Positions 1-49,011 of a stretch of DNA of 49,011 nucleotides are shown piece by piece (positions within the stretch are counted from its first letter, which is position 1; every line of letters begins with the position of its first letter). The DNA is from Opitutaceae bacterium (GTDB lineage: Bacteria > Verrucomicrobiota > Verrucomicrobiia > Opitutales > Opitutaceae). Under the pieces are notes generated by a model that was given only the letters and a program-made list of their open reading frames with translations, did not search any database and was not told the origin of the DNA. The stretch is taken from contig JAUSID010000228.1 of the NCBI GenBank assembly GCA_030648295.1, positions 1-49,011 of the forward strand, read 5' to 3'. The translations under genes were made by a program, and so were the position numbers.

Positions 1-2776
1 TGTGCAGCGCGAGCGAACCCACCGCCGGCGAGGCGGACGCATCGCGCCCGGCATAGGCGGGCTTGCGGCCAAAAATTTCCTCCAGCTGCGGCGCAATCCA
101 GCCCCACGCGCCCATGTTTTCCGATTCCTCCTGCGCCCAGACGAGCCTCGCGTCGCCGTAGCGTTTCGCGAGCTCGGCGAGCCGCTTGTGGTGGAGTGGG
201 TACAACTGCTCGACGCGGACGATCGCGGTGTCGGCAATCTTGTGCCTCCCGCGATAGTCGATGAGGTCGTAGTAGACCTTGCCCGCGCAGAGAATCAGCC
301 GCGCGGTTTTGCTTTCCGGTGCGTGCGGCGCGCGCGATCCGTGGCCCGCGCCGTGTGATGGATCGTCGATGACTTCCTGGAATCCACCATGCGTGAAATC
401 ATCGATCCTTGACGTCGCCGCCGGGTGCCGCAGGAGCGACTTGGGCGACATGACGACGAGTGGTTTTTGGAAATCGCGCTTCATCTGCCGGCGCAGCGCG
501 TGGAAGAAATTCGCCGGCGTCGTGATGTTCGCCACCTGGATGTTGTCCTCGGCGCAGAGTTGCAGGAAACGCTCGAGTCGCGCCGAGGAGTGCTCGGGCC
601 CCTGGCCCTCGTAGCCGTGCGGCAGGAGCAGCACGATGCCGCTCGTCCGCTGCCACTTCGATTCACCGCTGGCGATGAACTGATCGATCACGACCTGCGC
701 GCCGTTGGCGAAATCGCCGAACTGCGCCTCCCAGATGCAGAGCATGTTCGGGTAATCGAGCGAGTAACCGTAGTCGAATCCGAGCACCGCCGCCTCCGAG
801 AGCAGCGAGTTGTACACGCAGAACTGCGCCTGCTTTGGATCGAGGTTTTTCAGCGGGGTGTAAACCGCGTCGGTCTCCGCGTCGTGCAGCACGGCGTGGC
901 GGTGGCTGAACGTCCCGCGCTCGCAATCCTGTCCGCTCAGCCGCACCGGCGAGCCATCCATGAGCAGCGTCCCGAACGCCAGCGCCTCGCCGAATCCCCA
1001 GTCGATGGGCCCGCCTTCCTTGTGCGCCTGCCCGCGCGCCTCGAGAAACCGTCTGATCTTCGGGTTCACCTTGAAGTCGGCCGGCACGGTCGTGAGCCCG
1101 CGAACAACGTGTTCGAGCATCTCGGGGCTCACCCGGGTGGTGACGTGCTTGAAATGGTAATCGGGCTGGAACACGGCCGTCGACCCGACGAATTTCCGCT
1201 GCTCGATCGCAGCGGCGCGCCTGGCGCTCTTAGCCGTCTCGGCCGCCTTCGCCTGCTCGAGATTTTTTTCCAGCGCTGCGGTGTACTCGGCCTTGATCGC
1301 GTCGGACTCCTCGTGGGTGATGGTGCCTTCGGCCATCAGCTGGCGGCTGAACACGGCGGACACCTGCGGATGGGACGCGATTTTCTTGTAGAGCAGCGGC
1401 TGCGTGAAAGCCGGCTCGTCCGTCTCGTTGTGACCGTGCTTGCGGTAGCAATACATGTCGATCACCACGTCCCGCGCGAACGCCTCGCGGAACTCCAGGG
1501 CCAGTTGCGCGACCATGCAGACGGACTCGGGATCGTCGCCGTTCACATGGAAGATCGGCGCCTCGATCATCTTGGCGACGTCGGTGCAATAGCGCGTCGA
1601 GCGCGCCTCGTGCGGCTCGGTCGTGAACCCGATCTGGTTGTTGACGATGAAGTGCATCGTGCCGCCGGTGCGGTATCCCACCAGCTGCGAAAAATTGAGC
1701 GTTTCCGCGACGACGCCCTGGCCCGCGAACGCTGCATCGCCGTGAATCAGCAGCGGCAGGACGGAGAACCGAAACTCGCGGCCGCCGCGGATCCGCTGGC
1801 GGGCGCGGGTCTTGCCCTCGACGACCGGGTCGACGATCTCGAGGTGCGATGGGTTTGCGGCGAGCCGGACCTCCACCTTCTTGCCGGACGCCGTCTCGAG
1901 CACGGCCTCGTAGCCAAGGTGGTATTTCACGTCGCCGTCGCCGCCCACGGCATCGGGAATGTAGTTTTCGGAGAACTGCTCGAACAAAACGTCGAACGAT
2001 TTCCGCATCACGCTGGTGAGGATGTTGAGCCGCCCGCGGTGCGCCATGCCCATGACGACCTCGACCACCCGCACGTTCGGGCAGTGCTCGATGATCGCAT
2101 CCACTGCGGCCACCATCGTCTCGCCGCCCTCGAGCGAGAATCGTTTCTGCCCGACATATTTCGTGTGCAGGAAACGCTCGAAGAGCTCGGCCTTGTGGAC
2201 GCGGCGCAGGATCCGGATCTTTTCCGCCTTGGAAAAATCGGGCTGGTTGCGCGAGGTCTCCATTCGTTCCTGGAGCCAGTTGCGCGCGTCGACGTCCTGA
2301 ATGTGCAGGTACTCGACGCCGATGTGATCGCAGTAAGTGAGCCGGAGATTGCTGAGCACATCGCGCAGCTTCATCTGGCCGCCGCCGAGGTAGGTGCCGA
2401 TGTCGAACGCGGTGTCGAGATCGGCTTCGGTCAGTTCGAACTGCTCGAGCGAAAGTTTGGGGTGGGCCGGCGGCGCCTCCGAAAGGGGATCGAGGTGGGC
2501 CTCGAGGTGACCGATGGAGCGGTAGGCATTGATTAACTGGTGGACGCGCGACTGCTTCAGACTGTCGATGATGGGCGCGGCGGCGTGGGCCCGCCCCTCG
2601 TCACCGAGCGCCTCGGCCAGCGCCGCGGCGGGTGACGTTCCGGTGGAACCGAGGGTGAAACCCTGAAAGAAGGCCCGCCAAGTCGGATCGACTGCGTCGT
2701 GATCCTTGAGCCAGGCCTCATACGCCGCCTCGATGACGGAGGCGTTGGCATGAGTGGAAAGAGAGGAGCGATTCAT
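1..2776 (-). CDS. sucA: 2-oxoglutarate dehydrogenase E1 component (C-terminus cut by window edge)
   Basis: This is the thiamine-diphosphate-dependent E1 subunit of the 2-oxoglutarate dehydrogenase complex, which decarboxylates 2-oxoglutarate and passes the succinyl group to E2 in the TCA cycle. The reverse strand is open from an ATG at 2776 to base 1, 925 codons; E. coli SucA has about 933, so only a few residues are missing. Visible signatures are an N-terminal peptide typical of E1o (AAYEAWLKDHDAVDPTW), MGMAHRGRLN, HGDAAFAGQGVVAETLN near residue 345, HFIVNNQIGFTT, the GDDPE cofactor motif, RKHGHNETDEP, and EESENMGAW near the end. The partner E2 gene would lie left of the window. A 703-codon open frame on the opposite strand is its antisense shadow. 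Confidence 0.96.
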   Translation of the reverse strand, partial: MNRSSLSTHANASVIEAAYEAWLKDHDAVDPTWRAFFQGFTLGSTGTSPAAALAEALGDEGRAHAAAPIIDSLKQSRVHQLINAYRSIGHLEAHLDPLSEAPPAHPKLSLEQFELTEADLDTAFDIGTYLGGGQMKLRDVLSNLRLTYCDHIGVEYLHIQDVDARNWLQERMETSRNQPDFSKAEKIRILRRVHKAELFERFLHTKYVGQKRFSLEGGETMVAAVDAIIEHCPNVRVVEVVMGMAHRGRLNILTSVMRKSFDVLFEQFSENYIPDAVGGDGDVKYHLGYEAVLETASGKKVEVRLAANPSHLEIVDPVVEGKTRARQRIRGGREFRFSVLPLLIHGDAAFAGQGVVAETLNFSQLVGYRTGGTMHFIVNNQIGFTTEPHEARSTRYCTDVAKMIEAPIFHVNGDDPESVCMVAQLALEFREAFARDVVIDMYCYRKHGHNETDEPAFTQPLLYKKIASHPQVSAVFSRQLMAEGTITHEESDAIKAEYTAALEKNLEQAKAAETAKSARRAAAIEQRKFVGSTAVFQPDYHFKHVTTRVSPEMLEHVVRGLTTVPADFKVNPKIRRFLEARGQAHKEGGPIDWGFGEALAFGTLLMDGSPVRLSGQDCERGTFSHRHAVLHDAETDAVYTPLKNLDPKQAQFCVYNSLLSEAAVLGFDYGYSLDYPNMLCIWEAQFGDFANGAQVVIDQFIASGESKWQRTSGIVLLLPHGYEGQGPEHSSARLERFLQLCAEDNIQVANITTPANFFHALRRQMKRDFQKPLVVMSPKSLLRHPAATSRIDDFTHGGFQEVIDDPSHGAGHGSRAPHAPESKTARLILCAGKVYYDLIDYRGRHKIADTAIVRVEQLYPLHHKRLAELAKRYGDARLVWAQEESENMGAWGWIAPQLEEIFGRKPAYAGRDASASPAVGSLALH

Positions 2777-2996
2777 GGTCGGTTGTGGCGCCGGGCAGGC
2801 GGGCAACGGGCGAGGCAACGCGTGCCGAACGCCCGCGGCACGTGCCGCTTGCGAGAGCAGGACGGTCAATGGACCATGGGAATGCCGCGGAGACAAGCGC
2901 GGCGGCGATGGCGACCGGGATTGCAATCGGACTTAAGCTGCGTAACTGGGCGAATTAGCCTCCGCCGCATTTTTCGTATTTTTCTTCCCCCCACCG

Positions 2997-3239
2997 ATGG
3001 AAACAGAAATCAAAACCGCGCTTATTTCACTCCTTGCCGGCATCAAGGCCGCTGATGGACAGGTGGTCGCCGACGAGATGGCGCGGCTCGATGAATTCGT
3101 GAGCCGCGGTCGCGCCGGGCTGCATCCGCAGTTGGTGCATTTCCTGGAGAACCGCAGTTACGCCAAGGCGCTGATGTTTTTGGGCGGCGAAACGAACATC
3201 CCGGTCGGCGCGTGCGGCGGGAAAGCGGGCCGGAAGTGA
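2997..3239 (+). CDS. small conserved protein of unknown function (80 aa)
   Basis: An 80-residue, probably cytosolic protein divergently placed from sucA, with 220 bp between the two starts. The first half is a predicted helix (ALISLLAGIKAADGQVVADE), followed by LHPQLVHFLENRSYAKALMFL and a Gly/Lys-rich tail. The 'HPQLVHFLENRSYAKALMFL' stretch resembles small hypothetical proteins I associate with Verrucomicrobia, which is memory of the family and not a search result. Codon use is GC-rich like its neighbours and the ATG follows an AT-rich leader. There is no signal peptide, membrane segment or catalytic motif. I assign no function. Confidence 0.75.
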   Translation: METEIKTALISLLAGIKAADGQVVADEMARLDEFVSRGRAGLHPQLVHFLENRSYAKALMFLGGETNIPVGACGGKAGRK

Positions 3240-3267
3240 TTGGCCGCGGTCAGAACCCCGAATCTGA

Positions 3268-3404
3268 GTCACAGAGCCGAGCCGGAGCGCAGACACGGAG
3301 GACACAGAGCTAAACCAAAGGCAGGGCTGAATCAGTAGCACACCCGCCAATTGCTGGTCCTCTGTGACCTCTGTGTCATCGCTCCGTGACCTCTGTGTCT
3401 CTGG
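3268..3404. repeat. inverted 'CACAGAGG' 9-mer repeat cluster
   Basis: The left half carries AGACACGGAGGACACAGAG and the right half CTCTGTGACCTCTGTGTC plus CTCCGTGACCTCTGTGTC. The two halves are complementary words with a period near 9 nt, so the stretch can fold into a long imperfect hairpin. It fills most of the 239-base gap between the 80-residue protein and the SUI1-like gene. No gene is seen here. Confidence 0.85.
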
Positions 3405-3478
3405 ATTGGCTGCTTTGGTAGAGTTCTGGGATTGACGCGATCGACCTGCTCCATCTCCAAGGTTCGGCACTCTTTGAG

Positions 3479-3919
3479 ATGAACTCTGGCTCTGGCGGAA
3501 AACTTCCTACCGATGGCGGCCAGCCGCTGGGACAGAATCCGTTTGCGGCGCTGAGTGGCATGGGACTGCCGGCGAATACCGGACACAGGACGGCCGAAAC
3601 CGGAAACCGGATACCGGATACGGGAAACACACACCCAATCCAAAATCCAAAATCAAAAATCGAAAATCCGAAGAGTCGCGGCCGCGTGGACATCCGCCGC
3701 GAGACGGGCGGGCGCGGCGGCAAGACCGTCACGGTGATCGATGGGTTCGCCGGCATCGGGCTGCCGGAGAAGGAGCAGCTTGCGAAGAAAATGCGGGCGG
3801 CGTGCGGTTGCGGCGGCACGGTGAAGGACGGCGCAATCGAGATTCAGGGTGACCAGCGCGATACGGTCGCGCGAATTTTGAGCGAGGCGGGGTTCCGGCC
3901 GGTTTTCGCCGGTGGTTGA
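3479..3919 (+). CDS. SUI1/eIF1-family translation factor-like protein with repeat-derived N-terminal insert
   Basis: Residues about 65-146 are a SUI1/eIF1 (YciH-like) domain: RVDIRRETGGRGGKTVTVI, then GLPEKEQLAKKMRAACGCGGTVKDG, then IQGDQRDTVARILSEAGF. In this family the domain binds the small ribosomal subunit; the bacterial role is poorly defined. YciH-like proteins are usually about 110 residues, and this one has 146. The excess is residues about 35-62, rich in Thr, Asn, Pro and Lys, encoded by short tandem words (ACCGGATAC, AATCCAAAATC) that also occur between genes. They keep the frame and contain no stop. I infer a tolerated insertion in the disordered N-terminal tail. Confidence 0.85.
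   Translation: MNSGSGGKLPTDGGQPLGQNPFAALSGMGLPANTGHRTAETGNRIPDTGNTHPIQNPKSKIENPKSRGRVDIRRETGGRGGKTVTVIDGFAGIGLPEKEQLAKKMRAACGCGGTVKDGAIEIQGDQRDTVARILSEAGFRPVFAGG
3583..3672. repeat. heptamer-like tandem repeats inside the SUI1 gene
   Basis: Two word families follow each other: ACCGGA-type units (ACCGGACAC, ACCGGATACC, CGGATACGG), then five AATCCAA-type units ending in AATCCG. The AT content of the second part is much higher than in the flanking coding DNA. Related AATCCGC/AATCCGA words recur at 12751-12784 and 19611-19630 outside genes. Confidence 0.85.
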
Positions 3920-3962
3920 GCGCGCAGCCGCGAACTGGCGTGGGAGTGGCAGGGCTCGACCT

Positions 3963-4020
3963 GGGAGCGCGGGCGTCTCGCCCGCATGTGTCCAAATGCG
4001 GGCGAGACGCCCGCGCTCCC
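3963..4020. repeat. perfect 25-bp inverted repeat (GGGAGCGCGGGCG type)
   Basis: The left arm 3963-3987 starts GGGAGCGCGGGCGTCTCGCC and is exactly complementary to 3996-4020, with an 8-base loop. One arm recurs base for base at 19585-19609. The structure resembles a REP-type palindrome. No T-run follows, so it is less likely to be a simple terminator. Confidence 0.9.
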
Positions 4021-4193
4021 GGGGGAATCACGTCGCCAATTTCCTCATGAACCGAAATCCACGGGCGGCGTGCCGTGTTGATGTGAATGTCGCGGATCGA
4101 TGAACAGGCCCATTTTCGTACCGATGAACGATCGCGATCTGCGGCTGGGAAGCCGCAGCCACTCCCAAGCGACATGCGGAAGCCATGCCGCGC

Positions 4194-4228
4194 AAAAAAA
4201 ACAAGGCCGCGCCACCAAGGGCGCGGCC
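4194..4228 (-). terminator. Rho-independent terminator, reverse strand
   Basis: Read on the reverse strand, a 9-bp GC stem (GGCCGCGCC with GGCGCGGCC, 4205-4213 with 4220-4228) is followed by TTGTTTTTTTT. It lies about 245 bases past the sigma-factor stop and could end that transcript. Confidence 0.75.
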
Positions 4229-4356
4229 TCGAGTGCCGGGAAAGAAGGGAGAGCGAGTCTCAGTCCGGATATTTCACTCCCTGCTCGGCAGCGAAACCAC
4301 ACTCTGTGCGCGCTTTCATCCCGCCTTCGCGGCTTCGCGAAGCTCAGGCGCTGGGA

Positions 4357-4377
4357 CAAAACCGCCGGGCGGTTTTG
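4357..4377. terminator. possible bidirectional terminator hairpin
   Basis: CAAAACCGCC pairs with GGCGGTTTTG, with TTTTA following on the plus strand and a T-run on the reverse strand. It lies about 95 bases past the sigma-factor stop codon. Confidence 0.5.
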
Positions 4378-4472
4378 TTTTAGCCCGCATGATCGCGAGG
4401 GGTCTGGCGAACGAAGTCATGCCCGAAGACGCCACGGGGGACCGACAGCAGAAAAGACGTGAAAAATGCGGG

Positions 4473-5267
4473 CTAAGCCGACGCGACTTCGAGCCGGCCG
4501 GTCGAGCGGGTGGGCTCGAACCAGTCGCCGGGCGCCGCGTCCGGAGCAAATTCAGGGCACGCTTCGGCCAGCAACGCGCGCAGATTGCCGCGCGCGCGGG
4601 CGATGCGGCTCTTGACCGTGCCGACGTTGATCCCGAGGGCTTGCGCAATTTCGTCATAGGACCGGTTGAGGAGGTTGCGCAGGGTCAGGATCTCGCGATG
4701 GCGTGCATCCAGCTTTTCCATGCACACCGAGACCAGCGCGGAGAACTCGTCGGTCGCCGCCTCGCGAGCCGGGCTCGGGGCGTCGGTGGCGACGAGGTCC
4801 GCGAAGGTGGCATCGCTGTCTTCGCTCAACGCGCAGTCGAGCGAGAGCGTGGCGTGACGGCGACGGCGGAAGAAATACCAGTAGCGGTTGCGCGCGAGGT
4901 TCACCGCGATCCGGTGAAGCCAGGTGGCCAGCGAGGAATCGCCGCGGAATCGTGAAAGTCCGCGATGCGCCCGAATGAACGTGTCCTGCGCGATTTCCTC
5001 GGCATCGGCGCGGTTGCGCAGCAGCGCGAGGGCGACCGAGAAGATTTTTTCGCGGTAACGCTCCATAATCTCCACAAAGGCGGCCTCGTCGCCGGCATTG
5101 AAACGGCGAACGAGTTCGGCGTCATGTGCGGCCTCCTGATGGGAGGCGGCCGCACGGGCCTGGCGCTCCCGCTCGGCGCGCTCGCGATCAGGGCGATCAT
5201 GGCGATGGCTCGAACGGGAGGACTTGGCGGTGGCGGCGAGAGAAGAGGGTGCAATCATGGTGGGCAT
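4473..5267 (-). CDS. ECF-family RNA polymerase sigma factor
   Basis: A 264-residue group 4 sigma factor that would redirect RNA polymerase to a stress or envelope regulon. Region 2 is clear (FVEIMERYREKIFSVALALL, then DAEEIAQDTFIRAHRGLSRF, then SLATWLHRIAVNLARNRYW), and region 4 has an HTH (LRNLLNRSYDEIAQALGINVGTVKSRIARARGNL). The first 45 residues are a charged Arg/Ser/Ala extension without membrane segments, longer than usual for the group; a later in-frame Met could be the true start. No anti-sigma gene is adjacent on either side, which is unusual for ECF factors of this type. The C-terminal tail (PDAAPGDWFEPTRS) is short and unclassified. Confidence 0.93.
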   Translation of the reverse strand: MPTMIAPSSLAATAKSSRSSHRHDRPDRERAERERQARAAASHQEAAHDAELVRRFNAGDEAAFVEIMERYREKIFSVALALLRNRADAEEIAQDTFIRAHRGLSRFRGDSSLATWLHRIAVNLARNRYWYFFRRRRHATLSLDCALSEDSDATFADLVATDAPSPAREAATDEFSALVSVCMEKLDARHREILTLRNLLNRSYDEIAQALGINVGTVKSRIARARGNLRALLAEACPEFAPDAAPGDWFEPTRSTGRLEVASA

Positions 5268-5649
5268 GAGGTTGAAAATGCGGGTAATGCTTGCCTTCCC
5301 TTTACCTCAGGCCGTGCCAACCGATGCGCCGCTGACTTCAACTGGGTGCGGTCGCGCGATTTAGATTTTCACGCGTAAATTCTCCCATGGGGTGCGCCGG
5401 AAAAATCTTCGTGCAAGGTGCGCGACCACCGCGAGCAGGTCCGTGCAACCTGCATCACCCCCGCGGGCGTTGGTTCCCGGAAAAGTTGCCGGTCGTACGC
5501 GCGGGATTGCACTGCCCGCACTTACGAATTTTCCGACCTCATGCCCCCTGCGCAGGGTACGGACTTGACTGAATTTTGGCGACCGTCTTGCTGGCGTCTC
5601 CAATGGCGAACGGCGCAGAAGCGCCGGCTCGGACGAACCAGCTATACTC
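5268..5649. other. 382-base divergent promoter region
   Basis: The gap separates the sigma-factor gene (-) from the receptor gene (+), so it should hold a promoter for each. A TTGACT at 5565-5570 could be a -35 element for the receptor, but the hexamer 17 bases on (TTGCTG) is a poor -10. I see no repeat family, operator palindrome or riboswitch-like fold, and no convincing gene. Confidence 0.35.
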
Positions 5650-8214
5650 ATGAAACTACCCGCACCCCTCAAAGCACTGGTGGGCGGCCTGCTAGTGTTG
5701 AGTCCTGCCTTGGGCCACGCTCAGACTACGGCGACCACCGACCCCAGCAAATCGGATCCGATCCAGATGGAGGCCTTCAGTGTGACCGAACTGAAGGCGT
5801 TCTCGGATCAGGCGATCCCCGGCAAGACTCCGGTGGCATTCACGGAGCTGGGCAAACAGACAATTGCGGAGGAGCTTGGCTCCCGCGACATCCCGCTGGT
5901 GCTGAACGCCGGTCCTTCCGTGTTTTCCACCACCGACAGTGGCGGGGCGGGCGACGCGCGCGTCAACGTGCGCGGCTTCAATCAGCGCAACGTCTCCATT
6001 CTGATCAACGGGGTGCCGACCAACGACATCGAGAACGGTTGGTTGTATTGGTCAAACTGGGACGGGTTGGGGGACGTCAGCACGGCGATCCAGCTCCAGC
6101 GCGGCCTGAGCAACGTGGTGCTGCCGACCCCCTCGATCGGCGGAACGATGAACATCATCTCGGATCCCGCGGAAGCCCGCCGCGGGTTTTCCCTCAAGGC
6201 GGAGGTGGGCAGTGACGACTTCTACAAGTTCACGGGCGTCTACAGCACCGGGCTGATCGATGACCGGGTGGCCATCACGGTGGGTGGCGTCGCCAAGGAG
6301 GGAGAAGGGTACGTGCAGGGCACGTGGACCAAGGGATATGGCTACTATCTGGCCGCCCTCTGGAAAATGAGTCCCCGGAATCGGTTCGAGTTTTTCTGGA
6401 TCGGGGCGCCGCAGCGTCATGGTCAGCGCACGTTTGCCTCGAATATCGCGGCCTATGACACCGGCTACGCGCGGAGCCTCGGATACAGTGAGGCGGAAAT
6501 CGCGGCGGCGCTGGCCGTCGGGCCCGTGAATGCCGGACAGGATTTCAACCCCAATTATGCGCCGGTGAGCCCGAGCTACGCCGGCCAGCAGTATTATTGG
6601 GAGGAGCTTCACCCACGCGAGAAAGCCGGGTTCCTGAACGAGCGGGAAAACTACTTCCATAAACCGCAGGCAAATCTGAACTGGTACGCGAACCTGAGCA
6701 GCCAGCTGAAGGTGACGACTGTGTTTTACTATTCGGGAGGCCGTGGGGGCGGCGCCGGGACGCTTAACAACGGGTCGAGCAGTGATGCGTTCGGCCGTTA
6801 CCCGAACAGCGATCCCCGCTGGGGCAGCAACATCAACTGGGACGCGACGATCGCGAGCAACGCGGGATCGAGAAACGCCCGTGGCGGCGCGAAGACCCCG
6901 GGCCGGTCGCTCGGCATCCTGCGCAATAGTGTCAACAACCAGGATCAATTCGGCATCGTGTCGAAGGCGGTGTACAAGCTGAGCGACGTCCTGACGCTCA
7001 CGGGCGGGTTCGACTGGCGGACCGCGGAAATCCATCACTTCCGCGAGGTGCGCGACCTGTTGGGTGGCGAGTACTACCTCCCGACGACGGCCCAAGTCAG
7101 CGAGTTTTTGAGCACGGGCGCGAGCACGCAGCTGCGACTCGGCGACAAAGTCGATTACAACAACACGAACACCGTCGATTGGCTGGGCACGTTCGCGCTG
7201 GCGCAATATGAGCAAGGCCCTGTCACCGCGTTCGGCGTGTACGGCTATTCGGTCATCGACTATTCGTACGTCGATCACTTCCGGCGCGCGGCACCCGGAA
7301 GCAATCAGGCGATGTCATTGGACTCCGGGTGGATCGACGGCCATCAAATCAAGGGCGGCCTCCGCTACGCGTTCAACGATGGCTTCAGCGCCTTCGTGAA
7401 CGCCGGCTGGGTCTCCAAGGTGCCGATCTTCGATGGCGCGATCAACGACATCGTGGGACAGAAGGTCGAAACGGAGAACGAGACGTTCAAGTCCGCGGAA
7501 GCGGGATTCCGCTACGTGACGCGCGACCAGAAGTTCAACGTCAACGCGAACTACTACTACACCGAGTGGCGTGAGCGCACGGTTTCGCTCGTGAACGAAC
7601 AGGCGGATACGATCACGTACCTGCGCGGCATCAACTCGAACTACGCTGGCGTCGAACTCGAGTCGGCGTGGCAGCCGAACACGTGGATCCGTTTCGACGC
7701 CGCCGCCTCGATTGGAAACTGGTACTACTTGAGCGATGTTCCGGCTGAGACCTATCGCATCAGCAGTGGCGACCAGGTGCCCACCAGCGCCGTTCTTTAT
7801 ATATCGAGCCTGAAGGTCGGTGATGCGCCGCAGACCCAGTACGCCTACGCGGTGACGGCATTTCCGACGAAGGGATTATCCGTGAAGTTGCAGGGCCGTT
7901 CCTACGCGCGGTATTGGTCCGATTACCTGCCCGACAGCCGCCAAAGTGCGAGCGATCGCGGCCAGCCGTGGAGGATTCCAAACTATTCGGTTTTCGATTT
8001 GCACGTGAATTACCGCCTCCCGCTAGGCGACCGCTCGAACGTCAGCCTGTTCGCCCACGTGTTCAACTTGTTCGACGAGACGTATGTGTCGGACGCGACG
8101 GACAACAGTTCGTTCGAGGCAATCCGAACTGCTCCGTCGCACAGTGCGCAGCGTGCCGAGGTGTTCCTCGCCCCGCCGCTCAAGTTCAATCTGGGGGCAA
8201 GGATATTGTTCTGA
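5650..8214 (+). CDS. TonB-dependent outer-membrane receptor (854 aa)
   Basis: An outer-membrane beta-barrel for energised uptake of an unknown ligand. A signal peptide (residues 1-25, cleavage near GHAQT) is followed by a short linker with MEAFSV and a plug domain: TELGKQTIAEELGSRDIPLV, then DARVNVRGFNQRNVSILING, then GGTMNIIS. The long barrel of aromatic, alternating strands ends in Phe (LKFNLGARILF), as outer-membrane proteins do. It lies divergent from the ECF sigma gene, a pairing that could mean control by it, but the usual anti-sigma is absent. Size fits a typical carbohydrate or siderophore receptor. No SusD-like gene adjoins it. The ligand cannot be told from sequence. Confidence 0.93.
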   Translation: MKLPAPLKALVGGLLVLSPALGHAQTTATTDPSKSDPIQMEAFSVTELKAFSDQAIPGKTPVAFTELGKQTIAEELGSRDIPLVLNAGPSVFSTTDSGGAGDARVNVRGFNQRNVSILINGVPTNDIENGWLYWSNWDGLGDVSTAIQLQRGLSNVVLPTPSIGGTMNIISDPAEARRGFSLKAEVGSDDFYKFTGVYSTGLIDDRVAITVGGVAKEGEGYVQGTWTKGYGYYLAALWKMSPRNRFEFFWIGAPQRHGQRTFASNIAAYDTGYARSLGYSEAEIAAALAVGPVNAGQDFNPNYAPVSPSYAGQQYYWEELHPREKAGFLNERENYFHKPQANLNWYANLSSQLKVTTVFYYSGGRGGGAGTLNNGSSSDAFGRYPNSDPRWGSNINWDATIASNAGSRNARGGAKTPGRSLGILRNSVNNQDQFGIVSKAVYKLSDVLTLTGGFDWRTAEIHHFREVRDLLGGEYYLPTTAQVSEFLSTGASTQLRLGDKVDYNNTNTVDWLGTFALAQYEQGPVTAFGVYGYSVIDYSYVDHFRRAAPGSNQAMSLDSGWIDGHQIKGGLRYAFNDGFSAFVNAGWVSKVPIFDGAINDIVGQKVETENETFKSAEAGFRYVTRDQKFNVNANYYYTEWRERTVSLVNEQADTITYLRGINSNYAGVELESAWQPNTWIRFDAAASIGNWYYLSDVPAETYRISSGDQVPTSAVLYISSLKVGDAPQTQYAYAVTAFPTKGLSVKLQGRSYARYWSDYLPDSRQSASDRGQPWRIPNYSVFDLHVNYRLPLGDRSNVSLFAHVFNLFDETYVSDATDNSSFEAIRTAPSHSAQRAEVFLAPPLKFNLGARILF

Positions 8215-8245
8215 CGCACCATCGATCGGCATAGCCCAAAGTCAG

Positions 8246-8270
8246 GCGGCCTGGCCCCAGGCCGCTTTTT
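8246..8270 (+). terminator. Rho-independent terminator of the receptor gene
   Basis: A 9-bp stem, GCGGCCTGG with CCAGGCCGC around a CC loop, is followed by TTTTT, 31 bases after the receptor stop. It sits between two genes whose 3' ends converge. Confidence 0.85.
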
Positions 8271-8295
8271 GTGCCTGGAGGGATTTCCCACTGAC

Positions 8296-10776
8296 TCAGG
8301 GATCACGCAGCGCCCGCAACCGCTCCAGATTCCGTCGCGCCTCGGCATAATCGGGCTTCAGCGCCAGCGCGCGATCAAACTCACGCCGCGCCTCGTCCCA
8401 GTGTTCCTGCCGCGCATAGGCGACGCCGAGGTTGTGGTGCGACTCGGCGTCGTTAGGCGCCAGCCGGATCGCCTCCTTGAAGTGCGTCCCAGCCTCGGCC
8501 ACGCGATCGAGATCGAGCAGCGCATTCCCGAGCTTGTGGTGCGCATTGGCGTGGTTCGGCTCGAGCCTGAGCGCCATTTCGTAATGTTCGATCGACTCGG
8601 CAGCGCGGCGCGCGGCAGCCAGCGCATTGCCGATTCCATAATGCGCCTCGACGGATTTTGGATTCGCTGCGAGCACGCGCCGATACTCGGTTTCCGCTTC
8701 CTGCGTTCTTCCCGCCAGCAGCAATCCGCCGGCAAACGTCGTCCGGAACTCCGCGTCGTCGGGGCGCAGTCGCAGGGCTTCGCGGTAATGTCGGAACGCG
8801 TCGTCCGGGCGTTGCGCGCGGAGATACGCGGAGCCGAGATTGAAGTGCGCGTCCGCGTGTTCCGGCTGAACTTTCAACGTGGCCTCGTATCGCGCGATGG
8901 CTTCGTCCACCCGGCCGGTGCGGAAAAGAGCCACGCCATAGTTGTACTGGTATTGCGGCTCGGCGGGTTTCAGCCGCACCGCCTCTCCATAATGCGCCAG
9001 CGCTTCATCTGTGCGCCGCAGCTGGCCGAGCACAATGGCAAGGTTGTTGTGGGTTCGCGCTTCGTTCGGCATCAGTCGCAGCGAGAGCTGAAAACTGCGA
9101 ACGGCCTCCTCGAGCTGCCCCGCCTGCATTTGCGTGAGCCCGAGATTGTAGTGGTAGGTCGATTCATCGGGCCGCAGCCGAATCGACTCGGCGCGGTGGC
9201 GAAGCGCGAGATCGTGGCGGCCGACTTCCGCCCACGCTTCGGCCAGGCCCTCGTGCGCGCGCGGATTGTCCGGTCGCTTCGCGACCGTGTCGCTCCACAG
9301 GGCGAAATGGCTTCCGTAGTCGTGGTTGCGGCGGACGGTAAGAATGGCGAACGCGACCACCATCATGATTGCGAGGGCCATGGCCGTGCGTTGCCGGCGT
9401 GGGAGCAAACGTTCAACCAGCAACACCGCGCCCGCCAGCACGGCGGCGAGGGGCAAATACATCCGGTGCTCGACGATCATCTGGATGGTTCCCGGCGTGA
9501 GGGAGGTTGGCGCGAGGATGAGAAAAATTGCCGCGCCGAGGAAACCGGTCGTCCGCCACCCCGGACTTGCGGCCTGCCCCCGCGGTCCAAGCCCGGCAGC
9601 CGTGAGTCCCAGCAGAGGCAGGATGAGCGCCGCATAGGGGACGATATCGCCACTGCGCTGGACCCAGAATGTCCCGTATTCAAAGATTAGCGACGACGGC
9701 CACGCGGCCTGGGCGAGGTAATGCGCGAGCGCCTTGAATTGGGTCAGGCCGTACGCCCACCACGGCAGGCCGACGCCGAGCCCCACGGTGCCGCCCCGGT
9801 TTCCCCCCGTGCTGAACACGAGGAAAGCCAGTACCAGCCAGGTCGCCGCCAGCCCCGCATAATAGCGCCAGCGCCGGCGGAGGGCGGCACGAAATTGCCC
9901 GGCGCAAAAGGTGCGATCGTAGAGCAGCACGAGTAGCGGCGCCGTTGCCATGACCTCCTTGGTCGCCATGCCGAGCACGCACGCACCGACACTCGCGGCC
10001 AGCCAGGCGGCGGGCCTGGATCCCGTTTCGCGCTTGTCACGTAATACGTTAAAATCAGCCCGGGCGACGGGCCCGATCGATCTCCCGCGCGGTGCAATCG
10101 CGCCATCCGACTCCACGCCGCGGATGAAGGTGTAGAGCGTGAGCAGGTAAAAAAATCCCATCAACGACTCGGCGCGCTGGACGGTATAGGTCACGGCTTG
10201 GGTTTGCAGCGGGTGTAGCGCCCACCACGCGGCGATCACGAGCGCGATGCCGTCGCGACTCCGAGATGCCTGTAGCAGGGCATCTGCTTGCAGACGCCGT
10301 GGGATGTACTCGGAATCCGCCGCGGCGCCCGCCAGCGGACCCCCTGCGGCCGACGGATCGAATGGGTCACGGCCCGCTGATTGCCCGATCCCGGCTGATC
10401 TGGCGCTGAAATCGCGCCAGGTCCGCCGCACAATTCCAAAAAGCAGCAGGGCGTTCGCCGCATGGACGAGCCCATTGACGACGTGGTAACTCCAAACTGC
10501 CGTGCCGCTGATCGCGTAGTTCAACGCGAACGACAGATTCAGCAGCGGCCGGCCGCTGACGGTGAGACCGCCGTCGGCGTGGGGCAGCACCACGTCACTC
10601 AGCGGCCAGAGTTTCCGAATCGTGGAGTTGTCCGGGATCGCGAGTACGTCGTCATAAACGAAGGGCGCGTGGAGCGTGTTGCTGTACGCGAGGAGAGTCG
10701 CGACGACGAGGAGGACCGGCCCCACCCAAAGGAGCAACGTAGGCCGGTGGCCGGATGGCGCGGAAGACTCGTGCAT
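8296..10776 (-). CDS. multi-pass membrane protein with C-terminal TPR repeats (TMTC/DUF1736-like)
   Basis: An 826-residue protein with about ten hydrophobic segments in residues 20-490, then nine and a half TPR units of 34 residues to the end (for example ESTYHYNLGLTQMQAGQLEEAV). The N-terminal part has the protein O-mannosyltransferase-like layout seen in TMTC proteins: YDDVLAIPDN, SGRPLLNLSFALNY, YHVVNGLVHAANALLLF, and TYTVQRAESLMGFFYLL. A glycosyltransferase role is inferred only. I chose the ATG at 10776 because the open frame above it, up to 11367, translates repeat DNA into unnatural protein. Two loops carry repeat-like inserts in frame, at 10021-10056 and 10261-10312. Confidence 0.85.
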   Translation of the reverse strand: MHESSAPSGHRPTLLLWVGPVLLVVATLLAYSNTLHAPFVYDDVLAIPDNSTIRKLWPLSDVVLPHADGGLTVSGRPLLNLSFALNYAISGTAVWSYHVVNGLVHAANALLLFGIVRRTWRDFSARSAGIGQSAGRDPFDPSAAGGPLAGAAADSEYIPRRLQADALLQASRSRDGIALVIAAWWALHPLQTQAVTYTVQRAESLMGFFYLLTLYTFIRGVESDGAIAPRGRSIGPVARADFNVLRDKRETGSRPAAWLAASVGACVLGMATKEVMATAPLLVLLYDRTFCAGQFRAALRRRWRYYAGLAATWLVLAFLVFSTGGNRGGTVGLGVGLPWWAYGLTQFKALAHYLAQAAWPSSLIFEYGTFWVQRSGDIVPYAALILPLLGLTAAGLGPRGQAASPGWRTTGFLGAAIFLILAPTSLTPGTIQMIVEHRMYLPLAAVLAGAVLLVERLLPRRQRTAMALAIMMVVAFAILTVRRNHDYGSHFALWSDTVAKRPDNPRAHEGLAEAWAEVGRHDLALRHRAESIRLRPDESTYHYNLGLTQMQAGQLEEAVRSFQLSLRLMPNEARTHNNLAIVLGQLRRTDEALAHYGEAVRLKPAEPQYQYNYGVALFRTGRVDEAIARYEATLKVQPEHADAHFNLGSAYLRAQRPDDAFRHYREALRLRPDDAEFRTTFAGGLLLAGRTQEAETEYRRVLAANPKSVEAHYGIGNALAAARRAAESIEHYEMALRLEPNHANAHHKLGNALLDLDRVAEAGTHFKEAIRLAPNDAESHHNLGVAYARQEHWDEARREFDRALALKPDYAEARRNLERLRALRDP
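10261..10312. repeat. palindromic repeat inside the TPR membrane-protein gene
   Basis: CCGAG and CTCGG bound a stretch whose centre is the near-palindrome GCATCTGC-TT-GCAGACGC. Its translation (EYIPRRLQADALLQASRSRD) falls in a hydrophilic loop between two membrane segments and does not look like the rest of the family domain. It resembles the in-frame repeat in the SUI1-like gene. Confidence 0.5.
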
Positions 10777-10863
10777 CTGCCCTAGGTTGTGTCGCCGCGG
10801 CGGGCAGGTGCAAGCGAGCGGCCCCAGCCAGACGAACCGCAAATAGACCCCCAACTTCTTCAC

Positions 10864-10890
10864 CGCGAATGGACGCGAATGGACGCGAAT
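10864..10890. repeat. CGCGAATGGA tandem repeat
   Basis: Three copies of CGCGAAT spaced by GGA (10-nt period) occur 88 bases upstream of the TPR-protein start. Diverged relatives are at 19681-19709 and, inverted, at 19801-19830. Confidence 0.85.
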
Positions 10891-11300
10891 CAAGACCAGA
10901 CGAGGCAAGGTGGCGGGCCGACGCGTTAATATGGCGCGGTTTTTGCGCGGCGAGGAGGAAGGCTCAGGGCTTTCGATGCGGGCAACCGGGCACATTCGAT
11001 CGGATGGTGTTTTGCGCGTCTCCGTTGAACGAAAGTACTCTGTCTCCAAAAACTCACGACGTACAAAGATGGGTGATTTCCGAGGAAAGGGACCGCCGCC
11101 GCCGGACCCTGTCGCAAAATCGCAAATACATGGCTTGCGGGAATATTGAGCTCCAAAACAGAAGTTCACTCGTCCGCCCTGCGGACGGCTTCGGAAGCGG
11201 GATCGGCCATGATTTCCGAGGAGAGATTTGACGTTGCGGCGGCGAATTACCACGCCGGGCTCGGCAAGCAAAATCAGCGGGAAAAATTCACGACTTCCTG

Positions 11301-11381
11301 ACCACAAACCGATTGACGAACCATGCGGCGACTCCCATGGGTTGTGGTCGCCGCACCCACGGACCACATCCTGTTGTGGTC
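11301..11381. promoter_or_regulatory. GACCACA / TGTGGTC operator-like inverted repeats upstream of nrdB
   Basis: The 7-mer GACCACA occurs near 11300 and at 11362, and its complement TGTGGTC near 11345 and at 11375-11381; 11362-11381 forms GACCACA-N6-TGTGGTC. An 8-bp hairpin (GCGGCGAC with GTCGCCGC, 11325-11354) overlaps the cluster. The spacing and symmetry suggest a dimeric regulator, 120-200 bases before nrdB. The words do not match the NrdR box I know. Confidence 0.5.
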
Positions 11382-11427
11382 AGTAACGCGTCAATAACTG
11401 GTAGCAACTTTGGTTCGCTCTCGGGCT

Positions 11428-11452
11428 TTTCACCCCAAAAAAGCCCGGTTCG
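11428..11452. promoter_or_regulatory. hairpin in the nrdB leader
   Basis: CGGGCTTTT pairs with AAAAGCCCG across an 8-base loop, 9 bp perfect, about 55 bases before the nrdB start. No T-run follows, so it could be a leader hairpin or mRNA stabiliser more than a terminator. Boundaries are approximate to a base or two. Confidence 0.4.
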
Positions 11453-11503
11453 CCTCCCACATTCTCCGTTCCCTTCGTTCCCGTAGTCGTTCCCGCAGCT
11501 CAC

Positions 11504-12589
11504 ATGCAAAAAACGTTTCAGGTCGGTGCCAAGACGTTCGTTCTCGATCAAGCCAAAGCCGAAGCCGCTTTCGCCGCCAAAAAGGTCATCAACGGTCGCG
11601 AGACCATGACGTTCAACCTTCTCCCGCTGAAATACCAGTGGGCGTACGATTTGTATCGCACGATGAAGGCCAACCACTGGGAGCCGGAGGACATCCCGAT
11701 GGGCAAGGACATCGAGCAGTGGCGCGACGAGAAGGTCGTGTCCGATGTCGAGCGCTGGATCATCCGGATGGGCATCGGGTACTTCTCCGCCGCCGAAGGC
11801 ATCGTCGGCGACAACATCCAGCATGTGGTCCGCGAACTCGTCACCGCGCCCGAGCTCAAGCTCATCCTCGGCCGGCACGCGCACGAGGAGAACATCCACG
11901 CCGACTCGCTGCTGTACATGATCGCGTCGCTCGGGATCAATCCGCACGAGTGCGAGGCGATGTTCGAGGACGTGCCGACGATCGTGCGCAAGAATGAATT
12001 CGTCACCCGCATTTCCCGTGCGTTGCGACGTGACCTCGATCTCACGCAGCCCGAAAACAAGAAGCTGCTCGCCAAGAACATTTTTGTCTTCGGTCAGTGC
12101 ATGGAGGGCACGCAGTTCTACGGGCTGTTCGGCATGGTGCTCTCGCTCTACCGGCAGAACAAGTTTCCCGGCATCGGCCAGATGTTCCGCTATACCCTCC
12201 GCGACGAGTCCAACCACATCGAGGTGTTCCGGAATCTCTTCATGGATTTGGTGGACGAGAATCGCGAAATCTGGACGACCGAGTTCAAGGAGGAACTGCG
12301 CGAGCTCATGCGCGAGGCGATCCAGCTGGAAAAGGAGTTCATCCGCGACTGCCTGCCGGTGAATTCGATCGGGCTCAGCGCCGATGACTTTTTGACCTAC
12401 ATCGATTTCATCGCCGACCGCCGGCTCGAGAGCTGCGGTCTGGCCCCTCTGTCGCCGGGCGTGAAGAACCCGCTGCCGTGGCTGGCCGAGATGATGGACA
12501 TCAAGAAGGAGCAGAACTTCTTCGAGGGCCGCGTCACCGAATACCAGAAGTCGTCCTCGCTGAACGTCGCCCGCGACGACGAGCTCTAA
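11504..12589 (+). CDS. nrdB: ribonucleotide reductase small subunit (R2), class Ic-like, Leu at radical position
   Basis: A 361-residue ferritin-fold R2 subunit. It would hold the metal cofactor that starts radical chemistry in NrdA, making deoxyribonucleotides aerobically. Ligands are visible: E98 (SAAEGIVGDN), E129 and H132 (HEENIHADSLLYM), E201 (CMEGTQFYG), E235 and H238 (RDESNHIE). Against the Chlamydia R2 (recalled, ungapped nearby) the first ligand is Glu as in class Ic, and the residue matching E. coli Tyr122 and Chlamydia Phe127 is Leu136. A tyrosyl radical there is therefore impossible, and a metal-based oxidant (Mn/Fe type) is inferred. The C-terminal EYQ...SSLNV region keeps Tyr347 for radical transfer. 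nrdA follows by 237 bases. Confidence 0.95.
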   Translation: MQKTFQVGAKTFVLDQAKAEAAFAAKKVINGRETMTFNLLPLKYQWAYDLYRTMKANHWEPEDIPMGKDIEQWRDEKVVSDVERWIIRMGIGYFSAAEGIVGDNIQHVVRELVTAPELKLILGRHAHEENIHADSLLYMIASLGINPHECEAMFEDVPTIVRKNEFVTRISRALRRDLDLTQPENKKLLAKNIFVFGQCMEGTQFYGLFGMVLSLYRQNKFPGIGQMFRYTLRDESNHIEVFRNLFMDLVDENREIWTTEFKEELRELMREAIQLEKEFIRDCLPVNSIGLSADDFLTYIDFIADRRLESCGLAPLSPGVKNPLPWLAEMMDIKKEQNFFEGRVTEYQKSSSLNVARDDEL

Positions 12590-12750
12590 GCAGACGGCCG
12601 GCGACACGCTCCGAATCGCAGAAGAGTGCTCCGCGGTGAACCGCGTTTTCCAACCCGTTTAACTTCTGCCATGTTCCACGCGCACCGCCGCCCCCGCGGT
12701 TGATGCATTCCCGACCTTTCCGCCCACACGCGTTTCCCTCCGGTTCGACC

Positions 12751-12784
12751 AATCCGCGATCCGCAATCCGAAATCCGCAATTCA
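12751..12784. repeat. AATCCGC/AATCCGA heptamer repeat between nrdB and nrdA
   Basis: Four to five 7-nt units (AATCCGC, GATCCGC, AATCCGA, AATCCGC) lie just upstream of nrdA. Matching words sit at 19611-19630 and, more AT-rich, inside the SUI1 gene. The rest of the 237-base gap shows nothing clear. Confidence 0.85.
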
Positions 12785-12826
12785 CTTCCTCTTCAGCTCA
12801 AACCGCCCCCCCCTCCCGTCCCACCC

Positions 12827-15800
12827 ATGAGCAATCCTCCGTCCCTCGCCCACGACCTCGCGCTCAAACGCACCGTCCACACGCCTGTCGATCAGAAACC
12901 CCATTACGCCTGGCGCGACGTCCTCACCGGCGAAACCATCGAGCTTCCGGCGATCATCCTGCTCTGTCCGCACGGCGAGGAACGGTTCGCGCTCAGCGAG
13001 GTCGCCGACACGCTCGGCAAGGCGCTGACGAACGTGCATCTCGCCAAGGGGGAGAAGGACATTTTCAACGACACCAACCGGAACTGGGTCGCCGGCATCT
13101 GCCGCGAGGTCGCGGCCAACCTGCGGGCGCTTGCGCGCAAGCAGTCGCCGCTGCGCATTTCGCTGAACGATCTCTACGAGTTGATCGAGAAGACGCTCGT
13201 CGACAACAACGCGTACTTCGTGGCGAAGAGCCTGCTCATGAATCGCGCCCGCAAAATCGCGGTCGACCGCGATGCCGCCGCGCAATCCACCCTGCGCGTC
13301 ATCCGTCGCAACAACCAGGTCGTTCCCTGGAGCGAACAGAAGGTCGAAATTGCCGTGCGCAAGACGTTCCTGTCGCTGCAGCGCGACTCGGCGCCGGCCA
13401 TCGCCATCACGCGCACCGTCTCCGAGCGCGTGCACTCGTCGAAGCAGTCGTTCGTCCACATCGAGGAAATCCAGGACATGGTGCAGGAGGAGCTGATGAA
13501 GGCGGGCCACTACAAGGTGGCCGAGGCCTACATCCTCTTCCGCGCCCAACGGGCCGCCGCGCGTGACGCCGGTTTCGAAACCGCGGTGACGGAAAACACC
13601 GACGTCGCCGTCGCGCCGGTCCTGGCTCCCGGCCAGGCCTCGCTCATCGTGGTCAAGAAGGCCGACGGCACGAATTCGTTCTGGGATGGCGCCGACCTGC
13701 GGAAGCGGATCGAATTTGCCCGCATCAACCTCGAACTCTGCCTGTCGAACGACGAAATCGAAACGGAGCTTCGTCGCTCGATCTACGACCAGATTTCGCA
13801 AAAGGATCTCGACGCGACGATCATCCTCAACTCGAAGACGCTGATCGAGCGCGATGCCGACTTTGCGAAATTCGCCGGCCGGATCCAGCTGACCTACATC
13901 TACGAGGAGGTGCTCGGCTGGGACATCATGTGCGACGGGATCGGCGCGTTGAAGACGGCGCATCAGCGCGCCTTCCGGAAATACCTCGAGCACGGCGTTG
14001 CGATCCAGCGGCTGAATCCGCGGCTGCTCGACTACGATCTGGCGAAGCTCGGTGCCGCACTCGATCCGTCGTCGGACCTCGAGTTCGACTTCCTCGGCAT
14101 CCAGACGCTCTTCGATCGGTACCTGATCATCGACAAGACGCGCAAGCCGTCGCGCCGGATCGAGACGCCGCAGTTCTTCTGGATGCGCGTGGCCATGGGC
14201 CTGATGCTCGACGAGAAGGGCGACCGCGAGTCCTACGTCACCGGCCTCTATGAGTTGTACAAGTCGCGCCGGTTCTGCAGCAGCACGCCGACGCTGTTCA
14301 ACTCGGGGACGCTGCATTCGCAGCTGTCATCCTGCTATCTCTACTACGTCGATGATTCGCTCGAGAGCATCATGTTGCGCGGCATCGCCGACAACGCGTT
14401 CCTCGCCAAGTGGGCGGGTGGGCTCGGCGGCTCGTGGACGGCGGTGCGCGGCACCGGTGCGCACATCCAGGGCACGAACGGCGAGAGCCAGGGCGTGATC
14501 CCGTTCCTCAAGCTCCACAACGATCAGCTCGTGGCGGTGAACCAGGGCGGCAAGCGCAAGGGCTCCGGCTGCGCGTATCTGGAAACCTGGCACAATGACA
14601 TCTTCGAGTTTCTCGAGCTGCGCAAGAACACGGGCGACGACCGCCGCCGCACGCACGACATGAACACGGCGAACTGGATTCCCGACCTGTTCATGAAGCG
14701 GATGGAGGCGCGCCAGCACTGGACGCTTTTCCGTTCGAACCAGGTCAAGGATCTCCATGAGCTGTACGGTGTCGCTTTCGAGCAGCGTTACCTTGAATAC
14801 GAGAAGCTCGCGGACGAGGGGAAGATCGTGGGCCAGAAGATCGAGGCGCTGGAACTCTGGAAGAAAATGCTCTCGATGCTCTTCGAGACGGGGCATCCGT
14901 GGATCACGTTCAAGGACGCGTGCAACCTGCGTTCGCCGCAGGATCACGTCGGCGTCATCCACTCGTCGAATCTCTGCACCGAGATCACGCTCAACACGTC
15001 CAACGACGAGACCGCGGTGTGCAATCTGGGCTCGGTGATTCTCGAGACGCACCTGAAGCCCGACGGCTCACTCGATCACGCCAAGCTCCGCGACACGATT
15101 CAGATCGCGGTCCGCGCGCTCGACAACGTGATCGACATCAACTTCTACCCGACGATCGCGGCGAAGACCTCGAACCTGCGGCACCGGCCGATCGGGCTCG
15201 GAGTGATGGGGCTTGCGCACTCGCTGTACCTGCGCGGCCACGCGTTCGCCTCGCCGGAGGCGGTCGAGTTCAACGACGAGGCGATGGAGGCGATTGCGTA
15301 CTACGCGTACGAGGCCAGCTCCGATTTGGCGGCCGAACGCGGCGCGTACTCGAGTTACAAGGGCTCGAAATGGGACCGCGGGCTGCTGCCCCAGGACACG
15401 CTCGACCTGCTGGAGAAGGAGCGGGGAGTGCCGGTTGAGGTTCCGCGCGGCGGCCGGATGGATTGGACGCCGGTGCGCGCCAAGATCGCGAAGCACGGCA
15501 TGCGGAATTCCAACTGCCTCGCCATCGCACCGACCGCGACGATCTCGAACATCACCGCGACTTCGCCCTGCATCGAGCCCACGTACAAGAATCTGTTCGT
15601 GAAATCAAATCTCTCGGGCGAGTTCATCGTCCTGAATCCATTCCTGGTGAAGGACCTCAAGGCGCGCGGGCTGTGGGATCAGGACATGATCGACAACCTG
15701 AAGTACTTCGACGGCGAGTTGAAGGACATCGAGCGGATCCCCGCCGACCTGAAGGCAAAGTACCTCACCGCGTTCGATATCGACCAGAAGTGGATCGTCG

Positions 15801-16153
15801 ACGCGGCGGCGCGGCGGCAGAAGTGGATCGATCAGGCGCAGTCGGTGAACCTCTGGATCAAGACGCCTGACCTGAAGACGCTCTCGCACATGTATCGGCA
15901 GGCCTGGCACGTCGGGCTCAAGACGACGTACTACCTGCGGTCGCTGGGCGCCTCGAACATCGAGAAGGCGACGGTATCGGTGAAGAAGGAGGTGCGCGGC
16001 GCGGTGAAGGAAGGGGCCGACGGCGGCCAGAACAGTGGCGACGCGGGTGGCTCCCACGCGCCGAAGCTGAAAAGCGTTTACACCGAGGCCGAAAAGACTG
16101 CGTGCTCAATTGAAGCAATGAAGAACGGCGGGACATGCGAGGCATGCCAGTGA
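12827..16153 (+). CDS. nrdA: ribonucleotide reductase large subunit (R1), multi-cone class Ic type
   Basis: A 1108-residue catalytic subunit that reduces ribonucleoside diphosphates. The N-terminus has a degenerate ATP-cone-like block (about 30-140), a canonical ATP cone (about 158-245: IRRNNQVVPWSEQKVEIAV), and a third cone-like block to about 345, before the ten-strand barrel. Redox cysteines C503 (SQLSSCYLYY) and C732 (AVCNLGS), the thiyl C717 with N715 and E719 (NLCTEITLN), the substrate motif PTATISNITATSPCIEP, and the C-terminal CEACQ pair (C1104, C1107) are all present. Length and cone layout match Chlamydia NrdA, not the 760-residue E. coli form. The ATG follows a pyrimidine-rich leader without a clear Shine-Dalgarno sequence. 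Confidence 0.96.
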   Translation: MSNPPSLAHDLALKRTVHTPVDQKPHYAWRDVLTGETIELPAIILLCPHGEERFALSEVADTLGKALTNVHLAKGEKDIFNDTNRNWVAGICREVAANLRALARKQSPLRISLNDLYELIEKTLVDNNAYFVAKSLLMNRARKIAVDRDAAAQSTLRVIRRNNQVVPWSEQKVEIAVRKTFLSLQRDSAPAIAITRTVSERVHSSKQSFVHIEEIQDMVQEELMKAGHYKVAEAYILFRAQRAAARDAGFETAVTENTDVAVAPVLAPGQASLIVVKKADGTNSFWDGADLRKRIEFARINLELCLSNDEIETELRRSIYDQISQKDLDATIILNSKTLIERDADFAKFAGRIQLTYIYEEVLGWDIMCDGIGALKTAHQRAFRKYLEHGVAIQRLNPRLLDYDLAKLGAALDPSSDLEFDFLGIQTLFDRYLIIDKTRKPSRRIETPQFFWMRVAMGLMLDEKGDRESYVTGLYELYKSRRFCSSTPTLFNSGTLHSQLSSCYLYYVDDSLESIMLRGIADNAFLAKWAGGLGGSWTAVRGTGAHIQGTNGESQGVIPFLKLHNDQLVAVNQGGKRKGSGCAYLETWHNDIFEFLELRKNTGDDRRRTHDMNTANWIPDLFMKRMEARQHWTLFRSNQVKDLHELYGVAFEQRYLEYEKLADEGKIVGQKIEALELWKKMLSMLFETGHPWITFKDACNLRSPQDHVGVIHSSNLCTEITLNTSNDETAVCNLGSVILETHLKPDGSLDHAKLRDTIQIAVRALDNVIDINFYPTIAAKTSNLRHRPIGLGVMGLAHSLYLRGHAFASPEAVEFNDEAMEAIAYYAYEASSDLAAERGAYSSYKGSKWDRGLLPQDTLDLLEKERGVPVEVPRGGRMDWTPVRAKIAKHGMRNSNCLAIAPTATISNITATSPCIEPTYKNLFVKSNLSGEFIVLNPFLVKDLKARGLWDQDMIDNLKYFDGELKDIERIPADLKAKYLTAFDIDQKWIVDAAARRQKWIDQAQSVNLWIKTPDLKTLSHMYRQAWHVGLKTTYYLRSLGASNIEKATVSVKKEVRGAVKEGADGGQNSGDAGGSHAPKLKSVYTEAEKTACSIEAMKNGGTCEACQ

Positions 16154-16159
16154 GTTGGT

Positions 16160-16197
16160 AAGATACGGCGCGTTATGTTAAACGCGCCATATCTTTT
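16160..16197 (+). terminator. terminator-like hairpin after nrdA
   Basis: AAGATA-C-GGCGCGTT pairs with AACGCGCC-A-TATCTT (one mismatch), followed by TT, starting 7 bases after the nrdA stop. It may end the nrdBA transcript and isolate the next gene, which starts at 16204. Confidence 0.65.
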
Positions 16198-16203
16198 GAC
16201 GCC

Positions 16204-16719
16204 ATGAAACCTCCGCGATGCGTCATAATCGCCGGGCCAAATGGCGCGGGCAAGACAACGTTTGCGACTGATTTCCTCCCGCGCGAGCGCGGCATTCGAA
16301 ATTTCGTCAATGCCGACCTGATTGCTGCAGGCCTTTCACCACTGGCGCCGCATTTGGCGCATCCGGCCGCAGCTCGACTTTTCCTGCGCGAAATTGACCG
16401 ATTCGTCGCTGCTCGTGAGGATTTCGGATTCGAATCCACGCTCAGTGGGCAGACATATGCGGGTCGGATTCGCAACTGGAGGGAAGGAGGTTATCGCGTG
16501 GAGATCGTATTCTTGTGGCTCCCATCACCCGAACTGGCGAAGTCGCGCGTTTCCGCTCGCGTTCGCCAAGGCGGACACGATGTCCCGGCCGAAGACATCG
16601 CCCGCCGCTACGAGCGCGGTTGGAGAAATTTCCAGCAAATTTACGCGGGACTTGCAGACGCGTGGAGCGTGTTCGATAATTCCGTTCTACCAATTCGTCT
16701 CCTGAAGCAATTTCCATGA
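16204..16719 (+). CDS. zeta-toxin-like P-loop kinase
   Basis: A 171-residue single-domain NTPase. Walker A is GPNGAGKTT at residues 11-19; FVNADLIAAGLSP and FESTLSG match the substrate-binding and acidic motifs of the zeta-toxin/AAA_33 family, whose best-known members phosphorylate UDP-N-acetylglucosamine. Arg-rich helices (SRVSARVRQGGHDVPAEDIARRYERGW) fit the lid. It is the first gene of an apparent accessory block and overlaps the next small gene by 4 bases (ATGA), so the two are probably co-translated. Whether it is toxic or only a kinase cannot be told. No epsilon-type antitoxin is present, but the overlapping small protein may fill that place. Confidence 0.85.
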   Translation: MKPPRCVIIAGPNGAGKTTFATDFLPRERGIRNFVNADLIAAGLSPLAPHLAHPAAARLFLREIDRFVAAREDFGFESTLSGQTYAGRIRNWREGGYRVEIVFLWLPSPELAKSRVSARVRQGGHDVPAEDIARRYERGWRNFQQIYAGLADAWSVFDNSVLPIRLLKQFP

Positions 16720-16907
16720 AGCGACCCGACGCGGATACACCCTTGCCGGTTGCCGCCGCCCGATCACTGCGTCGGGCGGCAAAAAGCGCCCGTCAGCGGG
16801 CCATCGAGACGAATGTTCCGCTGGCGATGTGGAAGGATGGAAGAGTGGTGCACGTGCAACCGGGCAGGCGCCGCCCAAAAACCGCCGGGTCGCCGCGCGC
16901 GGCTTAA
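16716..16907 (+). CDS. small basic protein, putative partner of the zeta-like kinase
   Basis: A 63-residue Arg/Lys/Ala-rich protein whose ATG overlaps the TGA of the kinase gene. Visible features are a basic helix (AAARSLRRAAKSARQRAIET) and a strand-like segment, NVPLAMWKDGRVVHVQPG. Short proteins ending in 'W.DG.VV...P' beside zeta-like kinases are familiar to me but unnamed, so the antitoxin or accessory role is an inference from position. It is cytosolic, with no signal peptide. The tail (RRRPKTAGSPRAA) is low-complexity. Confidence 0.7.
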   Translation: MKRPDADTPLPVAAARSLRRAAKSARQRAIETNVPLAMWKDGRVVHVQPGRRRPKTAGSPRAA

Positions 16908-16943
16908 GAAGGAGCGCATTTATGGGAGGCCGGACGTTCAGGA

Positions 16944-17042
16944 ATGAACCAGTGGCAACTGGGGCTGATCGCTCGGTGGATTGCCACTGCCGCTGCGAAT
17001 CGCCTCGACGTGTGCGCACTGGCGTACTCACCTGGCCGTTGA
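16944..17042 (+). CDS. possible 32-residue leader ORF before the nuclease-helicase
   Basis: An ATG preceded by CAGGA opens a 32-codon frame (starts MNQWQLGLIARWIATAAANR) whose TGA directly abuts the ATG of the next gene at 17043. That gene lacks its own Shine-Dalgarno sequence, so translational coupling through this small frame is plausible. There is no family resemblance, and the frame could be chance. Confidence 0.3.
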   Translation: MNQWQLGLIARWIATAAANRLDVCALAYSPGR

Positions 17043-19043
17043 ATGGGCGCACTCGACGAACACCGGCTGCAATCGCGCGCCTGGTATTCTGCTCCCATTC
17101 ATGACTTCCTGACGGCCGATCAAAATGCCGTGCTTGGCGAACTGGTGCGACGGTGCGAATTTGTCGTCCTCCCGTCCCAGCGCGACACGTGGATTGCGCA
17201 GATCGAAATCCTGCGCACCGAACTCGTCGGTATATCTGGATTCCTGTTCCTGGAATTCAATATTCCGCGCATGGGCCGCCGGGTCGATGCTGTCCTCCTC
17301 ATCGATTCCGTTATCGTGCTTATTGAATTCAAGGTCGGCGAATCCGCGTTCAACACCGCGGCGATTGATCAGGTATGGGACTACGCCCTCGACCTTAAGA
17401 ATTTCCACGAAGCCAGCCATGCCGCGACCATCATCCCGGTTCTCGTGGCAACGGAATCACCTTTATCGGCACCATTGCAGCTGCGGGCTGATGCCGACGG
17501 TGTGTATCATCCAGTCTGCGTAAATTGCGGCGGAATAGGCGCGGTTTTGAATGCGGCGCGGCAGTTGAGGGAGGGCGGAGTCACGCACGGGGCTGATTGG
17601 GCACAAGCCCCCTATCACCCGACGCCCACCATCATTGAGGCCGCAAGGGCTCTCTATGCTGATCACTCCGTTGAAAACATCTCCCGTTCGGATGCCAGTG
17701 CGAGAAATCTGCGGGTCACATCACGGCGAGTTGAATCCTTGGTCGACGAGGCTCGGGCGAAAAACCGGAAAACAATTTGTTTCGTCACCGGAGTGCCTGG
17801 CGCTGGAAAAACTCTAGTCGGGTTGAATACCGCCACGCGGCGGCGCGACCGCAATCAGCCAACCCACGCCGTCTTTCTCTCCGGCAACGGGCCGTTGGTC
17901 GCCGTCCTCCGCGAGGCTCTCACGCGAGACGAATTCGGCCGGCGCAGACTTCAGGGAGAGAGGGTTCGGAAGAGCAAGATCGGGGAGAGCGTCAAAGCCT
18001 TTGTTCAGAACGTGCATCATTTTCGAGACGATGCGTTGTCGACGGACAACCCGCCGTTCGAACACGTGGTCATCTTTGACGAGGCACAACGCGCGTGGAA
18101 TCTGCAGCAAACGGCAAACTTCATGCGGCAAAAGAAAGGGCGTGCGGGCTTCAGTCAGTCCGAGCCCGAATTCCTGATATCGTTCATGGATCGGCACGCC
18201 GACTGGGCCGTCGTCGTTTGCCTGGTCGGCGGGGGACAGGAAATCAATCGGGGCGAGGCCGGAATCGACTCATGGCTGGAGGCCATCAACACATCATTTC
18301 CGCATTGGCATCTGTATATTTCGTCGCGACTGACCGACTCAGAATATGCGGCCGGTCATGCCTTGGAGCGCGTTGGCCGCAATGCAAACGCCCATTTGGA
18401 TGACGATCTGCATCTTTCGGTTTCCATGCGTTCGTTTCGCGCCGAAAATGTATCTGCGTTCGTGAAGGCCGTGCTTGACTGCGAAATCGAGCAGGCGCGT
18501 CGGACGCTGGCACAAATTCGCAATCGTTACCCACTCGTAATGACGCGCGACCTCAATGTCGCCAAATGCTGGGTCCGCGAACAAGCGCGAGGATCAGAAC
18601 GGTTCGGGCTCGTGGCATCGTCGAAGGCCCTGCGGTTGAAGCCCCATGCCGTGGATATCAGGGTCAGTGTTGACCCGGTGCATTGGTTTCTGAATGGAAA
18701 AGAGGATACGCGATCGAGTTTCTATCTGGAAGACGCGGCGACGGAATTCCAAGTGCAGGGCCTCGAACTGGATTGGGCATGTGTAACCTGGGACGCGGAT
18801 CTACGTTTCACCGCCGAAGGCTGGAGTTACCATGATTTCCGGGGGAAAAATTGGTGTCGGATTTCGAAGCCGGACAACCGCACTTATCTCCTCAATGCAT
18901 ACCGCGTCTTGTTGACGCGGGCCCGGCAGGGTATGGTTCTTTTCGTGCCGGAGGGAGAGCCGTCAGACCCGACGCGTTCGCCCGACTATTACGATCCCAC
19001 CTTTGATTATCTTTCCGGTTTGGGAATACCGGTGCTTAAGTAG
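17043..19043 (+). CDS. DUF2075-type helicase with N-terminal PD-(D/E)XK nuclease-like domain
   Basis: A 666-residue protein. Residues about 60-115 carry a nuclease-like core, RRVDAVLLIDSVIVLIEFK with D82, E95 and K97, plus a downstream Q110 (AIDQVWDYA), as in restriction-like PD-(D/E)XK folds. A P-loop helicase domain follows: Walker A GVPGAGKT at 250-257, Walker B VVIFDEAQRAW, GGGQEINRGEAG, and a motif VI-like NAYRVLLTRARQG near the end. This matches the DUF2075/Schlafen-like superfamily 1 group. It probably acts on DNA or RNA in the cytosol. The neighbouring zeta-like kinase makes a defence or toxin island likely, but that is inference. The start is fixed by a TGA immediately upstream. Confidence 0.88.
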   Translation: MGALDEHRLQSRAWYSAPIHDFLTADQNAVLGELVRRCEFVVLPSQRDTWIAQIEILRTELVGISGFLFLEFNIPRMGRRVDAVLLIDSVIVLIEFKVGESAFNTAAIDQVWDYALDLKNFHEASHAATIIPVLVATESPLSAPLQLRADADGVYHPVCVNCGGIGAVLNAARQLREGGVTHGADWAQAPYHPTPTIIEAARALYADHSVENISRSDASARNLRVTSRRVESLVDEARAKNRKTICFVTGVPGAGKTLVGLNTATRRRDRNQPTHAVFLSGNGPLVAVLREALTRDEFGRRRLQGERVRKSKIGESVKAFVQNVHHFRDDALSTDNPPFEHVVIFDEAQRAWNLQQTANFMRQKKGRAGFSQSEPEFLISFMDRHADWAVVVCLVGGGQEINRGEAGIDSWLEAINTSFPHWHLYISSRLTDSEYAAGHALERVGRNANAHLDDDLHLSVSMRSFRAENVSAFVKAVLDCEIEQARRTLAQIRNRYPLVMTRDLNVAKCWVREQARGSERFGLVASSKALRLKPHAVDIRVSVDPVHWFLNGKEDTRSSFYLEDAATEFQVQGLELDWACVTWDADLRFTAEGWSYHDFRGKNWCRISKPDNRTYLLNAYRVLLTRARQGMVLFVPEGEPSDPTRSPDYYDPTFDYLSGLGIPVLK

Positions 19044-19052
19044 CTATCGCAT

Positions 19053-19340
19053 TTACAGCGAAAACCGAGTCTCGGCGTTCGCCTCGCTGGCCGGACAAAC
19101 CTGGCAAATTTGAAAGTCCTCCAACGCAATCGCCGGCCAGTCATCAGTCGGATAAATGTCGGGGAAGTGTAGTCTCTTGACCTTGATTTGTTCGCCATAT
19201 GCGACGCGTTCCAATTCTTCGCGCGCAGCCTCCCGGATGTCTTCCGGCTTCTGGCTGGAAATTGGCACATCGAAGTAAAGCCGAACGTCAATCGCGACGC
19301 GGGCGACCAGAGGGGCGGTCACTTTTGGAAGCGTTTTCAT
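19053..19340 (-). CDS. small conserved hypothetical protein (95 aa)
   Basis: Convergent with the nuclease-helicase, 9 bases between stops. From the ATG at 19340 it reads MKTLPKVTAPLVARVAIDVRL and then SSQKPEDIREAAREELERVAYGEQ, with an acidic tail (DIYPTDDWPAIALEDFQICQVC). The alternating strand, the helix with EREE-type charges and the CxxC-like end (CQVC) suggest a small alpha-beta cytosolic protein. An upstream in-frame Met would add 21 hydrophobic or basic residues and is less likely. Possibly part of the same accessory island; no function is assigned. Confidence 0.6.
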   Translation of the reverse strand: MKTLPKVTAPLVARVAIDVRLYFDVPISSQKPEDIREAAREELERVAYGEQIKVKRLHFPDIYPTDDWPAIALEDFQICQVCPASEANAETRFSL

Positions 19341-19584
19341 CGCGAGAAAAATAGAACGCTTCACGACGAACGCGAGAAATTCAATGTGCGCGCGCGGGCG
19401 CAAGCGGGTCTGGTGAGCGCCTCATCTTCCTGCGCGGAGTCAACGCGGGCGCCGTAGATCGTCGGGCGAAACGGCGGTGGAGAGCGGACTGAGGTCCTAA
19501 GATTCGGTAGTCCGCATTTCTCTGCGGCCCGGGGGGGCCGCGCCCCAACGATTACCCGCAGGATGCCGGTGCCACTTCAATCCA

Positions 19585-19609
19585 TGCGGGCGAGACGCCC
19601 GCGCTCCCA
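19585..19609. repeat. second copy of one palindrome arm (ATGCGGGCGAGACGCCCGCG)
   Basis: Identical over 25 bases to the right arm at 3996-4020, but here without the opposite arm. It is followed by AATCCGC words and a partial echo (AGACGCCCGCGCTTTCAGG) at 19636-19654. Confidence 0.9.
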
Positions 19610-19680
19610 GGCAATCCGCAATCCGAAATCAGACAGACGCCCGCGCTTTCAGGTGACGCACGCTTTTTCTCAGGAGTTCA

Positions 19681-19830
19681 ACCGCGAATAGACGCCAATC
19701 CACGCGAATGAAGAGGGCGTCTTTGGGTGGCATCGAAACGATCTACCAAACCGTGACTATAATTTCACTTGGGCAATCCTCCCTTCTTCCTCTGGAATTT
19801 GCGTCCCTTCGCGTTCATTCGCGGTTGTCC
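19681..19830. repeat. facing CGCGAAT-type words
   Basis: ACCGCGAATAGACGCCAATC plus CACGCGAATG at 19681-19709 face GCGTCCCTTCGCGTTCATTC plus GCGGTT at 19801-19830. The two sets are roughly complementary, so the 150 bases could form a stem with a 90-base unique loop. Same word family as 10864-10890. Confidence 0.7.
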
Positions 19831-19960
19831 GTTGAATCGATACGGCTCGGACCCGACACGAATGTTTTGAGCGTGCGATTCGCGCGTCAGCAGCAACTAT
19901 CGACGCCGCTCACGTAAGCTCCACTGCCATTACCAAGGCGGCACCAACCGACCAGCAACC

Positions 19961-21042
19961 ATGCACCAGCAGAATCGTACGAGGACTCATCACTTGAACG
20001 GCGAATTTTCAGCGGCACGCATCAACGTCGCTGCCGCCCTGGCGCTCGCGGTGGTCACGTGCTCCTTGGCGCAGTCGACCCCGCCGCCGGCGCTCCCGCC
20101 GCCGCCCGCCCCCGAGGAAGCGATCGAGCTCTCACCGTTCGAGGTGCGGACGGATCGCGACGTCGGCTGGGTTGCCTCCTCCACACTCGCCGGCAATCGG
20201 ATGAACACCGAGCTGGTCAACGTCGGCGCCAGCGTCGACGCCATCACGACTGAATTCATGCGCGACCTCGGCGTCTACCGACTCGAGGATGTGGCGATGT
20301 TCGTCGCCAACGTCGACGTCGTCAGCGAGCACGAGAGCGGCGCGGAGGAAAACCGGGTGAACTTCCGCGGCATGCAGCTCGGCGGCCGCGAGGTGGCGCA
20401 GTCGTCGCGCAACTTCTTCGCGTGGTTCACGCCGACCGACTCCTACAACATCGACCGGATCGATTTCAGCAAGGGCTCCAACTCGCTGATCTACGGCGAC
20501 TCCATTCCCGGCGGCATGGCGAACAGCTACACCAAGCGGCCGCGCGTGATTTCTCCAAGTTCCGGGCGTTCCTCGAAGCGGCGATCGCGCGCGGAGACGA
20601 GAGCCCGGCGCAGATCAACGATGCGCGCGGCATCCTTGCGGCGAACGACGGAGTGGAGGAGGTGACCGGCAGCCGAAGTTCGGAGAACTCGATCAACTGG
20701 ACGTTCGACTACCAGTTTCCCCGGCAGTCGTGGCTCAAGGGGACGCGCGTCGCGCTCTACGGCAACTGGCGCGACAATTACAACATGACGCTGCTCAACG
20801 GGGTGATGTATCGGGGCGGCGCCACGCATCCAGTCGGCGCATACGCGATGCACCAGCGTCGGATCTCCGGCCGCGCGACATCGTTTCGCATCGGATTCCG
20901 GAACGTCCTGGATTTGGAGAACAACGACGACATGCGGATCACGGGCGTCCGGGCGGTCGGCGCCGACGGCGTGCCGACGAGTCTTATCTGGCGTTACATC
21001 CCGCCGTTCTCCGCTGATGTCAGCGTGACAGTGGATTTCTAG
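19961..21042 (+). pseudogene. TonB-dependent receptor with large internal deletion and frameshift
   Basis: The frame from 19961 gives a signal peptide, the AIELSPFEV start, and a plug (GNRMNTELVNVGASVDAITT, then FMRDLGVYRLEDVAMFVANV, then GMANSYTKRP). It then turns to Arg/Ser nonsense and stops at 20665. A second frame, open across 20422-21042, resumes receptor sequence from about 20546: DFSKFRAFLEAAIARGDESP, then WTFDYQFPRQSWLKGTRVAL, ending SADVSVTVDF. About 195 N-terminal and 165 C-terminal residues remain of a receptor normally near 1000, so most of the barrel is lost and the frame shifts at the junction. It cannot make a working receptor. Confidence 0.88.
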
Positions 21043-21069
21043 ACACAACGTCATGACATTCTGGAGATA

Positions 21070-21220
21070 GATGGAGGGCCCGCCTCCCCGCCGCAGGCGG
21101 GCAAGCGGCGCGGCTTGCCTGCCTTTGGCAGGGCCGGCCGTTTTCCGAAGACATTCCACTCGGAAAGGTCGAAATGGGTGTTGACCCGGCAGCGGACGAC
21201 GCAGAGGTCGTCCCTCCATC
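21070..21220. repeat. 151-base element bounded by GATGGAGGG / CCCTCCATC
   Basis: Nine-base perfect terminal inverted repeats bound a non-coding stretch with internal short inversions (CCGCCGCAGGCGGG; TTCCGAAGACATTCCACTCGGAA). It fills half of the 306-base gap after the broken receptor. Its closed ends suggest a MITE- or REP-like unit; no second full copy is in the window. Confidence 0.6.
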
Positions 21221-21348
21221 AAATGTCTAATTATTTGTGACGTACGCGGGATTTCGAATGAAGCGCTAAAATCGCGCGCGAGTCACTTGCATCGATTTTC
21301 TCGGTTTGCGCGCAGACGATTCTCGATGAATGTATCGGCCATACCACC

Positions 21349-21777
21349 ATGCCCCACACGATTCTAATCATCGACGACAACGACGCGTTTCGAGGAATGT
21401 TGCGCACGGTTCTCGACGCGCGGGGCTATCGCGTCGTGGTTGCGCGCACCGGGGCCGATGGATTGCAAGTGGCGGCGCAACAGCCCATCGATGCCGCATT
21501 GGTCGATGTGGAGATGTCGCCGATGGACGGCTTCGAGTTCTGCCAGCAGTTTCAGGAGCAGAGCAAAGCCGCCGGTCGCGATGTGCCCATGTGGATCATG
21601 ACGGGAGTCCTGCGCCCCGGCCTGACGAAGCGAGCGGCGGCGGTCGGTGCGCTCGTGGTGCTGCGCAAGCCGCTGAACATCGAGGCGACCTGCGCGCAGT
21701 TCGAGCGGGAGTTCCGTCAGCGGACGGAGCGGGCCGAGTCCGCCGCCGAGGCCGACAGTGGCCCACCGTCGGCGTGA
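21349..21777 (+). CDS. stand-alone response-regulator receiver protein
   Basis: A 142-residue CheY-like receiver with no output domain. The acidic pair D9-D10 (LIIDDND), phospho-acceptor D53 (ALVDVEMSPMDG), T85 (WIMTG) and K107 (LRKP) are all in place, so it should accept phosphate from a histidine kinase. The tail after residue 120 is Glu/Arg/Ala-rich and probably disordered. No kinase gene is nearby. It may act through a partner protein. The start ATG lies within an open frame beginning at 21330 in another frame, which is a shadow. Confidence 0.9.
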   Translation: MPHTILIIDDNDAFRGMLRTVLDARGYRVVVARTGADGLQVAAQQPIDAALVDVEMSPMDGFEFCQQFQEQSKAAGRDVPMWIMTGVLRPGLTKRAAAVGALVVLRKPLNIEATCAQFEREFRQRTERAESAAEADSGPPSA

Positions 21778-22010
21778 CTTGACTTCGTAGCAGCCGGGAT
21801 GACGAGGCCGGGGCTGTTCGGTCCACCACGTGGTGAGTGGAGCCGGGCGCGACCATTGGATGCATCCGTTCGGTTGATCAGGGAAGCCACCACACCAATT
21901 GAGGCGTGAAGCCGGGGCGAGTGGTGGATTGCCGGGTTTCGGAGCGCGGCGCGCGGAGTGGCTTGGCCACCGGCGGGGTTTCAGTCTGACTCCAATCGCG
22001 TCTCATTCCC

Positions 22011-23576
22011 GTGAATCTTCGGCTTCCATCGACCTTCGGCGTTTTCGTGGCGGCGATGGCGACGGCCGCGTCGGGCGCGGCGGATGACTATCATGACGAA
22101 CTGGCGGTGCCGTTTCCCGTTGTCTTCTTCCCGCCTGTGCCGCCGGTGTACGGATCGTCGATCGCGGAGCGTGCCGCTGACACTCCCGTGCGCTATGGCG
22201 GCCGCCGGCTGACGCCGCCGGACGGGCTGGCGGATTTCGCCGGCGACATCATTTACCCGCAATTCAGCACGCGGCTGCATTCGGGCGCGTTGAGCCGCGC
22301 GACGGAATCACGGATTGAGGCGTATCGCTCGCGGCGCAACGAGCTCGTGCACGCGCTGCTCGATCGGTTGATCACGCTGCATGATGCCGCCGACGATGCC
22401 CGGGAGCGCGAATTGCGCGCCTTCGCTGAAGTCCAGACGCCGTCGATCGGCGCCCTGGAGTCCGAGGCGGACGCGTTGCGGCGGGAACTCGCGCGCAACC
22501 GTCTTGGCCTGGACATCGGCTGGAACGCCAGCCGGCGGTGGAAACTGGATTCGTTTCCGGCATCGAGGGAGTGGCTGAACCTCGAGGCCGAGTTTCAGGT
22601 GGTGCGGGCGGCGGCTTTCTACGAAGACGGGCTGACGCCGGGTCAGCGCGGACTGCTGCGCGAGCTCGCCTTCGAACTCGATCGGTCCGCGCGGAAGGCG
22701 CGCGGCGAACCGGCCGATCGCCGGGATAGCGAGGCAATGTTTTTTTCGCCGGAAATGACGCGGTTGCGGCTGCCGCCGGATTTGCCTCCCGAAGTGCTGG
22801 CGCGGATCGCGACGTATAATGCGGAGAAGGCAAAATTGAAGGTGGAGTTGCGCGAAATGATTCACCGGCAGGAGAACGCATCCCGGGCGGAACGAGCCGC
22901 GGCGTTCACCCGGCTGGCGGAAGATCAATGGCCCCATCTCAGTAACCTCGAAACGCTGGCCGAGGAACTTCGGACGGATCTGGGGCCGCGCTTCGTTCCC
23001 CTGCCTCCGGAAAAACCACCGGCTATCCCGACGTGGTTGATGGACGTGATTCACGGCTATAATGAAGATCGCGATTCGTACTTCGGGGAACTGCGATACG
23101 CGATATATAACGCGGTCGAACTTATCCCCCGGCCGACGCGGCGGGAGCGGGAAAAGTCCGACGAGTACCTCCGGGAGCAGGACGAGTACGCGGCAAAGCG
23201 AAAAGAAGCCGAACGCGCGGCCGTGCTGGAGTTTCAAGAATGCCACGCCGAGCGTTTTGCCCTGCTCCACAAACGGTATCTGGCGATTCGCGAGGCCTTG
23301 GAAGCGATTGCCAGGACGACGTCCGATCCGAAGACCGGCCGGCCGCTGAACGTGGATGCGCTGTTGCGGTATCACACCGCGGCCATGGCGGAGTTCGATG
23401 CGTTTGGTCGCGCGACGGCGATTTATACGAATTATCGGACCGCGATGATGCAACGCGGGCTGTCGCCGGAGCAGCGGCGCTTGTTGTTCGGTTATGCCGT
23501 GGCCGCGCTGGCGCAGCCGCTGCCATATGGCGAGCCGGTGCCGCGACGAAGCACCAAATATCCGTTGCCACGGTGA
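22011..23576 (+). CDS. secreted or periplasmic protein of unknown function (521 aa)
   Basis: It starts at a GTG with a short signal peptide (FGVFVAAMATAASGAADDYH). After a Pro/Tyr segment (PFPVVFFPPVPPVYG) the rest is long, charged and helical: SRRNELVHALLDRLITLHDA, GALESEADALRRELARNRLG, and REMIHRQENASRAERAAAFT. These alternate with PPDLPPEVL- and PLPPEKPPAIP-type loops. It ends PYGEPVPRRSTKYPLPR. No catalytic motif, TPR or lipobox is evident. The heavy Glu/Arg helices suggest a scaffold or coiled-coil protein. It stands alone, 233 bases after the receiver gene, and convergent with the LarA-like gene. I do not recognise it. Confidence 0.85.
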   Translation: MNLRLPSTFGVFVAAMATAASGAADDYHDELAVPFPVVFFPPVPPVYGSSIAERAADTPVRYGGRRLTPPDGLADFAGDIIYPQFSTRLHSGALSRATESRIEAYRSRRNELVHALLDRLITLHDAADDARERELRAFAEVQTPSIGALESEADALRRELARNRLGLDIGWNASRRWKLDSFPASREWLNLEAEFQVVRAAAFYEDGLTPGQRGLLRELAFELDRSARKARGEPADRRDSEAMFFSPEMTRLRLPPDLPPEVLARIATYNAEKAKLKVELREMIHRQENASRAERAAAFTRLAEDQWPHLSNLETLAEELRTDLGPRFVPLPPEKPPAIPTWLMDVIHGYNEDRDSYFGELRYAIYNAVELIPRPTRREREKSDEYLREQDEYAAKRKEAERAAVLEFQECHAERFALLHKRYLAIREALEAIARTTSDPKTGRPLNVDALLRYHTAAMAEFDAFGRATAIYTNYRTAMMQRGLSPEQRRLLFGYAVAALAQPLPYGEPVPRRSTKYPLPR

Positions 23577-23630
23577 GGAGAGAAGGCCGCCCGATGCATT
23601 GGAAGCTTCGGCTTGGTGGGAGCGCGACCG

Positions 23631-25124
23631 CTACGCCAGGTTGCCGTCGGCATCGAAGGTCATGTCGGCCGCGCGGCCGGCGACCGTCATCTTCGGGTTC
23701 GCCTTCGCTTCCTCGACCAGATTCTCCGAGACGAGCATGCGGTCGACGGAAAGCGTGTTCCTGATTCGGCCGAGCCGTACCTTGCGGGGATCGCCAATGA
23801 GGCACGTTTTGATCGCCGCCTGGATCGCCTGCCGATCATTCCGCAGGACCATCGGGATTCTGGCTGCCGCCGCCGTCGTGGAGGTCAGGAGATTGCAGTA
23901 CGTTTCGATGAAGTTGAACTTCCGGAACACGCGTTCGGTCGTGAAGTCGGCGAGCCCGAGGCCGGTGCCATTTCCATCCGACTTCTTCGTTATATCCAAC
24001 ACGGCAATACGCGTAATCCGCGGGTCGCGCGGGGTGAGGGCCACGTCGGCCGTCGGATAGCGACCGACGACATTGGGATCGAATCCGGTGCCGGAGATGT
24101 TCTTGCCCACCTCGTCGATGATGAGCACGTCCAGCGGATTCATCGGCACCGTCGGCATGAGGCTCCGTGCCTCCGCGAGCAGCAGCGGTTCCTGCGCCGG
24201 GATCTGCGCGGCCGGAAGCACCTCGATCCGGCAGGTCTCGTGATACGCGTTTTCGATCAGCCCGACGCCGAAAAGTATTTTGCCCGTGGCCAGCGTGGTG
24301 CGGCACAGCGCGACGAGGTTCTGTTCCATCCGACCGTAGCCGAGGCTGTGACAGGTCTCGGCACCTTTCTGTTTCCCGACGCCGATGACGATCATCTTGG
24401 TGAGCCCGCTCTCGATTTTTCCGCGGAAGGTCGTGTGCGGCTTGATGCGGTTCACCACGATGATGCCGTCGGCCTGCGCCGCGATCGCATCGACAAAGGC
24501 CGGCAGCCCGCCGGGCGCAGCGCCCACCTGCACGACGTCCATCGTCGCGCGGATCGGAACGCCCATCGCTTTTTCCGTGAAACCCATCCGCTCCAACAAG
24601 GCGCGTTGCCCCTTCGGCGTGGCGCCGCCGTGGCTGCCCATGGCGGGAAAGATGAACGGCTCCGCCCCGGCTTTTTTCAATTCGTCGATCAGGGTACGAG
24701 TGACCAGGGGAAGGTTCGTGATGCCACGGCTCCCGGCGCCGATGGCGAGTTTCATTCCGGGCCGGATTGCGTCGAGCACGCGTGACGCGCGCAGCTTCGC
24801 GACAACTTCCGCGGCCACGTCCGCAATGATCGGTCGATCAAACTTTGTTTCAATCGGCACGAGCCGCGGCAGCGGAATGTCCTTCAGGATTGCGTTGATC
24901 GGCGAGTCCGCCGGATTGGCAAAATTCGCCGGCAGCGTCGACGTCGCCGAATTCGTCTCGTGAGCCGAATTCGTGGCCGCAAAGCCGGACGACGCCTTGC
25001 CCAACGCGACGGCGACACCGGTGGCGGCGGCGCCGGCGAGAAACTTTCGCCTGCTGGCTTCCGGGTGGGAGCGCGGTTTCACGGTGAAGCCCGCATTTTG
25101 CGGAGTCGGCTTTTCATTTCGCAT
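23631..25124 (-). CDS. LarA-like (DUF2088) nickel-racemase family protein with Tat leader
   Basis: A 497-residue protein with a twin-arginine leader (ASRRKFLAGAAATGVAVAL, residues 24-42), so it is probably exported folded. The body resembles LarA, the lactate racemase that holds a nickel-pincer nucleotide: GSHGGATPKGQ, RIKPHTTFRGKIESGLTKMI, and the later ETCHSLG supply His and Lys positions like LarA His108, His174, Lys184 and His200. LarA itself is about 420 residues and cytosolic, so the Tat leader is notable. The true substrate is unknown and could be another hydroxy acid. No larB, larC or larE homologues are seen nearby. It ends convergent with the gene before it. Confidence 0.85.
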   Translation of the reverse strand: MRNEKPTPQNAGFTVKPRSHPEASRRKFLAGAAATGVAVALGKASSGFAATNSAHETNSATSTLPANFANPADSPINAILKDIPLPRLVPIETKFDRPIIADVAAEVVAKLRASRVLDAIRPGMKLAIGAGSRGITNLPLVTRTLIDELKKAGAEPFIFPAMGSHGGATPKGQRALLERMGFTEKAMGVPIRATMDVVQVGAAPGGLPAFVDAIAAQADGIIVVNRIKPHTTFRGKIESGLTKMIVIGVGKQKGAETCHSLGYGRMEQNLVALCRTTLATGKILFGVGLIENAYHETCRIEVLPAAQIPAQEPLLLAEARSLMPTVPMNPLDVLIIDEVGKNISGTGFDPNVVGRYPTADVALTPRDPRITRIAVLDITKKSDGNGTGLGLADFTTERVFRKFNFIETYCNLLTSTTAAAARIPMVLRNDRQAIQAAIKTCLIGDPRKVRLGRIRNTLSVDRMLVSENLVEEAKANPKMTVAGRAADMTFDADGNLA

Positions 25125-25278
25125 TCGGGGTTAACGCGAGCAACGGATGGAGTCTGCCCGTCCGGCGCGCGGCATCAAGTGCCAACCGCGGCTCGTGTGT
25201 GGGCACTCGTCGCGCCACGTTGAGCGGTGGGGCACAATCTGAGGCGAGGAATCCGGCGCGAGCCGAGCCGCCTGGCTC

Positions 25279-26787
25279 TTATCGATAGTCCGCGCCGGTC
25301 AGGCTCTGCAGCACCGACTGCTGCCACGTGCGGAGTTGCTGCTCCAGCTTGGCCGCGACCACCGGTTGCGCGGCGATAATGTTCTTTTTCTCAGCGGGAT
25401 CGTTGCGGAGATCGAAGAGTTCCTTGCCGGTCCCACGTGCGCCGTCGATCACGAGCTTGTAGCGGTTGTCGACCAGCGCGCGCGGCCCGCCGAAATCCTC
25501 GGCCTCGATTTTCGGATAAATGTAATTCTGAAAGTTGCGGGTGGGGCGTCCATCCCCGGCCAGTTTCACCAGCGGGGTGGTGCCTTTTTGCAGTTCGAGA
25601 TCGATATACGGTTTGCCCTTTTCCCCGCGCGCGAGCCCGTGCCAAAACCCGATCGGACGCGGACGCTCTGTCATTTTGCCGTCGAGCAGCGGTTTCAGGC
25701 TGATGCCGTCCAGCGGCCGCTTCGGCAGCGGCGCGCCGGCCACTTCGCAGAGGGTGGGGAGGATGTCGCTCGTGACCGCGTTCATATCGCTCGCGCGCGG
25801 TTTCGAGATTTGCGCCGGCCACTCGATGATTCCCGGCACGCGAATGCCACCCTCGTAGATGTGGCCCTTCTCGGCCCGGAACGGCACGGTGGCGTTCGCG
25901 TCCGCTGAGGTGCCGTTGTCACCGCAATACCATAGCAGGGTATTCGGCCGCAGTCCGGTGGCGCCGAGATGATCGCGCAGCTGGCCGATGGCGCGGTCCA
26001 TCGCCGTAATCTCGGCGAAACGCTCGCGGAGCACGTCGCGCTGGAGCCGCTCCACATTCCGTCCGGTCTCGTTCGACGTGAGTCTCACGCGGCGGTTCGC
26101 GAAGCTCGCCGGCAGGTTGTGGTAGAGCGAGAGATCCTTCTCGATCCCGCTGTACGGTTCGTGTGGCGACCCGAACCACACCACGACGAAAAACGGGCGC
26201 TGTTGCTGCTTCGCCCGATCGATGAAGCGCATCGCCTCGCGGATCACGATCTCCGAACTCTCGCCCTTGAACTGCTCCGGCGGGCCGCCGTTGCGCGAGA
26301 AAAACGGATTAAGCTCGAAGAAATTATCGTGCGACAGCCACTGCTCGAATCCCATCGCGCCGGGATTCGTGGGCGACGCCGCTTTCACCGGTCCGAGGTG
26401 CCATTTGCCGAAATGTCCGCACGCATAGCCGGCGTCGCGCAGGAGTTTGGCAATCGTGATTTCCTCGGGACGGATCGACCAGCCGGGATTGAACGTGCCG
26501 TAGCGATTGTGATGGCGGCCGGTCATCACCGTGCCGCGCGTGGGCGAACAGCTGGAGCCACCAGAATAGAATCGATCCAGTCGCAGCCCTTTCGCGGCCA
26601 TTTGATCGAGCACCGGCGTCTTCAGATAGGGGTGGCCGTTGTAGGCGGTTTCATCCCACCCATGATCGTCGCCCATCAGCAGGATGATGTTCGGTCGCTC
26701 GGCGGCGAGTGACGTGGCGGCGGAGAAGACCAGGGTGGACGCAACCAGGGCGGCCGCGAAAAATGCGCGGAGTGCAGGGATGTTCAT
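25279..26787 (-). CDS. type I sulfatase (arylsulfatase family)
   Basis: A 502-residue secreted sulfatase that removes sulfate from an organic substrate, probably a polysaccharide. A signal peptide (FFAAALVASTLVFSAATSLA) precedes RPNIILLMGDDHGWDET, where D40-D41 bind calcium. The modification motif C80-S81-P82-T83-R84 (SSCSPTRGTVMTG) would need Cys-to-formylglycine conversion. The later blocks HFGKWHLG, GSPHEPY and LLWYCGDNG belong to the fold. The start at 26787 excludes 21 upstream Arg/Pro-rich residues. No maturase gene is adjacent. The window's other sulfatase, at 39048-40937, has a different tail. The substrate cannot be read from sequence. Confidence 0.92.
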   Translation of the reverse strand: MNIPALRAFFAAALVASTLVFSAATSLAAERPNIILLMGDDHGWDETAYNGHPYLKTPVLDQMAAKGLRLDRFYSGGSSCSPTRGTVMTGRHHNRYGTFNPGWSIRPEEITIAKLLRDAGYACGHFGKWHLGPVKAASPTNPGAMGFEQWLSHDNFFELNPFFSRNGGPPEQFKGESSEIVIREAMRFIDRAKQQQRPFFVVVWFGSPHEPYSGIEKDLSLYHNLPASFANRRVRLTSNETGRNVERLQRDVLRERFAEITAMDRAIGQLRDHLGATGLRPNTLLWYCGDNGTSADANATVPFRAEKGHIYEGGIRVPGIIEWPAQISKPRASDMNAVTSDILPTLCEVAGAPLPKRPLDGISLKPLLDGKMTERPRPIGFWHGLARGEKGKPYIDLELQKGTTPLVKLAGDGRPTRNFQNYIYPKIEAEDFGGPRALVDNRYKLVIDGARGTGKELFDLRNDPAEKKNIIAAQPVVAAKLEQQLRTWQQSVLQSLTGADYR

Positions 26788-27009
26788 GCGGGGAGGAAAA
26801 CGGGGAGCGGCGGAACAGCGTAGGCGCGCGAACTTTCTTGGCCGAACCACTGCCGCGGTGCAAACGAGTTCCTCACGAAACTCGCCCCGCGTTTCGTTTG
26901 TAGTCCAAACACCTACACGCGATTGTCGCTCAACGCCGACATACGCGCACGGGGATTCAGCGCATGATCTTGGGTTCTCACGCTCACCCGATCAGCCATT
27001 TCCGCCCAC

Positions 27010-27435
27010 ATGCGATCCATCCTCGTCATCGACCCGAATCCCGAACTGCGCCACTTCGTTGCCAGCATCCTCGCCCGCGGTGGTCATACCGTCCGCGAAA
27101 CGGATGATGTGCGGCTCGCGGCCCCCTTGCTTCGCGCCGAGCAGACCGATCTGGTCGTGACCGATCTCGCGATGCCGAGTCATCGCGGCGCGGAGACGAT
27201 CGAAGCGCTTCGCCACGAGTTTCCCGCGCTCGAGGTGATCGCGATTTCCGCCGCGTCCGACTCCGCGGGTTATCTGCGGCTCGCCGCGACGCTGGGCGGA
27301 CCGCGCACGCTCGCGCAGCCGTTCATGAGCCGCCAATTGATGGGATTGATTAACGAGATGGTTGCCGGTGTCGCCGCCCATCGGGTCTACGCCGATTACC
27401 AGTCGCGCCGGCAGGGGGCGTTCGAGAGCAACTGA
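27010..27435 (+). CDS. receiver-domain protein with degenerate active site
   Basis: A 141-residue CheY-like domain. D52 (LVVTDLAMPS), the phospho-acceptor, is present, but the N-terminal acid pair is reduced to one (VIDPNP) and the conserved Lys near the end is Gln (RTLAQPF, usually ..KP). The Thr/Ser switch is present as S (AISAASD). Such changes often give receivers that cannot switch or are constitutive; here that is inference. It is stand-alone with no DNA-binding domain. It lies divergent from the sulfatase, 222 bases between starts, so it might share control with it. It differs clearly from the intact receiver at 21349. Confidence 0.85.
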   Translation: MRSILVIDPNPELRHFVASILARGGHTVRETDDVRLAAPLLRAEQTDLVVTDLAMPSHRGAETIEALRHEFPALEVIAISAASDSAGYLRLAATLGGPRTLAQPFMSRQLMGLINEMVAGVAAHRVYADYQSRRQGAFESN

Positions 27436-27985
27436 TCTTTCGGGGCGGTTGGCCAAAACACACCCCGCCTTGCGGGCACCCCTCTCAAGAGGGGACTTCG
27501 ATCTCGGGCGCTTGCCTCTGGATCCCCTCTCGAGCCGGAAGTATGCAGTGAACTCGGACGATGACCGTTCGCTGGAGACGCGGCGCCCTCGCCGCGTTCC
27601 ACTGTAGAACGTTGTGCTTACGGCCGCGGCGGGGGCGCCGCGGCTCCATTCACCGGATGGTGAACCGAGTTTTCCAGCCTCGTCACCCCGGCTGCTACGA
27701 AGCCCGGTTCAGCTCGCCAGGTCGAATACCTCCTGCGCCAGGCGGTGCAGAAACGAAAACGCACGCAGGCCGCGGAAGCGGAGGAGGACACGACGCGGAA
27801 ACGTTGAACCTCGGTTTCGAGGCCCGGGCGCGCGCATCGCGTGCGCCGGAATTTCCCGTTGCCGGATGGGGGTGCGCACGCTGCTGCGGCCAAGTGTTTG
27901 TTTGTCATCCCACGCGAAACCGGCGAGGAACTCGGCCGCCGCGCGTTTCCGCCGCCACGCGCGCGGGATCGTCAGGCTCCCGAAA
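27436..27985. other. 550-base gap with repeats and one coding-like tail
   Basis: It contains a CCCCGCCTTGCGGGCACCCC / CTCTCAAGAGGGGA stretch (27469-27497), a GACGCGGCG palindrome (27573-27603), and 27661-27807, where one frame with no ATG reads like protein (GSARQVEYLLRQAVQKRKRT) before a TGA. That last piece may be the end of a lost or unusually started gene. No intact gene is supported. Confidence 0.5.
27573..27603. repeat. GGAGACGCGGCG...CGCCGCGT palindromic repeat
   Basis: ACGCGGCG pairs with CGCCGCGT around CCCT. A near-identical unit (GGAGACGCGGCCCCCTCGCC then GCGTC) lies at 41078-41102. Confidence 0.75.
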
Positions 27986-30178
27986 ATGAAATCCCCCGTT
28001 CTTCTGCTGATTGGATTCGGCATCGTGGCCGCTGCCCCTGCATCCCGTGCCGCGGACCTGCCGGTGATTCCCATTGGACTCGACGCTTATCGCCGCTGGG
28101 AGCAATGGCCGCAGCAACGCATCGGCGTCCGCGCCTACATGCGCAGCACGTATGATCGCAAAGGCGGAAACGAGCGCGCCGACGCCAGTCACTTCCTGTA
28201 TCAACTCGCCGAGGACCGGAACGTCACGCTCGATGTGCAGGGTGCGGGCATCCTCTACTTTGCGCGCTACAATCACTGGCATGGCAGCCCGTGGACGTAC
28301 GAGGTGGACGGCGTCCCACATGTCGTGCGGGAATCCTCGACGGCCGATCCGACGAAACCGGTGGAGGGCTCGGTGTTCATGCCGGCGGAGTTGTTTCCCA
28401 ACCCCCTGACATGGACGTGGTCGATCACCCGCGGCGCCGATCTGATGTGGGTGCCGATCGGTTTCGAAAAGTCGTTCCGGATGATGTACGGCCGCACCTT
28501 TTACGGCACCGGCTACTACATCTATCATCATTTCGATCGGGCGGCGAAGCTGTCGCAGCCGCCAAGGACTTGGGACGGCAAGACGCCGCCGGATCGCGAC
28601 GTGCTCGAACTGATCGCCCGCGCGGGCAGCGATCTCGTGCCGGCGGCCGGCTCGCCCGAGGGCCGGCGCGTCGGGATCGAGGAGCGGTCGGGCAACGTTA
28701 CCGTCGCAGGTGGGGAACGCGTCCTCATCGCGGACGTGAAAGGGCCGCGCACGATTCGCACGCTCAACTGGTCCGTGCCGCGCGCGGCGGCGTCCACATT
28801 TGGCCGCGCGCGACTGCGCGTCACTTGGGATGAATCGAGCCACGCATCAATCGACGCGCCCCTGGCGCTGTTTCACGGCGCCGCGCGGTTGTACAATCGC
28901 GACGACCGCGAGTTTCTCGTCAAGGCGTTTCCCGTGCACATCCGATACGATGCCAATCGCGTGCACCTCGCATGTTTTTCCCCGATGCCGTTTGGCGCGT
29001 CCGCCCGGATCGAGCTGGTTGGCGCGGAGGGTGAAACGATCGATGACGTGCGCTGGTCGCTGCGCACAGCGCCGCTCACCGGGCCGAAACGCGATTGGGG
29101 TTATTTCCATGCAACCTTTCGCGATCATCCGGCTCCCGAAGCCGGCCGCGATCTCGTGCTGCTCGACACGCGCGAGACCGAGGGCGGAGGCGACTGGTCA
29201 GGCAGTTTTGTGGGCACGTCGTTTATTTTCACCCACCAGAACAACCTGAATACACTCGAGGGTGATCCGCGCTTTTTCTTCGACGACAGCCTGTCGCCGC
29301 AGGCGTATGGCACCGGCACGGAGGAGTGGGCGGGCGGCGGCGATTACTGGGGCGGCCGCAACATGACGCTGCCGTTTGTCGGCCACCCGACGGGCGCGCG
29401 CAAGAAAGAGGAGGCGAAAAGCGCGGAAGACATGATTCATTCCGCCTACCGTTTCCTGCTCGCGGACCTGATGCCCTTCGGCAAAAACGCGGTCATCCGG
29501 CTCGAGCACGGGGGAGAGAATCAGTCGACGGAGCACTACGAGACGGTGGCGTTCTGGTATGGTCGCAACCAGCCGACGCTCGTGCGCACGGACGCAGTCT
29601 CCGTCGGCGATGAAACCAGCGAGCGCGCGCACAGCTACGTGAACCCCACCGCGTCGGAAAGCTACGAGATCGTCTCCCGGTACGAGCTGGGACCGGACAC
29701 GCTGCGCGACGGAACGGTAATCTATCCGACGCATTCCGAGTCGGGTCGCAAGATGACGGGTACGTCCGAGTTCACGATCGATATCGATCCGGCGAATTTG
29801 GGCGTGCTGCTGCGGCGAAAACTCGATTACCAGTTTCCCAATCAGCGGGCCGAAGTGTCGGTGGCGCCGATTATTGGCGGCAGGGTGGGGGAGTTTCGCG
29901 CTGCCGGTGTCTGGTATCTCGCGGGGAGCAACACGTGCCTGTTTTCGAATGTGCGGCAGGAACTCGCGCCGTCGAATCACGTGGTGCAAACGTCGAACCG
30001 GCGGTTTCGGGAGGACGAGTTCATCGTTTCGCGCGAGCTTACGGCCGGCCAATCGAAGCTCCGCGTGCGCGTGAAATTCACGCCGGTCGAGATTCCGCTG
30101 CTGCCCGGCCGACCGCTGCCGGAACTCGCGTGGAGCGAGATCCGCTACGATGTGTATTCGTGGGTCGTGCCGGAATAG
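27986..30178 (+). CDS. GH172/DUF2961-family secreted protein (730 aa)
   Basis: Secreted (signal MKSPVLLLIGFGIVAAAPAS, cut near RAADLP). It carries the DUF2961 fold: SHFLYQLAEDRNVTLDVQGA, LYFARYNHWHGSPWTYEVDG, GYYIYHHFDR, and the late core DDSLSPQAYGTGTEEWAGGG. Known family members (GH172) cleave or rearrange fructofuranose or arabinofuranose linkages. The usual length is 360-450, so 730 is large. A middle block (about 220-400: AGSDLVPAAGSPEGRRVGIE and so on) is inserted between the two halves, as in some larger homologues. I chose the ATG at 27986 because upstream codons read repeat DNA. No neighbouring sugar transporter is obvious. Confidence 0.85.
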   Translation: MKSPVLLLIGFGIVAAAPASRAADLPVIPIGLDAYRRWEQWPQQRIGVRAYMRSTYDRKGGNERADASHFLYQLAEDRNVTLDVQGAGILYFARYNHWHGSPWTYEVDGVPHVVRESSTADPTKPVEGSVFMPAELFPNPLTWTWSITRGADLMWVPIGFEKSFRMMYGRTFYGTGYYIYHHFDRAAKLSQPPRTWDGKTPPDRDVLELIARAGSDLVPAAGSPEGRRVGIEERSGNVTVAGGERVLIADVKGPRTIRTLNWSVPRAAASTFGRARLRVTWDESSHASIDAPLALFHGAARLYNRDDREFLVKAFPVHIRYDANRVHLACFSPMPFGASARIELVGAEGETIDDVRWSLRTAPLTGPKRDWGYFHATFRDHPAPEAGRDLVLLDTRETEGGGDWSGSFVGTSFIFTHQNNLNTLEGDPRFFFDDSLSPQAYGTGTEEWAGGGDYWGGRNMTLPFVGHPTGARKKEEAKSAEDMIHSAYRFLLADLMPFGKNAVIRLEHGGENQSTEHYETVAFWYGRNQPTLVRTDAVSVGDETSERAHSYVNPTASESYEIVSRYELGPDTLRDGTVIYPTHSESGRKMTGTSEFTIDIDPANLGVLLRRKLDYQFPNQRAEVSVAPIIGGRVGEFRAAGVWYLAGSNTCLFSNVRQELAPSNHVVQTSNRRFREDEFIVSRELTAGQSKLRVRVKFTPVEIPLLPGRPLPELAWSEIRYDVYSWVVPE

Positions 30179-30204
30179 TCCTGCTGACGGTCGATGGATC
30201 GGAT

Positions 30205-30264
30205 GGGAGCGCGACCGCCCCCGGTCGCAGGTGGATCGGTGCGACCGAGGGCGGTCGCGCTCCC
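30205..30264. repeat. 25-bp inverted repeat (GGGAGCGCGACCG type)
   Basis: GGGAGCGCGACCGCCC plus CGGTCGCA at 30205-30229 is complementary to 30240-30264 with one mismatch and a 10-base loop. It has the same outer word (GGGAGCGCG) and the same size as the palindrome at 3963-4020, but a different core. It lies between two convergent genes. Confidence 0.88.
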
Positions 30265-30296
30265 CAAACGCCAGCAACCCTCGACGCCGATCAGGC

Positions 30297-31454
30297 TCAC
30301 GTAATCCGATTCAACCGGTGAATGGCGGCCGCGAGGAGAAGCACGCCGGCGACAACGATACCGCCGATGCTTTCGAGCGAATGCTCTGCCAGCCAGCCGG
30401 CGGCCGCCGGCAGGGACGCGGCGCCGAGGCACGCAGCGCCCGACTGACGGCCGATCACGGTCTGAACGGCGGCGGGAGCAAAACGCCGCGGGACTTCGTG
30501 CATGAGTCCTGGATACACGGGAGCGAAACCGAGCCCGAGCAGGACAAGCGCTCCGGCGGCGAAGGGCACGCTGCGGGTCGCGACGAAAACGAGCGCGCCG
30601 AGCAAAGCGAGCGTGGTGCCGAGTGTGACCAGCGTACGGTTTGAGCAGCGATGCGCCACGAATCCGGCCGCCAGCCGTCCCGCTGTAATCGAGCCATAGT
30701 AGCAGGCGACACAAAGTCCCGCCGTTTCGGGTGAAATTCCGCGCGCCACGATGAGGATTGATCCGGCCCACACTCCCGCGGTCGTTTCAACGGCGACATA
30801 GATCGCGAAGATTGCCGCCGACAGCCAGCCGGCAGGCGAGTTGGCCAGTGTCGTGGGCGCGGTGCTCGTTGTGTTTCCCGCGTTCGCGGCTGGCCGCCGC
30901 TCGGGCACGGCAGTCCACAACCGCAGCGTGGCCAGGAACAGCAGCGCGAGTGACAGCTGCGCGAGGCCGAGCGTGAGATAGCCGCCGCGCCAACCGGCTC
31001 CGCCGCTGAGCGCGCGGGCCATGACCAAGGGGCCGGTGGTCGCACCGATTCCCCAGCAGGCGTGGAGCCAGTTCATATGGCGGCCGCTGTAGTGCCGCGC
31101 CACATACCCGTTCAGACCGGCATCGACGGCGCCGGCGCCGAGTCCGAGCGGGGCCGCCGCGGCGATCAGCCACCCGAAACTCTGCGCGCGTGCGATGATC
31201 AGCAATGCACTGCCGGTGAGAAAACAGCTGACGAGCACGACGGGGCCGGTCGTGAACCGCGCGATCCACCGTCCGCTGGCGAAACCCGAGGTCGCGGACA
31301 AGAGGGTCGCCACCAAAACCACGACACCACCAAGTCCAATCGGCAGCGCGAGCGTGGCATGCATCTGCGGCCAGGCCACGCCAATCGTACCGTCCGGCAA
31401 CCCGAGGCTGATAAAGCCCAGGTAGATGATCAGGAGGAGAAGACGGGAAGACAC
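30297..31454 (-). CDS. MFS transporter (start codon inside a repeat array)
   Basis: A 385-residue, 12-helix transporter of the major facilitator type, with AWPQMHATLALPIGLGGVVV, then SGRWIARFTTGPVVLVSCFL, and VAHRCSNRTLVTLGTTLALL. The first helix (RLLLLIIYLGFISLGLPDGT) must be included, and no ATG precedes it in frame. The only nearby starts are GTG codons within GGAAGACAC repeats (31454 or 31463), so the mature start is probably VSSRLLLL. The open frame continues far upstream, but there it reads repeat and antisense DNA. The substrate is unknown. It may resemble the FucP/sugar branch, but I cannot be sure. Confidence 0.82.
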   Translation of the reverse strand: MSSRLLLLIIYLGFISLGLPDGTIGVAWPQMHATLALPIGLGGVVVLVATLLSATSGFASGRWIARFTTGPVVLVSCFLTGSALLIIARAQSFGWLIAAAAPLGLGAGAVDAGLNGYVARHYSGRHMNWLHACWGIGATTGPLVMARALSGGAGWRGGYLTLGLAQLSLALLFLATLRLWTAVPERRPAANAGNTTSTAPTTLANSPAGWLSAAIFAIYVAVETTAGVWAGSILIVARGISPETAGLCVACYYGSITAGRLAAGFVAHRCSNRTLVTLGTTLALLGALVFVATRSVPFAAGALVLLGLGFAPVYPGLMHEVPRRFAPAAVQTVIGRQSGAACLGAASLPAAAGWLAEHSLESIGGIVVAGVLLLAAAIHRLNRIT

Positions 31455-31740
31455 GGAAGACACGGAAGACGCGGAAGACGCGGAAGACTTGGAAGACGCG
31501 GAAGATGGGGAAGACTCCGAGCAAAGGAGAAACGGCAGAAATAAGAAACGGCAGAAACGAAGAAGGGGAGATGGGGAAGAACGCGAGAACGCGAGAACGC
31601 GAGACGCGGAGCAGAAGACTCGGAGGATCCGGAAGAACGCGAGACGCCGAGCAAAGAAAACATGGGCTTGGAACGCGAAACGCGAAACGCGAAACGCGAA
31701 ACCCAAAACCCAGAACCCAGAACCGAAATCCCCGCGCATC
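31432..31740. repeat. 300-base purine-rich repeat array
   Basis: On the plus strand almost every base is A or G with periodic C. It has 9-mers GGAAGACAC/GGAAGACGC, then AGGAGAAACGGCAGAAA-type units, 8-mers GAACGCGA, 7-mers CGCGAAA (four), and 7-mers CCCAGAA, closing with CCCGCGCATCGCGCGGGG, a hairpin. It sits between two reverse-strand genes and supplies the likely MFS start codon. Plus-strand frames here give only repetitive Glu/Asp/Arg strings. Confidence 0.92.
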
Positions 31741-31753
31741 GCGCGGGGATGAA

Positions 31754-32224
31754 TCACTTCTTCGCTTTCGGAGCTTTCGTCTTTCCAGCAGCCTTCGCCT
31801 TTTCTGCCTGCTCGATCTTCGCCGCCTCTTCGTCCGTCACGAACATGTAGATGTTGGAGGTGACCACCTCCATCGTGTAGTGACGCGTCAGCGAGAAGCC
31901 ATATGCCTTCAGCATCTTTTCGTTGTTCTCGGTCAGCTTTGTCATGACCTGGTCCAGCTGGGTCTTCAGCGCCGCTTTTTTCTTTGGGTCGGTTTCCTTT
32001 TCCATCATCGCGTTGAGTTCCACCGCATTTTGGCGCTGGGTTTGCATCAACTGCACGTTGGCCTGAAATTCCCGGTTGGCCTCGGGCGTGTTGAGCGTGG
32101 CGATGCGAACGAGCTTCTGCGGGGGTGCCGGGGTGGCAGCGGACGCCGACTTGGACTGGCCCGACAAATAACTGGCGGTGAGGAGCGACGCGCCGAGCGT
32201 CAGCAGGAGAAGGTGTCGTTTCAT
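31754..32224 (-). CDS. small secreted helical protein (156 aa)
   Basis: From the ATG at 32224: a signal peptide (HLLLLTLGASLLTASYLSG), then a helical, Gln/Glu/Lys-rich body (PEANREFQANVQLMQTQRQN, then DPKKKAALKTQLDQVMTKLT) and a Lys/Ala tail (KAKAAGKTKAPKAKK). It is likely periplasmic and coiled-coil prone, similar in feel to Opitutaceae small exported proteins. A Cys at a lipobox position is not seen. It is divergent from the phosphatase gene, 145 bases apart. The 67-residue N-terminal extension of the open frame is rejected since it overlaps the promoter region and lacks a leader. No function is recognised. Confidence 0.8.
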   Translation of the reverse strand: MKRHLLLLTLGASLLTASYLSGQSKSASAATPAPPQKLVRIATLNTPEANREFQANVQLMQTQRQNAVELNAMMEKETDPKKKAALKTQLDQVMTKLTENNEKMLKAYGFSLTRHYTMEVVTSNIYMFVTDEEAAKIEQAEKAKAAGKTKAPKAKK

Positions 32225-32369
32225 GAGAGAACGACGTTTGTTGGCCGCGGTAGACCACGGCGAGTTTTTTTTCTCGCGCGGCCAGCCTTTTGGCGCGCCG
32301 CCGCGGGCATTTCTCTTGGTCAATCGACTTTCGGCTGCCATGCTCGGCTCGCCGCCGCCGCGGAGAATC

Positions 32370-33860
32370 ATGAAAACATCCGTCGCACCGAATTGCTCAC
32401 TGCTCGCCGCCGGGATCGTTGCCATGTTGGCAACCGTTTCAATGCCGCACGCCCTGGCCGCTCCGCCCTATCAGGCAACCGGGCTGAAAATCGGTGAGGT
32501 CAACTCCACCAGCGCGATCATTTGGACGCGACTCACCCGCAGCGCTGATCGCGTCGGCGTGAACGGCCGGTTGCCGGAAATAACCTACCCGGCGAAAAAA
32601 GCGTCGAAGAAGGGTGGCGGCCGCCCGGACTTGAAGCCCGACGTGAAGCTGCCGGCCGGCGCAACCGTCGACGAGCTGGAGAATGCGGCGCCGGGTGCGC
32701 CCGGACAGACACGCGCGGCCTACCGCGCCCGAGGCGAAACCTCGTGGCGCACCACCGCATGGGCCGATGTGGATCCGTCGCGGGATTACACGCGGCAGCA
32801 CGTGCTTTCGGGGCTCACCGCGGGCGTTGGTTATGAGCTTCGCGTCGATGCTCGCGCGAGCGGCACCGCTGAAGTTTCGAGCGCGATCGAGGGCAGGTTC
32901 CGCACCGCGCCGGACCCGACGACGATTCGGAAAGTTCGTTTCGCGGCGACGACCGGGCACAATTACTACGATCGCGATCTGCCGGCCGAGGGCTGGAAGA
33001 TCTACGACCAGATGCTGCGGCGGGACCCGGACTTCCTCGTTCATACCGGCGACATCCTGTACTACGACAAATGGGCCAAGTCGCTGTCGCTCGCCCGCTG
33101 GATGTGGCAGCAAACGTTCAGCCAGCCGACCAGCGTGCGGTTTTACCGCAACGTCGCGGCGTACTTCATCAAGGACGACCACGACGTCTGGATGAACGAC
33201 TGCTACCCGACGATGCAGACAAATTTCATGGGCGACTTCACGTTTGCCCAGGGCCAGGCAGTTTTTTTGGAGCAGGTCGGAATGGGCGATAAGACCTATC
33301 GCACGATCCGATGGGGCCGCGATCTCCAGATCTGGCTGCCGGAGGGGCGCGATTTTCGCAGCGCGAACGACGCACCCGATGGACCGGAAAAGACCATCTG
33401 GGGCGCGGAACAAAAGGCGTGGTTCAAGCGCACGGTGCAGGCATCCGATGCGACGTTCCGCGTGTTGATCAGCCCGACGCCGCTGGTCGGTCCGGATCGC
33501 GGCAACAAGAATGACAACCACGCCAACAAGGGATTCACGCACGAAGGCGACGAGTTGCGCGCGTTTTGCGCGGCCCAGAACATGGTCGTGGTGTGCGGCG
33601 ACCGACACTGGCAGTACGTGTCCGTCGATCCGAAGACCGGGCTGCGGGAATTCTGCACCGGCCCGTCCACCGATGCGCACGCCGGCGGCTGGCCGAAGGA
33701 CAAGAAGGAGCCGGAGCACGTCTATGTGAACGTCGTCGGCGGTTTCGTCGAAGGCACGGTCGAGCGCATCGCGGGCGCGCCGGTGCTGACCTTCCGCCAC
33801 TTCAGTGTCGACGGGAAATTGCTGCACGAGGACGCCGTTCGAGCGACGAGTTGGCGTTGA
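32370..33860 (+). CDS. PhoD-like metallophosphatase
   Basis: A 496-residue exported phosphatase or phosphodiesterase of the PhoD type. It starts at an ATG preceded by CGGAGA. A signal peptide (LLAAGIVAMLATVSMPHALA) leads to a fibronectin-like N-domain (QATGLKIGEVNSTSAIIWTR and VLSGLTAGVGYELRVDARAS). The metallophosphatase core follows, with VRFAATTGHNYYDRD, FLVHTGDILYYD, FIKDDHDVWMND, and GDRHWQYVSVDP holding Asp and His ligands. Standard PhoD enzymes bind Ca/Fe; that is family knowledge. It lies 89 bases before a TonB receptor in the same direction, so uptake of a phosphorylated compound is a reasonable inference. Confidence 0.9.
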   Translation: MKTSVAPNCSLLAAGIVAMLATVSMPHALAAPPYQATGLKIGEVNSTSAIIWTRLTRSADRVGVNGRLPEITYPAKKASKKGGGRPDLKPDVKLPAGATVDELENAAPGAPGQTRAAYRARGETSWRTTAWADVDPSRDYTRQHVLSGLTAGVGYELRVDARASGTAEVSSAIEGRFRTAPDPTTIRKVRFAATTGHNYYDRDLPAEGWKIYDQMLRRDPDFLVHTGDILYYDKWAKSLSLARWMWQQTFSQPTSVRFYRNVAAYFIKDDHDVWMNDCYPTMQTNFMGDFTFAQGQAVFLEQVGMGDKTYRTIRWGRDLQIWLPEGRDFRSANDAPDGPEKTIWGAEQKAWFKRTVQASDATFRVLISPTPLVGPDRGNKNDNHANKGFTHEGDELRAFCAAQNMVVVCGDRHWQYVSVDPKTGLREFCTGPSTDAHAGGWPKDKKEPEHVYVNVVGGFVEGTVERIAGAPVLTFRHFSVDGKLLHEDAVRATSWR

Positions 33861-33949
33861 CGCGGTTCGCGGCAACGCGCTCCTTTGACCTCGACCGCAA
33901 AAGCGTTTGCTCCCGCTCACCGGCGAGAGCCCTGCCGAAACCAACCGCG

Positions 33950-36900
33950 ATGAACCCCCACCGAACCAACCTGACTACACTCATAACGCCGTGGCTCGCC
34001 TTGCTGGCGATTAGCCATGCCATCGCCGCCGAACCTGCGCGGACGACACCGCCCGCAACGGCCACTCCGCCGGTGACAAACGCCGCGCCCGGAGCGGACG
34101 CCAATCAGGACGACGTGCTGGAGCTGAGCCCGTTCAACGTCGTTACGACCCGCGACGTCGGCTACCAGGCCGAGAACACGCTCGCGGGCAGCCGGCTCAA
34201 CACCCAGCTCCGCGACACGGCCGGCTCCATCTCCGTTTTCACCAAGGAATTTCTCGATGACGTCGGCATCACCGACATCAAGGAGCTGGTGCAGTACTCG
34301 GTGAATTCCGAGATGAACACCAACGAGAATCAGGCCGGCTCCAACCAGAACCCCATCGTCAACGCCCAGAGCCTGACCCCGCCGATCCTGATTCGCGGCC
34401 TCGCGGCCAGCCTGGGCATGGATTATTTCACGAGTATCACGCCGACGGATCCGTATCGGGTTGGCCGTTACGAGGACAGCCGCGGGCCCAACAGCATCCT
34501 GTTCGGCGTCGGCTCTCCTGGTGGCCTGCTCAACCAGTCGTCGAAGACGGCGAGCACCGGGCGCGACAGCGCGACCGTGCGGTATGGCACGGGCTCATTC
34601 GATCGCCACCGGCTCGAGCTCGACGCCAACAAGGTCTTGCGCAAGGACAAGCTGGCCGTGTCGATGGCCGCGCTGCACCAGGAGAATGGCGGCTGGCGCG
34701 CCTTCGATTTCCAGGACAAGAAGCGCATCTTCGGCTCGGTGACCTATCGTCCTTTGCGGCAGCTGAGCTTGACGGTCATGGGCGAGACCGGACGGGATCG
34801 GACGGCCGTGATCCGCGCCACCGTCGAAGCGGACCAAGCCCTGGCGTGGTACGACAACCGGGAAGCGTTCGGCGTGAACGCCGTGACGTTCGCGCCCGGG
34901 ACCACCGCGCCCACGGCCGCAATGCAGGCGGTGGGCGTCACAACCCGCGACAGCACCCGGACCGGCAACAACCACCGCGTGACGTTCATTGAAAACGATG
35001 GCACGATCTTCGATGCATCCGGCGCCTTTCTCACCGGCAGCTATAACAACTCGGCGGTGCGCGGCCCCGACGGCACCCCCGGGGTCACGGGCTCCACGCT
35101 GCGCGTCAACGATGCGACGCTTTATCCGGCCGACCGCGATATCAACGCCGCCGGCCCGGGCATGTTCCGCGATCAGAAGCTGAAAAACTTCACCGTTACG
35201 GCAGACTGGCAGGCGACCCGGAACCTGGCTTTCAACCTCGCCTACAACTACCAGGATACGAGGGCGGTCGTTAATCTCATGACCGGCGCGGATCCCACGC
35301 TGCGGGGCGAGGCGAACCGGACGCTGGGGGTCAACGGCCCGGCCAATCCCTACGCCGGCCGGCTTTATTTCGACGGCAACTGGCGGCGGGACGTCCATGT
35401 GGGTGACGTGAGGGAGACCCGGCTGACCGGGTCGTACACGCTGGACACGAAATCGAAGTGGTTTGGCCGACATCGGATCGCGGCGATGGTATCGCGGGCG
35501 AAGCAGTTCGATACGCGGGCGAACTCGTGGCTGGCGCTGGCCGGCCGGCCGTTCAACGCCGCGGGAAACAACGTCAACAACCGGATCACCGTCCGCAACT
35601 ACATCACCGAGGGCAGCTATGCCACCTACCGGGTGGGCGACTGGCGCAAGCTCCCGGAGACGGTGACCTTCGGCGGACAAACCTACGAACTGGTGTTTGC
35701 GAACGAGCTGGGAGACGGAGCGAACAACGGCGGCGGCGACCAGGAGTCGACCACCAAGCTCGGCGTGATCCAGAGCCATTTCCTCGGCGGAAAACTCGTG
35801 ACGACGTTTGGTTATCGCGAGGACGAAATCGAGGTGATCGAACTCGGATATTATCAAGACCCGCTGATCGGTGACGTCGTCGACCGTGATCGGAGCAAGG
35901 GCAAGCTCACCAGTGCGACCGGCCACACGGCGACGGCCGGCGCGGTGTATCACGTTTTCGACTGGCTGTCGGTGATTGCGAATCGCTCCTCCAACCAGGG
36001 GGTGCCGTCGTTCGTCCGGAAGATTTTCCCGGACGGCAATCTCGCCCCGCCGTCGAAGGGCGAGGGTGCGGACTACGGTCTCGGATTCGATTTGCTCGGC
36101 GGCCGGCTGAACGCGAAGGCGGTTTACTTCACCTCGAAGGAACAGGGGCGGATTACGACCACGGGTTTCGGTGGCGCGTCGGGCCGGAACACCCGCGTGA
36201 TGGACGCGTTTGCCGGAGTCCTCGTTGGCACCGGGCTGCCGTTTTCCCCGAGCCAATGGGATCCGATTTACAGCCAGTACACGCCGCCGGCGACCGCGGC
36301 GTCATCCGATTTCGATTCGGAAGGCTACGAGGCGCGGGTCACGGCGAACCTGACGCGGAACTGGCGGCTGGTCGCGAACTATTCGTACACCGATTCAATC
36401 CGCAAGAACGTGGCCGCGGAGATTGCCGCATGGTACGGACTGAAGTCCGCCGAGGGCGGAAAAGCCGTCGTCCAGGGAGTGAGCCAGGATGCGACCGGCC
36501 GGTTCGTCGTCGATTCGAATGCTTTCGAGACCGGCGGCGCGGTCGCGAAGTGGCTCGAGCTTGGCCGGCTGAATCCGGAGGCGGATGTTTCCACCCTCAC
36601 GACATCGAACGGCCAGACGATCGCGCAGGAGATTTTCAATCTCACCGACAACATGAACGACGACAAGGAGCAGGAGGAAAAGCGATGGGGCGTGCGACCG
36701 CACAAGATCAGCCTGTTCACCGCCTATGATTTCAGGGAAGGCGCGCTGAAGGGCTTCACGATTGGCGGCGGCTGGCGCTGGCGCAGTGCCAACGTCATCG
36801 GCGCGGACGCGAACGGAAGCGAGATCACGGGCAAGGTGATCACGGCGACGGACCTGATGATGGCCTACACGCGGAAATTCGAGCGGCTGCCGGGCCGGGT

Positions 36901-37081
36901 GCGGTTTCAGATCAACATCTCGAATGTCCTCGACGATACCGACATCATCCCGGTGCGGCTTTCGACCTCCGCCAGCGCGCCGAACGGCTTTATGCTGCCC
37001 GGAGGCCGCGGGATGGCCTATAGCCGTTACGATCTCGTCGCACCGCGCGACATCCGCTTCACGACGACGTGGTCGTTTTAA
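33950..37081 (+). CDS. TonB-dependent outer-membrane receptor (1043 aa)
   Basis: A large receptor. Signal peptide (WLALLAISHAIAAEP), a Pro/Thr linker, then ELSPFNVVTTRDVGYQAENT and the plug (GSISVFTKEFLDDVGITDIK, then LTPPILIRGLAASLGMDYFT, then NSILFGVGSPGGLLNQSSKT). The barrel ends RDIRFTTTWSF with terminal Phe. The start at 33950 is preferred over an upstream frame that runs through the phosphatase gene in another reading. It follows the PhoD-like phosphatase directly, probably in one transcript. The receptor family is expanded in this genus, so the ligand cannot be read from sequence. Its last 23 bases overlap the gene on the opposite strand. Confidence 0.93.
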   Translation: MNPHRTNLTTLITPWLALLAISHAIAAEPARTTPPATATPPVTNAAPGADANQDDVLELSPFNVVTTRDVGYQAENTLAGSRLNTQLRDTAGSISVFTKEFLDDVGITDIKELVQYSVNSEMNTNENQAGSNQNPIVNAQSLTPPILIRGLAASLGMDYFTSITPTDPYRVGRYEDSRGPNSILFGVGSPGGLLNQSSKTASTGRDSATVRYGTGSFDRHRLELDANKVLRKDKLAVSMAALHQENGGWRAFDFQDKKRIFGSVTYRPLRQLSLTVMGETGRDRTAVIRATVEADQALAWYDNREAFGVNAVTFAPGTTAPTAAMQAVGVTTRDSTRTGNNHRVTFIENDGTIFDASGAFLTGSYNNSAVRGPDGTPGVTGSTLRVNDATLYPADRDINAAGPGMFRDQKLKNFTVTADWQATRNLAFNLAYNYQDTRAVVNLMTGADPTLRGEANRTLGVNGPANPYAGRLYFDGNWRRDVHVGDVRETRLTGSYTLDTKSKWFGRHRIAAMVSRAKQFDTRANSWLALAGRPFNAAGNNVNNRITVRNYITEGSYATYRVGDWRKLPETVTFGGQTYELVFANELGDGANNGGGDQESTTKLGVIQSHFLGGKLVTTFGYREDEIEVIELGYYQDPLIGDVVDRDRSKGKLTSATGHTATAGAVYHVFDWLSVIANRSSNQGVPSFVRKIFPDGNLAPPSKGEGADYGLGFDLLGGRLNAKAVYFTSKEQGRITTTGFGGASGRNTRVMDAFAGVLVGTGLPFSPSQWDPIYSQYTPPATAASSDFDSEGYEARVTANLTRNWRLVANYSYTDSIRKNVAAEIAAWYGLKSAEGGKAVVQGVSQDATGRFVVDSNAFETGGAVAKWLELGRLNPEADVSTLTTSNGQTIAQEIFNLTDNMNDDKEQEEKRWGVRPHKISLFTAYDFREGALKGFTIGGGWRWRSANVIGADANGSEITGKVITATDLMMAYTRKFERLPGRVRFQINISNVLDDTDIIPVRLSTSASAPNGFMLPGGRGMAYSRYDLVAPRDIRFTTTWSF

Positions 37082-37448
37082 ACACGACGTCGTTCGGAAG
37101 CAGCCAGTGGGTGGCATAGGCGCGCTCGATATTTGCGTTGCCTGATTTGCTGAACCGCAGCGGCTCGCGTTGGCCTTTGCCCCACGACATGTAGGCCGTC
37201 CAACTTGGACGCAGATTTCCGCGCCGGGAATTTTCCGTCACCGCGCGCACGACGGCGTTTATGGCGGGAAGGGATCCCCGGATCACACCTTCCAAGTATG
37301 GCACCCGGCGAAACCGCCAACGCTCGTAGTCGTCCCGGGTGAGCAGATTCATCGCGATGAAGACATCGGTGATCGCGATATAACCTTTTTCTTTCAGGCA
37401 CGTGCCAGTCGCTGTCAGAGCACGCTGTTTCAGCTCCTCGCGGTTCAT
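37059..37448 (-). CDS. small conserved protein of unknown function (129 aa)
   Basis: A cytosolic protein with a recognisable pattern: REELKQRALTATGTCLKEKG, then ITDVFIAMNLLTRDDYERWR, then RRVPYLEGVIRGSLPAINAV, then KGQREPLRFSKSGNANIERAYATHWL. I associate this layout with small hypothetical proteins near repair or restriction genes, but I have no name for it. No nuclease motif stands out. It overlaps the receptor's 3' end by 23 bases on the opposite strand, and is followed by 9 bases and the reverse-strand gene at 37458, so the two are probably one transcript. Confidence 0.75.
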   Translation of the reverse strand: MNREELKQRALTATGTCLKEKGYIAITDVFIAMNLLTRDDYERWRFRRVPYLEGVIRGSLPAINAVVRAVTENSRRGNLRPSWTAYMSWGKGQREPLRFSKSGNANIERAYATHWLLPNDVVFKTTTSS

Positions 37449-37457
37449 TGCAACCAG

Positions 37458-37913
37458 TCAAAGTTTCTTTTGTAGCACGTCTGCGAACTCGCTCCACGGT
37501 GCCGAGGAGTCCGCGACGAAGCGCCGTAACGGAGCCAATGCGTCTCCCCAAGCGGGTGTGAGCGGCGGCGTCAGGGCTGCGTCCAGCGTCGCCGGCTCTG
37601 GCAGCCGGTGCTCCACCGCCAAGGCGCAGCCGAGCGCCTGCGCGCCGTCCAGCAGCGCGGCCCGCGCCTCTTCGCCGAGTCCGCCGAACTGGCGGCTGCG
37701 CACGTCGCGAATCTCGATCGAGTACGTGAGTCCGCTGCGCGATGCGACGCGGAAATTGGAGTAGATGGGATGCCGCGCGTCGTCGTTGGTGATGCGGAAG
37801 TCCTCGGTGCGGGCGCGCAGCCGGCGGCGTTCGATCTCGTCGTCGTCGGTGGTGCGCCAGTTGTGCGGCATGGGAACCTCAGCCACGGGCGGGGTTTTCG
37901 ATGTGGCGGCCAT
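37458..37913 (-). CDS. hypothetical protein, possible fusion remnant of a SWIM/SNF2 helicase
   Basis: 151 residues. The first half (MPHNWRTTDDDEIERRRLRA, then HPIYSNFRVASRSGLTYSIE and IRDVRSRQF) reads like the N-terminus of large SNF2 helicases, where a SWIM Cys/His cluster would follow. Here the sequence switches at RSRQF to GGLGEEARAALLDGAQALGC and a Pro/Ala tail ending SEFADVLQKKL. No Cys/His cluster remains. I infer an internal deletion joining two parts, with the frame kept. The alternative is an intact small protein. Start 37913 or Met at 37871. The family link is from memory and uncertain. Confidence 0.5.
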   Translation of the reverse strand: MAATSKTPPVAEVPMPHNWRTTDDDEIERRRLRARTEDFRITNDDARHPIYSNFRVASRSGLTYSIEIRDVRSRQFGGLGEEARAALLDGAQALGCALAVEHRLPEPATLDAALTPPLTPAWGDALAPLRRFVADSSAPWSEFADVLQKKL

Positions 37914-37994
37914 GGGGCGATGCTCCGCCGGCCCTCGAGGGCGAGTCAATGTCGGGTAGGTTTCTTTTTTCTCCCCTCGATCAAAAATCCGGTT

Positions 37995-39041
37995 ATGGAG
38001 CCATCCATGCGCAAGTTGAAGGTGAGCTGGCTGGATTTCGAGACCGCGTGCGATATGCGCGGTAACGAGATCAAATCCTACGTTGATCTCGAAACCGGGA
38101 AAGTGCTGGTGGTCATGGATGAAATCCGGGAGCAATTGGAGGAACTGTGGGATAAAGCCGGCGCCGATGCATCGCTCGACGATCTGCTTTTCCAGGCGGG
38201 CGGAGCGGAATGGGAAAAGCAGGCGCTGCGTGATGCGTGGCTGGTGGAGCAGGGGTCCGGTCAACGCGTCGTGTCGTTGCCGGAGCCCGAGCCGCACGAG
38301 GATTTCCGTGACCTGGAAGACTTCGTCGCGACCGTGCAGGACCCGAAAGTGCGCGCGGAACTCGAGCACGCGTTGGAGGGGCGCGGCGCCTTCCGCCGTT
38401 TTCGCGATGTCATCCACGGTACGTTTCGGGAGCGGCAGCAATGGTTCAAGTTCAAGCAACAGCGCTTGCGCGAACGGATGACGAGATGGTTCGCATCGTA
38501 TGATATCGAGGTGGAATGGGTGTTGCCGCCGCCACCGCCGCCGGAAACACCCGTGCGCGAGCATCTGCTCGAAGGGGTGCTGAAATTCGTCCGCGTCGCA
38601 ACGCAGCTCCCCGGGGTCAAGCGGATCGCATTGGTCGGCTCGTTGACCCGGGACGAGCCCGAACCGAAGGATGTCGACCTGCTTGTCACCGTAGCCGACG
38701 ACATGGATCTGACGCCGCTTGCGAGCGCCGGCCGCAAACTGGGCGGGCACGCGCAGCAGCGCAACCGCGGCAGCGACGTGTTCCTGGCGAACGAGCGGGG
38801 CGAGTATATCGGACGGGCGTGCCCCTGGCGGGAGTGTGCTCCGGGAATCCGCGTGCGTTGCGATGCGCTGAACTGCGGCCGCCGCCATTATCTGCACGAC
38901 GACCTTCGCTCCGTGCGGCTGGACGCGAAGCTGGTGGCCGAGCCGCCGATCGAGCTATGGCCCGAGCTGCGCGTGCGGGTGCAGGTTCCGTCCGACGTCA
39001 GTGCTCACTTGCTGGCGAAGTTCGACTTGAATCGGCGATGA
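37995..39041 (+). CDS. fusion of UPF0158 domain with nucleotidyltransferase-like domain
   Basis: 348 residues. Residues 5-175 match the UPF0158 family (VSWLDFETACDMRGNEIKSY, then DEIREQLEELWDK, then FKFKQQRLRERMTRWFASYD). A proline run (178-183) links to a second domain with the nucleotidyltransferase signature: G215-S216 (LVGSLTRDE), D226 and D228 (KDVDLLVTV), as in MNT/KNT-like proteins. A cysteine-rich tail (CPWRECAPGIRVRCDALNCG) may bind zinc. UPF0158 proteins normally stand alone, so the pairing suggests a shared pathway. It is cytosolic. The start is the ATG at 37995; 38007 is an alternative. It faces the sulfatase gene tail to tail, 6 bases apart. Confidence 0.82.
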   Translation: MEPSMRKLKVSWLDFETACDMRGNEIKSYVDLETGKVLVVMDEIREQLEELWDKAGADASLDDLLFQAGGAEWEKQALRDAWLVEQGSGQRVVSLPEPEPHEDFRDLEDFVATVQDPKVRAELEHALEGRGAFRRFRDVIHGTFRERQQWFKFKQQRLRERMTRWFASYDIEVEWVLPPPPPPETPVREHLLEGVLKFVRVATQLPGVKRIALVGSLTRDEPEPKDVDLLVTVADDMDLTPLASAGRKLGGHAQQRNRGSDVFLANERGEYIGRACPWRECAPGIRVRCDALNCGRRHYLHDDLRSVRLDAKLVAEPPIELWPELRVRVQVPSDVSAHLLAKFDLNRR

Positions 39042-39047
39042 GGCGGG

Positions 39048-40937
39048 TTATCGCGCCGTGGCGGCGGACGACGCCGGTGATCCGGACGCCGCCGTCAGAT
39101 AGGTTTTCAACCGGTGAACGTAGTCGTTGCCGCGCGTGGTCGCGCGCGGGTCGACGGTTGGCATCGCACGGATGAAGTCGAGCAGGGGCGCCGCTTTCGC
39201 GCCGATGCGGTCGATCGCATTCAACGCCTCGATGCCGGCATACGCGCTCGTCTTCGTCGGGTCCGCACAGTGGCGCAGCGCGGCCAGCGCCGGTTCGAGC
39301 TCCGCGGTGGCGCCGAATTTCGCCAGCGCCTCGGCGGCTGCGATTCGGACGCCCGCGGAGGAATCGGTGAGCGCCGCGCTGAGCTCGCGTTTCATCGCTG
39401 CGACCGTGGGCCCGCCTCGCATCAGCGCACCCATGGCGCCCCAGTAGCGCACGCCGCTGTCGGCGTCGCGGAGAAAAGCCTGGAGCTGCGGCACCGCGTC
39501 GGGGCGCAAGAGCGAGGCGACTTCCGCGGCGGCGAACACGCGGGCGAACGGATACGCGGCGTCCGTGGCCAGCGCGTCGCGCGGCGGCTGGTCGCCCGAA
39601 CGCGCATGCATTTCAGACTCGGCCAGGAAACCGGTGTCGCGGATCCGCGCGGCGTTGGCCTGCACTTCGCGCCGCAGCGTTTCGAGGATGCGGCGGTGCT
39701 CCGGGGACGCCGCGAGGTTGCGCACTTCATCGGGATCGCTCTGGAGATCGTAGAGCTCCTCCGGCGCCTTCGGTTCGCGCCAGAAGATCGACTGCGCCTC
39801 GTTGAGCTTGCCGGCATCGAAGCGCTGCCGCCAGACCTGCGTCGTGGGGGTGCGGAACTGCGTGCCGACGTGCTGCCCCTGCGACAGGTGCGGCAGGTAG
39901 TTGCGCAGGTAAACGAAGCGCCCGTCCGTCACGGAGCGCACGAGGTCGTAGCGTTCGTCCATCCGGCCGCGGAATCCGTGGAGATAACGTGGTGGCGCCG
40001 TTTGGAATTCGCCGGCAAAGGCGTGGCCCTGCAGCGTCGCCGGAGGACGGATACCAGCGAGACTGAGCATGGTGGGAGCGAGGTCGACGAAGCTCACCAG
40101 TCGATCGGATTTTCCGCCCGCGGCGTATTCCCTCGGCGCGAGCTGCCGCCACTTCGACGGGAAGTAGACCACCATCGGTACGCGCAATCCGGAGTCCGAC
40201 GGCCACCGTTTGCTGCGCGGCATCCCCGGTCCATGATCGGCGTAGTAGAACACGATGGTGTCGTCCACGAGACTCGCGTCGGCGAGTTCCTTCAGTTTCT
40301 CGCCGGCGATCCGATCGACCACGCTCACCTGATCGTAGTATTGGGCCCAGTCGCGGCGGACCTCGGGGGTGTCGGGGTGATAGGCGGGAACCCGAACGCT
40401 GGCGGGATCGATGACCGCGACGTGCGGTCGTTTGATCACCTGGCTCTCGTGGCTGTCCGTGGCATTGAAGATGGCGAAGAAGGGCCGGCCCGCGGGGCGA
40501 TTGCGCCAATGGGCGGTGCGTGAAGAGGCATCCCACACTTCACCGGGCTTGGTGAGGTTGTAATCCTCCTTCGCGTTGTTCGTGCAATAGTATCCCGCCG
40601 CGCGCAGGAATTGCGGAAACATTTTCGCGCCCGCCGGCATCGGAACCTCGCTGCGCATGTGCTCGCCGCCGAGCGAAGGCGCCAGCATCCCGGAAATGAT
40701 GGTGGTGCGCGCCGGGGCGCAGCAGGGCGCGTTCGACCAGGCGCGATGGAACAACATGCCTTTCGCCGCCAGCGCATCCACATTGGGCGTACGCGCGATC
40801 GGATCACCGTAGCACCCGAGGTGCGGCCCGTGATCCTCGCTGGTCAGCCAGAGGATGTTCGGACGATCGGCGGCGTGCGCCGCAATCGCGGCGGGCAGAA
40901 ACAAGAACCAGGACGAGTAACGTAAGCGGGGTGGCAT
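39048..40937 (-). CDS. type I sulfatase with C-terminal HEAT-like repeats
   Basis: 629 residues, exported (signal RLRYSSWFLFLPAAIAAHAA). Sulfatase core: RPNILWLTSEDHGPHLGCYG; motif C73-A74-P75-A76-R77 (CCAPARTTIISG) for formylglycine; FFAIFNATDSHE; VFYYADHGPGMPRSKRW. Unlike the other sulfatase it continues, after about residue 430, with alanine-rich helical repeats (TDAAYPFARVFAAAEVASLL, then SSAGVRIAAAEALAKFGATA, then TKTSAYAGIEALNAIDRIGA) of HEAT type, probably a binding arm. The substrate is unknown. It may belong to a heparan- or N-sulfoglucosamine-like subgroup, but only by general resemblance. It converges on the UPF0158 fusion gene with stops 6 bases apart. Confidence 0.9.
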   Translation of the reverse strand: MPPRLRYSSWFLFLPAAIAAHAADRPNILWLTSEDHGPHLGCYGDPIARTPNVDALAAKGMLFHRAWSNAPCCAPARTTIISGMLAPSLGGEHMRSEVPMPAGAKMFPQFLRAAGYYCTNNAKEDYNLTKPGEVWDASSRTAHWRNRPAGRPFFAIFNATDSHESQVIKRPHVAVIDPASVRVPAYHPDTPEVRRDWAQYYDQVSVVDRIAGEKLKELADASLVDDTIVFYYADHGPGMPRSKRWPSDSGLRVPMVVYFPSKWRQLAPREYAAGGKSDRLVSFVDLAPTMLSLAGIRPPATLQGHAFAGEFQTAPPRYLHGFRGRMDERYDLVRSVTDGRFVYLRNYLPHLSQGQHVGTQFRTPTTQVWRQRFDAGKLNEAQSIFWREPKAPEELYDLQSDPDEVRNLAASPEHRRILETLRREVQANAARIRDTGFLAESEMHARSGDQPPRDALATDAAYPFARVFAAAEVASLLRPDAVPQLQAFLRDADSGVRYWGAMGALMRGGPTVAAMKRELSAALTDSSAGVRIAAAEALAKFGATAELEPALAALRHCADPTKTSAYAGIEALNAIDRIGAKAAPLLDFIRAMPTVDPRATTRGNDYVHRLKTYLTAASGSPASSAATAR

Positions 40938-41077
40938 CGAGGTTGAGCGAAGTTGAGTGGACGAATCAACGAGCGCATGGCCGCGACGTTCTCGTCCCTA
41001 TGGCTTCGGACCAAATCACAACCGATTGCCGGCGCCAAGGCTGAGGAGGCGGACGGGTGGTGTTCGTCGCTGGTATT

Positions 41078-41102
41078 GGAGACGCGGCCCCCTCGCCGCG
41101 TC
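41078..41102. repeat. second GGAGACGCGG palindrome
   Basis: ACGCGGC pairs with GCCGCGT around CCCCCT; the sequence and the preceding GGAG match the unit at 27573-27603. Confidence 0.75.
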
Positions 41103-41182
41103 GGTTGATGTGCGTGGGCCAGCCGGGAAATTGCACACCGCGGCACCGCGGCCGCAACCAAAGGGTCGGCCAAGACATTTTA

Positions 41183-41209
41183 CCGCAGATAACGCAGATA
41201 GCGCAGATG
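41183..41209. repeat. CGCAGATA 9-mer tandem repeat
   Basis: Three units of CGCAGATNN (CCGCAGATA, ACGCAGATA, GCGCAGATG) lie directly before the 37-base dispersed repeat. Confidence 0.8.
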
Positions 41210-41221
41210 GTGCGGTTAACT

Positions 41222-41258
41222 CATGCTCGCGGCTTGCGTGCATTTTCAGGGATAGTGA
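41222..41258. repeat. 37-base dispersed repeat, copy 1
   Basis: Starts CATGCTCGCGGCTTGCGTGC and ends GGGATAGTGA. It matches 48827-48863 with one base changed. Here it lies between 9-mer words and a hairpin, outside any gene. Confidence 0.93.
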
Positions 41259-41263
41259 GCGGC

Positions 41264-41291
41264 CTTTTTCCGAGATTGCGCTCGGAAAAAG
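41264..41291. repeat. 11-bp perfect hairpin
   Basis: CTTTTTCCGAG (41264-41274) is complementary to CTCGGAAAAAG (41281-41291) with a 6-base loop. No T-run follows. Confidence 0.8.
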
Positions 41292-41335
41292 AGGTTCGCC
41301 TACGGCGAGCAGCCGCCCTCCAAGCCTTCTTACAT

Positions 41336-41399
41336 GAGGCAACGGAGGTAACGGAGAAATTGCGGTGCCCGTGCTCTCCGTTGTCTCCGTTTCCTCCTG
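41336..41399. repeat. inverted ACGGAGG word cluster
   Basis: GAGGCAACGGAGGTAACGGA faces CTCTCCGTTGTCTCCGTTTC plus CTCC, forming a long imperfect hairpin with 9-base periodicity. Confidence 0.8.
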
Positions 41400-41418
41400 T
41401 AAAGCTTCTGGTTTTAGA

Positions 41419-41456
41419 GTGTCAGTTACGACCAACATGTTGGTCGTAACTGACAC
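41419..41456. repeat. 38-bp perfect palindrome without loop
   Basis: GTGTCAGTTACGACCAACA is followed at once by its exact reverse complement, 19 + 19 bases, no mismatch and no spacer. It ends 17 bases past the stop of the PagL-like gene (reverse strand) and is AT-richer than its surroundings. It could cap that transcript or be a mobile palindrome. Confidence 0.95.
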
Positions 41457-41472
41457 CTTGGTGCGCAGCGCC

Positions 41473-42126
41473 TCAGAACCGGCGGGAAAAGCGCAGCAGC
41501 GGACCCAGCACGTTCAATCCGGGATTCACCTTGTCACGGCCGTCGTTCGAGACGTGCTGAAAAAACAACCCCAGTGACCACTCGAAGGCCGGACTGATCC
41601 GCACGCGGACACCCGAGTCGATCAGCCAGTTGAGATTGAAGTCCTGACCCTGGGCGCCGGGAATTTCGTAGCCCTTGCTGTCCATCCAGCCGGCCCCGCC
41701 ACCGCTCGAAAAGTACACCGCGAGTTTGCCGGATGGATTTCGCCATTCCAAATCCCCGGCCGCCGCGGCGCCGATGTAGTACGTCTCCGGGCCGCGGACG
41801 ATGGGCTCGAGCAGCAGGCTGAAACGCGGTCGCAATGACAACGTGCCGCCGCCCAACGGATGGCGCACGCCGGGTGAGATGCGCAGCGAGAAAATCTGCG
41901 GCACAATTACATAGTCCAACGGCGTGGCGCCACCGCCGACGCTCGACCATACGCCGGTCGCGTACTCCCATTCGAAGGTTCGCGGCTGGGGCGGCAGAAC
42001 CTGGGCCGCCGCGCGGGCAGGCGCGGCCCCCATCATCGTCGATATGATCAGGACAAGGAGAGTTCTTCCGGCGCAGCCTTCGGGAAACATTCCCTGGACC
42101 GTACGCAATTTTCGCCGAAACTCCAA
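41473..42126 (-). CDS. pagL: PagL-like lipid A deacylase (acyloxyacyl hydrolase family)
   Basis: A 217-residue outer-membrane beta-barrel with signal peptide (LLVLIISTMMGAAPARAAA). Strands alternate throughout (DYVIVPQIFSLRISPGVRHP, YFSSGGGAGWMDSK). The active site is at the end: FFQHVSNDGRDKVNPGLNVLG, with H191, S193 and N194, then a terminal Phe. PagL enzymes remove a fatty acid from lipid A, changing the outer leaflet. The family is usually near 150-180 residues mature, so the length fits. Met13 is an alternative start. Downstream of the SGNH esterase gene in the same direction, 56 bases apart, it may be co-transcribed with it. Confidence 0.85.
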   Translation of the reverse strand: MEFRRKLRTVQGMFPEGCAGRTLLVLIISTMMGAAPARAAAQVLPPQPRTFEWEYATGVWSSVGGGATPLDYVIVPQIFSLRISPGVRHPLGGGTLSLRPRFSLLLEPIVRGPETYYIGAAAAGDLEWRNPSGKLAVYFSSGGGAGWMDSKGYEIPGAQGQDFNLNWLIDSGVRVRISPAFEWSLGLFFQHVSNDGRDKVNPGLNVLGPLLRFSRRF

Positions 42127-42182
42127 TGCGGCGCGGCAACGGCGGCGTCGAATCCGCGGCGATGAGTGCGGCCCGAGCTGAA

Positions 42183-43289
42183 TTATTTCGCGCCGAAAAT
42201 CAGCCGCTTGATCGTGGGTGCCAGCCGTTCCGCCATCAGCTCGTTGCCCTCGTCATTCGGGTGCAGCGGATCGCGAAACAGCGCCTTGTCGGCCGGGCCG
42301 AACAAATCGAGCCCTTCGGCCACGAAGGTAAGCTCGTCGCCGCCACGCTGTCGCTCCAGCGCCGCGTCACGCATCAGGTCGCGCAGCTTTTCCGATCTCT
42401 CCCGGTATTCCGGTTCGCCGATTTCCTTCATCGAGAAGATCGGCGTGACGCACACGATCGGAACCGTCGGGCGGGCCGCGCGGATCGTGGCCAGCATCCG
42501 GGCAAAAGGCTCCTTCGGCTGGTTGCCGTAGGATTTGCCGAGGTCGAAGATGTAACAACACGCGTCCGGCTGGCTCACCAGTTCCACCACCGCGGGTTCG
42601 GCCTTGCCCGCGCCTCCAAATCCGAGGTTCACGAAATCGACGTTGAGCCGCCGCGCGAGTACGGCGGGATAGGTGCGCGAAGCGTGATCGGCGCCAGTGC
42701 CCTGCAGCACGGACGAGCCATAGCAGACGATGGAAGTCTTCAGTGCGAACGGGGGCGGCGGTTGAACCGCGGCACCGGCGTCGACTCCGACCGCGAGCAG
42801 GCGAACCTCGGTCGTGTTGGGCAGGTAAATCGTGACGTTCTTTGCGCCGGGCTTGTGGTCGTCGAAAAGGAGCAATTCCGCCGGGCCGGGGCCCATGGCA
42901 CTGGCGGAGCCGGCGAGGCGATCGTCGATGTAAGCATCGAAGTGAGCCCGCTTCTTCTGGGTCGAAACAATCTGCACGCGCAGGGCGAGGCGTGACGTCG
43001 GACAGGAAAATCGAATCCGGCCGCCATCGGGCGCCACGGCGCGATTCCAGGCACCGTTGGGAATCCGGGCCCGCGCGGTTTTGGGCAGCCGCCACAGTTC
43101 GGGCGCGTTCTCCGCGAACCATGGCAGACCGCGAAGCTCCAGTTGCGGGTCAGGAAACGGCAGCCACTGCATCCCGCCCCGGGCGGAAACGGCGGGCGGG
43201 GCCTCCGCCGCGGCGCGGCGGTCGGCGGCAAAGGCGGATCCCGCCAGCGCGACGAGCAGCAAGAGGAAGAATGACGCGGAGCGATTCAC
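42183..43289 (-). CDS. SGNH/GDSL-family esterase with N-terminal jelly-roll-like domain
   Basis: 368 residues with a signal peptide (FFLLLLVALAGSAFAADRR). Residues 40-175 form a beta-rich front domain (PFPDPQLELRGLPWF, AYIDDRLAGSASAMGPGPAE). The SGNH hydrolase follows: block I G191-S192-S193 (YGSSVLQGTGAD), Gly in LGFGGAGKAEP, a DLGKSYGNQ block in place of GxND, and the Asp-His pair D340/H343 (RDPLHPNDEG). This is the two-domain layout of the GDSL_3 group (acyl- or sugar-esterases). The substrate is not known. It precedes the PagL-like gene, so both could act on the cell envelope or on exported glycans. Confidence 0.88.
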   Translation of the reverse strand: MNRSASFFLLLLVALAGSAFAADRRAAAEAPPAVSARGGMQWLPFPDPQLELRGLPWFAENAPELWRLPKTARARIPNGAWNRAVAPDGGRIRFSCPTSRLALRVQIVSTQKKRAHFDAYIDDRLAGSASAMGPGPAELLLFDDHKPGAKNVTIYLPNTTEVRLLAVGVDAGAAVQPPPPFALKTSIVCYGSSVLQGTGADHASRTYPAVLARRLNVDFVNLGFGGAGKAEPAVVELVSQPDACCYIFDLGKSYGNQPKEPFARMLATIRAARPTVPIVCVTPIFSMKEIGEPEYRERSEKLRDLMRDAALERQRGGDELTFVAEGLDLFGPADKALFRDPLHPNDEGNELMAERLAPTIKRLIFGAK

Positions 43290-43340
43290 GACGGGGTTAA
43301 CGGGGCGATTTCCCAGTGCGGCGGAGCCTCCGACCAGTAA

Positions 43341-43453
43341 TCAGAAAAATGGGGGCAGAAAAATGAAAGCTCTCCGAGCCGTAGGCTCTACGGAGCCGGA
43401 GGCCGGTTTCGAGTGCTCCTCTGACTATTTTTCTGACTCCATTTTTCTGACTG
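43341..43453. repeat. inverted ATTTTTCTGAC word cluster
   Basis: TCAGAAAAATGGGGGCAGAA plus AAAT at 43341-43364 faces ATTTTTCTGACTCCATTTTT plus CTGAC at 43427-43451. The same word pair lies at 48669-48696. Between the arms is a GAGCCGTAGGCTC-type inversion. Confidence 0.88.
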
Positions 43454-43475
43454 TGTCTGTTCGGACCGAGCCTTT

Positions 43476-43556
43476 GCACCGCAGAGACGGGAAAGACGCA
43501 GAGAAGGTGTTGGAAGCGAGATGCTCCTCTCTGCGCTCTTCCCGTCTCTGCGGTGC
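43476..43556. repeat. 81-base hairpin of GCAGAGACG words
   Basis: GCACCGCAGAGACGGGAA... pairs with ...TTCCCGTCTCTGCGGTGC at the outer ends (18 of 18), then continues with one base offset through GACGCAGAGA / TCTCTGCGC. A 20-base loop remains. Confidence 0.9.
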
Positions 43557-43562
43557 TCAAAA

Positions 43563-43597
43563 ACCCTGGTCGCCTGCGGCGCCGCCGAAGGCGGGCA
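43563..43597. repeat. CTGGTCGCC...GGCGCCGCC repeat, copy 1
   Basis: Complementary over about 28 bases to 48891-48918, with two or three changes. Core CGGCGCCGCC is itself palindromic. Confidence 0.7.
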
Positions 43598-43784
43598 AGC
43601 TTGACCTGTTCACAACGAGTTTCGGTTTTCAAGGAATCTAGCGGAGGTGAGCTGACAGCGAAAGCTTTGCACGGCGCAGCCGCAATCCAAAGTACCACGC
43701 GTGTCGATATCATGCGCAGCGGAGAAGGGAGCAAGGAGCAGAGGCTTTGCGACCAGCCGGGTCCGGGGTGAGCCTCTTTGTCCT

Positions 43785-43999
43785 GGGCGCATCTCACTTT
43801 CCTGCGGGGGCGGCGCTCTCCTCGCGCCATGGATGGGCGGCTGGAAAGCCGCCCTTCCGTCGGAGCGGCGGCTTTCCCGTTCGGCAGGCTCACGGCCAAA
43901 TGTTTCATCGACCGGGAGGCCTCGAGCTTGTCGAGGGGCAGCCGCCGAGGTTCGGCCACGATGCCAGGTGGTGATCTTGCAAGAAAGTGAGATGCCCGC
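43785..43999. mobile_element. 215-base MITE-like element with inverted ends
   Basis: GGGCGCATCTCACTTTCCTGC at 43785-43805 is inverted as GCAAGAAAGTGAGATGC(CCGC) at 43979-43999 with about two changes. The inside is non-coding and holds GGCGGCTGGAAAGCCGCC- and GAGCTTGTCGAGG-type inversions. No transposase or target duplication was found, so the mobile label is tentative. Confidence 0.45.
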
Positions 44000-44173
44000 C
44001 AGCAGAGCGCCCGTGCCACGCGGATTATGCAGGCGTGCTCAAAACCTGATTTCCGCCTCTAAAAACCTCTTGTGCCGAATACACGATTGACGTGGCCGCG
44101 GGGCATTCGCGTAATCGATTTCGTCTTCCGGCATTAGCCCCAGCGATGTCGGTTTCCGCTTCACTTTTCCGAG

Positions 44174-46258
44174 TTGCCAGTCGCGTCTCGCCTCCTGTGG
44201 TTTTCCAAGGGTTGGCCGGTCGTTGCTCGCTGCCCGCCCAGCTCCAACGCCCCTTTGCTTCCGTTTTCCCCGCAACCGCCCCGCCTGATTCGATGGGTGG
44301 TGTCCCTCGGGCTCCTGTTTTTGGGCGCGATGACGCTCGGCCGGCTTGGCTTGTATGCAGGATTTGGCGACGTCCGCGCTTCGCTGGTGCGCCCCGGGCC
44401 GGCCTTTTGGCTCGGCCTGCGGTTCGACGCGCGCATCGTGGCGGCCGCCCTGCTTCCGCTCCTCGCGTTCGGCGCCATTCCGTTCTTCGATCCCTTCCGC
44501 GGCAACTTCGGCCGGCGGTTCTGGCTCACGCTCCTCGGCGGATTCACGGGCATGCTCCTCGTGGTCTATGCCTGCGACTTTCTGCATTTCCGCTACCTCC
44601 GGCAGCGGCTGAACGCGTCAGCCCTCGGTTTCCTGGCCGACGCGGCAATCTCGTTCCGCATGGTCTGGGAAAGTTATCCGATCGTGCGGATTGCCGCGGC
44701 GATCGTCGCGAGCGTCGTGGCGATGGTGTGGTTGATCCGGCGGCTGCACCGCCAGGCCGCTGCGGCCACACCAGCGCCGCGCCAGGCGGTGCGGGCGGCG
44801 TGGTTTGCCGTCGTTGGATTCGGGTCCGTTGTCGCCATCCACGGCCGGCTCGGGCAGTATCCGCTGCGGTGGAGCGATGCGTTCGGGCTGCGCGACCAGG
44901 CCAGCGCACAGCTGGCGCTGAATCCGGTGGAATCGTTCACCAGTTCGCTCCGCTTCCGTACCGCCGGCTTCGAAGTGGAAAAGGTCCGCGAACACTACGC
45001 GCGCGTGGCGGCGTATCTCGGGGTGGCGCGACCCGATTCCTCGCGGCTCACGTTCGAGCGCACGATTCCGGCGCGGCCAGCCGCGGTCGCGGCGCGCCCG
45101 CCCAACTTCGTGCTCGTGCTCTGCGAATCCTTCAGCGGCTACAAGAGCTCGATGTGGGGCAATCCGCTCGATCCGACACCGTTCTTCGCGGGGCTGGCGC
45201 GGGAGGGCGTGTTCTTTGACAACTGCTACACGCCGCATTTCGGGACCGCGCGTGGAGTATGGGCGCTGCTCACCGGGATTCCCGATGTGTCGCCGGTTGA
45301 AACCGCGAGCCGCAATCCGGCGATGGTCGACCAGCATACGATCATGAACGATTTCGCCGGGTACGAGAAACTATACTTCCTCGGTGGCAGCTCGAGCTGG
45401 GCCAACATCCGCGGGCTGCTGACGAACAACATCGCGGGGCTCAAACTCTACGAGGAGGACAGCTATGACGCGCCCCGGATCGATGTGTGGGGCATCAGCG
45501 ACAAGAACCTTTTTCTCGAGGCGGACAAGGTCCTGCGGCAGCAGACGAAACCCTTTTTCGCGATTATCCAGACGGCGGACAATCACCGGCCGTATACGAT
45601 TCCGACCGAAGATCGGGCGGAATTCCGGCTGGCCGACGTCGCGGATGGGGAGCTGCGCCGCCATGGGTTCGAGTCGCTGGCGGAGTTGAACGCTTTCCGG
45701 TACACCGACTTCGCGTTCCGCAAATTCATCGAGGCGGCGCGGCCGTCGGCATATTTCGGGGATACGATCTTCGTGTTCATCGGTGATCACGGCATCGGGG
45801 GCGACGCGGGCACGATGTTCCCGCCGGCCTGGACCGCGAACCACCTCACGCGCTACCACGTGCCGTTGCTGTTTTACGGACCGAAGTTCCTCGCCTCGCA
45901 GCGGATTCATGCCGTCGCCTCGATGGTGGACGTGCTGCCGACGGCGGCCGGGATCGCGAACATCGCCTATCGGAACACAACGTTCGGGCGCGATCTGCTG
46001 GAGCAACAACGATGCGGTGGCGGCGCGGACAACGTCGCCTTCATCATCGATCACAACGATCGGACAATCGGCGTGGTGAAGCAGCCGTATTATGGCGTCC
46101 AGCCGCCGGCGGGCGGACGCGTCGACCTGGTCTGGTCGGATTTCGCCTCGGCTGCTCCACGGATGGGCGCGACGGCGACGAGCGCGTCGGAGTATCAGGC
46201 GACCGCGAACGCGTTCCATGAAACGGCGCGATATCTCCTCTTCAACAACAAGAAATGA
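44174..46258 (+). CDS. LTA-synthase-like membrane sulfatase-fold enzyme
   Basis: 694 residues from a TTG at 44174, with four to five N-terminal membrane helices (WVVSLGLLFLGAMTLGRLGL, LLPLLAFGAIPFFD, FWLTLLGGFTGMLLVVYACD, IVRIAAAIVASVVAMVWLIR). A large extracytoplasmic catalytic domain of the phosphoglycerol/phosphoethanolamine transferase type follows: NFVLVLCESFSGYKSSM, T358 in HFGTARGVWALLTG as nucleophile, DNHRPYTIPTED, FVFIGDHGIGGD, HVPLLFYGPK. In lipoteichoic-acid synthases this domain moves phosphoglycerol; in a Gram-negative it probably modifies glycans or lipids. The start is unsure: GTG codons near residue 40 are alternatives. It overlaps the next gene by 4 bases (ATGA). Confidence 0.88.
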   Translation: MPVASRLLWFSKGWPVVARCPPSSNAPLLPFSPQPPRLIRWVVSLGLLFLGAMTLGRLGLYAGFGDVRASLVRPGPAFWLGLRFDARIVAAALLPLLAFGAIPFFDPFRGNFGRRFWLTLLGGFTGMLLVVYACDFLHFRYLRQRLNASALGFLADAAISFRMVWESYPIVRIAAAIVASVVAMVWLIRRLHRQAAAATPAPRQAVRAAWFAVVGFGSVVAIHGRLGQYPLRWSDAFGLRDQASAQLALNPVESFTSSLRFRTAGFEVEKVREHYARVAAYLGVARPDSSRLTFERTIPARPAAVAARPPNFVLVLCESFSGYKSSMWGNPLDPTPFFAGLAREGVFFDNCYTPHFGTARGVWALLTGIPDVSPVETASRNPAMVDQHTIMNDFAGYEKLYFLGGSSSWANIRGLLTNNIAGLKLYEEDSYDAPRIDVWGISDKNLFLEADKVLRQQTKPFFAIIQTADNHRPYTIPTEDRAEFRLADVADGELRRHGFESLAELNAFRYTDFAFRKFIEAARPSAYFGDTIFVFIGDHGIGGDAGTMFPPAWTANHLTRYHVPLLFYGPKFLASQRIHAVASMVDVLPTAAGIANIAYRNTTFGRDLLEQQRCGGGADNVAFIIDHNDRTIGVVKQPYYGVQPPAGGRVDLVWSDFASAAPRMGATATSASEYQATANAFHETARYLLFNNKK

Positions 46259-47490
46259 TGCCGCGCGTCTCCTCCGGCGAAACCTCCTCCCCTTCGGCCC
46301 ATCGTCTGTCGCCGCTGAGCCGGGTCGTGCTCATTGGCTGCGCGCTGCTGACCGTGCTCGTGGCCGCGCGTTTCGCGCCGGAGGGCGATGGGTCCGCGCC
46401 CGCGGACATCGCGCACTTTCCCACGCCGGCGGGGGTTCCCGACCCGACGGATTTGGTCCCGGTGTTTTCGCAATCGTGGATCACGCCGCCGGGCCACACC
46501 GCCTCGGCCCACAGCAGCGCGATTTGCGCGCTGCCGAGCGGCGACCTGCTGGCCGTGTGGTATGGCGGCTCGCGCGAAGGCGGGGCCGATGTCGCCCTGT
46601 TCACCGCCCGGCTGACCGGCGCGGCGGGCAAGTGGACGCCGCCGGTCACGGCGATCGATCGGGCCATGGCGCAGACCGAGCTCGACCGTGCAATCAAGAA
46701 GGTCGGCAACGCCGTGATTTTCCCCGACCGGACCGGATGCCTGTGGATGGTCTACGTGAGCGTCTCGCTGGGCGGCTGGTCCGGCAGTGCGCTGAACGTG
46801 AAGACCTCGCGCGACGAAGGCCACACCTGGGGCGCGAGCCAGCGGCTGACGCTGAACCCGTTTTTCAACCTGAGCTCGCTCGTGCGCAACAAACCGATTT
46901 ACGCCAGCGACGGCCGCATCGGGCTGCCGGTCTATCACGAGATGGCGTTGAAATTTCCGCAGATGCTCTGGCTCACGCCGGGGCCGGACGGTACCGTCCA
47001 GGATTACAGGATACGAAATCTGTCGTCGGAAAGCGGGCTGATCCAGCCGGCGCTCGTGCCGCTGGATCACGACCGTGTGCTGATGATGCTGCGCGACCGC
47101 GGGGGGGACCGCAGCCTGCACACGGCCTATTCGGACGACAATGGCTGGACGTGGTCCGAGGCCGCCCCGAGCGGGCTGCCGAACCCGGATGCCGCCATCG
47201 ACGCGTTGCGGCTGCGCGACGGGCGGATTCTGCTCGTCTACAATCACGCCGAGCGCGGGCGCGAGAATCTCCGGCTGGCAATCTCGGCCGATCAGGGCCG
47301 GACCTGGCGGGCGGGAGCGGTGCTCGAGGAAGCCGCCCACCATGAGTTTTCGTACCCCAACCTCGCGGAGGATCGCCGCGGTCGTATCCATCTTACCTAC
47401 ACATGGCAGCGCGAGCGGATCAAGCACGTGGTCTTCAACCGCGCGTGGCTTGACCGCCGGTTGCTGGTCCACAATCCGCTCCGCCCATGA
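46255..47490 (+). CDS. sialidase-fold (BNR-repeat) protein
   Basis: 411 residues, membrane-anchored by one N-terminal helix (SRVVLIGCALLTVLVAARFA). The rest is a six-bladed propeller with Asp-box motifs: SRDEGHTWGASQR, SDDNGWTWSEAAP, SADQGRTWRAG. Other marks are SAHSSAICALPSGDLLAVWY, GNAVIFPDRTGCLWMVYVSV, MLRDRGGDRSLHTAYSDDN, and HHEFSYPNLAEDRRGRIHLT. These fit the exo-sialidase/BNR_2 family, but whether sialic acid is the substrate is not shown. It starts in the ATGA overlap with the LTA-synthase-like gene and ends in another ATGA overlap with the membrane protein, so the three are one operon. Confidence 0.88.
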   Translation: MMPRVSSGETSSPSAHRLSPLSRVVLIGCALLTVLVAARFAPEGDGSAPADIAHFPTPAGVPDPTDLVPVFSQSWITPPGHTASAHSSAICALPSGDLLAVWYGGSREGGADVALFTARLTGAAGKWTPPVTAIDRAMAQTELDRAIKKVGNAVIFPDRTGCLWMVYVSVSLGGWSGSALNVKTSRDEGHTWGASQRLTLNPFFNLSSLVRNKPIYASDGRIGLPVYHEMALKFPQMLWLTPGPDGTVQDYRIRNLSSESGLIQPALVPLDHDRVLMMLRDRGGDRSLHTAYSDDNGWTWSEAAPSGLPNPDAAIDALRLRDGRILLVYNHAERGRENLRLAISADQGRTWRAGAVLEEAAHHEFSYPNLAEDRRGRIHLTYTWQRERIKHVVFNRAWLDRRLLVHNPLRP

Positions 47491-48224
47491 ACCGTTCGCT
47501 CGTGCCCGTGTTGTGCGCGCTCATCGCCTTTGCCGCGGTGTGGCTGGGGCTGCTGTGGTGCGCGCGGTTCAAGCCGAGCCGGCGGCGGCGCACGGGCAAG
47601 ATGCTCGTTGGCATCGCGGCGGTGCTCCTCCTGTTCGTGCCGGCGGGCGGCCTGCCGCTCTGGAACCGGGCGTTCAGCTTTTATCCCAATCCCAGCCTGC
47701 CCATGCTCGGCATCGTGTGCGCCGCGCTCTGGCAGCGGCTCCTCGGCATCGCCGTGTTCAAACCGGCGGACTGGCGCGCCACGTGGATATTCGGCGCGCT
47801 GGCCGGAACCGTCTTGTATCTGCACCCGATAGTCCTCGGCGCGGTTGATCTGTATTATTGGGGATGGGAACGCGACACCGCCACCTGGGCGCTCGCCGGC
47901 GCGGCGGCCGTGTTCCTCGCCGGCGGCAACCGGCTCGGCGTCCTCTTGCTCGCGGCCCTGATCGGCTACGCGGTCAACGCGCTCGAATCGCGGAACGGCT
48001 GGGATTACGTCATGGATCCCATCTACTGGGTGATCAGCGTGGGAGTGCTGGTTCAGTGGTCGTTGGCGTCGGTTTTCCGTTGGTCGCGCGCGTCAATCAT
48101 CGCTCCAACTCGGAGGCGAGCCGCGTCAGCCATCGTTCCATCTCGTCAACCGTGGGAACCGAAAGTTCGCGCCGGGTTGGGGCCGGCCGCGGATATCCTC
48201 CAACCTGGTCCTGACTGTCGATGA
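47487..48224 (+). CDS. multi-pass membrane protein of the sialidase operon
   Basis: 245 residues with about seven hydrophobic stretches (LVPVLCALIAFAAVWLGLLW, MLVGIAAVLLLFVPAGGLPL, WIFGALAGTVLYLHPIVLGA, TWALAGAAAVFLAGGNRLGV, WVISVGVLVQWSLASVFRW). The first 195 residues are the real membrane part. The tail from about 205 (SIIAPTRRRAASAIVPSRQP) runs antisense through the neighbouring remnant gene and may be a read-through of unnatural length. It starts in the 4-base overlap with the sialidase-like gene. The role is probably to help the two enzymes, for example by presenting a lipid-linked substrate; this is inference. Confidence 0.78.
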   Translation: MNRSLVPVLCALIAFAAVWLGLLWCARFKPSRRRRTGKMLVGIAAVLLLFVPAGGLPLWNRAFSFYPNPSLPMLGIVCAALWQRLLGIAVFKPADWRATWIFGALAGTVLYLHPIVLGAVDLYYWGWERDTATWALAGAAAVFLAGGNRLGVLLLAALIGYAVNALESRNGWDYVMDPIYWVISVGVLVQWSLASVFRWSRASIIAPTRRRAASAIVPSRQPWEPKVRAGLGPAADILQPGPDCR

Positions 48225-48516
48225 TGTGTCCGTTTCGGGCGGACAATTCCGCGATGATTCGCCGATCGGTTTCGTCGCGATCACGCGGTCGCGCGCCGGC
48301 ATGCTGCGCCACGTGGGCCTCGACGGCACTTGCGGGCAAAGCGATCAACTTATCCGGCCACGACGGCTTGGCCGCGAGACGAATGAAGTTTCCGACCGTC
48401 AGCGGCGCAGTGTGTCCATCGGCCCGGAAGGCGAGATTGTCCTCGATATACGCCTCGGCCGATAGCAGCGCCGCGGCAGCGAGCGTCATACATGCGAGAC
48501 GAGGCAGATGAGTCAT
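48097..48516 (-). pseudogene. secreted remnant: leader joined to the C-terminal tail of a pectate-lyase-like protein
   Basis: 139 residues. A signal peptide (THLPRLACMTLAAAALLSAE) leads straight into a short segment (FRADGHTAPLTVGNFIRLAA) and the tail ASAVEAHVAQHAGARPRDRDE, then RRIIAELSARNGHIIDSQDQ and VGGYP. The order 'hAGA.PRDRDE.DRRI...G.IIDS...VGG.P' is the C-terminal signature of PL1-type pectate lyases, which are 400-500 residues. The whole beta-helix is missing. I infer an internal deletion that kept the frame; a tiny gene with borrowed tail is the alternative. It overlaps the membrane-protein gene's 3' end on the other strand by 128 bases. Confidence 0.65.
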
Positions 48517-48668
48517 TCCGAACGGAGATTGTCGCGATCGTGGAGTGACGGGAAGCCTGCGCGCAATCCCAGCCGGGCGCCATTGGTTCTGGAGTGCAAC
48601 GGGCGGGACGCCCGAGAGCACGAACCCAATGGAGGCGGTCCAGTTGAAGCGTTCAAAAAGCTATCTTT

Positions 48669-48696
48669 TCATTTTTCTGACCCTATTTTTCTGATT
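48669..48696. repeat. ATTTTTCTGAC words, copy 2
   Basis: TCATTTTTCTGACCCTATTT plus TTCTGATT, same words as 43341-43453, here on one side only and immediately before the broken nuclease-like gene. Confidence 0.85.
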
Positions 48697-48826
48697 CCAA
48701 CGATGCCGATTATATCTCCGCTTGCTTTGAACCCGGTCGGTCAGGAGGAATTTGCGGAACTGGATTATCGGGTGATGCGGGTTGCCTTCGATTGTCAGAA
48801 TCAGTTGGGCCGGCTTTGCGACGAGG

Positions 48827-48863
48827 CATGCTCGCGGCTCGCGTGCATTTTCAGGGATAGTGA
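48827..48863. repeat. 37-base dispersed repeat, copy 2
   Basis: Identical to 41222-41258 except one C for T. Here it abuts and ends the GxxExxY-like coding sequence. Confidence 0.93.
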
Positions 48864-48890
48864 ACAAAGCTCCGACACAGAGTTTACCCG

Positions 48891-48918
48891 CCTATGGCGG
48901 CGCCGAAGGCGACCAGGG
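48891..48918. repeat. GGCGCCGAAGGCGACCAGGG repeat, copy 2
   Basis: Reverse complement of 43563-43597 with two or three changes. It is followed by CACAGAGG and, at the window end, GCCTCTGTG words of the same family as 3268-3404. Confidence 0.7.
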
Positions 48919-49011
48919 TTCACAGAGGAAAACCCTTCGATCCAATTTGGAATGCCTGCCCATTCGCATCAGGCGCGTCCAAACACCTTGTGGCCTCCTG
49001 CTGCCTCTGTG

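Follow-up and report, generated by a model that had tools for sequence, protein, structure and literature searches.

The nrdB-nrdA locus

The window analyzed here is a 49,011-nucleotide stretch of DNA from an Opitutaceae bacterium, and its frame at 11504-12589 (plus strand, as are the nrdA and codon positions given below) encodes the R2 (beta) subunit of a class I ribonucleotide reductase (RNR), as judged by six metal ligands, a C-terminal tyrosine, and an adjoining nrdA. The 361-residue translation, NrdB, was assigned by profile and structure-sequence matches, scoring 224 bits against PF00268 in a profile search and 334.9 bits against NCBIfam PRK07209, over the cut-off of 309 for that model. 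Translation and indexing place all six ligands: E98 (codon 11795-11797; Asp in Tyr-type rows of our alignments), E129 and H132 (an ExxH stretch at 11888-11899), E201 (the first codon of 12104-12115, which runs through the Leu-clade residues Thr203 and Gln204), and E235 and H238 (within 12191-12217, which also holds Tyr230 and Thr231, the latter being Ile in Phe types).

In the alignment to the R2 of Chlamydia trachomatis (Ct; PDB 1syy), L136, encoded by CTG at 11909-11911, lies opposite F127 in the slot of the radical tyrosine, and E98 lies opposite a glutamate. The same alignment pairs Y138 with Y129, Y230 with Y222, W59 with W51, and Y347 (12542-12544), the C-terminal radical-transfer tyrosine, with Y338, the Ct numbers having been counted by hand from the printed alignment. 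We take the slot to be that of E. coli Tyr122. An earlier note made from the sequence of this DNA had placed Leu136, four residues after the ligand H132, in the radical slot and had read Glu98 as a first metal ligand of the class Ic form, and both assignments are borne out by the translation, the indexing, and the 1syy alignment.

The catalytic alpha subunit is encoded downstream by nrdA (12827-16153, 1108 residues; profile and structure-sequence matches). NrdA scores 1260.8 bits against PRK07207, above the cut-off of 965, and 1043.6 bits against PRK12365, below the cut-off of 1350. Its best solved relative is 5im3 (994 bits over residues 145-1081), the NrdA of P. aeruginosa. Cys503, Cys717, the Tyr-Tyr pair 1035-1036, and the C-terminal C1104/C1107 are present, and we assume catalytic roles for them by comparison with E. 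coli NrdA. The description of this protein as "multi-cone" in the earlier note holds for one clear ATP-cone (residues 157-243, 74.5 bits); a second is weak at 13.8 bits, below the cut-off, and residues 1-156 searched alone gave no match to the Pfam cone models.

Upstream of nrdB, two TTGTGG hexamers 32 bp apart (11342-11379, plus strand) tentatively resemble NrdR boxes, which occur as pairs that obey a spacing rule. Of 13 related loci inspected, 6 contain such pairs at a spacing of 31-32 bp, and an NrdR gene is present in the genome; a search of the window for the NrdR consensus, tolerating up to 3 mismatches, gave no match. Downstream of nrdA, profile searches identified a zeta-toxin/AAA_33-like gene (16204-16719) and a gene for a Schlafen group 3 helicase-domain protein (17043-19043).

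Distribution of leucine in the radical slot

Leucine fills the slot in all 120 listed nearest homologs of NrdB (119 typed by pattern and one, P0042, read directly), and in all 120 proteins listed by a second search with a 49%-identical Leu protein as query, which also have His at position 138. This conservation argues that Leu136 is neither chance nor error. The named sources among the nearest homologs are Opitutaceae, Cephaloticoccus, Synoicihabitans, and Actomonas, with one named only as Verrucomicrobiota, in agreement with the Opitutaceae-like host that the earlier note had proposed. Among 288 genomes drawn from Verrucomicrobiota, 83 contained an R2 match, at 87 places. The R2 genes read at 82 of these, that of the window included, comprised 63 Glu/Leu, 11 Glu/Phe, and 8 Asp/Tyr combinations of first ligand and slot residue and no other combination; the other five places were a 49-residue fragment and four matches at about 30% identity.

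The same covariation is evident in an alignment of 293 rows, which contains 28 Asp/Tyr, 27 Glu/Phe, and 237 Glu/Leu rows and a single exception, a degenerate paralog; as the alignment was seeded with Leu queries, these proportions do not represent natural frequencies. Among 578 relatives, of which the best 80 loci were kept, Leu-type R2s come from named Verrucomicrobiota and from records labeled Rhodothermota (Roseithermus, a complete genome), Armatimonadota, Bacteroidota, Chlamydiota, Actinomycetota, and Planctomycetaceae, although all of the non-Verrucomicrobiota records except Roseithermus are metagenome-assembled genomes (MAGs) that may be mis-binned. No viral Leu-type R2 was found in 47 typed rows (40 Asp/Tyr and 7 Glu/Phe), drawn from 52 loci that gave 51 aligned rows, 4 of them only partly typable. 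Relatives in phage (2711) and plasmid (327) records were all below 60% identity, and none of ten such loci examined had Leu in the slot.

Phylogeny and gene order of the Leu clade

The R2 tree was built after removal of seven columns around the trait, and the Leu clade forms one side of a branch in it (39 rows, SH-aLRT 97). The clade was retained (37 rows, 98/93) when six rows, four of them long-branched and two tandem copies, were dropped. Its NrdA partners also group apart, with 14 Leu-clade NrdAs separated from 17 others at 100/100, and 11 Leu-clade rows, after three near-copies were dropped, at 100/99 in a tree with five outgroups, which does not resolve the basal branching. In both the R2 and the NrdA trees the Glu/Phe (class Ic) and Asp/Tyr (class Ia, Proteobacteria) rows are intermixed, and in neither does the Leu clade fall inside the Chlamydia-type group. 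A single clade of all Glu rows was not rejected for R2 (AU p 0.239; 61 of 83 rows constrained, with the Glu/Phe row L087 outside the group) and was weakly rejected for NrdA (AU p 0.030; 21 of 33 rows constrained), and both sets contain long branches, among the outgroups. The Leu clade is joined with one long Asp/Tyr row in the full R2 tree (81) and with four long-branched Asp/Tyr rows in the tree with six rows dropped (99/98); both joins are possibly false.

Gene order follows the same division. Of 54 Glu/Leu loci, 44 had nrdA within the flank, downstream of nrdB (beta-alpha) in 43 and upstream in one, which is attributed to the locus L165. At the Glu/Phe and Asp/Tyr loci nrdA was upstream in 21 of 21 cases where it was found, among 26 loci, and the accessible text of a survey describes most class I operons as alpha-beta (PMC9669993). 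The same text reports alpha subunits in NrdAz and NrdAq that pair with a beta subunit bearing a redox-inert residue. Trees, gene order, and alignments mark out the Leu clade as one supported group that has a separate NrdA lineage, a beta-alpha arrangement, and its own second sphere around the metals.

L165 (1375-2496) is a Leu-slot R2 of a Thermomicrobiales MAG that sits within the Phe clade beside Rubrobacter (99/98), and the surroundings of its slot are Phe-type. Because of this placement in the tree, leucine in the slot has arisen at least twice, and L165 offers a natural control for the pocket, with Leu in Phe-type surroundings. A plasmid-borne R2 of Phyllobacterium (L087, 169-1290) is of the Glu/Phe type yet lies within the proteobacterial Asp/Tyr clade, a placement that suggests a further loss of the tyrosine.

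The second sphere of the Leu clade

A comparison of 110 and 124 rows from the two Leu subclades with 42 rows of near Glu/Phe and Asp/Tyr relatives identified 36 positions, Leu136 included, at which one residue occurs in at least 95% of both subclades and in no more than 10% of the relatives; at three of these positions most relatives are gapped. The signature includes Thr203, Gln204, and Thr231, around the ligands Glu201 and Glu235. Thr231 is found in 236 of 237 Glu/Leu rows, L165 being the exception, against Ile in 27/27 Glu/Phe and 23/28 Asp/Tyr rows. From their spacing relative to the yeast ligands, we take Phe205, Phe209, and Thr231 of NrdB to correspond to yeast residues 243, 247, and 269. 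A pocket of two Phe and one Ile around the radical tyrosine is described at these yeast positions in the available portion of PMC3824934, and by this correspondence Thr231 is a replacement of the published radical-pocket isoleucine. Tyr93 (11780-11782) is Tyr in 234/234 Leu-clade rows and Phe in 27/27 Glu/Phe and 25/28 Asp/Tyr rows, and Trp85 is likewise Trp in 234/234 Leu-clade rows but is found in 10% or fewer of the 42 relatives. As read from these rows, T203, Q204, T231, Y93, and W85 are a near-fixed second sphere of the clade. This refit of the pocket suggests a clade-specific tuning of metal site 1, and one might guess that Thr231 takes part in hydrogen bonding or proton transfer.

Tyr138 behaves differently. 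Of the 237 Glu/Leu rows, 111 have Tyr at this position and 126 have His; 20 of the 28 Asp/Tyr rows, whose slot tyrosine is normal, have Tyr there too. The earlier note had allowed that an alignment might put Tyr138 at the radical position, but L136, and not Y138, lies opposite Ct F127. Tyr138 faces Ct Y129 and, since His occupies the position in more than half of the Leu-type rows, it is ruled out as a common radical site.

Relation to known class I enzymes

NrdB does not have the radical tyrosine four residues after the first His ligand that marks classes Ia and Ib, as Leu136 is found there. Class Ia enzymes of Proteobacteria are nonetheless relatives (about 38-41% identity in NrdB; 5im3 for NrdA), with which the window pair shares ATP-cones and membership of the PRK07209 and PRK07207 families; they pair Asp with a slot Tyr where NrdB has Glu and Leu. 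The DOPA of class Ie derives from the slot tyrosine. Class Ie is described, in the text available from PMC6754362, as metal-free, with a DOPA radical substituting for the metal cofactor, in contrast to NrdB, which lacks a slot Tyr and has all of its metal ligands. Class Id pairs Tyr with Glu according to the accessible part of PMC8463856, and NrdB has the Glu without the Tyr. R2lox proteins have Ala at the position of Ct Phe197 (PMC4118035, in excerpt) and no C-terminal Tyr (PMC3824934, in excerpt), and NrdB has Phe205 and Tyr347 there. The ferritin-like proteins of class O RNRs resemble NrdB in carrying Phe or Leu in the slot, although that class is described in the consulted sections of PMC9531940 as having short C-termini and an alpha subunit that is minimal and lacks an ATP-cone, unlike the present pair.

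NrdB has two marks of class Ic, a Glu as first ligand and no Tyr in the slot. Compared with the class Ic R2 of C. trachomatis (PDB 1syy, 4d8g, 4m1i), to which it is about 39% identical, NrdB has Leu136 for the slot Phe, Thr231 for Ile, Thr203-Gln204 for Ile-Phe, and a longer C-terminal tail, and it belongs with a separate NrdA lineage in a beta-alpha order, as opposed to the alpha-beta order of the class Ic loci seen. A further solved R2 of the Glu/Phe type is 6y2n.

Leucine in this slot has been in print before. The slot of class Ic is given as "Phe, Leu or Val" in PMC3267527, and Leu, Ile, and Val are stated in PMC3824934 with a citation of Hogbom 2010; the portion of PMC3267527 available to us names no clade, second-sphere signature, experiment, or exact sequences for its Leu proteins. 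Across open-access literature, itself seen in part and with subscription papers mostly outside its scope, no description of a Leu clade, no Thr/Gln signature, and no metal, EPR, or activity measurement on such a protein was found. By its residues, then, NrdB is class Ic-like, and its lineage and second sphere set it apart. The earlier note had presented NrdB as a Leu variant of class Ic; this is partly upheld, by Glu98 and the absence of a slot Tyr, and needs refinement in that the proteins form a clade with its own NrdA lineage and its own pocket.

Proposed mechanism and alternatives

Our preferred reading, to which we give a probability of about 0.72, is that NrdB is a working class I R2 of class Ic-like character, in which a metal-centered (Mn/Fe) oxidant would operate within a pocket refitted around an inert Leu136. 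The oxidant is placed on the metals, as in class Ic, because the ligands, the transfer residues, and NrdA are kept but the slot holds no phenol. The class Ic cofactor is Mn(IV)/Fe(III), with site 1 occupied by Mn, and it stands in for the tyrosyl radical (PMC8463856, in the portion available); Ct Tyr222 and Trp51 are reported to pass the extra electron during activation (PMC4118035, likewise in part). By analogy, the six-ligand site of NrdB would bind a pair of metal ions, with Mn the most likely occupant of site 1 and Fe of site 2, and reaction with O2 or peroxide would yield a high-valent cluster, the extra electron arriving via Trp59 and Tyr230. This cluster, rather than a tyrosyl radical, would then oxidize NrdA by a pathway that includes Tyr347, generating the active-site thiyl radical. 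Leu136 would serve only as an inert filler of the tyrosine slot, and the refit of the pocket, with Thr231 for Ile and Thr203/Gln204 beside Glu201, might take over from the missing phenol in tuning or proton-coupling metal site 1.

A more far-reaching proposal, which we consider speculative and rather unlikely, is that the Leu clade constitutes a subclass of its own. The tyrosine would have been lost independently of the Chlamydia line and the pocket rebuilt (Leu136, Thr231, Gln204, Thr203, Tyr93/Trp85), such that a hydroxyl or water at metal 1 would substitute for the phenol in proton-coupled radical initiation; metal preference need not then be Mn/Fe. Less likely than this is that the clade uses another metal-centered oxidant, either Fe/Fe or Mn2 as in class Id, of which the Thr231, Gln204, and Thr203 pocket would be the signature. 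The near-fixed second sphere and the separate NrdA lineage favor such an arrangement, and the available text of PMC4118035 calls the way in which structure sets metal choice in this fold far from resolved. The surroundings of the site differ from those of the Phe enzymes at T203, Q204, T231, and about 30 more positions, so that metal choice is not simply transferable from them, a point that also weighs against the preferred reading. It is very improbable that another tyrosine carries the radical or serves as an extra relay. Tyr93 is the best candidate, given its invariance alongside Trp85 in the clade and the Phe found there in nearly all relatives, but in 3 of 28 Asp/Tyr rows a tyrosine at this position coexists with a normal slot Tyr, the position lies five residues ahead of the ligand Glu98, and Tyr138 is not conserved.

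The Leu clade would be informative about radical initiation in general. The measurements on tyrosine-free class I R2s that we encountered concern C. trachomatis, a Phe enzyme, and another lineage that lacks the tyrosine but has a different pocket would put to the test which features truly determine Mn/Fe use. It would bear equally on how radical chemistry starts when no phenol is present and on whether loss of the tyrosine occurred more than once.

R2 paralogs and other ribonucleotide reductases

The least probable of the readings considered is that NrdB is a decayed or regulatory (beta-prime) partner or an R2lox-type oxidase: a class II-like RNR is also present in the genome, and among relatives there are two tandem second R2 copies and one copy lacking most ligands, but NrdB is the single R2 in its genome by PF00268, its ligands, transfer residues, and C-terminus are intact beside nrdA and strongly conserved, and it keeps the Phe205 and Tyr347 that set it apart from R2lox.

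Second R2 genes in tandem with nrdB occur in two Opitutaceae genomes, G116 and G207 (loci L052 and L040). That of G116 sits between nrdB and nrdA (L052 5218-6327, about 6435-7532, and 7581-11030, in gene order). These second R2s keep the six ligands and the Leu; Tyr138 is replaced by His and the radical-transfer Tyr230 by Asn. In Persicirhabdus sediminis a degenerate R2 (L139, 220-1434) that has lost four of the six ligands and the C-terminal Tyr lies upstream of a normal nrdB; to us it recalls the beta-prime subunit of yeast.

One PF00268 match, one PF02867 match, and no NrdD had pointed to NrdB/NrdA as the sole RNR of the genome, a view overturned by a TIGR02505 match on another contig (G000:C217:19009-21033, locus L273). 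This 901-residue frame is a class II-like, RTPR-like RNR with an ATP-cone; the 862-residue part tested scores 214 bits against TIGR02505, below the cut-off of 340, and its best solved relative is 1l1l. Its match to PF02867 is weak (24.8 bits) and was missed by the genome-wide search with that model, so class II-like RTPR genes can escape PF02867. With this gene present, survival of the cell is no proof that the Leu enzyme works. TIGR02505 matches, below the curated cut-off in every genome, were obtained in 8 of 9 other Opitutaceae genomes searched. Six relatives lack this NrdB; in five of them the class II-like gene is the sole match to the RNR families searched, and the sixth carries NrdD in addition to it. 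In G160 (280 contigs), one of the eight genomes with a TIGR02505 match, the match consists of two weak pieces; the class II-like gene there looks broken (L274, G160:C49), there is one PF02867 match and no NrdD, and, by these matches, G160 may have no intact RNR besides the Leu enzyme.

Follow-up and report, generated by a model that had tools for sequence, protein, structure and literature searches.

A class Ic-like R2 protein of ribonucleotide reductase with leucine at the radical-tyrosine position, in an Opitutaceae bacterium and its relatives

The window analyzed here is a 49,011-nucleotide stretch of contig JAUSID010000228.1 from an Opitutaceae bacterium. It contains a complete open reading frame, nrdB, that starts with ATG and encodes 361 residues of an R2 protein of class I ribonucleotide reductase (RNR). 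The protein matches Pfam Ribonuc_red_sm (PF00268) at 224 bits (cut-off 33.6) and the NCBIfam NrdB model PRK07209 at 334.9 bits (cut-off 309). The best 120 of 3539 database matches are 88–94% identical to it, and 111 of these 120 have a length of 361 or 362 residues. An Opitutaceae-like host had been proposed from the sequence alone; indeed, the best match, at 94% identity, is named Opitutaceae bacterium, and several others among those 120 carry the name Opitutaceae.

The gene for the R1 subunit, nrdA, starts 237 bases 3' of nrdB. Its closest solved relative is 5im3 (994 bits), which we take to be NrdA of the class Ia enzyme of Pseudomonas aeruginosa; the R2 of that enzyme keeps the radical tyrosine. 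The window NrdA contains the motifs NLCTE (at 715), AVCNLG (at 730) and YYLR (at 1035) and a C-terminal CxxC; presumably, these are the catalytic-cysteine region, the partner cysteine, the radical-transfer tyrosine pair and the tail cysteines, respectively. The initial annotation described this NrdA as “multi-cone”, which holds for one clear ATP-cone (residues 157–243) and is doubtful beyond it: a second cone is weak (E 0.076, under the Pfam cut-off), and a count of three clear cones was rejected. Just 3' of nrdA lies a gene for a small kinase-like protein (16204–16719, forward strand) with matches to Zeta_toxin (40.8 bits, cut-off 22.3) and AAA_33. Upstream of nrdB are genes for a TPR-repeat protein (8296–11367, reverse strand) and for a protein with a TonB-dependent receptor plug domain (5650–8214, forward strand). 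No regulatory RNA was found in the window at Rfam gathering scores.

Table 1. RNR genes and key residues at the locus (window coordinates, except where a locus handle is given). Sources marked “partial” are cited from passages of their text.
Feature	Position	Strand	Basis
nrdB, 361-aa R2 of class I ribonucleotide reductase, class Ic-like Leu form	11504..12589	+	ORF, profiles, homologues
Trp59, equivalent of E. coli W48 / Chlamydia W51 (electron relay)	11678..11680	+	alignment; role from PMC4118035 (partial)
Glu98, first metal ligand	11795..11797	+	alignment; PMC4118035 (partial)
Glu129 and His132, metal ligands (E-x-x-H)	11888..11899	+	motif, alignment
Leu136 (CTG), radical-tyrosine position (E. 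coli Y122, Chlamydia F127)	11909..11911	+	alignment
Tyr138, opposite Chlamydia Tyr129, off the radical position	11915..11917	+	alignment
Glu201, metal ligand	12104..12106	+	alignment
Tyr230 (Chlamydia Y222) and Thr231 (E. coli Ile234 position)	12191..12196	+	alignment; pocket role from PMC5623701 (partial)
Glu235 and His238, metal ligands	12206..12217	+	alignment
Tyr347 of C-terminal tail, inter-subunit radical-transfer position	12542..12544	+	alignment
nrdA, 1108-aa R1 subunit	12827..16153	+	profiles; closest solved relative 5im3
R2', second R2 between nrdB and nrdA, Cephaloticoccus primus / C. capnophilus	L063:9447-10529; L040:7896-8993	+; -	locus reading

The EENIH motif of the window R2 begins at residue 128, and the residues four and six places after ligand His132 are therefore Leu136 and Tyr138. 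In the alignment, Leu136 lies opposite the Phe of Chlamydia R2c (1syy) and opposite the Tyr introduced in 2ani, the Chlamydia F127Y mutant; Tyr138 lies opposite the Tyr two residues further on. All six metal ligands are kept (E98, E129, H132, E201, E235 and H238). The first of these is Asp in classes Ia and Ib and Glu in class Ic (PMC4118035; this and the other papers given by PMC number are cited from passages of their text). The initial annotation had placed leucine four residues after His132 and had named Glu98 as the first ligand. Both assignments are borne out by the alignment to Chlamydia R2c, and Glu98, Leu136 and Tyr138 occur together in 121 of 121 rows (the window R2 plus the best 120 of 3539 matches), which rules out a sequencing error or chance at codon 136.

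Where does such a protein belong among the class I enzymes? It has no Tyr at the radical position (Leu136 vs. Phe127 of 1syy), it carries Trp59 and Tyr230 at the positions of the class Ic relay pair W51 and Y222, and it has both a C-terminal Tyr (Tyr347) and a cognate NrdA. On a narrow definition of class Ic, which demands Phe at the radical position, it departs by its Leu. An assignment to class Ia or Ib, with an Asp first ligand and a radical Tyr, was rejected given Glu98 and Leu136, as was one to class Id, which pairs Tyr with Glu. Chlamydia trachomatis R2c (1syy / 4m1i / 4d8f) is the top match by both sequence and predicted fold. The identity to the characterized Chlamydia protein is about 37–38%, and Chlamydia R2c entries took ranks 1–13 in a PDB search with the predicted structure (mean pLDDT 86, pTM 0.84; low in the tail, 333–361); we count this predicted fold, model though it is, with the observations. 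The two proteins share the six ligands with Glu first, the missing radical Tyr, the C-terminal Tyr and equivalents of Trp51, Tyr129 and Tyr222. Unlike Chlamydia R2c, which has Phe, Ile and Phe at the respective places, the window R2 has Leu136, Thr231 at the Ile234 position and Gln204. The earlier proposal of a class Ic-like Leu R2 beside NrdA is thus upheld by Glu98, by the alignment of Leu136 with Phe127 and by the adjacent nrdA; sequence and fold model together support a class Ic-like R2 that would be free of a tyrosyl radical.

The Leu form had also been regarded as an unusual variant, and here the data disagree: it is fixed in a large clade of the phylum, and as early as 2010 Hogbom had described R2c sequences with Leu, Ile or Val where others have Phe (PMC3824934, partial text). 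Our phylum sample comprised 288 genomes, 90 of them with a match to the window R2; all rows to E 9.2e-33 were read, bar fragment G125:C4, together with four more distant ones. A Leu R2 was found in 60 of the 288 genomes, with Tyr138 in 59 (the window's among them) and His138 in one. The remaining rows were 11 Phe forms and otherwise combined Asp98 with Tyr136. Leu136 is widespread in the phylum, not rare. A search from the His138 type returned Leu136 with His138 in 120 of 120 rows (best 120 of 7903 matches). As for individual genomes, G215 has two Leu R2 copies on separate contigs (L045 and L052), and the sole other genome sampled from the window's genus, G010, gave no match to the window R2.

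Beyond the phylum, up to 30 fetched loci were read per sample, and phyla were inferred from the titles of the center records. Two Leu loci came from the sample around a Planctomycetales record (199 genomes; L229 and L230) and two from that around a Pseudonocardia record (198 genomes; L259 and L258); these four are Leu-Tyr R2s in other phyla. A binning error is unlikely for L259 because its locus, on contig C1, lies past the 2.5 Mb mark in a genome of 3.4 Mb. In the Chlamydiota sample, 87 of 92 genomes had a match, and all 30 loci read there were Phe forms; the 201 genomes sampled around a “Thermomicrobiales” record (up to 30 loci read) gave no Leu R2 besides the record's own.

The Leu form often belongs to the only RNR detected. 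Of the 60 Leu genomes, 59 encode an R1 barrel no more than 8 kb away from the R2. Exactly one PF02867 match is present in 43 of them, 38 of which are without a match to the class III profile NRDD; NRDD is present in 11 of the 60. In 38 of 60 genomes, ranging from about 0.9 to 9.1 Mb, no RNR other than that of the Leu R2 was detected (one R1/class II barrel, no class III match), and the Leu R2 should therefore support growth there. The window's own genome is a draft of 9.12 Mb in 294 contigs (96.6% complete, contamination 4.0). It has one match to PF00268 (R2) and one to PF02867 (R1 barrel), and a profile search of this draft assembly for PF13597 (NRDD, class III) gave none; thus, as far as the assembly shows, the window R2 supports all ribonucleotide reduction.

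Phylogeny was examined with a careful tree of 75 rows, from which columns 98, 136, 138, 230 and 231 were excluded and which omits L087, L076, L083, L336 and a random selection of 20 Phe rows, and with a quick tree (columns 98, 136, 138 and 230 excluded) whose outgroup sits on long branches. In the careful tree, the Leu-Tyr group joins the Leu-His group in one clade (100/99) that includes the window R2; the Leu clade has an SH-aLRT of 87 in the quick tree. This single, well-supported Leu clade with Tyr138 and His138 branches is an addition of the present work. A second, independent Leu136 occurs inside the Phe group, in L159 (JADLGF010000437.1, titled as a Thermomicrobiales MAG; L224 is the same protein reached twice), and there it is not accompanied by Thr231. 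IMG/VR viral contigs supplied 33 further R2 loci with Glu98 and Ile or Val at 136 (L182-L206, L208-L212 and L214-L216), and the nine such rows in the careful tree form a clade of their own (100/99).

The Tyr/Asp proteins nearest to the window R2 branch together with the Phe rows, among the Glu98 rows, and “class Ic” may for that reason not be one lineage. Two Phe/Glu R2s, L220 (from a Phyllobacterium zundukense plasmid) and L265, group with the Tyr/Asp rows (100/100); in them, positions 98 and 136 have switched as a pair. The fewest Tyr/non-Tyr changes on the careful tree number two, and the placements imply, on this tree, that the paired 98/136 switch happened more than once or was reversed. 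A topology with all Glu98 rows as one clade was not rejected (p-AU 0.405), nor was one uniting the Leu and Ile/Val rows (p-AU 0.519). R2c was polyphyletic in earlier work (PMC3824934, partial text); polyphyly itself is thus not new here.

Among 315 distinct R2 rows, Asp98 is accompanied by Tyr136 in 65 of 65, while Glu98 is found with Phe (154), Leu (68), Ile (22), Val (5) or Met (1) and never with Tyr; the other five ligands are kept in 249 of the 249 Phe, Leu, Ile and Val rows. This rule of Asp with Tyr and Glu with non-Tyr is limited to the class Ic neighborhood because the rows were drawn by similarity to the window R2 or A2. Class Id, outside that neighborhood, pairs Tyr with Glu (PMC8463856, partial text).

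Differences between the forms extend beyond residue 136. Over residues 20–354, the Phe group can be distinguished from both Leu groups at 35 positions (residue 136 is one), where conservation exceeds 90% in each group; Thr231 and Gln204 are among them. That scan used a Phe set of 139 rows (>380 bits, Tyr or His at 138) and a near-Tyr set of 18 rows (>380 bits, Tyr138). All 177 distinct Leu rows and 124 of the 139 Phe rows have Ala directly before the first ligand, as the window R2 does with Ala97; changing this residue alters Mn/Fe use or loading in related R2 scaffolds (PMC7239806, partial text).

The most informative of the 35 is position 231, which corresponds to E. coli Ile234 because it lies four residues before ligand Glu235, by the same count. 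Phe212, Phe208 and Ile234 form a hydrophobic dioxygen pocket (PMC5623701, partial text), and both pocket Phe residues are kept in the window R2 (F205 and F209). We recounted residue 231 without the above limits, on rows distinct over residues 30–330. Thr231 is present in 64 of 65 Leu-Tyr rows (the exception, L159, has Ile), in 112 of 112 Leu-His rows (counting a second R2 described below), in all 27 Ile/Val rows and in the single Glu98/Met136 row. It is absent from 153 Phe rows (Ile 139, Val 9, Leu 5) and from 65 Tyr rows (Ile 41, Val 18, Ser 5, one gap). Thr231 at the Ile234 position, common to the Leu clade and the viral-contig Ile/Val proteins and absent from the Phe and Tyr forms, is a further addition of this study. 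On these counts, we hypothesize that Thr231 marks a remodeling of the pocket that accompanied an aliphatic residue 136. The pattern may reflect a single event, since the rows are related. Repeated co-evolution of the two positions is not established: the Leu and Ile/Val rows may be one clade, the independent Leu of L159 keeps Ile, and the Glu98/Met136 row has Thr.

In two Cephaloticoccus species, a second R2 (R2') lies between nrdB and nrdA. Read residue by residue in the two named copies, R2' keeps the six ligands, Leu136, Trp59, Thr231 and the tail Tyr, has His138 and Asn230 in place of Tyr138 and Tyr230, and has a shortened tail motif. The copies are 83% identical (300/361) with a dN/dS of 0.11, which indicates constraint; the value for the ordinary R2 and for NrdA of the same two species is 0.075. 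Among 120 database matches listed for R2', five are at least 81% identical and the rest are at most 60% identical. An R2' within the nrd operon that retains the ligands and is without Tyr138 and Tyr230 is likewise reported here as an addition.

How, then, might an R2 with leucine at this position work? In R2c, O2 reacts with a site-1 Mn and a site-2 Fe, which yields Mn(IV)/Fe(IV); one electron then enters via Y222 and W51, the assembly relay, and the resulting Mn(IV)/Fe(III) replaces the tyrosyl radical (PMC8463856 and PMC4118035, partial texts). We consider it likely that the window R2 is a Chlamydia-like class Ic protein with an oxidant stored on its metals, most likely Mn/Fe, and with Leu136 as an inert filler; the metals, their oxidation states and the electron route are what we infer. 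Its dimetal site, in which site 1 most likely binds Mn and site 2 Fe, would react with O2, Tyr230 and Trp59 would deliver the extra electron during assembly, and the oxidizing equivalent would be held as Mn(IV)/Fe(III) rather than on a tyrosine. During turnover, the oxidant would travel by way of Trp59 and Tyr347 in the C-terminal tail and so reach, in the adjacent NrdA, the tyrosine pair and the catalytic cysteine. Leu136 would merely fill the old tyrosine pocket, in this clade alongside Thr231. Because 35 positions separate the Leu groups from the Phe group, assigning them the same chemistry as Chlamydia is an extrapolation.

A metal-centered oxidant could also be built from a different metal pair, two Mn ions (the class Id arrangement) or two Fe ions; Leu136 and Thr231 would then tune the site. 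First-sphere ligands alone do not fix the metals (PMC4118035, partial text), and the Leu-clade pocket differs from that of Chlamydia in Thr231 and Gln204. We nevertheless judge another pair unlikely: the nearest neighbors by sequence and fold are the Chlamydia Mn/Fe enzymes, the class Id pairing is Tyr with Glu rather than Leu with Glu (PMC8463856, partial text), and no NrdI was noticed beside nrdB on reading the window's list of open reading frames. That another tyrosine, chiefly Tyr138, bears a stable radical is very improbable. Tyr138 is a near neighbor of the site, two residues away, and all 121 rows of its own clade have it (window R2 plus best 120 of 3539); however, the alignment puts it opposite Chlamydia Tyr129, so the Leu reading survives this check. 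The residue is also kept in 133 of 139 Phe rows (>380 bits, Tyr or His at 138) and stands beside Tyr136 in 18 of 18 near-Tyr rows, a set chosen for Tyr138 (>380 bits); it therefore need not be a replacement. In the sister Leu-His group, moreover, position 138 is His throughout (120 of 120; best 120 of 7903). By these comparisons of aligned residues, Tyr138 does not appear to be a relocated radical site.

Could the protein serve outside RNR altogether, as an R2-like ligand-binding oxidase (R2lox) or a non-catalytic partner? R2lox is also without the radical Tyr (PMC3824934, partial text) and has Glu first (PMC4118035, partial text), but it is described as lacking a conserved C-terminal Tyr (PMC3824934, partial text). 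The window R2 has Tyr347, lies in an nrd operon next to nrdA and is the sole R2 found in its genome, and its best NCBIfam R2lox model scores 51 bits against a cut-off of 194. We therefore rejected R2lox, and regard any non-reductase role as scarcely credible. Returning to the metal-only reading, we entertain one extension of it that seems rather unlikely: the Leu clade, perhaps with the viral Ile/Val R2s, may be a separately remodeled “aliphatic pocket” type of metal-only class I RNR, in which the Ile-to-Thr change at the Ile234 position would alter O2 activation or metal choice relative to Chlamydia, and R2 and R2' of Cephaloticoccus would divide the labor. The viral-contig proteins resemble the window R2 in Glu98, an aliphatic residue 136 and Thr231 (27 of 27 distinct rows); they differ in forming their own clade, whose union with the Leu clade is neither demonstrated nor rejected.

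The Leu/Ile/Val R2c set of PMC3824934 (partial text) and the window R2 share a redox-inert residue at the radical position. Class O ferritin-like proteins, with Phe or Leu there (PMC9531940, partial text), are comparable in the same respect; they belong to a different RNR lineage. No chemical study of a Leu-form R2 was found among the matches listed from open-licence literature, and no solved Leu-form structure appeared among the six sequences read at position 136, of 64 PDB matches (three Phe, one F127Y mutant, one Tyr, and 9dws, also Tyr). The Leu variant has thus already been mentioned in print; its chemistry seems to be unstudied.

RNR cofactor classes have been distinguished by a handful of residues close to the metals. 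The Leu clade, its His138 sister group and their shared Thr231 constitute a natural mutant series for the role of the old tyrosine site in metal choice and oxidant stability, and in R2', which has the metal site and is without the Y222 relay, nature offers the equivalent of a laboratory mutant. Since the Leu R2 belongs to the sole detected RNR of 38 of 60 genomes spanning about 0.9–9.1 Mb, a metal-only oxidant would need to serve quite ordinary bacteria.
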